Source: an uncultured bacterium
GTDB taxonomy: Bacteria > Verrucomicrobiota > Kiritimatiellia > PWTM01
Assembly: GCA_938005705.1 (NCBI GenBank)
Contig: CALLML010000004.1
Span: forward strand, 1-35,952
Length of the DNA: 35,952 bases
Direction: 5' to 3'
Part shown: in pieces, positions 1-35,952 of the stretch
Numbering within the stretch: the stretch's first letter is position 1
Layout: each line of letters opens with the position of its first letter
The notes under the pieces: generated by a model
Seen by the model: only the letters and a program-made list of their open reading frames with translations
Databases searched by the model: none
Told to the model about the DNA's origin: nothing
Made by a program: the position numbers and the translations under genes

Positions 1-163
1 AGCCATCTACGGCAGCGGCGGCCGCCGTCCGACGCTGCGCCTGGGCGTGCAGGATCGCCGCCGGTGGGCCAAAATCCGCTACGGGTTGCAGCGCATTCAC
101 CGTGTCGATCTGCGGCTGTGCAACTGCCATGCGGTTGCCCCATGGGCAACCGTCGAGGCGTAA
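1..163 (+). CDS. C-terminal fragment of an unidentified protein
   Basis: An open frame enters from the left edge (first full codon at 2) and stops at TAA 161-163, giving 53 residues. The fragment is Arg-rich and ends in a segment reading RIHRVDLRLCN. That is loosely reminiscent of the last strands of FtsQ/DivIB-type proteins, where a VDLRY motif is common, but the match is too short to rely on. The N-terminus and start lie outside the window. More than 500 bases without a convincing gene follow, so it is probably not in the same transcription unit as the next gene. It is most likely coding because of GC-rich codon use. Confidence 0.45.
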   Translation, partial: AIYGSGGRRPTLRLGVQDRRRWAKIRYGLQRIHRVDLRLCNCHAVAPWATVEA

Positions 164-698
164 TCGGGGGAGGGCACAGACCATGAAATGACCGCTCTAC
201 GATTGATCGAACACAAGCACAACCTCACTGCACCCAATCATCACAGGGTGAAAACACCATTGGTCTGCCTAAATGGAAAATGTGGGTTCAAGATTTGGGT
301 TTTCCGGAAGAGAAAAAAAGGGGCGTCGTGCTGTCAGTTGAAAAACGGAGAGTGGCGCGGTGGTTTTGGAAAGATCGGAAGCGCGTCGGAAAAGAATGTT
401 TAATGCCGTCGACCGCCGCGGACAGCAAAAGAAACAGAGAATGGATGGTGAACATGGATGATGTGGCAGCGGTCTCGACCGGTCGCCTTTGATGTGGCGC
501 GCCAGACGGCGGTCTACACCATGTCGGCGTTATGGGTGGTCCTCCCCTCCACACGGGACGCCATAACCGCTAACACGATCGGCCGGCCAAGAAGCGCGAT
601 GGGGACCAGCGCGATCGAGGCAGGAACAATTCAATCTCTCGCTTTTTCTCCCGAAGGGTCTGTCTCGTCTTTGCATAGCGCAGGGGTGAATTTCCCGC
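164..698. other. Intergenic stretch without a convincing gene
   Basis: About 535 bases separate the fragment at the left edge from the promoter-like sequence of the next operon. The part from about 190 to 460 is visibly richer in A and T than the flanking genes. Short open frames exist here, but none has both a good ribosome binding site and a protein-like composition. No tRNA-like fold or repeat array was seen. Confidence 0.5.
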
Positions 699-725
699 TA
701 TACTGCCGACGATCTGGAGCGAGAG
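699..725 (+). promoter_or_regulatory. Likely -10 box and ribosome binding site of the pilM/gspL-wzt operon
   Basis: TATACT at 699-704 matches a -10 hexamer. No good -35 lies 17 bases upstream; the nearest candidate, TTGCAT at 671-676, is 22 bases away. A purine-rich GGAGCGAGAG at 716-725 ends eight bases before the ATG at 734. The ribosome binding site is the stronger part of the call and decides the start codon. Confidence 0.4.
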
Positions 726-733
726 ATTTTACC

Positions 734-2128
734 ATGCGCATTTCCACCGGATACGGCATTGACTGGCGGGAGGGATTTCTGGCGGTCGCGCGATACGAGC
801 GGTTTTGTCGCGGAGAACGTACGGAGACTCTGCTGAAGATGTCGTCCCCGACTTCCGACTCGCTCGCCACCGCCCCCACCGCCTCGCTCATCCGCGAGGC
901 CCAGCGGCGTCGCCGCGCTCTCGCGGTCGCAGCCGTGCCCTGCCGTGAGGGCGTGGTGCTCCGCCTGCGTGTGCCGTTGCGAAACCGTGCGCGCGCGCGA
1001 CGAGTCCTGCCTTCCCTGCTGGATGCGACCATCCCGTTTTCGCTGGAGGAATGCCGCTATGTTATTCCCGAAATGCGCGTTTCGGCCGTGAACGAAATGT
1101 CCGTGGTGGCCGTTGTGGCGCCGCGCGACGCTATTGCGCGGCGTCTGGAAGCCTTGCGTGCCGCTGGTTTTGATCCCGCGATCCTCGTATCGGAGGGGCT
1201 GGCGTTATGGATCGGGAGCCTGGCAGAATCGCCGATCCATGAAGAACCGGACGCAGCACGGATCGTGCTCTATGCCGGTGGAGATAATTGGGTGGGCGTG
1301 GGCGGCCTGGAGACGGAGATTCGCTGGGCCATATCGGCGCCACCGCCGTCCGCCGGCGTTGACGCGGCGGCGGTGGCGTCCGCTTGTCTTCCGTTTCTAC
1401 GTCGATGGCGGGCGGAGACCTTCGGCGTTGCGAAAAGACCTCTGCAATGGCATTGGTGCGGCCCCGCCTTACCGCCGCCGGAGGTTCGAGCAGAGGCGGA
1501 ACGGCGCCTGGCGGCCGACGGGCATATCGTTTTTGCCGAATATCCCGAACCGGCATCGTTTTTGGCGCGATCGCTGGCTCGCGCTGCAGGGGATGCTGGA
1601 GCTTCCTCCGGGCAATTGCGATGTGCCGAGGATGAACATCCCGACTGGGCTTCCTGGCGCGCCCGCTCCGAGGCACGGGCCTGGCTAGGCTTGGCGACGA
1701 CAGGGGCGCTGCTCACCGCGGTGAACTTGGCCGGCCTCGCCGCGTTGCGCCGCGCGGATACCGAAGCCGGCGCCGATCTTTCCCGCATCGCGGCGGACAT
1801 TGCAGCGGTGCGGCGTGCGCCGTACGGACGAGAATTGGTCGTCGCGCGCGCGGCGGTGGAGCGTCGCCGCGAAAGCGCCGCACCCTTTGCGCGCGCGGCC
1901 GAGGCGCCTGCCCTTCACGCGTTGGCGACCACGCTGCGCACTGCCGCCGATGTCCATATTCAGCTACACGAGGCCGATATCTCCGACCAGCGGCTGCTGG
2001 TGACCGGAACAGCAGCGCGAACGGAAGAGGTGGCTGCATTGGAGCAAGCGCTGCGCGACCGAGGCTGGACGCTGGAAAAACGCGGCGGCACCGGTCCCGC
2101 ATTTACGATGAAAGGGACGCGACCATGA
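734..2128 (+). CDS. PilM/PilN-like (GspL-like) inner-membrane platform protein
   Basis: This 464-residue protein has the two-part build of GspL, or of PilM fused to PilN, which anchor the assembly platform of type II secretion systems and type IV pili. The N-terminal 300 or so residues resemble the actin-like PilM/GspL cytoplasmic domain: an opening GIDW, then a stretch reading VVLRLRVPLRN followed by IPFSLEE, the usual PilM/GspL signature region. A single hydrophobic helix lies near residues 325-345 (LGLATTGALLTAVNLAGLAAL). A periplasmic PilN-like coiled and ferredoxin-like region follows to the end. The ATG at 734 is chosen over upstream starts because of the ribosome binding site at 716-725. 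The stop overlaps the next start in an ATGA at 2125-2128. Neither a secretion ATPase nor pilins are in the window, so whether it serves secretion or a pilus cannot be decided. Confidence 0.65.
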   Translation: MRISTGYGIDWREGFLAVARYERFCRGERTETLLKMSSPTSDSLATAPTASLIREAQRRRRALAVAAVPCREGVVLRLRVPLRNRARARRVLPSLLDATIPFSLEECRYVIPEMRVSAVNEMSVVAVVAPRDAIARRLEALRAAGFDPAILVSEGLALWIGSLAESPIHEEPDAARIVLYAGGDNWVGVGGLETEIRWAISAPPPSAGVDAAAVASACLPFLRRWRAETFGVAKRPLQWHWCGPALPPPEVRAEAERRLAADGHIVFAEYPEPASFLARSLARAAGDAGASSGQLRCAEDEHPDWASWRARSEARAWLGLATTGALLTAVNLAGLAALRRADTEAGADLSRIAADIAAVRRAPYGRELVVARAAVERRRESAAPFARAAEAPALHALATTLRTAADVHIQLHEADISDQRLLVTGTAARTEEVAALEQALRDRGWTLEKRGGTGPAFTMKGTRP

Positions 2129-2631
2129 CACGTCGTCGGGGCCTCCCGCTGCCGATCATTGCCTGGCTGTTTGCGCTGGTCGGTTTGGGAACGAGTGTGA
2201 TGGCGTTGCGGGAGGCTCCGCGTCTCGACAACTCCATCCGCCGCAAACGGATGGACGTGGCGGAAGCGCGGCGGCTCCGCGCAGAACTGACCCGGCTAGA
2301 TGGCATTCGCGCCGCGTGGGATACTCTTTCGGGCGCTCCATTGACGGCACCGGAAGAAATCTTCCGCCGGATGGCGACGGACCTGGCCGCGCCGGAATGG
2401 AAAGAGCGCGAGCCGGAGCCGATCGCCGATGGTTGGCGGCGGCGACGCGTCGAAGGGGTGTTTCACGAGGCGCCGTTGGAATGGATCGGCGCGTTTGTAA
2501 ACCGTTGCGCCGAGGCGCGTCCGCCATGGCGGCTCGCGCGTATCCATGTGGTTGTCTCTGAAAGCTCGCGCGGTTATGGAAGCGTGACGATGACGCTGGA
2601 AGGTCTGGAACGAGAGGAAACGGCGCCATGA
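2125..2631 (+). CDS. PilO/GspM-like small inner-membrane protein
   Basis: The product has 168 residues. One hydrophobic helix near the N-terminus (residues 9-25, PIIAWLFALVGLGTSVM) is followed by a charged helical stretch and a compact C-terminal alpha/beta domain. That layout and its position directly after a PilM/N- or GspL-like gene fit PilO or GspM, which pair with PilN or GspL in the periplasm. Its start overlaps the preceding stop by four bases, and its own TGA overlaps the ATG of the exporter permease at 2628-2631, so all three should be translated together. Sequence in this family is poorly conserved; the call rests on topology and neighbourhood. Confidence 0.5.
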   Translation: MTRRRGLPLPIIAWLFALVGLGTSVMALREAPRLDNSIRRKRMDVAEARRLRAELTRLDGIRAAWDTLSGAPLTAPEEIFRRMATDLAAPEWKEREPEPIADGWRRRRVEGVFHEAPLEWIGAFVNRCAEARPPWRLARIHVVVSESSRGYGSVTMTLEGLEREETAP

Positions 2632-3473
2632 CGACCGCGCCGGCGAATTTCGCACCGTCTACCGAGACCGCTTTGCGGACCCATCCGCCGCGTCGCGCTG
2701 CGCGCGAGCTGCTGGCCAATCTTGTCGCGCGCGAGCTCAAAGCCCGCTATAAGGGGTCGCTGCTCGGCTTTCTTTGGGCACTGCTGACGCCCTTGCTCAT
2801 GGCGGCCATTTACGTCTTCTTCTTGCGTCTGCTGGCCGATCGCGGCGTGTCGGTGGAGTCGGTGATCATCGGGGTTTTTGCGTGGACATTCACCGCCCAG
2901 TCCGTGCAGAGCGGGCTGACGGCCATCACCGGCAACGCCAATCTCGTGAAGAAAGTGGCGTTTCCTCGGGTGCTGTTGCCGACGGCGGCGACGGCGGCCA
3001 ATGCCGTCAATTACCTGTTCAGCTTATTTGTGCAGTTCGCGGTGGTGGGCGTGTTGCTGGTGCGGCGTGGCGCGTTTTTCAGCGCATGGACGCCGGTGCT
3101 GCCGGTCATTTTTGCCACGCATGCGGCGCTCAATCTTGCACTGGCGCTACTGCTCTCAGCGGCGAACGTGTATTTTCGCGACACACAACACCTCGTCGGC
3201 GTGGGACTGAGCGCATGGTTTTTTGTAAGCCCAGCCATGTATGATTTGGGCCTGGTGGAGCCATGGGGCACGGCGCGGCCCTGGCTGCTGAGGCTATACC
3301 TGCTGAATCCATTGGCGCCGGTCTTCACAGGCTACCGCGCCGCCCTGCTGCCGGACCTATCGTTTCCCTGGAATGGCTGGGCCATCGGCGGTCTGTTGAT
3401 CTCGTGGGCGATGTTGGCCGTCGCCTTGGCGATCTTCCGCCGTGCCCAGCGCAATTTCGCCGACTTTTTGTGA
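2628..3473 (+). CDS. wzm: ABC-2 type polysaccharide exporter permease (Wzm/TagG-like)
   Basis: This 281-residue membrane protein has the N-terminal signature of the Wzm/TagG/KpsM permeases: ARELKARYKGSLLGFLWALL, followed by LMAAIYVFFL. About six hydrophobic segments are visible, including ones near residues 45-65, 80-95, 125-145, 165-185, 195-210 and 255-275. Family members export undecaprenyl-linked O-antigen or teichoic acid chains across the inner membrane together with a Wzt/TagH ATPase, which is encoded four bases downstream. The start overlaps the stop of the PilO/GspM-like gene by an ATGA, an unusual association for a polysaccharide exporter. Confidence 0.9.
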   Translation: MTTAPANFAPSTETALRTHPPRRAARELLANLVARELKARYKGSLLGFLWALLTPLLMAAIYVFFLRLLADRGVSVESVIIGVFAWTFTAQSVQSGLTAITGNANLVKKVAFPRVLLPTAATAANAVNYLFSLFVQFAVVGVLLVRRGAFFSAWTPVLPVIFATHAALNLALALLLSAANVYFRDTQHLVGVGLSAWFFVSPAMYDLGLVEPWGTARPWLLRLYLLNPLAPVFTGYRAALLPDLSFPWNGWAIGGLLISWAMLAVALAIFRRAQRNFADFL

Positions 3474-3477
3474 AGAA

Positions 3478-4686
3478 ATGAACAGCGTCATCCAGGCCCG
3501 AGGGTTAGGCAAGTGCTACCGGATGCGCGGCCATGCGCCGCCAACGCTCTTCGGGGCGCTGACCGGCCGGATGCGCCGCGTTCGCGCCAGTCGTTTTTGG
3601 GCTCTGCGCGGCGTGGACTTCGACGTGCGCGCAGGTCAGACGGTCGGCGTGATCGGTCCGAACGGCTCCGGCAAGAGCTCCCTGCTAGGACTCGTCGCCG
3701 GCACCATCGCGCCGACGGAGGGCTACGTGCGCGCGGAAGGGCGCCTTGCGTCGCTGCTGGAGCTCGGCGCCGGCTTTCACCCCGATCTCACCGGGCGGGA
3801 GAATGTGTTTCTGAACGCGGCCATTCTCGGTATTCCGCGCGAGGATATCCGCCGTCGATATGACCGGATCGTGGAGTTCGCCGGGCTGAAAGATTTCATG
3901 GACCAGCCGGTGAAAAACTACTCCAGCGGGATGTATGTCCGCCTCGGATTCGCCGTCGCCGTCGAACTCGATCCGGACATTTTGCTGATCGACGAGGTGC
4001 TGGCCGTTGGCGACGTCGCCTTCCAGCTCAAATGCCTGGATCGCATCCGCGCCTTTCAGCGGCGGGGAAAAACCCTGCTCTTTGTCAGCCACGCCTTGCA
4101 GACTGTCGAGGAGTTCTGTGACGAGGTTTTTCTGATGTACCAGGGACGGTTGGCTGCGAAGGGGCCGCCCGACGAGATGATTCTGCGCTACTTGCGTGAG
4201 TATATGGGCGAAGGCGGTCCGATCTTCACCCAGGAATTCGGCACGCGCGACGTGGAAATCCGCGATGTGCGTATCTGCGACGCCGACGGCCACGAAACGG
4301 GCATTCTGGAAACTGGCCGCCCGATGCGTGTGGACGTCGCATGGGAAGCGCGCCGACCGATCGATCACGCCGTCTTTGGCTTTTCCGTCAAGACCGCCAA
4401 CGGCCTGTATGTCTTCGGCAGCAACACGCAAATCATCGGGACGCCGGTTCCGCGGCTGGAGGGACGAGGCATCATGCGGCTGGTGCTCGACCCGCTGACG
4501 CTCCTGCAGGGCAGCTATCTGCTCTCTCTCGCGATCCACTCGGCGGATCACACCGTTCAATTCCATCGGCGCGAAGACTGGTATCCCTTCGCCGTACACA
4601 ACTCGACCGGCGCGCTAGGCCTCGTGCATCTGAATTCGCGTTGGGAGACCGTATCGGAAAGAGAAGTCGGGGAAAGCACCAGATGA
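3478..4686 (+). CDS. wzt: ABC transporter ATP-binding protein with C-terminal carbohydrate-binding domain (Wzt-like)
   Basis: The product has 402 residues. The ATPase domain shows Walker A GPNGSGKS (60-67), signature YSSGM (148-152), Walker B DILLIDE (167-173) and the switch histidine in LFVSH (205). From about residue 240 to the end there is an extra beta-rich domain matching the Wzt C-terminal module, which in O-antigen ATPases recognises the modified end of the glycan before export. This suggests export of a capped polysaccharide. The ATG at 3478 lies four bases after the wzm stop; an upstream in-frame start would overlap wzm and has no advantage. No glycosyltransferases are in the window. 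Confidence 0.92.
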   Translation: MNSVIQARGLGKCYRMRGHAPPTLFGALTGRMRRVRASRFWALRGVDFDVRAGQTVGVIGPNGSGKSSLLGLVAGTIAPTEGYVRAEGRLASLLELGAGFHPDLTGRENVFLNAAILGIPREDIRRRYDRIVEFAGLKDFMDQPVKNYSSGMYVRLGFAVAVELDPDILLIDEVLAVGDVAFQLKCLDRIRAFQRRGKTLLFVSHALQTVEEFCDEVFLMYQGRLAAKGPPDEMILRYLREYMGEGGPIFTQEFGTRDVEIRDVRICDADGHETGILETGRPMRVDVAWEARRPIDHAVFGFSVKTANGLYVFGSNTQIIGTPVPRLEGRGIMRLVLDPLTLLQGSYLLSLAIHSADHTVQFHRREDWYPFAVHNSTGALGLVHLNSRWETVSEREVGESTR

Positions 4687-4988
4687 AAAAAACGTGCGAA
4701 CTTCGACGTGGGCGGCCGTAATGGTCGGGCTAAACCTCCGCGTCGGCGCCGCCGCCGTAGGATCGTATTATTGTTGCGTTACGCCTGGAGGGATTCGGAC
4801 GAAGAGAAATCGCAATCTGCCGGATTGGAGGACGTGTCGAGCAGGACAACTTTTCGGGCGCGTTCCATTTCCGATCAACTGACTCGAATGGCCTCTCGAT
4901 GCGCGAGACGCGTGTGGGCTCTGTGTCATGGCCGACGTTGGTAGCCCTGGCCCTTCACGCCCCTATTCCGGGGATGTCAGGGCGCGAA
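4687..4988. other. Intergenic region with a nested hairpin, no convincing gene
   Basis: Two overlapping Arg-rich open frames cross this stretch but have no good ribosome binding site and look like chance frames. GCCCTG at 4944-4949 pairs with CAGGGC at 4978-4983, and inside it CCCC (4960-4963) pairs with GGGG (4970-4973). The hairpin could end wzt transcription, although no run of T follows. The AT-rich sequence from 4987 on probably holds the promoter of the next gene. Confidence 0.35.
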
Positions 4989-5004
4989 TATAAATGAATA
5001 TAAA
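4989..5004 (+). promoter_or_regulatory. Possible tandem -10 boxes before the secreted small protein gene
   Basis: Two TATAAA hexamers, at 4989-4994 and 4999-5004, stand out in otherwise GC-rich DNA about 45-60 bases before the start of the small secreted protein. No convincing -35 hexamer is visible for either, so the call is tentative. Confidence 0.3.
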
Positions 5005-5048
5005 GGGCTGTTCGCGCGTCTTAAATAAAGCCTACGGGAGAAAGGGCC

Positions 5049-5423
5049 ATGAAAACGAAGACGCTGGGCCTGGCGTTTGCGATGTTGGGCGCGGCGGCAT
5101 CGGCGTTAGCGCAGCGCGTGACCTGGAGCGTCACGATCGGACGAGAGCCCGTTGTGGTGGTGAAGCCCGCATGGAACTTTTGCGCGTTGCCGTATCCACC
5201 GCCCCCTCCGCTTGTAACACGGCCATGGCCGCCTGTGCTGCCCCCGCCGCCGGTCTGTGATTATGAGAGGTATTTTCGACGTTCGGGGGTGTACGTTTAT
5301 GCGCGAGGCCCGCGGCGGGTTTATTACCCCAACGGCTACCGCGATTCCGCGGTGCTTCAGGAATGGTGCCCCGTACAGCGCACGTGGATCACCATCGGAC
5401 GCGCCCCACCGGGCTGGTTCTAA
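5049..5423 (+). CDS. Small secreted proline-rich protein
   Basis: This 124-residue protein is of unknown function. Residues 1-21 form a clean Sec signal peptide: a positively charged start (MKTK), a hydrophobic core (LGLAFAMLGAAASA) and an Ala-x-Ala type cleavage region before Gln22. The mature part contains a proline-rich block with PPPPP near residue 52 and PPPP near 65, then a tyrosine- and arginine-rich segment (VYVYARG, PRRVYYPNGYRD) and ends GWF. Two to three cysteines could form disulfides. GGGAGAAAGG ahead of the ATG is a reasonable ribosome binding site. It stands alone between wzt and the convergent recN. A periplasmic or surface role is likely; no known domain was recognised. Confidence 0.7.
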   Translation: MKTKTLGLAFAMLGAAASALAQRVTWSVTIGREPVVVVKPAWNFCALPYPPPPPLVTRPWPPVLPPPPVCDYERYFRRSGVYVYARGPRRVYYPNGYRDSAVLQEWCPVQRTWITIGRAPPGWF

Positions 5424-5513
5424 CTGGAACCGTCGGGCCTAATTCAAGGGGCGGCATGATATCGAAGCCGGCCAAACCCCCTCGGCCCTCCCGTGGCGCG
5501 GACAGGGCTGTTG

Positions 5514-7235
5514 TTACGAATTCCGCCGTGCTTTGCAAAGCATCTCCCGCGCATGGCGAACAGTCGCCTCGGAATTCGGATCGCCGCCGAGCATACGGAC
5601 AATTTCCGCAACGCGCCGGTCGCCCTCGACGCGCTCGACAGTAGAATAGGTACGGCCGTCTCGAACGGATTTCGAGACCACATAATGCGCGGTTCCATGA
5701 ACGGCGACCTGCGGCAAGTGCGTAATACAAATGACCTGATGGCGATCGGCGACGCCCGCCAGCTCGCGTCCCACGGCGTGGCCGGTCTCGCCGCCGAGAT
5801 TGGCGTCAATTTCATCAAACACCAGCACGGGCACGCGATCCTGCTGGGCGAGAACGGCTTTCACGGCGAGCATCACGCGTGAAATCTCTCCGCTCGATGC
5901 GATGGCGCGCAGAGGGCGCATGGCCTCACCAACGTTCGGCGCAAAACCGAACTCGATGGCGTCCATACCGGAGGGGCCGGGCGGCGCATCGGAAAGATCC
6001 ACTGCGAAGGCACTGCCTGGAAAACCGAGAAACTCGAGTTCGCCAGTGATCGCCTCGGCCAGCTCGTCAGCCACGGCGCGCCGTCGGCGGCGCAACTCCA
6101 GTCCCCGTTTCTCGCGTTCGGCGCGCGCCTCGGCCAGTTCCGCCTCGACGGCCGCCAACCGCTCACCTCGCATGCGCAGATCCTCTAGACGCTGCCGCGC
6201 TTTCTCCGCCGCGGCGAGCATCTCGGCGACGGTATTCCCATACTTTCGGCGAAGTGAGGCGTAGGTCGCCAGCCGCCGATCCAGCCAGTCCAATCGTGAC
6301 GGGTTGACGTCGATCGCCTCAGCGGCGCGCATGAGAGCGAAACCGACATCGCGCACGCGCTCGGTGAGCCGAACGACTTCCGACCGCCATTCGGCTGCCT
6401 CCGGCATCAACCGCGTCAATTCCTCCCAGGCGCGCTGCGTGGATGCCATACGCGCGAAGGCCGAGTCCTCTGCCTCCGTCAACGCCTGGGTAATGCCGGC
6501 GGCGAGCTCGAGAATACGTTGGGCGTGACCGATGCGGTCGTGCTCGCGGCGCACCTCCTCCTCTTCACCTTCTTTCGGATCGGCCCCTTCGATTTCTTTG
6601 ATCATCCATTCCAGCCGTTCGATTTCTTCGGCGGGATTGCCCGTATCCCGCGTCAGCTCGGCTCGTCGTGCCTCAGCGGCGAGAACGCGCTGATGCGCGG
6701 CGCCGTAGGCGGCGCGTGGTTTCTCAAGCCCTCCGAAGGCGTCGAGCACGTCCATCTGGGCGGCCGGCTGGAAAAGGGACTGCTGATCGTGCGGACCATG
6801 CAGGTCCACCAGGGACTCCCCGATACGGCGTAGTACAGCGAGGGTCGTCGGACTATCATTGATCCAGACCGGCGAGCCGCTGCCGCGCACTATGCGCCGC
6901 AGAATGAGGCGCCCGTTCTCACAGGGCGGCAGACCCGCCTCCTCGAGAAGACCCTGTAAGGGAGAAGACGGTTCCGTTTCGAAAACCGCCTCCACGGTGC
7001 AGGCATCGGCGCCGGTGCGGATGAGGTCTTTATCGGCCCGTTCGCCTAGCAATAACGCGAGGGCGCCGACCAGCAGGGACTTGCCGGCGCCCGTCTCTCC
7101 GGTGATCACATTGAGCGCCGGCTCGAATTCCACACCAACGTCCTCCGCCAGCGCGAAGTTTCTTAACCGCAAGGTCCGCAGCACGTAAATCCCCACTGCC
7201 GGCGCCGTTCGTTGCGCCCGCCGTTTCCCTACCAT
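5514..7235 (-). CDS. recN: DNA repair protein RecN
   Basis: This 573-residue SMC-like ATPase acts early in recombinational repair of double-strand breaks. It has the N-terminal RNFALAEDV strand, Walker A GETGAGKS (46-53), a long charged helical middle that would form the coiled coil (about 150-400), an ABC signature region SSGEISRVMLA (about 445-455) and Walker B VLVFDEIDANLGG starting near 470, followed by ITHLPQVA. This order is diagnostic for RecN. The length is about 20 residues over the usual 553, so translation may start at an internal GTG just before LRTLRLRNF rather than at 7235. Its upstream region carries the paired palindrome at 7373-7422. Confidence 0.95.
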   Translation of the reverse strand: MVGKRRAQRTAPAVGIYVLRTLRLRNFALAEDVGVEFEPALNVITGETGAGKSLLVGALALLLGERADKDLIRTGADACTVEAVFETEPSSPLQGLLEEAGLPPCENGRLILRRIVRGSGSPVWINDSPTTLAVLRRIGESLVDLHGPHDQQSLFQPAAQMDVLDAFGGLEKPRAAYGAAHQRVLAAEARRAELTRDTGNPAEEIERLEWMIKEIEGADPKEGEEEEVRREHDRIGHAQRILELAAGITQALTEAEDSAFARMASTQRAWEELTRLMPEAAEWRSEVVRLTERVRDVGFALMRAAEAIDVNPSRLDWLDRRLATYASLRRKYGNTVAEMLAAAEKARQRLEDLRMRGERLAAVEAELAEARAEREKRGLELRRRRRAVADELAEAITGELEFLGFPGSAFAVDLSDAPPGPSGMDAIEFGFAPNVGEAMRPLRAIASSGEISRVMLAVKAVLAQQDRVPVLVFDEIDANLGGETGHAVGRELAGVADRHQVICITHLPQVAVHGTAHYVVSKSVRDGRTYSTVERVEGDRRVAEIVRMLGGDPNSEATVRHAREMLCKARRNS

Positions 7236-7372
7236 GAAGAAAAAGTTCGTTCAAGAAGGCAAAGGAAAACCGGTATATTCATAGCTCAGCGGAGGCCGCC
7301 CCCCAAGGGCCCGCGGCGCCGCCGGCTTCGGTCCTACGGACACCGCTGTTTGTTGAAGAACGGGATATCCGC

Positions 7373-7422
7373 TTTCCAAGGCTTGGAAAATTCAGGGCCA
7401 CGGTCTTCCAAGGTTTGGAAAA
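7373..7422. repeat. Paired palindrome repeat, copy 1
   Basis: Two short palindromes lie side by side. Unit A, 7373-7389, is TTTCCAAG, one base, then CTTGGAAA. Unit B, 7406-7420, has TTCCAA and TTGGAA arms around three bases. The TTCCAAG cores start at 7374 and 7406, exactly 32 bases apart. It lies ten bases beyond the mlaD stop and upstream of recN. The same arrangement recurs at 23381-23429 and, in damaged form, at 31838-31880. Confidence 0.8.
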
Positions 7423-7431
7423 ACGCCCATC

Positions 7432-8427
7432 TCAGAATGCGCCGAAGAAAATGCTCGTGAAGGTGGAGACCGGCGCCGTCTCGCGGAAATCGTCAATGGT
7501 CGCGCGCAGTTCGTTCACCAACAACCGGACTTCCTCATAGAGCTCACCCCGCATCACGATCCGGCCGATCGTCCCTTCGCCGCGGGCGATTGTGTCCGCT
7601 ACGGTCCGCAGTGACTGCGCGGCGGCGCGCACGTCGTCATAGACAGTGTCATCGGGTGCCAGCAGCTTGCCGAGCAGGCTTTCGGCGTTGTTGAGACGGG
7701 CGGAAACCTCTCGTAGATTCCGGGCGATTTCCGCAGCGTCGTTATAGATTTCGCCCTTGTCCGAAAGCAGGCGGCTGAGGGTGCTCTCGCCGGCCGCCAA
7801 TCGCTCGGCCGCCCGGCGCAGATCGGCGGTGACAGCGGCGATATCGTGATGCACGGTCTCGTCCGTCAGCAGCCGACCGATCGTGCCTTCGCCCTGCGCC
7901 AGTTTTCGAGTGATTTCATGGATATTGCGCGCGGCCGCCTGCAGATCGGCGAGGAGACCCTCCTCCTCGATGGCGCGCCGGATGTTTTGCACGACGCGTG
8001 TCGCCGAGCCCATGAGATCCACCGGCGTTAGCCCGCGGATTGGAGTGCCCTCCGGCAGCCGCGGTGCAGATGGTGAGCCCTCATAGACGTAGATATAGCG
8101 GCCACCCAGCACGGACGCGGGCAGGATTTCGATCCGGTAATCCTCCCGCAGATGGAGTTCGCGCGTCAACGACAAGCGCATCCGCACACCGTCGGGTTCG
8201 ACGACGATGCGGCGGACGCGTCCGATGATGACGCCGCGCAAATAGATGTTGTCGCCTTCACGCACCCCCATGATCTCGTCGAAGACCACATCCAGGGCGT
8301 ACGATTTCTGGAAAAGATTTTCACGGCTGAAAATGATAGTGAAGACGCCGAGGGCCAGCAGCACCATGAACATGAAGACGCCGACGGTCACCTCGATGGA
8401 CATCTCGCGAATACGATCACGTTTCAT
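7432..8427 (-). CDS. mlaD: MCE-domain lipid-transport protein (MlaD-like)
   Basis: This 331-residue protein is anchored by one N-terminal transmembrane helix (about residues 12-33) and faces the periplasm. An MCE domain follows (about 40-120) with the usual VREGDNIYLRGVIIGRV and ASVLGGRYI features. After it come four imperfect helical repeats of about 35 residues, each opening with a motif such as GEGTIGRLL, GESTLSRLL, AESLLGKLL or GEGTIGRIV. Family members form the hexameric ring that passes phospholipids between membranes together with MlaE and MlaF. The ATG at 8427 overlaps the mlaF stop by 11 bases; an upstream start would run deep into mlaF, and an internal ATG at 8403 is possible. It is the last gene of the operon. 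Confidence 0.9.
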   Translation of the reverse strand: MKRDRIREMSIEVTVGVFMFMVLLALGVFTIIFSRENLFQKSYALDVVFDEIMGVREGDNIYLRGVIIGRVRRIVVEPDGVRMRLSLTRELHLREDYRIEILPASVLGGRYIYVYEGSPSAPRLPEGTPIRGLTPVDLMGSATRVVQNIRRAIEEEGLLADLQAAARNIHEITRKLAQGEGTIGRLLTDETVHHDIAAVTADLRRAAERLAAGESTLSRLLSDKGEIYNDAAEIARNLREVSARLNNAESLLGKLLAPDDTVYDDVRAAAQSLRTVADTIARGEGTIGRIVMRGELYEEVRLLVNELRATIDDFRETAPVSTFTSIFFGAF

Positions 8428-9193
8428 GACGATCCGATTCCTCCCACGCGCCGCGGCGCGTGATGTATTGCGCTTCCAGAAAATCCCGAACGATTTCATT
8501 TCGGGAGCGGATGAAATCGCGCGGTGCGGCGATCTCGACGATGCGCCCCTGGTGAATCACGCCGATGCGTGTGGCGATGGCCAGCGCACTGTGAAGGTCA
8601 TGGGTCACAACGACGCTCGTCACCCCCAGCCGTTGCCGCAAGTCCTCAATGAGGCGGTCAATGGTCCGCGATGTGACCGGGTCGAGACCGGAGGTCGGCT
8701 CGTCGTACAGGATGATTTCGGGGTCCATGATGATCGCGCGCGCGAGGCCGACGCGCTTCTGCATGCCGCCGGACAGATCGGCGGGGTACTTATTCCGGGC
8801 ATCCTCCAGGCCGAGAGCGGCGAGCCGTTCGCGCGCCCGCGCGAAGGCCTCCGCCTCGGAGAGGGGCGTCTTTTCCAGCAGCGGCAGCGCGACGTTCTGC
8901 TCCACGGTAAGCCACTGCAACAGCGCGGCATTCTGAAACAGCACGCCGAAACGGCGACGAATGCGTTCGAGCTCGCGTCCGCGCGCCTCGCTGACGCAGT
9001 CGCCGCCGACCCACACGCGGCCTTCATCGGGCGTCATCAGGCGGATGATGTGCTTCAAGGTCACGCTCTTGCCGGAGCCGGATGAACCTAGCAGGGCGAA
9101 TGTCTCGCCCTTTTGGACGGTGAGATCAAGCCCGTCCAGCACGGTGCGCCCGCCAAGCCGCTTGCTCACGCGCTCAAAACGAATCAGGCTCAT
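8417..9193 (-). CDS. mlaF: Phospholipid ABC transporter ATP-binding protein (MlaF-like)
   Basis: The product has 258 residues. Walker A is GSSGSGKS (36-43), signature LSGGM (140-144), Walker B IILYDEPTSGLDP (160-172) and the switch histidine lies in VVTHD (198). The LSGGMQKRVGLARAI form and the VTSVVVTHDL stretch are typical of the MlaF/Ttg2A group. It energises MlaE at the inner face of the inner membrane. The ATG at 9193 overlaps the mlaE stop in an ATGA (9190-9193). Much longer in-frame extensions exist but would overlap mlaE completely and are rejected. Confidence 0.93.
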   Translation of the reverse strand: MSLIRFERVSKRLGGRTVLDGLDLTVQKGETFALLGSSGSGKSVTLKHIIRLMTPDEGRVWVGGDCVSEARGRELERIRRRFGVLFQNAALLQWLTVEQNVALPLLEKTPLSEAEAFARARERLAALGLEDARNKYPADLSGGMQKRVGLARAIIMDPEIILYDEPTSGLDPVTSRTIDRLIEDLRQRLGVTSVVVTHDLHSALAIATRIGVIHQGRIVEIAAPRDFIRSRNEIVRDFLEAQYITRRGAWEESDRHET

Positions 9194-10002
9194 GAGTAAA
9201 ACAACCGGGTGATGATGTAGCCGCAGACCAGAATCGTCAGAAAGGAGATGATGACCGTGCGGCGGGTGGCCTGGCCGACGCCGACCGCGCCTTCCGTGGC
9301 CGAAAACCCCTGATGGCACGCGACCGTATTGATGATGATGCCGAACACTACGGACTTGAACAGCCCCACATAGAGGTCCTTGTTCGTGACGTATTGAATG
9401 GCGTTGTCGTAATAGGCTCGCAGGGAAACGCCGAGCTGCGTCCATCCGACGAGCGCGCCTCCCGTCGAACCGAGCACGTTCGTATACACCGCCAGGATCG
9501 GCATCATCACCGCCAGCGCGACGAGTCGCGGCATGACCAGCATGCGCACCGGGTTGATGGACATCACCTCGAGGGCGGCAATTTCATCGGATACGGTCAT
9601 CGTGCCGAGCTGGGCAGCGATGGCGGAGCCAACGCTCGCGGCGATGATCAGGGCGGTCATAAAGGGCCCCATCTCGCGCACGAGGCTGACGGTGACCGCC
9701 GTGCCGATGTTGACTTCTTGCCCGAAGCGCCGCAATTCGAGACCGGTTTGCAGCGCGAGGATCATACCCGTGAACAACCCCACCACCGTGATGACGCCCA
9801 GACTTTTGATGCCGGTCACGAACATCTGGTACACCACTTCATGCCGGTTGCGCCGGGAGAACATGAAACGGACGAAAACGATCGCCTCGGCCAACGTCAA
9901 TAACGCACGGCCCGCTCCGCGACAACTCAGCAGAATCTTTCGACCGAACTGACCGAAAGGGTTCAGGGGAGGCTCAAAATAATCCGGTTCGCGCGTGATC
10001 AT
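9190..10002 (-). CDS. mlaE: Phospholipid ABC transporter permease (MlaE-like)
   Basis: This 270-residue integral membrane protein has the MlaE hallmarks: LGVITVVGLFTGMILALQTG, REMGPFMTALIIAASVGSA, and TMTVSDEIAALEVMSINPVR, a run shared by all MlaE/TGD1 permeases. Five to six hydrophobic segments fit the family. The start is set at ATG 10002 because it overlaps the TGA of the upstream gene (9999-10002), the same coupling seen through the rest of the operon; an ATG eight codons earlier is possible. Confidence 0.93.
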   Translation of the reverse strand: MITREPDYFEPPLNPFGQFGRKILLSCRGAGRALLTLAEAIVFVRFMFSRRNRHEVVYQMFVTGIKSLGVITVVGLFTGMILALQTGLELRRFGQEVNIGTAVTVSLVREMGPFMTALIIAASVGSAIAAQLGTMTVSDEIAALEVMSINPVRMLVMPRLVALAVMMPILAVYTNVLGSTGGALVGWTQLGVSLRAYYDNAIQYVTNKDLYVGLFKSVVFGIIINTVACHQGFSATEGAVGVGQATRRTVIISFLTILVCGYIITRLFYS

Positions 10003-11513
10003 GACGTTTCGTCGGTGCGGCCCCACCGGAGCCGGAAGAAGTATAGCACGCGCAGGCGCCGTTGCGCGCCACAGGATTCAATGCCCAAAAAACCTTTGAG
10101 CAGGGACCATGAGCGAACGGTGGGCGCCGCTTCGGCGGCGGGATGGCGAACGCTCCACTCGATGAGCGGAAAGAGCGAGGTGCGCGCGCCCTCGGCGCCC
10201 CGATACTGGCGGCGGAACAGGCCCCAGAGCAGTTCCGTGTCGGAGTGGTCGGCGAGCGTAGTGCGCTCGAACAAGGTCCAAAGAGGTGTCCAGTTCCGCT
10301 CCACCGGCGGGGGATCGCGGAACGGCATCAGGGCGAGAATGCGCCAGCGCGCCTCTGCGCCCTGCCGCTCATACGAGAAGAACGGCCACACGCGCCAGTA
10401 GCGGTTTCGCACGGGCTCGATGCCCGGCGGAGGACGACGGAGCGTTTCGCGCTCCGCCTGCACGAATGGCAGCAGCATCCAGCGCCGAAAAACCGTGTCC
10501 GGTCGGTCCACGCGTTCGCGATAGCCGATAGGCCACAGGAAAAACTCGTTTTGCACGCCGGGCCGCCGCTGACGGCCGTAAAGCGGCCAGAGATACGTTC
10601 GGCGGGTTTCCCCCCAACCGATCTGCACGAAGGGCCAGGGGGCGTGCACCATGTTTTGCCGCGCCCCACGCGTGTAGCGGAAAAACGGCAGTAACAGGAG
10701 ATCCGCCCGCTGGTCGGTCAGGCGGATCCGCCCGTACAGGGGCAGCAGAATGAAGCCACGACCGCTCGAACTGGGATAGTGGTAACGTGCTTCGGTGTAA
10801 AGCGGCCAGAGAACAAACTTTTTCTCGTAATGGTCGCGGAACATCGAACGCCCGAAAACCGGAAAGGCGCGAATCCGATAAATCCCCTTGCCGCGGGTGC
10901 GGGAGAATATCGGCCACAGTAGCGTCGTCGAATACACCTCGTTTTTCTTCGAGCGAACCCATAGCGGAAATAAGGCGAAGTCAATCCGGTCGAGCATGAA
11001 AAACTCCCGGATTTGTCCGCCCAGCGGAAAAACGGCGACATACGATCGGCCTTGACCGTCCCGACCCTGAAAATAGAAAGGCACCACCCACAACCGCCGG
11101 CGTGACCTCGGATCCTCCGTATTGAAATTTTGGTACCACGTTAGGGCGAGGCGCCACGTCAACTCCTTTTCCAGGCGTTTGCCGGCCGCCAATGGCCATA
11201 GGATTTCCCTTCGCGTCCAGCCGGTGACGGAATCACCGGCATCGGCGAAGAATGGACGGATGGCCGTCAGATGGCGCCCTTCCTCGTCGTCAGCGCACTC
11301 GAAGAGAGGACCCGCCGCGCGCCATCGAACCACGCCATGAACATCGCGCAGCCGCGATGTGAAAGGCCCCCAGTCCCATTCGGCGTCGATGGGGGCCGTC
11401 CGTCCGAGCGAAAAAAACGCGAGACAACCGATGAAGACGAAGGCGGCCTCGACGAATCGTCGCGCCCGAGGCCGCAACAGCGGCAGAGCAGTATGGCGTT
11501 GTTGCGCCCTCAC
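9999..11513 (-). CDS. LWPLY-repeat protein of unknown function, encoded within the mla operon
   Basis: This 504-residue protein was not matched to a known family. A hydrophobic N-terminal segment (about residues 21-37) looks like a signal peptide or anchor. The rest consists of about 13-15 degenerate repeats, roughly 20-30 residues apart, each built on a core of the form Leu-Trp/Leu-Pro-Leu/Phe-Tyr/Phe followed by arginines, for example LWPIFSR, AFPVFGR, LWPLYTE, LLPLYGR, LLPFFRY, LWPLYGR, LWPIGYR, LLPFVQA and VWPFFSY. Alternating hydrophobic and charged residues suggest short beta hairpins, as in a beta-barrel or beta-solenoid. The chosen start is a GTG at 11513 that overlaps the stop of the HIT gene (GTGA, 11510-11513); an ATG at 11594 would overlap that gene by 85 bases. 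Its stop overlaps mlaE by four bases, so its amount is tied to the lipid transporter. An envelope role in lipid traffic is an inference from this position. Confidence 0.75.
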   Translation of the reverse strand: MRAQQRHTALPLLRPRARRFVEAAFVFIGCLAFFSLGRTAPIDAEWDWGPFTSRLRDVHGVVRWRAAGPLFECADDEEGRHLTAIRPFFADAGDSVTGWTRREILWPLAAGKRLEKELTWRLALTWYQNFNTEDPRSRRRLWVVPFYFQGRDGQGRSYVAVFPLGGQIREFFMLDRIDFALFPLWVRSKKNEVYSTTLLWPIFSRTRGKGIYRIRAFPVFGRSMFRDHYEKKFVLWPLYTEARYHYPSSSGRGFILLPLYGRIRLTDQRADLLLLPFFRYTRGARQNMVHAPWPFVQIGWGETRRTYLWPLYGRQRRPGVQNEFFLWPIGYRERVDRPDTVFRRWMLLPFVQAERETLRRPPPGIEPVRNRYWRVWPFFSYERQGAEARWRILALMPFRDPPPVERNWTPLWTLFERTTLADHSDTELLWGLFRRQYRGAEGARTSLFPLIEWSVRHPAAEAAPTVRSWSLLKGFLGIESCGAQRRLRVLYFFRLRWGRTDETS

Positions 11514-11929
11514 GGGGACCACGCGCGGCAGATGCGATCGGCCAGGGAGCGCATTTCCGCATCGTCGGCATAACGGGTGGCACGCCAGTTCCAATGGTGG
11601 CCGTCGTTGACAAAGCGGGGAATGACGTGGAAATGGAGATGCGGCACCACCTGGCCCGCCGCCGCGCCGTTACACTGGTGAATATTGATCCCGTCCGCTT
11701 TTAGACCCCGCCGTTGCGCCGCCGCCAGGCGCTGGACAACCTCCATAACGCGATGGAGCGTTTCGACGGGGACATCCGTCAGCAAGGGATGATGCGCCTT
11801 GGGGATCACGAGCGCATGACCTTTGACGATTGGCGCAATATCCAGGAACGCGAGTACGTCATTGTCCTCGTGCAGCCGGACCGAAGGAATCTCGCCTGCG
11901 ACAATTCGACAGAATACGCAATCCTTCAT
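11510..11929 (-). CDS. HIT family nucleotide hydrolase/transferase
   Basis: This 139-residue histidine-triad protein has an N-terminal zinc-type start CVFCRIVAGEIP and the catalytic triad HLHFHVIPR near residues 95-103. Family members (HinT/Fhit-like) hydrolyse nucleoside phosphoramidates or dinucleoside polyphosphates; the exact substrate cannot be read from sequence. Its ATG overlaps the stop of the small membrane protein gene (ATGA 11926-11929), and its TGA overlaps the GTG start of the LWPLY-repeat gene. Confidence 0.93.
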   Translation of the reverse strand: MKDCVFCRIVAGEIPSVRLHEDNDVLAFLDIAPIVKGHALVIPKAHHPLLTDVPVETLHRVMEVVQRLAAAQRRGLKADGINIHQCNGAAAGQVVPHLHFHVIPRFVNDGHHWNWRATRYADDAEMRSLADRICRAWSP

Positions 11930-12138
11930 CGTCGTCTCCCTCCGTCCGCCTCAGCCTGTGGGTCGGGGACGGGTACCGCATCCAAACGTCTCAAATGAAG
12001 ATATCGGGCCACCAACCCTATTAAAAAGATCGCCAGTGCGCCCGCGACAAACAGCCGTTCGCTCGGCGTCAAAATGAACCAAGCCCGCAGGGCCTTCAAC
12101 CCCGGTTGTTCTGCGGGAATGTGTCGCCTTCGAACCAT
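11926..12138 (-). CDS. Small single-pass membrane protein, first gene of the mla operon
   Basis: The product has 70 residues: a basic, cytoplasmic-looking N-terminus, one transmembrane helix near residues 30-46 (LFVAGALAIFLIGLVAR), and a short charged tail. The LTPSERL stretch just before the helix is reminiscent of small helix-hairpin-helix (ComEA-like) precursors, but no DNA-binding domain follows. It is accepted as real because its stop overlaps the HIT start by four bases in an operon where nearly every junction has this form. Function unknown. Confidence 0.55.
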   Translation of the reverse strand: MVRRRHIPAEQPGLKALRAWFILTPSERLFVAGALAIFLIGLVARYLHLRRLDAVPVPDPQAEADGGRRR

Positions 12139-12600
12139 GCTGGCGCCTTTGTGATTACCTACCGCATTCAGCAGCGGCGGTAAAGCATGGAGATGCGGAC
12201 GAAGCCACTCGCGCAGTTATTGTCATAATTTTTGTGTATGAGGGTATGAGACGAGTTCGGGTTCGTACGGATTTTGGAAATGTCGGATCTATTCGGAGAG
12301 GCGGCCCTGGCAGCGGCCGTACTTGAGCGGCGATTTCGGTGAGTATGGGGACGGGCGGAACCCGTCTCTCCAAAATTCACGAACGCGGTCGAGCGCCCTT
12401 CCCCACGCGTTGCATGGGCCAGCGCAGTTCCACCCGCGCCGTTTCGAGATGCGAAGCGCTGCGAAACCAGCGGCACCCTGCGGAAATTTGTCGGCCGAAT
12501 ATGGAGGAGTAGCCGGATGAAAGCTTTCGCCGGTCCCCCGAATTCCCCTTATGGAGAACGCCGTCCGGTGATCTCACTTTTTCCGAAGTATGAATACATC
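12139..12600. other. Intergenic region with a strong hairpin and no convincing gene
   Basis: This stretch lies between the 3' end of hypF and the start of the six-gene mla operon, both on the minus strand, so the operon promoter should be here. A compact hairpin stands out: GGGGACGGG at 12347-12355 pairs, with two G-T pairs, with CCCGTCTCT at 12361-12369 around a five-base loop. No run of T follows either side, so a simple terminator is not supported. The open frames here are short and lack a ribosome binding site. Confidence 0.45.
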
Positions 12601-14997
12601 TTACAAGGAATGGGTGGGCAATTCAGAAGGAAGGAAATGCTTGCCGGAAAGATAGCCCGCGACCGCTGCTTGCCCCAATGCGATGCCGCCATCGTTGGAA
12701 GGAATATCGCGATGCAACAAGGGCTCGAACCCCTGATCGCGCAGCATCATCGTCAATTTTTCACAAAGCAACCGATTCATAAAACAACCGCCGCTGAGGG
12801 CGATTCGGCATAAGCCTGTTCGGGCGGACCCGTATTCCGCCATCCGCAACGCTGCCCGTGCGATCGCCTCGTGGAATCCGAACGCAAACGCCGACGGATC
12901 GCCCGCTGGTGATTGTGCGAGTTGCGCAAAGGCGGGTGTCCAGTCCACTATGAACAACCCTCTCTCTTCACGCGTATCGAAAGGAATGTTCGTAGCCGCG
13001 CCGCAGCTTGCCCGTGCCAGAGCTTCAAGCCGAATAGCGGGCCGACCATCATAGGTCGTCAGACCGCCGGTGATGTCTAAAGCCACCGCCATAGCATCAA
13101 ATACGCGACCGGCGGCGTGGCTCCATGGACATTGCAGACCCGCCTCGATCTGACGGCCCCAAGTGGCCCATTGAGTCTCCGACAACCCCCATCGCCGAAG
13201 CGCTTCAGCGTCCGGTTTAATACCGGCGGCGATCCACCGTCCGGCCAGCTGGCGACGAGGATCCCGGATCGCCGCGTCGCCGCCGGGCAACGGTGCGGGC
13301 GCAAACGTGCCCAGTCGATCAAAGCCGTCTGGCCCCACCCGCAGCAGCTCCGCGCCCCAGATGCGCCCGTCCGGCCCATAGCCTGTACCGTCAAAAACCA
13401 GAGCCAGCGCCTCGACTGCACCGTATTCGGCCAGACAGGCCACCGCATGTGCATGATGATGCTGCACGGAAATGACCGGACAACCGCGGGCGGTCGCCCA
13501 GGACCGCCCGGCCTGTGTGGAGGTGTAATCGGGATGAAGATCCACGGCGACCATCTCCGGTTCGATGCGGAGAAATCGCAACAACCGCTCCACCGCAACG
13601 TCCAAGGCGTCTACCGCCTCGGGCGTATCCAGGTCCCCGATGTGAGGCGACAAGATAATCTCCGAGCCGATCCCCACCGCAACCGTATTGCGTTGTTGTG
13701 CGCCGAAGGCCAACGCGCGCCTCTTGAGTGGATGCGCAAGCGACACCGGACGCGGTGCCCACCCTCGCGCGCGACGCCACACCCGGGGCGCGTCCATGGC
13801 CCACGCGCATACCGAGTCATCGTTGCGCAGCAAAATCTCCCGATTGTGCAATAAGAAGCCGTCCGCAATTCCGCCCAATCGATCCAGGGCCTCTTCGTTT
13901 CGACTTGCAATCGGCTCTCCCGCTCGGTTGCCGCTGGTCATCACCAGCCAATCGAACGCGGGCGTCGGGTCGCCCGGAAGCGGATGGGCCAGCAGCAGAT
14001 GCAGAGGCGAAGCGGGCAGCATCACCCCCAACGTGCGTGTGTCGGGCGACAATAGGTCCAGCGGCAGATTTGCGTCGAAATCGGAGGGAATATCCAGAAT
14101 GAGAATAGGCGCCGCCGCTGAGGATAGCAGCGCAACCGCCTCCTCCAAGGGACGACATTCGCGACGGATGACATCCGCTGATGCAGCCATGACAGCGATC
14201 GGCTTATGGGGACGGCGCTTGCGCGCCCTCAGGCGCTCAATCGCGGGACGGTTACGTGCGTCGGCCGCGAGGAGAAATCCCCCGATGCCCCGCACCGCGA
14301 TAATCCGGCCTGCGGCAAGGTCCGCGCGCGCCGCGCGCAGGGGATCTCCGCCGATCTCGCATCCCGCGGCGTCCGTATAGCGAAGCCGCGGACCACACGC
14401 CGGACAGGCGATTGATTCGGCGTGATAGCGACGGTTCGCCGGATCGTGATATTCCCGCGCGCAATCGCGGCAGAGCGGAAACGCGCTCAGCGAGGTGCGC
14501 GCTCGATCGTAGGGGAGATCGCGGGTCACCGTATATCGCGGACCACAGACCGCGCATGTCGTGAAGGCATATCCGTACCGGCGATTCGACGGATCGAACA
14601 CTTCCCGCGCACAGTCGGGGCAGACGGCCAGATCCGGTGGAATCAGTACACGGGGCGCATCAGCGTCAACGCTTTCAGCGATCTCGAAAGTTGCCCGTGG
14701 CAATCCTCGTAAGGGTGCGCGCTCAACGATGCGCAGAGATGAAAGAACGGCCGGTGCGGGAAGACGGCCGGGTAATTCTTGCAGAAACCGCTCGATATGC
14801 TCGTGGTCCCCCTCCAGCGTCAGTTGCACGCGTCCGGCGCAGTTGCGCACCTCGCCCCCCAGCCCCGAGGCGCGCGCCAACCGCGCCAGCGTCGGTCGAA
14901 ACCCAACCCCTTGCACGACACCGATGATTTCCACGATGCAACGGACAGGCGCGAAGATCGGGCTTTTGCGGTCCGGCGAAGACGATGAGAAATGCAT
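12601..14997 (-). CDS. hypF: [NiFe] hydrogenase maturation carbamoyltransferase HypF
   Basis: This protein of 798 residues has the full HypF layout. An acylphosphatase domain comes first (GVVQGVGFRP), then two zinc-finger pairs (CPDC with CAVC, and CRDC with CPAC), then a YrdC-like domain, then the Kae1-like carbamoyltransferase domain with VAVDLHPDYTST, QHHHAHAVA, FDGTGYG and SGGCFMN. HypF makes the thiocarboxamide that becomes the cyanide ligands of the NiFe site. ATG 14997 is preferred over ATG 15006 because AGGA at 15007-15010 is nine bases from it but directly abuts the upstream ATG. No hydrogenase subunit and no hypA-E are in the window, so it stands alone here. Confidence 0.95.
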   Translation of the reverse strand: MHFSSSSPDRKSPIFAPVRCIVEIIGVVQGVGFRPTLARLARASGLGGEVRNCAGRVQLTLEGDHEHIERFLQELPGRLPAPAVLSSLRIVERAPLRGLPRATFEIAESVDADAPRVLIPPDLAVCPDCAREVFDPSNRRYGYAFTTCAVCGPRYTVTRDLPYDRARTSLSAFPLCRDCAREYHDPANRRYHAESIACPACGPRLRYTDAAGCEIGGDPLRAARADLAAGRIIAVRGIGGFLLAADARNRPAIERLRARKRRPHKPIAVMAASADVIRRECRPLEEAVALLSSAAAPILILDIPSDFDANLPLDLLSPDTRTLGVMLPASPLHLLLAHPLPGDPTPAFDWLVMTSGNRAGEPIASRNEEALDRLGGIADGFLLHNREILLRNDDSVCAWAMDAPRVWRRARGWAPRPVSLAHPLKRRALAFGAQQRNTVAVGIGSEIILSPHIGDLDTPEAVDALDVAVERLLRFLRIEPEMVAVDLHPDYTSTQAGRSWATARGCPVISVQHHHAHAVACLAEYGAVEALALVFDGTGYGPDGRIWGAELLRVGPDGFDRLGTFAPAPLPGGDAAIRDPRRQLAGRWIAAGIKPDAEALRRWGLSETQWATWGRQIEAGLQCPWSHAAGRVFDAMAVALDITGGLTTYDGRPAIRLEALARASCGAATNIPFDTREERGLFIVDWTPAFAQLAQSPAGDPSAFAFGFHEAIARAALRMAEYGSARTGLCRIALSGGCFMNRLLCEKLTMMLRDQGFEPLLHRDIPSNDGGIALGQAAVAGYLSGKHFLPSELPTHSL

Positions 14998-15009
14998 GTT
15001 CGTCATTCC

Positions 15010-15323
15010 TGATTAATATTCATTTGTTGAGAGGCTTTTGCCAAGTGCCGTGCGGGACACAAGCGACTAGACCCGGACCGAAGCGGCCATGCGGCGGAGC
15101 CGCGAAGAAAGAAGGGAGACTTGCACGATCTTGACCTCAGAGGCAGGAGGCCTGAAGCGTCGCCGCCGTATTCGCTGTTGCGAAACAAGATGTCTTATAT
15201 GATCGGGCCTGCGTGAGTGATGTAGGCCGGGGGGTTCAGTCCGCTTCGCTTGTTGACTCCAAATAAAATGACGCCAAGAAGAGCCAGGGGGACGAGGGTC
15301 GTTGATTTATATCGATGACACCA
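15010..15323. other. Intergenic stretch, upstream side of hypF
   Basis: About 310 bases between the hypF start and the transposase remnant. No gene, tRNA or repeat could be supported. The AT-rich part just upstream of hypF (about 15010-15030) may carry its promoter, but no clear -35/-10 pair is visible. Confidence 0.4.
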
Positions 15324-15735
15324 TCATCGCCTCCATCCCGGCACGCATCGCCGCCGGACCTCCAACGGGTTGTGCAGTCCAAAGGGATTCAACGCCCCAC
15401 GTCCCTCCCTCAGCCGTCTCCGGGTTGCCACCGGAATCACCGGGCCGTTCAGCCCCCGAGCATAGCGCGTCGGCGGTTGATCATGCCTTCGGTTCAACCT
15501 CGCTCCCTGTCGCTCTCTGGCGATGAGTTTCTTCGAGAGCGGAAATAAGTTGTGCAGTGGCTCGCCTATCTCCCGATACAACGCGCTCATCTCGGCCACT
15601 AGACCCTCCTCCCCGAAGCGTCCATCCCCGAAGAGCTGTCTCCCATGATATGCGTCCAATTCTTCTGCTCCATTTCCCGTTGCCGTCTTTAGGGTAGGGC
15701 CGGCATCGGGTGAACTCCGCCTGGCTTAAACCCAA
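15324..15735 (-). pseudogene. Remnant of an integrase-type (DDE, IS481/ISNCY-like) transposase, C-terminal part
   Basis: Read on the minus strand in successive frames, this stretch keeps the order of a known transposase C-terminus: RPYPKD, then MEQKNWTH, then RQLFGDGRF, then LVAEMSALYREIGEPLHNLF, KLIARERQGARLNRRHDQPPT, and LNPFGL near the end. Intact relatives read roughly RPYxKNDNAHVEQKNWTHVRQLFGY. The frame breaks at least twice (after RPYPKDGN and after EQKNWTH), and the N-terminal helix-turn-helix and first catalytic aspartates are absent. No terminal inverted repeats were identified. The remnant explains part of the otherwise empty region between hypF and trkA. Confidence 0.6.
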
Positions 15736-15938
15736 CGGTTGTCCCCAAGGCCACCCGAACCAGAATCTTTATCCATGCGTCAGCTATCGGATGGGGAGGG
15801 GGGGCGCCCCGCTTCCTTCTCCATTTAACGGACCATTATGTCCCTATGTTTTGACGAATGACGCCGGCGCCTTCGCGCTGGACTTTCGGCTGCCAAGAGC
15901 ATTGAATTCAACAAATCGGGGTTCTTTTCGGTGCGGAT
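15736..15938. other. Short intergenic region before trkA
   Basis: About 200 bases between the transposase remnant and trkA. It contains a G-run (about 15793-15808) and no supportable gene. The trkA promoter is expected here, but no clear consensus pair was found. Confidence 0.35.
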
Positions 15939-17288
15939 ATGAAGGCGGTTATCGTGGGCGCCGGCAATGTCGGCGGCAATTTAGCGTCGAAACTATGCCA
16001 CGAGCACTATGACGTGGCATTGGTGGACTTATCCGCTTCGGCCCTGGAAAAGGTGGGCGAACATCTCGACGTGCTCACTGTGCAAGGCAACGGTTCGGAT
16101 CCGCGCACATTGCTGAAGGCGGGAATCGAAGGGGCGGACCTGCTCGCGGCGGTGACGGCGCGGGATGAGATCAATATTCTGGCGTGCATTTGCGGTCGGT
16201 CCGCTGGCGTCCGCCATAAAGTGGCCCGTCTTTCCAACGCAGCGATGCTGTCCGGCGGCCTGGATCTGCGCCTGAGTGATCTCGGGGTGGACTATGCCGT
16301 CAGCCCCACCCAGGAGTGCGCCCGGGAGATCACCGGTCTGATTCGATTGCCGGGGGCGGTGGAGATTGTGGACCTTTTCGAAGGCCGGGCGCTGGCAGTG
16401 GGGTTGCGCGTTTCGACCGAAAGTCCGCTGCTGCGCGCGCCACTGAAGGATTATCCCGATCCCGAATTTCTGCGGCGTCTGCGATTTATCGCGCTGCGGC
16501 GGGGAGATCGAATTCTTACCCCCGCCGGCGACACCCAGGTGTTGATCGGAGACGAAATCTATCTGGCCGGCCCTACGAACGCCATCCCGGCCTACGCGGA
16601 CGTCATGATGCCGGATCGCCCGCGCATCGAGCGGGTCATCATCTCCGGCGGCGGCAGTTTGGGATTTGTGCTGGCCCGGCAGATCGAAGCTGCCGACTAT
16701 GAAACAGTCTTGCTCGAGGCCGATCAGCGACTCGCGGAAGCCTGTTCCGGAGGGCTGCGTCGCACACTCGTCATCCGCAGCGAGGGCGTCTCATCCGAGG
16801 CGCTTCGGGAAGCCGGCGTGGACGAGAAGACCGCGTTTGTCGCCGCCACCGACGACGACGAATTGAATATCATCAGCTGCCTGCTGGCAGAGAAACATGG
16901 CGCAAGTCTGACTATCGCGCAGGTCATGAAGCCGGAGTATGTGCCCGTCATCGAAGGCCTCAGCCTTCTGGATCGCGTCGTCAGCACCCATCTTTCCGTG
17001 GTCAATGCGGTACTCCGCTTTGTGCGGGGGCGTAATGTGCGCGCCACGACCCAGTTGCAGACCCTGCCGGGAGAACTGATCGAGGTGGCGGTTCGCGAAG
17101 ACCTGCCGTGGGCCGGCAAGGCCATCCGTGAGCTGCGTATGCCGAGGGGCAGTATCATCGCCAGTCTCGAGCGCGCCGGAGAAGTGCAAGTGCCGACGGG
17201 CGATCTCACCCTGCTGCCGGGGGACCGTCTGGTGATTTTTGCGCTGCCCGAAGCGATGCCACGATTGATCTCATGGCTCAAGGCGTGA
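15939..17288 (+). CDS. trkA: Trk potassium uptake system peripheral protein TrkA
   Basis: This 449-residue cytoplasmic protein contains two RCK units. The first NAD-binding fold begins at residue 1 with VIVGAGNVGGNLASKL and an aspartate after the second strand (VALVDLS). The second begins near residue 231 with VIISGGGSLGFVLARQIEA and continues into ATDDDELNI. Each is followed by a TrkA-C type domain. It binds and gates TrkH in response to nucleotides. The ribosome binding site is weak. The gene is followed after 16 bases by trkH. Confidence 0.95.
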   Translation: MKAVIVGAGNVGGNLASKLCHEHYDVALVDLSASALEKVGEHLDVLTVQGNGSDPRTLLKAGIEGADLLAAVTARDEINILACICGRSAGVRHKVARLSNAAMLSGGLDLRLSDLGVDYAVSPTQECAREITGLIRLPGAVEIVDLFEGRALAVGLRVSTESPLLRAPLKDYPDPEFLRRLRFIALRRGDRILTPAGDTQVLIGDEIYLAGPTNAIPAYADVMMPDRPRIERVIISGGGSLGFVLARQIEAADYETVLLEADQRLAEACSGGLRRTLVIRSEGVSSEALREAGVDEKTAFVAATDDDELNIISCLLAEKHGASLTIAQVMKPEYVPVIEGLSLLDRVVSTHLSVVNAVLRFVRGRNVRATTQLQTLPGELIEVAVREDLPWAGKAIRELRMPRGSIIASLERAGEVQVPTGDLTLLPGDRLVIFALPEAMPRLISWLKA

Positions 17289-17304
17289 GACCACCGAAGG
17301 GATT

Positions 17305-18756
17305 ATGAACGCACGTCCAGTGATCCGAATGGTATCCTTCGTGCTCATCGTGCTCGGCGCGGCCATGGCGGTCTGCGCGTTCGTCGGTTGGGAAATGAAC
17401 GATCCCCCGGCGGCGGTCCAGGCGCTCACGCAATCCGCGTTAGCTTGTCTGGCGGTGGGCCTCGCCGCCTGGCTCTTTTCCCGAGGCTCGATGGAACTCT
17501 CCCGCCGCGACGGGTTCGGCGTGGTCGCATTCGGCTGGCTGGCGGCGGGCGTCGCAGGCGCCGCGCCGTATGTCCTGTCGGACGTCATCCCATCGGCCGC
17601 AGATGCCCTGTTCGAGTCGGTTTCGGGCTTCACCACCACCGGCGCTTCGGTGCTTTCACGCTTGGAAACGGTTCCGCGCGGTCTTCTGCTTTGGCGCGCG
17701 ACGACCCATTTTTTCGGTGGCATGGGCGTTCTGGTGCTGTGTGTGGCAGTTCTTCCGCTGCTCGGCACCGGCGGCATGCAGATTTTCCGCGCCGAGATGC
17801 CAGGCCCTTCGAAAGACCGGCTGTCGCCACGCATCGCCACGACCGCGAAGCTGCTGTGGGGCGTATACGTGCTCCTGGTACTTCTGGAGACATTGATGCT
17901 GAGGGTAGGCGGAATGGACTGGTTCGATGCGGTCTGCCACAGCTTCGCGACGATGGCCACCGGCGGTTTTTCCACACGCAGCGCCAGCGCGGGCGCTTTT
18001 CATTCCCCGTTAATCGAGACGGTGCTGATCGCCTTCATGTTTCTGGCCGGCGTGAATTTTGCGCTGCATTACCGCCTTCTCGCGGGCGCGTTCGGCGCAC
18101 ACATTCGCGACGCGGAATTCAGATTCTACCTGGCGGTGTGGCTGATTGCCGGCCTATTGATCACCGTCCTGATTGCCGCCCGCCCCGAAACAACCTCTTG
18201 GGGAGAAGCCCTTCGCGCGGCGTTCTTTCAGACCACCTCTATCCTCACCACCACGGGGTTTGTCACGGCCGATTTTAACGCCTGGCCAAACGCTGCTCGA
18301 TGGACGTTGGTTCTCCTCATGTTTTTTGGCGGTTGCGCAGGCTCGACCGGCGGCGGCATGAAGAACATTCGCGTGTTCGTCGTGTTGAAGCATGTGCTGC
18401 GCGAGGTCCGCCTGGCCATCTTTCCGCAATCCGTCGTACGCGTCAAAATCAGCGGAGAGCCGCTGGATGAGGCGCTGGTATCGAATATCGTGGGCTTTGT
18501 CGTTTTGTTTCTCGGGATATTTGCCGTGGCAACACTCGGCATGACATTTTTCACGCCGGACCTCGAAACTGCCCTGACTTCCGTGTCCGCCACGCTGTGC
18601 AATGTCGGTCCGGGGCTGGCAGGCGTCGGCCCGACACAAACTTATGCCGCCATCCCGGCGGCCGGCAAACTGCTGCTGATTGCCTGTATGTTGCTGGGCC
18701 GCCTGGAATTGTTCACGCTGGTAGTGCTCTTTCTGCCACGGTTTTGGCGTCGATGA
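17305..18756 (+). CDS. trkH: Trk potassium transporter membrane subunit TrkH
   Basis: This 483-residue polytopic membrane protein contains four pore-loop repeats ending in the potassium selectivity residues: SGFTTTGAS, MATGGFSTRS, STTGF-type ILTTTGFVT, and NVGPGLAGVGP. The four glycine-containing loops and their spacing match the TrkH/KtrB superfamily. It forms the potassium uptake pore gated by TrkA. Start ATG 17305 has GAAGGG just upstream. The stop at 18756 overlaps the strong ribosome binding site of the next gene. Confidence 0.95.
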   Translation: MNARPVIRMVSFVLIVLGAAMAVCAFVGWEMNDPPAAVQALTQSALACLAVGLAAWLFSRGSMELSRRDGFGVVAFGWLAAGVAGAAPYVLSDVIPSAADALFESVSGFTTTGASVLSRLETVPRGLLLWRATTHFFGGMGVLVLCVAVLPLLGTGGMQIFRAEMPGPSKDRLSPRIATTAKLLWGVYVLLVLLETLMLRVGGMDWFDAVCHSFATMATGGFSTRSASAGAFHSPLIETVLIAFMFLAGVNFALHYRLLAGAFGAHIRDAEFRFYLAVWLIAGLLITVLIAARPETTSWGEALRAAFFQTTSILTTTGFVTADFNAWPNAARWTLVLLMFFGGCAGSTGGGMKNIRVFVVLKHVLREVRLAIFPQSVVRVKISGEPLDEALVSNIVGFVVLFLGIFAVATLGMTFFTPDLETALTSVSATLCNVGPGLAGVGPTQTYAAIPAAGKLLLIACMLLGRLELFTLVVLFLPRFWRR

Positions 18757-18767
18757 GGAGGTTCTCC

Positions 18768-19313
18768 ATGGATCGGGCTTCGTCCGTGACCGTGCGGCGC
18801 GCCACGCTCAGCGACCTTGACGCGGTGCGAAGGCTGGATCGGGAATTGATCCGGCATGACCGACGCTTCGATGCGACGTTGATTCCCGACTGGACGGACA
18901 GCGCCGCCGCACATCAATGGCTCCGTGAGCGTATCACCGGCCGGGACGGGATCGTACTGATCGCGCAGGAGGGGCCTTCGGCCGTCGGCTACCTCGTCGG
19001 CGGCCGATGCGAGGCGGAGGAATATCGCCGAACGGCGCCCATGGCGGAGGTGGAGTGCATGTTTGTCGCTCCTTCGCAACGTGGACGCGGCATCGGCGAG
19101 CGCATGATGCGGCAATTTCTGCGATGGTGCGCTGACCGGGGCATTGGACGGTTGCGCGTGGTTGCCTGCGCGGAGAGCGAAGGGGCGATCGCCTTCTATC
19201 GGCGCATGGGATTCAAGCCGTACGATTTGGTGCTAGAGCGGCCTCTCCGCAGGTCGCGCCGATCTCCACACCTGTCGCCGGAGCGTGGCCGGAGGGATCG
19301 AAACAGGGAGTGA
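18768..19313 (+). CDS. GNAT family N-acetyltransferase
   Basis: The 181-residue protein has the GNAT fold: VTVRRATLSDLDAVRRL at the start, the acetyl-CoA-binding motif A as VECMFVAPSQRGRGIGERMM (about residues 91-110), and the closing EGAIAFYRRMGFKP. Substrate unknown. ATG 18768 follows TGAGGAGG at 18754-18761, partly within the trkH stop, so it is likely co-transcribed with trkA-trkH. The last 25 residues are very basic and lie beyond the GNAT fold. Confidence 0.88.
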   Translation: MDRASSVTVRRATLSDLDAVRRLDRELIRHDRRFDATLIPDWTDSAAAHQWLRERITGRDGIVLIAQEGPSAVGYLVGGRCEAEEYRRTAPMAEVECMFVAPSQRGRGIGERMMRQFLRWCADRGIGRLRVVACAESEGAIAFYRRMGFKPYDLVLERPLRRSRRSPHLSPERGRRDRNRE

Positions 19314-19351
19314 GGCGGCGATCAGCGGTCCGTCTCGTCGGCTCGCGGCAT

Positions 19352-20161
19352 TCAGCGACGTGGACGCAAGAACAACGACCCACCCAGTAACGCCGCATTC
19401 AACAACACGATCGTCGCCCCCGCCGGTGTTTCCAGAGCTACGGCCAGTGCCACGCCCCCGATGACGGACAACGCGCCCAGCCCGGGCGCCAGCGCCAGCA
19501 CACCTTGGAAGCTCCGCCGCCACTGTAGCGCCGTAACCGCGGGAAAGATCAACAAACTCGACACCAGCAGCATGCCAACCACCCGGATGCCGAGCACAAC
19601 GACCAAAGCCGTCAACACCGCCAACAGCCGCTTCCAGAAGCCGGGACGAATACCTGCCGTGCGCGCGGCGGTTTCGTCATAGGTGATCGCGAACAGTTCG
19701 GAGTGGCTGAGGAAGACAAACGCCGTGACGCCGCCGGCTAACATCAAGGCCAGCCCCATTTCTCCTCGTTCAATGGCCAGAATGTCGCCGAAAAGAAAAC
19801 TGAAAAGGTCCACATTGAATCCGCCGCCAACGCTCGCCATGATCACCCCCGCCGCAATCCCCACGGTGGAGACCATGCCGATGGCGGCGTCCGCGTAGGC
19901 ACCGGTGCGCTCCGGCAGCATAAAGATGACGAGTGAGGCCACGGCCGTCAGCGGCAGCGTCAACGCCAGCGGCGCACGGCCCAGCAAGAGCGCGAGGCCG
20001 GCGGCTCCGAAGGCGAAATGGGCGAGTCCGTCCCCCATCATGGCCTGGCGTCGCAACACCAGAAAAACGCCGAGCACGCCGCAACCAATGGCAACAAAGA
20101 CGCCGGCCAGCAATGCCCGGCGCACAAAGGCAAACGAAAACATTTCCAGAAACTCGCTCAC
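19352..20161 (-). CDS. znuB: Zinc ABC transporter permease ZnuB
   Basis: This 269-residue protein belongs to the ABC-3 permease family, with about eight hydrophobic helices and the signature stretches LRRQAMMGDGLAHFAFG and VVGMLLVSSLLIFPAVTAL. It moves zinc (or manganese) across the inner membrane. Its ATG overlaps the znuC stop in an ATGA at 20158-20161. It converges with the GNAT gene, leaving 38 bases between them. Confidence 0.93.
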   Translation of the reverse strand: MSEFLEMFSFAFVRRALLAGVFVAIGCGVLGVFLVLRRQAMMGDGLAHFAFGAAGLALLLGRAPLALTLPLTAVASLVIFMLPERTGAYADAAIGMVSTVGIAAGVIMASVGGGFNVDLFSFLFGDILAIERGEMGLALMLAGGVTAFVFLSHSELFAITYDETAARTAGIRPGFWKRLLAVLTALVVVLGIRVVGMLLVSSLLIFPAVTALQWRRSFQGVLALAPGLGALSVIGGVALAVALETPAGATIVLLNAALLGGSLFLRPRR

Positions 20162-20928
20162 GTCACGTCCTCGCCCGGCTTGTCGTGCCGGTGGCAGATC
20201 AGGTGCTGCGCGTGCGCGCCGAAACGCCGTTCCATGTCTGAACTGTGGCAGAATTCATCGAATGTGCCCATGAAGACTGGTGCGCGATCGAGGTAAAGAA
20301 GGTGGTCCGCGTAACGTCCGGCCGTAGCGCTATCGTGAGTGACCATGACAATCGTGGTTTCTCGTTCCCTATGCCATTGTTGCAGCAGACGATAAAAAGT
20401 CTCTCGGCTATCCGGGTCCAGTGCCGCGCTCGGCTCGTCCAATAACAGCAATTCCGGTTCGTTGACGATGGCGCGGGCCAGCAGCACCCGTTGCCGTTGA
20501 CCGCCCGAAAGCTCGCCGATTGGGCGTTCGGCCACGTCATGCAATCCCATTGTCTCGAGCGCCAAAAGCACTGCCGCGTGGTCTTCACGGCGCAGCAGAC
20601 GGGGAAAGCGCAGTACCGCCAGCCGACCGAGGGCGACCACCTCCCGTACGGTCGCCGGAAAACGGGGAAAGGGGAGGCCGACAAACTGAGGGAGATACCC
20701 TATGCGTCGCCATTCGTTGAATCGTGCAGAGGGCACGCCGAATAAACGAACCTCACCGCTCATTACCGAAAGCAACCCCAGCGCCGCCTTCAGCAGGGTG
20801 GTCTTCCCCGACCCGTTGGGACCGGCCACCGCCCAGAATTCACCGCGGCGGACGGTCCACGTCAGATGAGTGACCGCGGGTTCGGCCCCATACGCCACAG
20901 TCAGGGCGATGGTTTCAATGGGGTCCAT
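20158..20928 (-). CDS. znuC: Zinc ABC transporter ATP-binding protein ZnuC
   Basis: The product has 256 residues. Walker A is GPNGSGKT (36-43), signature LSGGQ (140-144), Walker B LLLLDEPSAALDP (160-172), with the switch histidine at 198. The C-terminal tail is histidine-rich (HAQHLICHRHD), as in many ZnuC proteins. The start overlaps the last 28 bases of znuA, so the three genes are one transcript in the order A-C-B. Confidence 0.93.
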   Translation of the reverse strand: MDPIETIALTVAYGAEPAVTHLTWTVRRGEFWAVAGPNGSGKTTLLKAALGLLSVMSGEVRLFGVPSARFNEWRRIGYLPQFVGLPFPRFPATVREVVALGRLAVLRFPRLLRREDHAAVLLALETMGLHDVAERPIGELSGGQRQRVLLARAIVNEPELLLLDEPSAALDPDSRETFYRLLQQWHRERETTIVMVTHDSATAGRYADHLLYLDRAPVFMGTFDEFCHSSDMERRFGAHAQHLICHRHDKPGEDVT

Positions 20929-21926
20929 TCGGCCTCGAGGGCTTCGGCGAGTTTCTTCATGTTGTCTTCCATGATGGAGAGATAGGTTACATCGCCTCGC
21001 CGGGCTTCGTCCGGTGTAAGATTGTGCGCGCCGTGGAGCATGACGAGCCGCGCACCGGTTTCCTCCGCGATCACCCGCGCGACCTTGGGATCCACCATCT
21101 CCTCGTGGAAGATGATGTTCTGACCAGTTTCGCGCAGGCGGCGAATCATCTCCGCCACGGCGCGCGGCGTCGGCGCCGCGTTCGGCGCGAATCCGGGATA
21201 GGGAGAACGGTGGGTCAAACCGTATCGGCGGGCGAAGTAGCCGAACGCGAAATGTCCCCCGTAAAGGATTTCCCGACGCTTCGCCCCCCGCAGCGTGTTC
21301 ACGATCCGCTCATGCAGCTCCTGCAGCTTCCGGTTGTAGGTTTCCGCATTGCGGCGATACATGTCGGTCCCTTCGGGATCGGCCCGTCCCAAGGCCTCGG
21401 CGATAGCGAGGACGATCCGCTGGGCCAGGACGGGATCGAGCCAGACGTGCGGATCGGTGCCACCGGTGTCATGGGGATGACCCTCCTCGTCGCGATGAGG
21501 TGCGTGATCGTCATGATCGCCGTCGTGATCGGCAGGGTTGCCGTCCGCGTCAGGATCGTCGTGATCGCCGTGGGCATGCGCTTCCGCGTCTCGAGGAATT
21601 TTCGCTGCCGCTTCAAGCACGACACGATTAGGGCGTTCGCTCGCCGCCGCGATTTTCAACGCCCACGGTTCCATATCCGGCCCCAGATAAATAAACACAT
21701 CCGCCTGGCTCACGGCCTGCACATCGCGCGGTCGGGGCGCATAGGTATGAGCCTCGACGCCGGGAGGCAGAAGCGGCGTGACCGTGACGCGCTCTCCACC
21801 GACGGCGCGCGTCCAATCGGTCAGCGGAAAAATCGTCGTCACCACCCGCACCGGCGTGCCGCCGAACGCCTCGGTAAACAGGCTCATCATTACCGCTGCT
21901 ATGATCCACCGGATAATTCGGCTCAT
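20901..21926 (-). CDS. znuA: Periplasmic zinc-binding protein ZnuA
   Basis: The product has 341 residues including a signal peptide (about 1-22). The cluster A-I metal-binding fold is evident: VRVVTTIFPLTDW, then a ligand histidine in PPGVEAHTYAP (60), a second in TDPHVWLDP (160), a third in LYGGHFAFGY, and the acidic ligand region near the C-terminus. Between residues 116 and 153 lies a charged loop rich in His and Asp (HAHGDHDD, DHDGDHDDHAPH), a feature of zinc rather than manganese binders. AGGAAGG precedes the ATG. It is divergent from a Fur-family regulator gene. Confidence 0.94.
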   Translation of the reverse strand: MSRIIRWIIAAVMMSLFTEAFGGTPVRVVTTIFPLTDWTRAVGGERVTVTPLLPPGVEAHTYAPRPRDVQAVSQADVFIYLGPDMEPWALKIAAASERPNRVVLEAAAKIPRDAEAHAHGDHDDPDADGNPADHDGDHDDHAPHRDEEGHPHDTGGTDPHVWLDPVLAQRIVLAIAEALGRADPEGTDMYRRNAETYNRKLQELHERIVNTLRGAKRREILYGGHFAFGYFARRYGLTHRSPYPGFAPNAAPTPRAVAEMIRRLRETGQNIIFHEEMVDPKVARVIAEETGARLVMLHGAHNLTPDEARRGDVTYLSIMEDNMKKLAEALEAEWTPLKPSP

Positions 21927-21944
21927 GAGATGCCTTCCTCTCCA

Positions 21945-22085
21945 CCCATTTTCAACGTTAATGAATCTCTTCGGCCACCCTCCACGCGGTTCGCGGAGCT
22001 CGTCACGCGGAAACGATCGAATTGAGTTCGCTGAATTTTCTCGCCTCCGCCGACATTCAGTGTTTATAGTCTACATTATTGCGAA
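21945..22085. promoter_or_regulatory. Divergent znuA/zur control region
   Basis: This 159-base gap between the znuA and regulator starts contains an AT-rich island at about 22054-22085 within GC-rich DNA. TATAAA on the minus strand (22063-22068 on the plus strand reads TTTATA) could serve znuA, and TACATTATT on the plus strand could serve the regulator. A perfect Zur or Fur box is not visible, only partly symmetrical A/T sequence. Zinc control by the adjacent regulator is inferred from gene order. Confidence 0.4.
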
Positions 22086-22547
22086 ATGAATATCAACAAG
22101 AAGAAGTCTCGCCAACGTCGCCGTACGCGGCAGCGGGAGGCGTTGCGGAGGGTCTTTGAGACCTCCAACCGCCCGCTGACGCCGAGCGAAGCCTGTGCCC
22201 TTGCACGCCGTCGAGCGCCGGGGATCGGTATCGCGACGGCGTATCGAGCCGTCGCCGACTGGGTCGCGTCGGGTTGGCTGGCGCGGGTCGCGCTGCCGGA
22301 TGAGGCGGCGCGGTATGAACGGACGGATCTCGCTCATCACCATCATTTCCGGTGCGACCACTGCGCGCGCGTGTTTGATTTACCCGGTTGCGCCAAGGAC
22401 CTCCGGCGCCTGGTTCCGCGGGGATTCAGGGCGCGTACTCACCAGATCACCATTCTGGGAGTGTGCGGCTATTGCGCCGTTTTCGCGGATAAGGCCCTGA
22501 GAAAACAAGTGCCGCGCGCGGATTTCAACACAGGTCGGAATTTTTGA
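22086..22547 (+). CDS. zur: Fur family transcriptional regulator, probably the zinc regulator Zur
   Basis: This 153-residue protein has a winged-helix DNA-binding half with the Fur recognition segment GIGIATAYRAVADWVASG (about 46-63), and a metal-binding half with HHHH (84-87), CDHC (90-93) and CGYC (127-130), the structural zinc site of Fur proteins. Its placement back to back with znuACB makes Zur the best reading over Fur or PerR. The N-terminus is unusually basic (KKKSRQRRRTRQR). Confidence 0.82.
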   Translation: MNINKKKSRQRRRTRQREALRRVFETSNRPLTPSEACALARRRAPGIGIATAYRAVADWVASGWLARVALPDEAARYERTDLAHHHHFRCDHCARVFDLPGCAKDLRRLVPRGFRARTHQITILGVCGYCAVFADKALRKQVPRADFNTGRNF

Positions 22548-22905
22548 TCCGCGGTTTCTCGCCGGCACGGAAAACGGCAAAGGAATCCGCTGAACGCCCC
22601 GCCGCACAGGGGCAAGACATAGGTACCTTGGGAGACGGAACGGGCCCAAGCTTTAAGCCAAGAGTGTGCCTCCTGTCGAGGGCGCATCCGGCGCAGACCC
22701 TCTATGGGAAGGAATCAAGTCTCGGGCATGCAGGCGCCGGAGGTTTGGGGACGCCCGGCGGAATCGTTCGGAGTGCATCATAAGGTTTCGCCGACGAATG
22801 GCAATCCGCAAGGGCGCCGGAGGGCGGCACCCGCTTTCAATCCGTTGCTGGACAATCCCCGCTCATCCACGCAACATGGTCTACCAATCCTTTCCGGGAG
22901 AGCCC
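22548..22905. other. Intergenic region without a convincing gene
   Basis: About 358 bases between the Fur-family gene and the deoxyribosyltransferase-like gene, both on the plus strand. In-frame extension of the latter upstream exists but has Arg-rich, chance-like composition. No promoter pair, hairpin with T run, or RNA gene could be supported. Confidence 0.4.
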
Positions 22906-23328
22906 ATGAAAAAGAAAATCTATCTCTGCGGTCCGATCATGGATGAGGTGGACGGCCACGCGCGTGCCTGGCGTGAAGCGGCCAAACAGCAACTGGGCCG
23001 CGATTTTATTCTGCTGGATCCCATGCGTCGAAATTTCAAGGATCGCGAAGTGGACAGCGCCAACGAGATTGTCGAGTTCGATCTACAGGACGTGCGAGAT
23101 GCCGATCTCGTGCTGGTGAACTACAACAAGCCCTCCATCGGAACGGCGATGGAAGTGTTTTACGCTTCGCACGTGCTGAACAAGTTCGTCATCGCTTTTT
23201 CGCCCTTCTCCTTCAAGGACTGCAACCCCTGGATGGTGAAATACTGCACAAAAATCCTCCCTTCACTGGAAGCGGCGACGGCCTATATCCGCGAACACTT
23301 CGTCGCGCAGCATTTCGGCGGCGAATAA
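22906..23328 (+). CDS. Nucleoside 2-deoxyribosyltransferase-like protein
   Basis: This 140-residue protein resembles the small nucleoside 2-deoxyribosyltransferase/DUF4406-type fold: KIYLCGPIMD at the start, LLDPMRRNFKDRE, an EIVEFDLQDVRDADLVLVN segment, and KPSIGTAMEVFYA, which carries the conserved glycine and catalytic-type glutamate region. Members exchange or hydrolyse the base of (deoxy)nucleosides or nucleotides. ATG 22906 is chosen because GGGAG precedes it and the conserved domain begins there. The paired palindrome at 23381 follows. Confidence 0.8.
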   Translation: MKKKIYLCGPIMDEVDGHARAWREAAKQQLGRDFILLDPMRRNFKDREVDSANEIVEFDLQDVRDADLVLVNYNKPSIGTAMEVFYASHVLNKFVIAFSPFSFKDCNPWMVKYCTKILPSLEAATAYIREHFVAQHFGGE

Positions 23329-23380
23329 GGCGGTCGCCTCCCGATTTTCTTCGAAGGCGGCACGCGATCGGCACGCCGCG

Positions 23381-23429
23381 TTTCCAAGGCCTGGAAAAAC
23401 AAGGGCATCGGTCTTCCAAGGCTTGGAAA
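23381..23429. repeat. Paired palindrome repeat, copy 2
   Basis: Unit A, 23381-23397, is TTTCCAAGGCCTGGAAA. Unit B, 23414-23428, is TTCCAAG, one base, CTTGGAA. The TTCCAAG cores begin at 23382 and 23414, 32 bases apart as in copy 1, and the linker ends in the same CGGTC. It lies between two convergent gene ends (deoxyribosyltransferase-like and prmC), a position expected for a two-way terminator or a 3'-end processing signal. Confidence 0.8.
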
Positions 23430-23446
23430 CCGCGCGTTTCTCCGAA

Positions 23447-24328
23447 TCACAGGCCTACGACATCGCCGAAACGGCCGATCGCGATGCGCGGATGGCCGCC
23501 CAGGTCCCGCGCGATTTCGATCGCGTGAAATCCGGCCTTCTCTAAAAGCGCCTGAACCGCGGTGCCTTGATCTTCCGCAATTTCGAGAAACACCCAGGCC
23601 GGTCGAGTCAGCACCTGCGGCGCCTGGGCTACCAGCCTTCGGATCAGCGCAAGGCCATCCGGTCCGCCATCGAGTGCCGGCCGCGGTTCATAATCCCGAA
23701 TCTGGCGTTCCAGCTTCGCGATATCGCGGCTCGGTATATAAGGGAGGTTGGCGACGATAGCCTCCAGGGAGGCCTGGGAAAAGCCATCGAGCAAATCGGT
23801 TTTTCGCCACACAATACGCCCCTCCACGCCGTAGCGGCGGGCGTTTTTTCGGGCCAGTGCGAGGGCGGGGGTGAACCGATCCGTCGCGAATACGATGGCG
23901 TCGGGCCGCTCGAGCGCCAGGGTGACGGCCACACAACCAGACCCCGTTCCGATATCGGCGATGCGCGGGCGCGGAATCCGCCGGAGGGCTTCCTCTTTCA
24001 ATGTGCGCGCGACGAGCTCCTCGGTCTCCGGACGTGGGATCAAGGCACGCGCGTCGGCGGCGAAGAGTCGTCCATAAAATTCGGTCTCGCCCAGGACATA
24101 TTGCAGCGGCTCATGGGCGAGAAGTCTTTCACCGGCACGGACCCATTGTTTTCGTTGCCGCGCGTTGAGCGGTTGATCTCGCCGCACGCGCGTCTCCAGA
24201 CGTCCGCAGCCGAGCATATGCGCGATGGCCCATTCGGCTTTGGTCGCCGGCTCTGCGACGCCCGCCTCACGCAACGCGACGCTGAGATGTCGGACGGCCT
24301 CGCTCACCGTCCAGGTCTCCGGCTTCAT
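23447..24328 (-). CDS. prmC: Release factor glutamine methyltransferase PrmC
   Basis: This 293-residue SAM-dependent enzyme methylates the glutamine of the GGQ motif in release factors. The N-terminal helical domain carries [12 protein letters not shown] and [11 protein letters not shown]. The Rossmann fold begins with [16 protein letters not shown] (about 123-138), and the substrate-binding motif is NLPY (194-197), a common variant of NPPY. Its ATG overlaps the prfA stop by four bases (24325-24328), pairing the enzyme with its substrate. Confidence 0.94.
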
Positions 24329-25419
24329 GGCGTCGGCGCTTCGGCCTGGCGGCGCAACCGCGCCTCGATATCGGCCGCGCGCAGCGCGCTGATCAATTCA
24401 TCCAGGTCGCCCTCGATGATTTGGTCCAGGCGATAGAGTGTCAGGTGAATGCGGTGGTCGGTCACGCGATTCTGGGGAAAGTTATAGGTGCGAATGCGCT
24501 CACTGCGGTCGCCCGTGCCGATTTGGGAGCGGCGCGCATCGGCTGTTTTTACGGCTTCCTGTTCGCGCATGCGGTCAAGCAACCGGGCGCGCAAAACGCG
24601 CAGGGCTTTTTCGCGATTGCGCGTCTGTGAGCGTTCATCCTGGCTCTGAACCACGATGCCGGTCGGCACATGCGTGATTCGCACAGCGGATTCCGTCTTA
24701 TTGACTTTCTGTCCGCCCGGTCCGGAGGCGCGGTAGAGGTCGATGCGCAAATCTTCCGGTGCGATCAGGATATCGTCCACTTCTTCGGCCTCGGGCAGAA
24801 CCGCTACCGTGGCCGTTGAGGTATGGATGCGGCCCTGGGCTTCCGTGGCCGGGATGCGTTGCACGCGGTGCACGCCGCTCTCGTAGTGCAGGCCGGCGAA
24901 GACGGATTCGCCCTCGACGGAGAGCACAGCTTCCTTGTAGCCGCCGAGCTCGGCGGGGCTGGCGCTGATCCATCCGACCCGCCACCCGCGGCGTTCGGCG
25001 TAGTGCGAGTACATACGGCACAGGTCGCCCGCGAATAACGCGGCCTCATCGCCGCCGGTACCGGCGCGGATTTCGAGGATCACGTTGCGTTGGTCGGCGG
25101 GATCGGGCGGCAGCAGGGCCACGTGAAGCTCGCGGACCGCCGCCGCTCGGCGTTCCTCCGCCGTGCGCCGTTCGGATTCCGCCAGCTCGCGCAGGTCCGC
25201 ATCCATCGCCGGATCCCCCAGGAGCGCGACGCTTTCGGCGATGGCGCGGTCGAGACGCTCGATCTCCGCGTAGCGATCCGCGAGGTCTTTCAAGCGGCGA
25301 TGTTCCGCCATCAACGAACGCAGCTGATCGGCTCGCGCCGCGGTTTCCGGGCGCGCCAAATCCCGCTCCACGGCCGCCAGCCGCTCACGAATCTTGGCCG
25401 CATGGGAGGCGTCCATCAT
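24325..25419 (-). CDS. prfA: Peptide chain release factor 1
   Basis: The product has 364 residues. The stop-codon-reading tripeptide PAT lies at 190-192 in [19 protein letters not shown], and the catalytic GGQ at 235-237 in [17 protein letters not shown] rather than SPF identifies RF1 (reads UAA and UAG). Two adjacent ATG codons open the gene (25419 and 25416), with AAGGG just upstream. It lies between rpmE and prmC, an order common in many bacteria. Confidence 0.96.
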
Positions 25420-25485
25420 GACCCGACCCTTGGAAGAAAACGAGGCCGGCGCCGTCGCGTCCGGCGAAGAGCATCGTTCGGGCGT

Positions 25486-25695
25486 TTATTTCTTGGCGGT
25501 CGCCTGATACCGCTTGCGAAAGCGCTCGACGCGGCCTTCGGTGTCAATGAACTTGGCTTGACCGGTGAAAAACGGATGGCAACGCGAACAGGTGTTCACG
25601 TGCATTTCCTTGACCGTTGAGCGAGTCTGAATCACATTGCCGCATGCGCACGTGATTGTTGCCGGGCCGTATTCCGGATGGATATCTTTTTTCAT
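25486..25695 (-). CDS. rpmE: Large ribosomal subunit protein bL31
   Basis: The 69-residue protein has the start [11 protein letters not shown] and the zinc-binding cysteines of the C+ type of L31 (C16, C18, C36 and C39), followed by the conserved HPFFTGQ. A four-codon frame (ATG at about 25709) ends in a TGA that overlaps the rpmE start; it may be chance. It heads the rpmE-prfA-prmC group and is divergent from the nagA-like gene. Confidence 0.96.
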
Positions 25696-25793
25696 GAATC
25701 ATTCATGGTTGCAGGCCGCAGCGCCAGACGCCGGGCCTTGTTCGAATACACCCTTATACCTAAGCCCGGCCTCTTGCGCAAGGAGTTTCGACT

Positions 25794-27017
25794 GTGAATG
25801 ATTGCGGCATAGAGGTGCGACTGTGGCCGGACGGACGCGTGGTCCGGTGGCGGGACCGGTTGAAGGTTTTCTGGGAAAAGAGCGAAAGCGCTCCGACAGG
25901 CAAAATTCCATGGCTGGCGCCGTCCCTCTTCGATGCGCAGGTCAATGGGTATGCAAGTGTGGATTTTCAGAGCGATACACTGCGCCCCGATGATCTGGAG
26001 CGCGCGGCGGACGCCTTCGCGGCGGATGGGGGCGGGCGTTTTCTGCTGACGCTGATCACGGACGATTGGGACCGGCTTCTCGCGCGTCTGGCGCGATTGC
26101 GCGCCTGGCGCGATCAAAGCCCCGTGTTGCGGCGCCGGATTGCCGGCTGGCATGTGGAAGGGCCCTTTCTTTCTCCGGAACAGGGCTATCGCGGCGCGCA
26201 TAACCCCGCCTTTCTGCGCGTTCCGAAGATGGCCGACCTGCGACAACTGCGAGCCGCGGCCGGTGAAGACTTGGTCTGGCTCACGCTCGCCCCGGAACGT
26301 ACCGACGCGTTGGCATGCATCGCGGAGGCTGCGCGGCTCCGTATCCGGGTGTGGCTCGGCCATACGAACGCCGATGCGGGGTGTCTGCGCGCGGCGCTGG
26401 CGGCGGGCGCTCTCGGCTTCACCCATTTGGGCAACGGGTGTCCGCCGCAGCTTCAACGGGCCGACAATATTCTGTGGCGGGTCTTGGATTTGCCCACCGT
26501 ACGTTGCACGCTGATTCCCGACGGACTCCATGTCCGTCCGCCCCTCTTTCGGCTGATTCACCGGTTGGTCGAGGCAGAACGCATCGCCTATGTCACGGAT
26601 GCGATGTCTGCCGCCGGCGCGCCACCGGGACGCTACCGCCTCGGCGACGTCGAAACCGATGTGGGCTCTGACGGCATCGTGCGCCTGCCGGGAACGGGGA
26701 ATCTCGCCGGCTCAGCACTTCGGCCCATTATCGGCGTCTTTCGCGCCGCCGCCATGCTCGGCTGCGGCTGGGCGGAGGCGTGGGCGGGATTCTCGCGGCG
26801 TCCGGCCGAGTGGGCGGGGCTTACATGGCCATGGGAATACGGAGTCAACGAACCCGATTTTTGCCTCGTTGAGGAGCCGGCGCCCGGTGTGACGGCGGTA
26901 ACGACGTTTGTGGAAGGACGGCCACGGCGGCGATGGCGGTTTGACCGCGGGGACGAACCCAACGCGCCGACGACGATGCGGGAGGAGATGAGCGAGGAGG
27001 TGGGCGGGCGTGGATGA
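25794..27017 (+). CDS. nagA: N-acetylglucosamine-6-phosphate deacetylase-like amidohydrolase
   Basis: This 407-residue metal-dependent amidohydrolase has the NagA motifs: HVEGPF (120-125, with the metal glutamate at 122), GAHNPAF, GHTNA (H190), H211, DGLH (243-246) and the catalytic aspartate in TDAM (268-271). The usual HLFNAM is replaced by HLGNGCPP, and a long QRADNILWRVL stretch follows, which marks a divergent subfamily. It would remove the acetyl group from GlcNAc-6-P before NagB acts. The start is a GTG at 25794 with AAGGAG at 25780-25785, eight bases away. The C-terminal 30 residues are rich in Glu and Arg. Confidence 0.82.
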   Translation: MNDCGIEVRLWPDGRVVRWRDRLKVFWEKSESAPTGKIPWLAPSLFDAQVNGYASVDFQSDTLRPDDLERAADAFAADGGGRFLLTLITDDWDRLLARLARLRAWRDQSPVLRRRIAGWHVEGPFLSPEQGYRGAHNPAFLRVPKMADLRQLRAAAGEDLVWLTLAPERTDALACIAEAARLRIRVWLGHTNADAGCLRAALAAGALGFTHLGNGCPPQLQRADNILWRVLDLPTVRCTLIPDGLHVRPPLFRLIHRLVEAERIAYVTDAMSAAGAPPGRYRLGDVETDVGSDGIVRLPGTGNLAGSALRPIIGVFRAAAMLGCGWAEAWAGFSRRPAEWAGLTWPWEYGVNEPDFCLVEEPAPGVTAVTTFVEGRPRRRWRFDRGDEPNAPTTMREEMSEEVGGRG

Positions 27018-27142
27018 GGAGAAAAAAAGACGGTATAGTGTTCGACTATCGCTTGGTGTTTTGTCTTGTGGAAGCTCGCGCCGGTTGTGTGATATCTGCC
27101 GGCTATCGGTCCGTGGGACGGGGTTGTGGGTTCGGAGGGTTC

Positions 27143-27895
27143 ATGAAACAAACACTGCTTGTGCGCATTGAAAAGGACAAGAAGTCGGCGGGTATCGCCG
27201 CCGCGAAACAGGGCGCGGCACTGCTGCGTGCGGCGCTGAAGCGCAAGGGAAATGCCGCCATCATTGTGGCAACCGGCGCCTCACAGTTTGAGATGCTGGA
27301 TCAACTAGTGAAAGAACCGGGCATTCACTGGCCGTCGGTCACGGGTTTCCATCTCGATGAATATGTGGAGTTACCGATCACGCATCCGGCCTCATTCCGA
27401 AAATACCTCTGGGAGCGCTTCGTGTCTCGCCTGCCGCTTCCCCTCGCCGCGTTTCACTTTATCAACGGCGAGGGCGATGCGGGGACCGAATGCCGACGGC
27501 TGGGAAAGATCATTCGAAGACACGAGGTGGATGTGTGTTTCTGCGGCATCGGGGAAAACGGCCACCTGGCCTTTAACGATCCGCCCGCCAATTTTAAGAC
27601 GAACGCGCCCTATATAGTCGTCGAGTTGGACGAGGCCTGTCGCCGCCAGCAATTGGGTGAGGGCTGGTTCCCGAGTCTGGCGCGGGTTCCGCGCCGGGCG
27701 ATTTCGATGTCCATCCAACAGATCATGAAATCCCGCGCCATCATCTGCACCGTACCCGAAGAGCGGAAGGCCCAGGCGGTGCGCGATTGTCTGCAGGGCC
27801 CGGTTACTCCGCAATATCCGGCCTCCATTTTGCAGCGGCATCCGGCGGTCTGGCTCTATCTCGATCGGGCATCCGCATCGCGACTTGAGCGATAG
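27143..27895 (+). CDS. nagB: Glucosamine-6-phosphate deaminase-like protein
   Basis: This 250-residue protein belongs to the NagB/6-phosphogluconolactonase fold. The active-site segments are present: ATGASQFEML, GFHLDEYV (D72, E73) and GIGENGHLAFNDPP (135-148), whose histidine is 141. The usual NEP is NDP, as in a divergent NagB-like group. It should convert glucosamine-6-P to fructose-6-P and ammonia and follows the nagA-like gene by 125 bases. ATG 27143 has GGAGGG at 27134-27139. Sialic acid or chitin sugar utilisation, or cell-wall recycling, is the likely setting. Confidence 0.82.
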   Translation: MKQTLLVRIEKDKKSAGIAAAKQGAALLRAALKRKGNAAIIVATGASQFEMLDQLVKEPGIHWPSVTGFHLDEYVELPITHPASFRKYLWERFVSRLPLPLAAFHFINGEGDAGTECRRLGKIIRRHEVDVCFCGIGENGHLAFNDPPANFKTNAPYIVVELDEACRRQQLGEGWFPSLARVPRRAISMSIQQIMKSRAIICTVPEERKAQAVRDCLQGPVTPQYPASILQRHPAVWLYLDRASASRLER

Positions 27896-27938
27896 AAGAC
27901 GATGAAGCGGACGGAGTAATCGTATCCGCGGTCTCGCC

Positions 27939-30053
27939 TCATTCCTTTTTTGACGAAACCGCTCTTTGGCGGGCGACATCCGCGAGCGCGGCACCCAGCA
28001 GTCCGCCCGCTGCCTCGAATTCCGCGGCCGCCGCGGGCCATAATTCCTGCTCGGCGGCGTACAATCCCCGAGCGATTCGGGCATCCGGGGAAGAAGCCGT
28101 GCCCAGGCGGCGCCAAACCTCCCGCGGGTGAAGCTGCGACAGGGAAATCGAGATTTCGATGAAGCCGTGGGGGAGCTCGCGTTGCGCGCGGACCGAGTTC
28201 GGTTCCACGCCGAGAATGCGAAACGTCTCCGTGCGCCCGTCCTTGAGTTCCAGCGTCACGTCTTCGTATCGCTGGGAGCGAAACGATTCGACCAAAAGCG
28301 CGGAGACTGCGGGCAGTGATTCCAGAGTGCTGAGCATTTTTTGCGCGTCTCCGGCGTGGTCGGCTAGTTCGGGATCTGCGGCAAGCGCGCGAAGTCGATC
28401 GAGCGCCGCAGCGCGATCTCCGCGGAGAAGGGCGTCGGCAACAAAGGAGACTCCTTCGCTAAACCGCGCGCGGGCTTTTTCCTTGCGCTGCGAGGTTTGT
28501 CGCTCCAAGGCCGCGCGCGCCTCCTTGATGAGTTCACGTCGGACCTCTGCCGTCTCTTTTTCGAACGGTCCTCGGTATTCATGGAGACGGCGAATCACCT
28601 CCTCATAATTGCCTTGCGCCATGGCGAGTTCCGCCTCGCGGCGGAGACGCGTTAATGTCACCATCAGCCCCGGCGGAGGTGCAACAGCCCCTCGTTCAAT
28701 GCGGTCCGCCAGATCGTGTGCCCGTTGGGCGACAGGCGAATGTGGGAAGCGCCGCGCCACTTCACGGAGGCGGTGAATCGCCCCCGCTCGATCTTCGGGA
28801 TGATCACGCCAATAGGCGCGAGCGGCCTCAAATAGCGAGGACGCTATGTTGGGCGATGTGGATGACGGAATAGGCGCGGGCTCCGTAGAGGGCGAGGCCG
28901 GAGGCGCCGGAGTTGTGCTCTCAGCCGGAGTTTGAGAGACGGGGGACGCGGAAGAAGTCTGCGAACCGGATGCGGTGACGTCCGCCGACGGCGCGGCGGC
29001 ACGCTGACGGAGGGTTACGCGGATGACCACGAGCAATAGCGCCGTTAGAAGCAGAGCCGAAACCACCAGAAGGGATATGAAAGGAGGCCTGGGCGCCGTG
29101 GATTCCGCCGGACGCAGCGCAGACTCGATGGCCGCAATGACTTCTGCCCATGATTGAAACCGCTGTTTGGGATCCTTGGCCAGCATGCGGTCCAGAATCT
29201 CCCGCGTGGCGGGTGACACGGCGGGATTCCAGGCGCGCACGTCGGGATAATTTTCGGTGACCTGTTTGCGCAAGACCAGGGGCAGAGGTTCGCCGTCGAA
29301 AGGCACATGCCCGGTGAGCATGCTCCAAAAGGTGGCGCCCAGCGAATAGATGTCGGAACGGACGTCAAGGCGGCGTCCTTCCGCCGCTTCGGGACTCATG
29401 TAGTTCGGCGTTCCGAGAATGGTGCCCGCCATCGTCAATCCGCTTTCCGCTTCGCTCATGGTGCGGGCGAGCCCGAGATCCGCAAGTTTCGGCTCGCCTC
29501 GGGCGTCCATCAGCACATTGGCGGGTTTGATGTCCCGGTGCAGCAGGCGATGTTCTTCCCAGGCATAGGCCAGCGCGTGTGCGAGCTTGAGCGTAACGCG
29601 CAAGGCTTCCAATTCGGTCATGGGCCCGCGTTCGATCAGCAGTTCGTGTAATGAGCGGCCATTGACGTAAGCCATCGCAAAAAAAAGGACGCCATCGTCC
29701 TGTCCGGCCTCATAAGCGGTGACCAGATGGGGGTGATCCAGTCGAGCAGTGAGCCGCACCTCCTGTACGAACCGCTCCGCGATCTTGGCGTCGGCCGCCA
29801 TCGCCGCCGGCAGAATCTTCAGGGCCACAGGCCGGTCCATCGAGAGCTGCCGGGCCAAATAGACGCGCCCCATGCCGCCCTCGCCGATGAGGCGTTCGAT
29901 ACGGAAACCGGCGATCGTCACCCCCGGTCCAATGGCCGCCGGTGGAACCGTCAAAGCCGCGCCGCACCGAGGGCAGTTCATCTGCGTGCCGGCATTCGAC
30001 GCCTCGGTCTCCAGCCGCGCGGAGCATGACCCGCATGCAAAGCCGATGAGCAT
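27939..30053 (-). CDS. Zinc-ribbon Ser/Thr protein kinase with C-terminal periplasmic region
   Basis: The product has 704 residues. An N-terminal zinc ribbon (CGSC and CPRC within the first 35 residues) is followed by a Hanks-type kinase domain: GEGGMGRVYLAR, catalytic lysine in PVALKIL, HRDIKPANVL, DLG in place of DFG, and GTPNYMSPE. A Pro- and Ser-rich linker surrounds a transmembrane helix near residue 330-350 (FISLLVVSALLLTALLLVVI). The outer half is helical, TPR-like, with repeats of charged helices, and contains a small ELKDGRTETF beta segment. This build is typical of PVC bacteria. ATG 30053 is preferred to GTG 30092 because the zinc ribbon starts there. Targets are unknown. Confidence 0.9.
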   Translation of the reverse strand: MLIGFACGSCSARLETEASNAGTQMNCPRCGAALTVPPAAIGPGVTIAGFRIERLIGEGGMGRVYLARQLSMDRPVALKILPAAMAADAKIAERFVQEVRLTARLDHPHLVTAYEAGQDDGVLFFAMAYVNGRSLHELLIERGPMTELEALRVTLKLAHALAYAWEEHRLLHRDIKPANVLMDARGEPKLADLGLARTMSEAESGLTMAGTILGTPNYMSPEAAEGRRLDVRSDIYSLGATFWSMLTGHVPFDGEPLPLVLRKQVTENYPDVRAWNPAVSPATREILDRMLAKDPKQRFQSWAEVIAAIESALRPAESTAPRPPFISLLVVSALLLTALLLVVIRVTLRQRAAAPSADVTASGSQTSSASPVSQTPAESTTPAPPASPSTEPAPIPSSTSPNIASSLFEAARAYWRDHPEDRAGAIHRLREVARRFPHSPVAQRAHDLADRIERGAVAPPPGLMVTLTRLRREAELAMAQGNYEEVIRRLHEYRGPFEKETAEVRRELIKEARAALERQTSQRKEKARARFSEGVSFVADALLRGDRAAALDRLRALAADPELADHAGDAQKMLSTLESLPAVSALLVESFRSQRYEDVTLELKDGRTETFRILGVEPNSVRAQRELPHGFIEISISLSQLHPREVWRRLGTASSPDARIARGLYAAEQELWPAAAAEFEAAGGLLGAALADVARQRAVSSKKE

Positions 30054-30059
30054 GTCGCC

Positions 30060-30065
30060 AGTATA
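30060..30065 (-). promoter_or_regulatory. -10 box that would give a leaderless kinase mRNA
   Basis: On the minus strand TATACT ends only six bases before the ATG at 30053, so transcription would begin at or within a base or two of the start codon. No ribosome binding site lies in between. No good -35 is visible 17 bases upstream. Confidence 0.35.
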
Positions 30066-30195
30066 ACGAGGCGTGGACAAAAGACGAGACACGTATCACC
30101 ATGTGAAACATGTCATGGCAGTCGCCTCCCGGAGTCCGGGTCACTCCGTGGTGGTTAGCCTGCCCCGTTTACATGCCTTAAAGAGTCTACGCGTC

Positions 30196-31290
30196 ATGAC
30201 TATCGCTTTCACCCGCGAACGATGGGAGATGATCAAGGAACGTAACCGAGTGTGGCGGCGCCGTGAATGGGGTCGTCCGTTGCTGCAGATCACGCTGGGC
30301 GGCGCGCCGGCCGACCGGCCCGAACCTGCCACCCCACCTGTTGGAAAGACCACCACGGCGTATGACATGAACATCACGGCGGAACAAATCGCCGACCGCT
30401 GGGACTGGGAACTCTCACGTCAGCGTTTCTTGGGCGACGGATTCCCTCATGTGTGGCTGGATTTTGGGGCGGGCGCGCTGGCTGTCTTTCTGGGTGGCGA
30501 GGCTAAAGTGGGATCGGGCACGGTGTGGTTTTATCCCGGCGAACACGAGGGCCGCCCGCTGAAAGACCTGCGTTTGTGTTTTCGCCCTGATAATCCCTGG
30601 CTTCAGCGCGTTGCGGCCATCGGACGCACGGCCACCCGTCGATGGGAGGGACTCGTACAGGTGGGCATGACAGATTTGGGCGGCACGCTGGACGTACTAT
30701 CCACCTTCCGCCCTAGCGAACAACTTTTGCTGGACTTGTACGACAATCCGGACGAGGTGAAGCGGCTGACATGGGAAATCCACGAGGCTTGGTTTCAGGC
30801 CTATGAAACGCTCGACCCCGCGCTGCGCCCCCCGAATCCCGGCTGTACGAGCTGGGCCGGCGTTTTTTCCGTGGAACCGGGCTACATGTTGCAATGCGAT
30901 TTTGCCTATATGATCGGCCCGGACATGTTTCAGGAGTTCGTGAAACCCGAATTGGCGAGGGCCTGCGAGCGGCTCGGCGGGCGGGCCTTTTATCATCTCG
31001 ATGGCGTCGGCCAATTGCCGCATCTCGATACGCTGCTCTCGATCGAATCTCTGGCCGGCATTCAGTGGATTCCGGGCGCCGGCCAGCCTCCCACGGAGGA
31101 GTGGCCCGAAGTGCATCGTAAAATTCTAGAGGCGGGCAAGCTCAATCAGATGTTTGGCACGCCGCGCACGCTGGACACGCTAGCGGAGCGGCTCGGCACT
31201 GTGGAGAATGTGGTGATCATGATGGGCGGCTCGATCGCTGACGAGTCTGAGTTTCGGGCGTGTGTGAAAAAATACGGCGGCGAGGGATAG
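30196..31290 (+). CDS. Uroporphyrinogen decarboxylase (URO-D) family protein
   Basis: This 364-residue protein is related to the URO-D/methylcobamide methyltransferase-like barrel family. The pattern of a WE-rich N-terminus, VGMTDLGGTLDVLS, YDNPDEVKRL, GYMLQCDFAYMIGPDMFQEFVKPEL and YHLDGVGQLPHLDTLLSI is typical of the large set of URO-D-like proteins in Lentisphaerae and Kiritimatiellota, most of which are thought to act on methyl groups or carbohydrate-linked pathways rather than in haem synthesis. The arginines of true HemE near the N-terminus are not evident. ATG 30196 is chosen; a GTG at 30073 would add an atypical 41 residues. Its 3' end overlaps the convergent glycosylase gene by 74 bases. 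Confidence 0.78.
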   Translation: MTIAFTRERWEMIKERNRVWRRREWGRPLLQITLGGAPADRPEPATPPVGKTTTAYDMNITAEQIADRWDWELSRQRFLGDGFPHVWLDFGAGALAVFLGGEAKVGSGTVWFYPGEHEGRPLKDLRLCFRPDNPWLQRVAAIGRTATRRWEGLVQVGMTDLGGTLDVLSTFRPSEQLLLDLYDNPDEVKRLTWEIHEAWFQAYETLDPALRPPNPGCTSWAGVFSVEPGYMLQCDFAYMIGPDMFQEFVKPELARACERLGGRAFYHLDGVGQLPHLDTLLSIESLAGIQWIPGAGQPPTEEWPEVHRKILEAGKLNQMFGTPRTLDTLAERLGTVENVVIMMGGSIADESEFRACVKKYGGEG

Positions 31291-31810
31291 CTGCGGCCTC
31301 CACGTCGGGAGTGAGGGCCTGGCGCCAGAGCGCGAGTTTTTCCTCGAACGAGCGAGCGGCATGGGCGGGACTGGTCGAAGGCAAACGGGCAAAAACAATG
31401 TCCGCCAACGGTGGTTCGGCAAGCCGCTCCTTGAAACAGCGTCGAAACCATGTTTCTGCGCCGCTGCCATTGAATACCACGCGGCGCAATCGGGGCGCCC
31501 GGCGCAACAAACCGGGGATATTGTTCGGTTTCACACTCTCCGGCAGGATATCTGCATCCAAACTGCCGGTGCGCCGACAACGACCCACCACATCCCACAC
31601 GGCCACGCGAGCGGCCTGAAGGCGCCGGACGCGCGCATGGTAGGGGAGATTGGGGCCGGCGCCAAAGAGCGCGCCCATGATCGGCCAGAAGGCGTTGCGC
31701 GGATGTGCGTAGTATTGATGTCGGCGCAACGATTCCTCGCCGGGCATCGAGCCGAGAATCAACACCTCCGCGTCGTGCCGGAAGATCGGCGGGAAGGAAC
31801 ATTTCACCAT
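31217..31810 (-). CDS. Uracil-DNA glycosylase superfamily protein (hypoxanthine-DNA glycosylase-like)
   Basis: This 197-residue protein opens with the family 6 motif: SFPPIF, then VLILGSMPGEESLRRHQYYAHPRNAFWPIM (split across residues 14-43), and has FNGSGAETWFRRCF and ARLPSTSPAHA further on. These enzymes remove deaminated bases (hypoxanthine, sometimes uracil) from DNA. ATG 31810 matches the usual family start; a longer in-frame start at 31912 would run through the palindrome repeat and is less likely. No Shine-Dalgarno sequence is evident. Confidence 0.82.
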   Translation of the reverse strand: MVKCSFPPIFRHDAEVLILGSMPGEESLRRHQYYAHPRNAFWPIMGALFGAGPNLPYHARVRRLQAARVAVWDVVGRCRRTGSLDADILPESVKPNNIPGLLRRAPRLRRVVFNGSGAETWFRRCFKERLAEPPLADIVFARLPSTSPAHAARSFEEKLALWRQALTPDVEAAAIPRRRIFSHTPETQTRQRSSRPS

Positions 31811-31837
31811 CGGAGAACAAGCCGCCGCGCCGGTTGG

Positions 31838-31880
31838 TTTCCAAGACTTGGAAGACTTTGCGGCCATTTTTTCCAAGCCC
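31838..31880. repeat. Paired palindrome repeat, copy 3 (interrupted)
   Basis: Read on the minus strand, unit B is intact (TTCCAAG, one base, CTTGGAA at 31839-31853) with the same GTC before it, and unit A keeps only its right arm (TTTTCCAAGCCC on the plus strand, 31869-31880). The two TTCCAAG cores start at 31839 and 31871, again 32 bases apart. The missing left arm is replaced by the end of the IS30 remnant. Confidence 0.65.
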
Positions 31881-31886
31881 ATGAAT

Positions 31887-32390
31887 TCAATCTCCAAGTG
31901 CAAAAAGTTCATCTCTCAGGGCTTCTTCCAGCGTTCGATAGCTGAAACACTTTTGGGGGCGTTGGTTCCATAAGCGAACGACGGCTTCCACTGCCGAAGA
32001 TAGGGCTCATAGCTCACCCCACGCTTCGCCGACTCCAGAATAAACCGATAGATCGTCTCGTGACTCACCTGCCTCCGCTGGTCACCCGGTTCCTGCCGAC
32101 CCCGCCCCGCAATCTGCTCGGGCGACCAGTACAACCCCAACTTTTCATCGATATAGGCCCGCAATGGCACGTAATCCATTTTCCGCGCCCGGCGAGACCT
32201 TCGCCGCCGCCGCCGGAGCGCCTGCCGCTGTGCCTCGGCCGCCCGATATCCACCCCGACTCCCATTCCATTTCAGTTCCCGGCTGATGCTCGAGGCACTC
32301 CGCTGAAGCCACCGGGCGATCCCCCGGAGTCTCCCGCCGTTCGCCTGCTCTATCGTGATGACATCTCGCTCTTCCATGCGAATATGCCAT
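31887..32390 (-). pseudogene. IS30-family transposase, internally deleted
   Basis: The N-terminal part is recognisable: MAYSH, a small deletion with frameshift, then MEERDVI, LRGIARWLQRSASSISREL (helix-turn-helix), GYRAAEAQRQA, YWSPEQIAGR and VSHETIYRFI. After YLRQWK the sequence jumps in another frame to AVVRLWNQRPQKCFSYRTLEEA and ends at a stop at 31887-31889; that is the usual IS30 C-terminus (NxRPRKxxxYRTPxE). The catalytic DDE core between the two is gone (about 150-200 residues, judging from normal 320-380 residue members). AAGGAG precedes the old start. The element can no longer move on its own. Confidence 0.85.
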
Positions 32391-32410
32391 AGCCCAAGGA
32401 TTACTCCTTT

Positions 32411-33724
32411 CTAGTTGCACCGCACCTTCAATAGTATCAAGCCGGACCACCGTTGGGATTCCTTTTCAAGCACGTTATTCACAGGCGGCGCGGGCGGCGA
32501 GAATGGGCCCCTCAGCTCGTCGCAGACGCCCGCGCCGCCTGTGAATAACGTGCGGTCTATTGCACTTGATATTAGAAACCGCGGGCTTGGAAAATCCGCG
32601 GGGCGATAGGAGCTCTTTGCCCTCTCGCCTCCAGCGCCGTGCACCGCACAGCGAACGGCGCGCTTACACGAGGCCGTATGGACTTCGTTCGCTGTCCCGG
32701 GCGAAAGAACTGTAGTTGGGAGCGGGGTGTACGGCCTTTGCTCCCCCCGTGCGGGGTCAAGGCGCGGCACCCTTGAGCGACAAAAATATTGAAAAGGGTT
32801 GAAATAGGTCGAAAAGGGCCGTTCGAGTTCGGCGGCGTCTCGGGCAGCGGCAGGGTCTTCCATGCGTGCGCGCAGATCGCCGATGCGTTCGATCCTGGTC
32901 TGGATGCGTTCGAGTTCGACGCCGAGCAGCCGGGCGCGCGCGGCGGCGTCGGGCGCGGCGGCGAGAGCGGCATCGAAGCGGGCGGCGCCGACGCGCCGCT
33001 CGATATTGGATAACGCGGACTCCACGGCCTCTTCGTTGGCTTTGCGGATTTCGGCCGCGCGCGTGGCGGCTTCCCGCTGGGCGAGCGCGGATTCGTCCAC
33101 ACGAGCGACGCGCATCCGCGCGGTGCGCAGGGCGGATTCCTGGGCTTCCATGGCGCCGCGCTCAAGGTCGGAATAGCGGCTCTTGCCGCGCTCGCGCTGG
33201 AGCTTGGCGATTTCTTCCTCGATCGTCTTGATCAGTTCGGCCTTATCCGCGACGGAACCCAGCCCGGCCATCTGTTCGGCGATGGCCTTGTTCTGGGCCT
33301 CGAACTGCTCCGTGATGTCTTCCCAGGCCATTATGGAGGCCTCGAGGCGGGCGGTCTGGGCGTCAATGAGGCCTTTGACCACGAGGCCGGCGCCGACGCC
33401 GAATCCGGCGGCGCCGACGACGCCGCGGACGGAGGCGCCCTTGGCGAGTTCGGCCTTGAGCGTGGAGGCGGCGCGCTGGCCGAGCGACATGCCCGCCCGG
33501 TTGCCGGCCTCGGCGAGGCGGAAGGAAACCATTTCGGCGGTGTAACGGACGGACGTCATCTGCCCGGCCATATCGGCGGTCGAGCGGCCGGTGAGAACAC
33601 CGCGTCCGAGGGCCAGCGTGCCCAGGGCCGCGGCGCCGGCGACCCATTGCGCGAAGCGGATCTGGACGACCGCGGCCACGCTCACGGCGAGGGCGTTCAT
33701 GGCCGTGCTCGAACGCGCGATCAT
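32411..33724 (-). CDS. Prophage tail tape-measure-like protein, second part, 3' end replaced
   Basis: The product has 437 residues. It opens with a hydrophobic, Ala- and Gly-rich region (AVSVAAVVQIRFAQWVAGAAALG, VRGVVGAAGFGVGAGLVVKGL), followed by a long charged helical part with coiled-coil character (KAELIKTIEEEIAKLQRER, EESALRTARMR-like repeats). From about residue 315 (beyond AELERPFSTYF) the reading passes into the hairpin-rich stretch and the inverted repeat, which gives an unlikely Pro- and Arg-rich tail, so the original C-terminus has been lost. The start ATG overlaps the TGA of the preceding tape-measure part (33721-33724). In phages these Ala-rich, helical proteins set tail length; the coupling suggests two adjacent subunits or one split gene. 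Confidence 0.55.
   Translation of the reverse strand: MIARSSTAMNALAVSVAAVVQIRFAQWVAGAAALGTLALGRGVLTGRSTADMAGQMTSVRYTAEMVSFRLAEAGNRAGMSLGQRAASTLKAELAKGASVRGVVGAAGFGVGAGLVVKGLIDAQTARLEASIMAWEDITEQFEAQNKAIAEQMAGLGSVADKAELIKTIEEEIAKLQRERGKSRYSDLERGAMEAQESALRTARMRVARVDESALAQREAATRAAEIRKANEEAVESALSNIERRVGAARFDAALAAAPDAAARARLLGVELERIQTRIERIGDLRARMEDPAAARDAAELERPFSTYFNPFQYFCRSRVPRLDPARGEQRPYTPLPTTVLSPGTANEVHTASCKRAVRCAVHGAGGERAKSSYRPADFPSPRFLISSAIDRTLFTGGAGVCDELRGPFSPPAPPVNNVLEKESQRWSGLILLKVRCN
32470..32553. repeat. Perfect 27-bp inverted repeat with DnaA-box-like cores
   Basis: The arms 32470-32496 and 32527-32553 are perfectly complementary over 27 bases around a 30-base loop. Each arm holds TTATTCACA, at 32475-32483 on the plus strand and at 32540-32548 on the minus strand, matching the DnaA-box pattern TTATNCACA. 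The rest of each arm is GGCGGCGCGGGCG-like. A stem this long is stronger than a normal terminator. It may be a miniature transposable element or a hairpin of mobile origin. Confidence 0.8.
32595..32785. other. Hairpin-rich non-coding stretch
   Basis: The sequence contains several inverted repeats: ACAGCGAAC (32648-32656) with GTTCGCTGT (32687-32695), and a GGAGC/GCTCC pair around GGGGTGTACGGCCTTT at about 32719-32745. Open frames crossing it have basic, chance-like composition. It may be the end of a REP-like or palindromic repeat element between the IS30 segment and the prophage. Confidence 0.35.
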
Positions 33725-34545
33725 GCCGCGAAGTTCGCAAACGGGGCGAGCGTCAGGCGGACCATGGCGCCCATTTGTCGGAGGGCTGGCGTCACGCCAT
33801 TGTCGGCGACGGCGGCGTTGAGGTCGCTCAGCGTTTTGCGCAGATCGCCGAAAATCCCGCGGGTGGCGCCGCCGAGCGCCTGCTAGAAAGATCGACGCAG
33901 GAGTTGCATTTGCCCGCTGACGGTTCCGGCGGCTTTTTCGGCGGCGCCGGCAAAACGAGCAAAGTCTTCCTCGACGGCGCCCCACATGGCGCTGAAGTCG
34001 GCGCCCGATTTCGCCTTGCGATCGAGGCGCGCTCGCAGATCGGCGGAGACCGCGCCCATCTGTTCGAGGGCCATCAGCCCGCGCCCCGCATCGCGCCCCG
34101 AGCGCAGGGCCATCCAGAGGCGGCCCACGGCGTCGGCGGTCTGGGATACCCCGGAATTGGTTCCGGCGGCAATATCGGCAACCATTTGCATGCCGCGCGC
34201 ACCGGCCAGGGCGCCGTTCGACATAACCTGCAGTTGGCGCGAGGCCTCGGCGAGTTCCGTGGCGTCGAAGCGGCTCTTGGATTCGAGATCCTGCAGTTGC
34301 CGGAGGCGGTCTCCGGCCTGGGCGGCGGAGCGGGTCACCTGCGCCAGGCGCATGCGGGAATCTTCCATGTGGGCGTTCCACATCGCGCCGGAGGCGACGG
34401 CGCGGGCCATGGCGCCCGCGAGCTTGGCGGCGATGATGGAGCCGGCGATGGAGGCGGTTTGTTTGAGACCCTGCAACGAGCGCCGCGTCACCTCGATGCC
34501 CGCCGTATCCGCGTCGAATGCAATTCTGTAGCGCAAGGTTGACAT
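33721..34545 (-). pseudogene. Prophage tail tape-measure-like protein, first part, with in-frame amber stop
   Basis: Residues 1-220 (MSTLRYRIAFDADTAGIEV, LKQTASIAGSIIAAKLAGAMA, and a helical region with DADLRARLDRK-like segments) fit the N-terminus of tape-measure proteins. A TAG at 33885-33883, after QMQLLRRSF, interrupts the frame. The same frame then goes on for 54 codons (QALGGATRGIFGDLRKTLSD onward) with protein-like sequence and ends at a TGA that overlaps the next start. That continuation shows the stop is secondary: a nonsense mutation, or less likely a recoded codon. A single G-to-A change from TGG would give TAG. Start ATG 34545, with a GTG two codons earlier. Confidence 0.6.
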
Positions 34546-34590
34546 TTTCACCCGGCCCCGCGATAATCTCCACGGAAGGAGCGTGTCGTC

Positions 34591-34788
34591 ATGAGCCTCT
34601 TCTGGATAGCGTACGAGAGGATCGGCTTACTGACGCTGGGCCTTCTGTTCTTCTGGGGAATTTCCGCCCGCGCCCTGCTCTCCTTGAATCGCGCCAGGCT
34701 CATTTCCGACCTCGAGTTTCTGGTTCTTGTCGCGGCCTTCGCCTGTGTGGGGCTTCACGCCTGGGTCCGCGGCGCGTTCTTTCCGTAA
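34591..34788 (+). CDS. Small two-helix membrane protein in the prophage
   Basis: This 65-residue protein has two hydrophobic helices (about 11-32 and 42-62) and short basic loops. A strong ribosome binding site GGAAGGAG (34574-34581) lies nine bases before the ATG. It is on the opposite strand to the tail genes and overlaps the tail end of the frameshifted chaperone. The size and topology would suit a holin-like lysis protein, but nothing more specific can be said, and a chance frame on the antisense strand cannot be excluded. Confidence 0.4.
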   Translation: MSLFWIAYERIGLLTLGLLFFWGISARALLSLNRARLISDLEFLVLVAAFACVGLHAWVRGAFFP

Positions 34789-35379
34789 GCGGTTCCAGCT
34801 TCGCCAACAGATCGCGCTCCATATAGGTCGGCTCGCCGAACTTACCGCCCCGGCGCACCCGCATGGCCGCCAAACACGCGAACGCTTCGGCGAGCGGTTC
34901 CGCCAGCGCCTCGGCGCGCCCCAGCCCATATTCCCGGCGGATCGCGTCGTAGAGCGTCAGCCACCAGCCGATTCCGCTAAAGGGGCCGGACCATCCTCCC
35001 CCTCGCCCGCGAGCGCCGGCGCAAAGGCGGCATCAATCAAGGCGGCGGCCCGCGGAACGATCTCGAGATAGGCCCTCGCCGGAAGCGCGCTCCACCAGGC
35101 GCGCGCCGCGTCCGCGAAATCCTCGCGCGCGGCGGCGGCAATCGCTTCCTCCGGCGGCATCGAAAGCAGCCAGAGGGCTTTGCCGGCCTCCTCGGGCGTG
35201 ATGGGCACATCGCGCGTGACGAAGGCGTTCCTGCTGCGGTCGAGCGCCATCGCGTGGCCCAGCGTCACGCGGTGAAGCTTCACGCCGTAGAACTCCGCCG
35301 GCGCCGGAGCGAAGGCTTCGAGAACCGTGCTCGGCGTGCCAGACGGTTGTTCCAGTTCGGCCTTACTCTTTGCGCTCAT
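34700..35379 (-). CDS. Tail assembly chaperone, -1 frameshift extended form
   Basis: Ribosomes slipping back one base at CCCTTTA would read 134 codons of the short form and then 92 codons of the -1 frame, giving 226 residues. The added part begins SGIGWWLTLYDAIRREYGLG and continues with AFACLAAMRVRRGGKFGEPTY, clearly protein-like and with the W-x-x-x-DAIxREYG pattern found in the second half of tail chaperones. It stops at TGA 34702-34700. The last 20 residues are very basic and may reflect decay of the original stop. Confidence 0.55.
34957..35379 (-). CDS. Prophage tail assembly chaperone, short form
   Basis: This 140-residue protein lies directly upstream of the tape-measure genes, where tailed phages keep the G/GT-type chaperone pair. 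It starts MSAKSKAELEQ, contains VKLHRVTLGHAMALDRSRNAF and the acidic, Ala-rich tail EGEDGPAPLAESAGG. GAGGAA eight bases before the ATG at 35379 is a good ribosome binding site. A slippery heptamer lies seven codons before its stop, which is expected to yield a longer product. Confidence 0.7.
   Translation of the reverse strand: MSAKSKAELEQPSGTPSTVLEAFAPAPAEFYGVKLHRVTLGHAMALDRSRNAFVTRDVPITPEEAGKALWLLSMPPEEAIAAAAREDFADAARAWWSALPARAYLEIVPRAAALIDAAFAPALAGEGEDGPAPLAESAGG
34978..34984 (-). promoter_or_regulatory. Programmed -1 ribosomal frameshift site CCCTTTA
   Basis: On the minus strand the heptamer C CCT TTA fits the X XXY YYZ rule, with zero-frame codons CCT (Pro) and TTA (Leu). After slipping, the tRNAs would pair with CCC and TTT. 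The zero-frame stop lies 18 bases downstream. G-rich, potentially pairing sequence follows in the -1 frame. This parallels GGGAAAG in lambda gpG-T. Confidence 0.6.
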
Positions 35380-35390
35380 CGGCAAATTCC

Positions 35391-35624
35391 TCACCCCATC
35401 GCGTGATACTTCGTCGCCTTGATCGAGAGCTTCTTCCAGCCGCGCTGCTCTCAGACCTTGTCGGCGCCCAGGCAGATGCACGCGACTCCGGCGATCTGGA
35501 TGTCGTCGCCGATGGCGGGTTCCGGCGTGCCGGTCTCGACGATCACCTCGATTTCCGCCTCGGTCTTCTGGTCGAAAATCGCCAGGCCGACGGTCTCGCC
35601 CTGGGCGGAGGTGAAGGAAAAAGT
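35391..35624 (-). pseudogene. Small prophage tail gene, C-terminal part, with in-frame TGA
   Basis: Minus-strand frame TFSFTSAQGETVGLAIFDQ, TEAEIEVIVETGTPEPAIGDDIQI, ADKV, then TGA (35453-35451), then EQRGWKKLSIKATKYHAMG and a normal stop at 35393-35391. The position of the TGA reads like a tryptophan (V-W-EQRGWKKL), and the sequence after it keeps the end pattern of small tail proteins. The N-terminal half is missing, cut at the junction near 35.62 kb. It lies just upstream of the tail chaperone in the right place for a tail tube or connector-type protein. Confidence 0.5.
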
Positions 35625-35952
35625 TCAGTCGGCCCTGGCGGATACGCCGTGGTTCAACGAGGTGAGCGCGGCGAAGCGGGCGGAGCTTTTGATGCGGATG
35701 CACGGGTTCCAGGCGTATGCGGCGGCGCAGTGGGAGGCGCTGCAAAGCCCGGAGGCGCGGGCGGCGTTCCCCTATCTGCAGTATGTGGCGGTTGGCGATG
35801 AGGCGACCAGGGACACCCACCGGGCGCTCGATGGGCTGATTCTGCCGGCCGATCATGATTTCTGGCAGGATCATTATCCGCCGTGGGAGTATAATTGCCG
35901 GTGCATGGTCGTGCCGATCAGCCAGGAGGAATACGACGAAGTTGTCGCCGCC
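35611..35952 (+). CDS. Mu gpF-like minor head protein, fragment running off the window
   Basis: At least 114 residues on the plus strand: WFNEVSAAKRAELLMRMHGFQAYAA, then FPYLQYVAVGDEATRDTHRAL, ADHDFWQDHYPPWEYNCRC. The D-x-x-TRxxHRAL and YPPxxYNCRC motifs identify the Mu F/SPP1 gp7 family of portal-associated head morphogenesis proteins. The usual N-terminal 100-200 residues are missing; upstream sequence is the tail gene on the other strand. The C-terminus lies beyond the window. The start shown (GTG 35611) is only a convenient limit. Confidence 0.75.
   Translation, partial: MKEKVQSALADTPWFNEVSAAKRAELLMRMHGFQAYAAAQWEALQSPEARAAFPYLQYVAVGDEATRDTHRALDGLILPADHDFWQDHYPPWEYNCRCMVVPISQEEYDEVVAA

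Follow-up and report, generated by a model that had tools for sequence, protein, structure and literature searches.

The hairpin analyzed here, which lies in a 35,952-nucleotide stretch of bacterial DNA (the window), is one copy of a family of hairpins with a conserved tip that occur beside transposases and in single-stranded DNA phages. Family members combine a freely varying, strongly paired stem with the tip GAGAATGGG-(4–12 nt)-CTCGTCGGAG and are concentrated in one phylum; that the family and its structure are both real can be stated with high confidence. With regard to function the leading reading is a tentative one, namely that the hairpin is a candidate phylum-specific site for initiation on single-stranded DNA.

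The window hairpin and its host element

The two arms, identified by inverted-repeat search and by comparison of copies, lie on the plus strand at positions 32470–32496 (arm A) and 32527–32553 (arm B, the perfect complement of arm A); they are complementary at 27 of 27 positions and enclose a loop region of 30 nt (32497–32526, plus strand, from the inverted-repeat search). The window contains six inverted repeats of 18 nt or more whose arms lie within 200 nt of each other; this is the sole perfect one, the rest being matched at 70–79%. The single-stranded DNA fold of the hairpin region has a calculated energy of −54.2 kcal/mol, compared with −29.0 ± 3.3 for shuffled sequences (z −7.6), which confirms the perfect 27-bp hairpin with a 30-base loop described in an earlier note on this DNA. 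The same note was correct in assigning a DnaA-box-like sequence to each arm in opposite orientation: TTATTCACA is found at 32475–32483 (+) in arm A, with its mirror copy at 32540–32548 (−) in arm B. The exact TTATNCACA occurs twice in the 35,952 bases (0.13 expected), both times in the hairpin arms. The conserved tip, GAGAATGGG-CCCCTCAG-CTCGTCGCAG, identified by pattern search and by comparison with the family, occupies 32499–32525 on the plus strand, which is the motif strand; it has the family form GAGAATGGG...CTCGTCGNAG closed by a paired stem, here of 27 bp.

The hairpin is part of an internally deleted IS30-family element (31881–32580) and not a free-standing unit, being situated inside the element 6 nt from its right inverted repeat and 92 nt upstream of the transposase start. 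The element has terminal inverted repeats and several copies, as expected of an IS30-family member. Its left inverted repeat, ATGAATTCAATCTCCAAGTGCAA (31881–31903, plus strand), is shared with small changes by the copies on contigs C71 and C103 of the same genome, and the inner part of this repeat, CAAGTGCAA, recurs inverted at the right end of the element. The right inverted repeat is at 32560–32580 (minus strand); the right end was set at 32580 because the copies on C73 and C105 diverge just beyond it, after ...GATATTAGAAACC, and contig C71 stops there. An apparent IS30 insertion site flanks the element as a left half-palindrome, TTTTCCAAGCCC (31869–31880), mirrored by the right half of the target palindrome, GGGCTTGGAAAA (32583–32594), with a similar flank in several, though not all, copies. 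Between the repeats a 153-residue open reading frame on the minus strand (31916–32377) is a transposase remnant that matches NF033563 (transpos_IS30; E 1.5e-18, 67.5 bits against a cut-off of 80, the protein being internally deleted) and HTH_38 (E 3.2e-6, 27.2 bits, cut-off 27); the IS30 relative with the highest best-segment identity is in L081 (a Kiritimatiellia record; 61% over residues 90–152), which points tentatively to Verrucomicrobiota or a neighbouring phylum for the window.

The earlier placement of the hairpin between an IS30 remnant and a prophage must accordingly be revised, as remnant and hairpin belong to one element; on the side of the presumed prophage Pfam gave no family for the two open reading frames tested to the right of the hairpin, and PHROGs, with four compared, gave a single weak match (E 0.0024), to a family of unknown function. 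The suggestion that the hairpin might be a miniature mobile element survives in part, in that it is hosted by an IS30-family element that has lost internal sequence and whose ends have relatives elsewhere in the genome, but the hairpin itself is not a free unit. Separately, the palindrome TTCCAAG-N-CTTGGAA occurs three times in the window (7374–7388, 23414–23428 and 31839–31853; 0 expected by chance); it may be an IS30 target, a half-palindrome being found at the flanks of several IS30 copies.

Copies in the window genome

The genome to which the window belongs (G000; 2.76 Mb in 149 contigs) has other contigs that share the left or the right end of the IS30-family element. A search with the 141-base hairpin region gave 11 matches in this genome. 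One is the window itself and another is the window matched in reverse through its palindrome, which leaves nine elsewhere (C105, C73, C71, C103, C64 twice, C135, C99 and C70); the copies on C71, C73 and C105 have identical sequence at contig ends and may represent fewer than three genomic copies. The earlier note had proposed a search for further copies, and would have given up its reading for a single copy lacking a conserved box; the copies exist, but the box is not generally conserved. In the other copies the exact box is absent from arm A, and TTATCCACA is found in arm B of two of the nine (C103 and the second C64 copy).

The five other copies with two arms form only 15 to 20 Watson-Crick pairs of 27, and comparison with them at four sites bears on how the perfect arms arose. 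Position 32473 is an unpaired A in all five and C in the window; the base present at 32487 in the window is missing from four of the five; position 32482, C in the window, is T in three, G in one and C in one; and at 32479, where all five have C paired to G, the window has a T-A pair, with both arms changed. These four sites, though short of proof, suggest that the perfect arms of the window copy were produced by template-switch correction of a quasi-palindrome, an event that would also account for the exact DnaA boxes in both arms. Across the IS30 copies the best-conserved part of the hairpin is the loop, GAGAATGGGCCCCTCAGCTCGTCGCAG. Covariation among the six IS30 copies of this genome is weak, as 58 of 500 shuffles reach the observed count of pairs changed on both sides.

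Two further features of these contigs were observed. A repeat family represented by L017 4368–4508 (C71) and window positions 12216–12320 has matches on eight other contigs including that of the window; it is nested in the IS30 copy of C71 and adjoins the hairpin loop in C99. In addition, L018 (contig C73 of G000) and L023 (contig C138 of G005), assigned to different genera, have 6.4 kb in common at 99.8% identity, reflecting either a recent transfer or a misbinned contig.

A hairpin family with a conserved tip

A covariance model built from the six copies of the window genome only was searched in 288 genomes of the class and gave matches in 30, G000 included. When 11 of the 29 loci L105–L133 were taken as alignment input, the ten matches listed had unrelated stems and the same tip, with GAGAAUGGG in 10 of 10 and CUCGUCGG in 9 of 10; because the model came from window-genome copies alone, this recurrence is an independent sign of tip conservation. 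The exact pattern GAGAATGGG-N-CTCGTCGGAG is found in 37 of the 288 class genomes, and in the window's phylum hairpins of this pattern occur in 68 of 387 (both counts include G000, and the two samples overlap), while a control with the reversed pattern gave 0 in every genome listed in either search. In other samples the exact pattern occurs in 3 of 294 genomes of the Planctomycetota (the phylum of L065), in 0 of 398 genomes of the phylum of L032 (Bradyrhizobiaceae) and in 0 of 30 genomes of a mixed set. The window tip has CGCAG where the family majority has CGGAG, and a variant tip, CTCGCCGGAG, occurs in one viral contig. Many contig ends in G095, G159, G338 and G395 have the motif no more than ~100 bases away; elements bearing it seem to break assemblies, and copy numbers are possibly underestimated.

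For structural comparison 83 distinct hairpins were aligned without gaps around the tip, yielding an outer stem of 12 pairs together with an inner helix. This set leaves out the viral loci L166, L167, L168 and L174 (which have no good stem, L168 also duplicating L166), copies with fewer than 30 nt on a side, and the window-genome copies with inexact tips (C103, C64 twice, C135 and C99), and keeps the weak-stemmed L170 and L173 by choice; its tip columns are constant by construction, having been fixed by the search pattern. The stem columns covary across GC, CG, UA and AU; at the pair 22–57, for example, these number 23, 21, 17 and 9, respectively, and 77 of 83 hairpins are paired. The pair adjacent to the core, which joins the two end bases of the variable loop, is C-G in 48, T-A in 14, A-T in 4 and T.G in 2 (68 of 83). 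The median stem score is 16.8, compared with 4.4 after exchange of partners; the hairpins are not independent of each other, and p-values serve as a guide only. The motif strand gives the more stable fold in 76 of 83 hairpins as RNA and in 73 of 83 as DNA. The exact TTATNCACA is found in the tip or no more than 35 nt away from it in 5 of the 83, the window hairpin included, and a flank within one mismatch of TTATCCACA in 12 (both flanks in 9), compared with 0.41 and 0 for shuffled flanks.

Several known identities were considered for this family and rejected. A DnaA titration site is a cluster of conserved DnaA boxes; the window has a single inverted pair, and the titration idea of the earlier note is not upheld, the exact box being near the tip in 5 of 83 hairpins and in arm B of two of the nine other G000 matches. 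An intrinsic terminator would combine a GC-rich stem with a T-tract, which follows 7 of 72 hairpins on the motif strand and 2 of 72 on the other (background 0.079). In REP/BIME elements the tag GTAG or CGTC should be unpaired at one end of the stem; CGTC is here inside the tip. Integron attC sites have conserved outer boxes and a variable terminal structure, a pattern that is reversed in the present hairpins with their constant tip and variable stem. Nor is the hairpin a general IS30 feature: upstream of the transposase in the 52 testable of 55 IS30 loci from other genomes (L036, L078 and L082 having too little upstream sequence) the best inverted repeat scores at most 15.

Rfam 15 gave no match at the gathering score for the window stretch and 15 related loci, and below that score only microRNA models and one sRNA model fell on the hairpin. 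Among plasmid and phage records no DNA similarity was found for the IS30 element, and the tip and the L170 region gave short partial matches, none over more than 80% of the query. In literature searches, where subscription journals are thinly covered, no description of the tip was among the matches listed; those listed for tip strings were unrelated, those for insertion-sequence hairpins, priming sites and nick sites contained nothing on the tip, and a search on the gokushovirus origin gave no match.

Carriers: insertion sequences and microviruses

Thirty open reading frames near the motif were compared with Pfam; 20 matched transposase families, nine no family, and one an AraC regulator. The assignments comprise IS256 (L109, L119, L121 and L333), IS3-type (rve or HTH_Tnp_1; L110, L126, L154, L163 and L327), IS21 (IstB; L111 and L114), IS481-type (L113) and IS110 (L155, L331, L342, L357, L361 and a neighbour of L121), together with an rve match under its cut-off (L120) and a DDE_Tnp_1 match (L146); the names IS3-type and IS481-type are our reading of the domains. 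Recognized carriers overall are IS3-, IS21-, IS256-, IS481-, IS110- and IS30-type elements and five single-stranded DNA microviruses. The planctomycete copy L343 adjoins the AraC-type gene. In three genomes the repeated unit around the motif has the length of an element, extending from −86 to about +1355 in G082 (7 of 8 comparisons), from −142 to +1236 in G145 (3 of 7) and from −160 to about +1400 in G018 (3 of 4); in G119, G159 and G095 only 114 to 147 bases are common, with contig ends cutting those of G159 and G095.

The motif has a preferred orientation relative to the transposase gene. A transposase could be named for 34 of 91 distinct contexts, the other 57 including the five microviruses and some window-genome copies, and 28 of the 34 have the gene 3' of the motif strand. 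In 18 of these 28 the motif lies in antisense orientation at the gene's 3' end (IS3, IS21, IS256, IS481, rve and the untyped L107 kind), in eight it is sense at the 5' end (seven IS110 and one IS256, L333), and in two it is antisense to a distant IS110 gene. The remaining six contexts (L120, L125, L146, L165, L299 and L342) scored otherwise, L299 through a neighbouring gene, its own IS256 gene being 3' of the motif strand. The IS30 element of the window, which was outside the query proteins, is a further exception to the orientation rule, as its motif strand points outward.

The pattern was also found in 11 viral contigs, five of which, 3.4–4.7 kb long, have genes for a Phage_F capsid and for a Rep of the microvirus type. 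In all five the motif is on the gene strand, which is the virion strand; in four it is upstream of rep, and in L172 it lies between the capsid gene and a gene read as pilot protein. Two of the five, L170 and L173, have weak stems. In the stretches fetched from six other microviruses of the phage collection no tip was found within four substitutions; five of these six have before rep a hairpin with a CTTGA loop, which resembles the plus-strand nick site of phiX174. A separate hairpin of this kind, a candidate plus-strand nick site, is present on the gene strand in three of the five microviruses with the motif (L164 2832–2864, L169 2176–2216 and L173 4678–4715), and in these three the motif is therefore a second hairpin; in L170 and L172 the CTTGA-loop hairpin is instead on the opposite strand. 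A looser pattern matched at least 120 stretches of viral contigs; of 85 matches in loci L164–L252, five have a stem score of at least 7, and four of those were already known.

Proposed function and alternative explanations

The replication-site reading leads because single-stranded DNA phages carry the same tip as the insertion sequences. According to PMC7780238, IS3, IS256 and IS30 elements transpose by a copy-out/paste-in route in which replication turns a figure-eight into a circle. What such insertion sequences would have in common with the virion strand of a microvirus is single-stranded DNA that has to become double-stranded, and this favours an initiation site. In the proposed sequence of events mobile DNA would become single-stranded, either as entering microvirus DNA or as the strand displaced in the conversion of a copy-out insertion sequence to a circle; the hairpin would then fold on the single strand and present its tip as the recognized part; and a phylum-specific host priming factor (a primase, a helicase loader or a DnaA-like protein) would read it and start the complementary strand. 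Covarying stems, strand preference (G.T over A.C, and the more stable fold of the motif strand), mobile carriers and concentration in one phylum all support an initiation site. Placement supports it as well: all five microviruses have the motif on the gene strand, three of them with a separate nick-like hairpin, and 28 of the 34 assignable contexts have the transposase gene 3' of the motif strand. Known DnaA-box hairpins on single-stranded DNA load DnaB and then primase (PMC6127211), and since such hairpins recruit priming, the near boxes in 12 of 83 family hairpins likewise favour this reading. DnaA is not the general reader, however, because 71 of 83 hairpins are without even a one-mismatch DnaA box.

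Other observations do not fit an initiation site easily. These include the outward-pointing motif strand of the window IS30 element, the IS110 carriers, the position of L343 beside an AraC-type gene, the weak stems of L170 and L173, the opposite-strand CTTGA-loop hairpins of L170 and L172, the weak covariation among the six IS30 copies of the window genome, and the 57 of 91 contexts that are unassigned. IS110 is, to our knowledge, not a copy-out element. IS2 uses one fixed end, and if IS3-like carriers did the same, the other strand would be exposed, which argues against the initiation-site reading; in ISCth4 either end can serve as donor (PMC7780238).

The main rival, which we consider rather unlikely, is a cis-acting RNA: the hairpin would form in transcripts entering the element or in phage mRNA upstream of rep, and its tip would bind a host factor or affect RNA polymerase or a ribonuclease, so as to pause, process or insulate transcription. 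Among mismatches in the 83 stems G.T exceeds A.C by 145 to 43 (87 to 30 when 27 hairpins having a GTTRTY arm are left out), and the consensus inner helix contains U.G and G.U, albeit in columns that the search pattern set in advance. Such an excess of G.T suits RNA no less than it suits DNA, a point against the initiation-site reading. The motif strand is moreover mRNA-sense in 5 of 5 microviruses and in seven IS110 contexts upstream of the transposase, and it runs toward the transposase gene in 28 of 34 contexts. However, 18 contexts have it in antisense orientation, at the 3' end of the gene or past it, a location from which transcripts are not expected, and there is neither a T-tract nor a fitting Rfam match. 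The antisense placement in IS3, IS21 and IS256 favours DNA, and the G.T preference slightly favours RNA.

It is improbable that the hairpin is instead a DNA-protein site without a role in priming, such as a subterminal cruciform or hairpin bound by a nucleoid or transposition factor. Its location would suit such a site, as the tip is 86–160 nt from one element end in G082, G145 and G018, near where transposase sites lie, and the window hairpin is 6 nt from the right repeat; but the same tip is common to unrelated transposase families and to phages in which no transposase was seen, so that it is not simply a transposase site, and the strand preference of the hairpins is not accounted for. Less probable again is a selfish hitchhiker, in which the tip or the whole hairpin would be a tiny mobile unit landing in palindromes near insertion-sequence ends: a constant tip on unrelated stems, and its occurrence at different ends of IS256-type genes (upstream in L333; downstream in L109, L119 and L121), would follow from this, whereas covarying stems and a mostly fixed strand orientation would not. 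That the feature is an ordinary decayed end, where a dead IS30 element happens to contain a palindrome or terminator and, by accident, a DnaA box, is hardly credible given the tip in 68 of 387 genomes with a control of 0 and the covariation, even though the window element is internally deleted and the best inverted repeat upstream of the transposase in 52 other IS30 loci scores at most 15, compared with 27 here.

Returning to the initiation-site reading, its implication if true is that replicating transposons bring along a strand-start signal of their own, as single-stranded DNA phages do. How the displaced strand becomes double-stranded, a gap in the copy-out model, would thereby be explained. 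It is plausible, if short of probable, that unrelated transposons and single-stranded DNA phages converged on, or exchanged, one tip that captures an essential host machine, such that the tip acts as a password for mobile DNA in the phylum, by which unassigned microviruses can be traced to their hosts. Even with another function, a constant tip with covarying stems, present both beside six kinds of transposase and in microviruses, suggests that one host target is involved, which could be found by pull-down, and the tip would serve as a sequence tag linking orphan microviruses to hosts.

Comparison with known systems

The host element resembles IS30-family insertion sequences in its transposase remnant and inverted repeats and differs from them in the hairpin, as none comparable lies upstream of the transposase in the 52 testable loci elsewhere. 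REP elements of the GTAG and CGTC families are likewise short repeated palindromes, and CGTC occurs in the present tip; according to PMC3733652, however, a REP element carries its tag unpaired at one end of the stem, which measures 5–13 bp (GTAG) or 8–9 bp (CGTC), and the CGTC families are described without association to transposase genes, a description that sets them apart from a hairpin with CGTC inside its tip.

The A-site of the ABC primosome (PMC6127211) is closer, being a hairpin on one strand with a DnaA box in its stem and DnaA-dependent loading of DnaB on SSB-coated single-stranded DNA; DnaA or near-DnaA boxes are present in both arms of the window copy and in some family stems, and the sub-group with an inverted pair of near boxes at the stem base would resemble such an A-site. 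In the present family, unlike the A-site, the tip is conserved, 71 of 83 hairpins are without a near box, and the role in priming is a proposed one. Hairpin origins are also known as the complementary-strand origins of Microviridae and the sso of rolling-circle plasmids, and the present hairpin is like these in being on the gene strand of single-stranded DNA phages, three of the five having their presumed nick site elsewhere; its tip sequence matches no complementary-strand origin or sso known to us. The present hairpin differs in occurring also in insertion sequences, where we know of no complementary-strand origin of this type, and if it is an initiation site it would be a known kind of site in an unexpected place.
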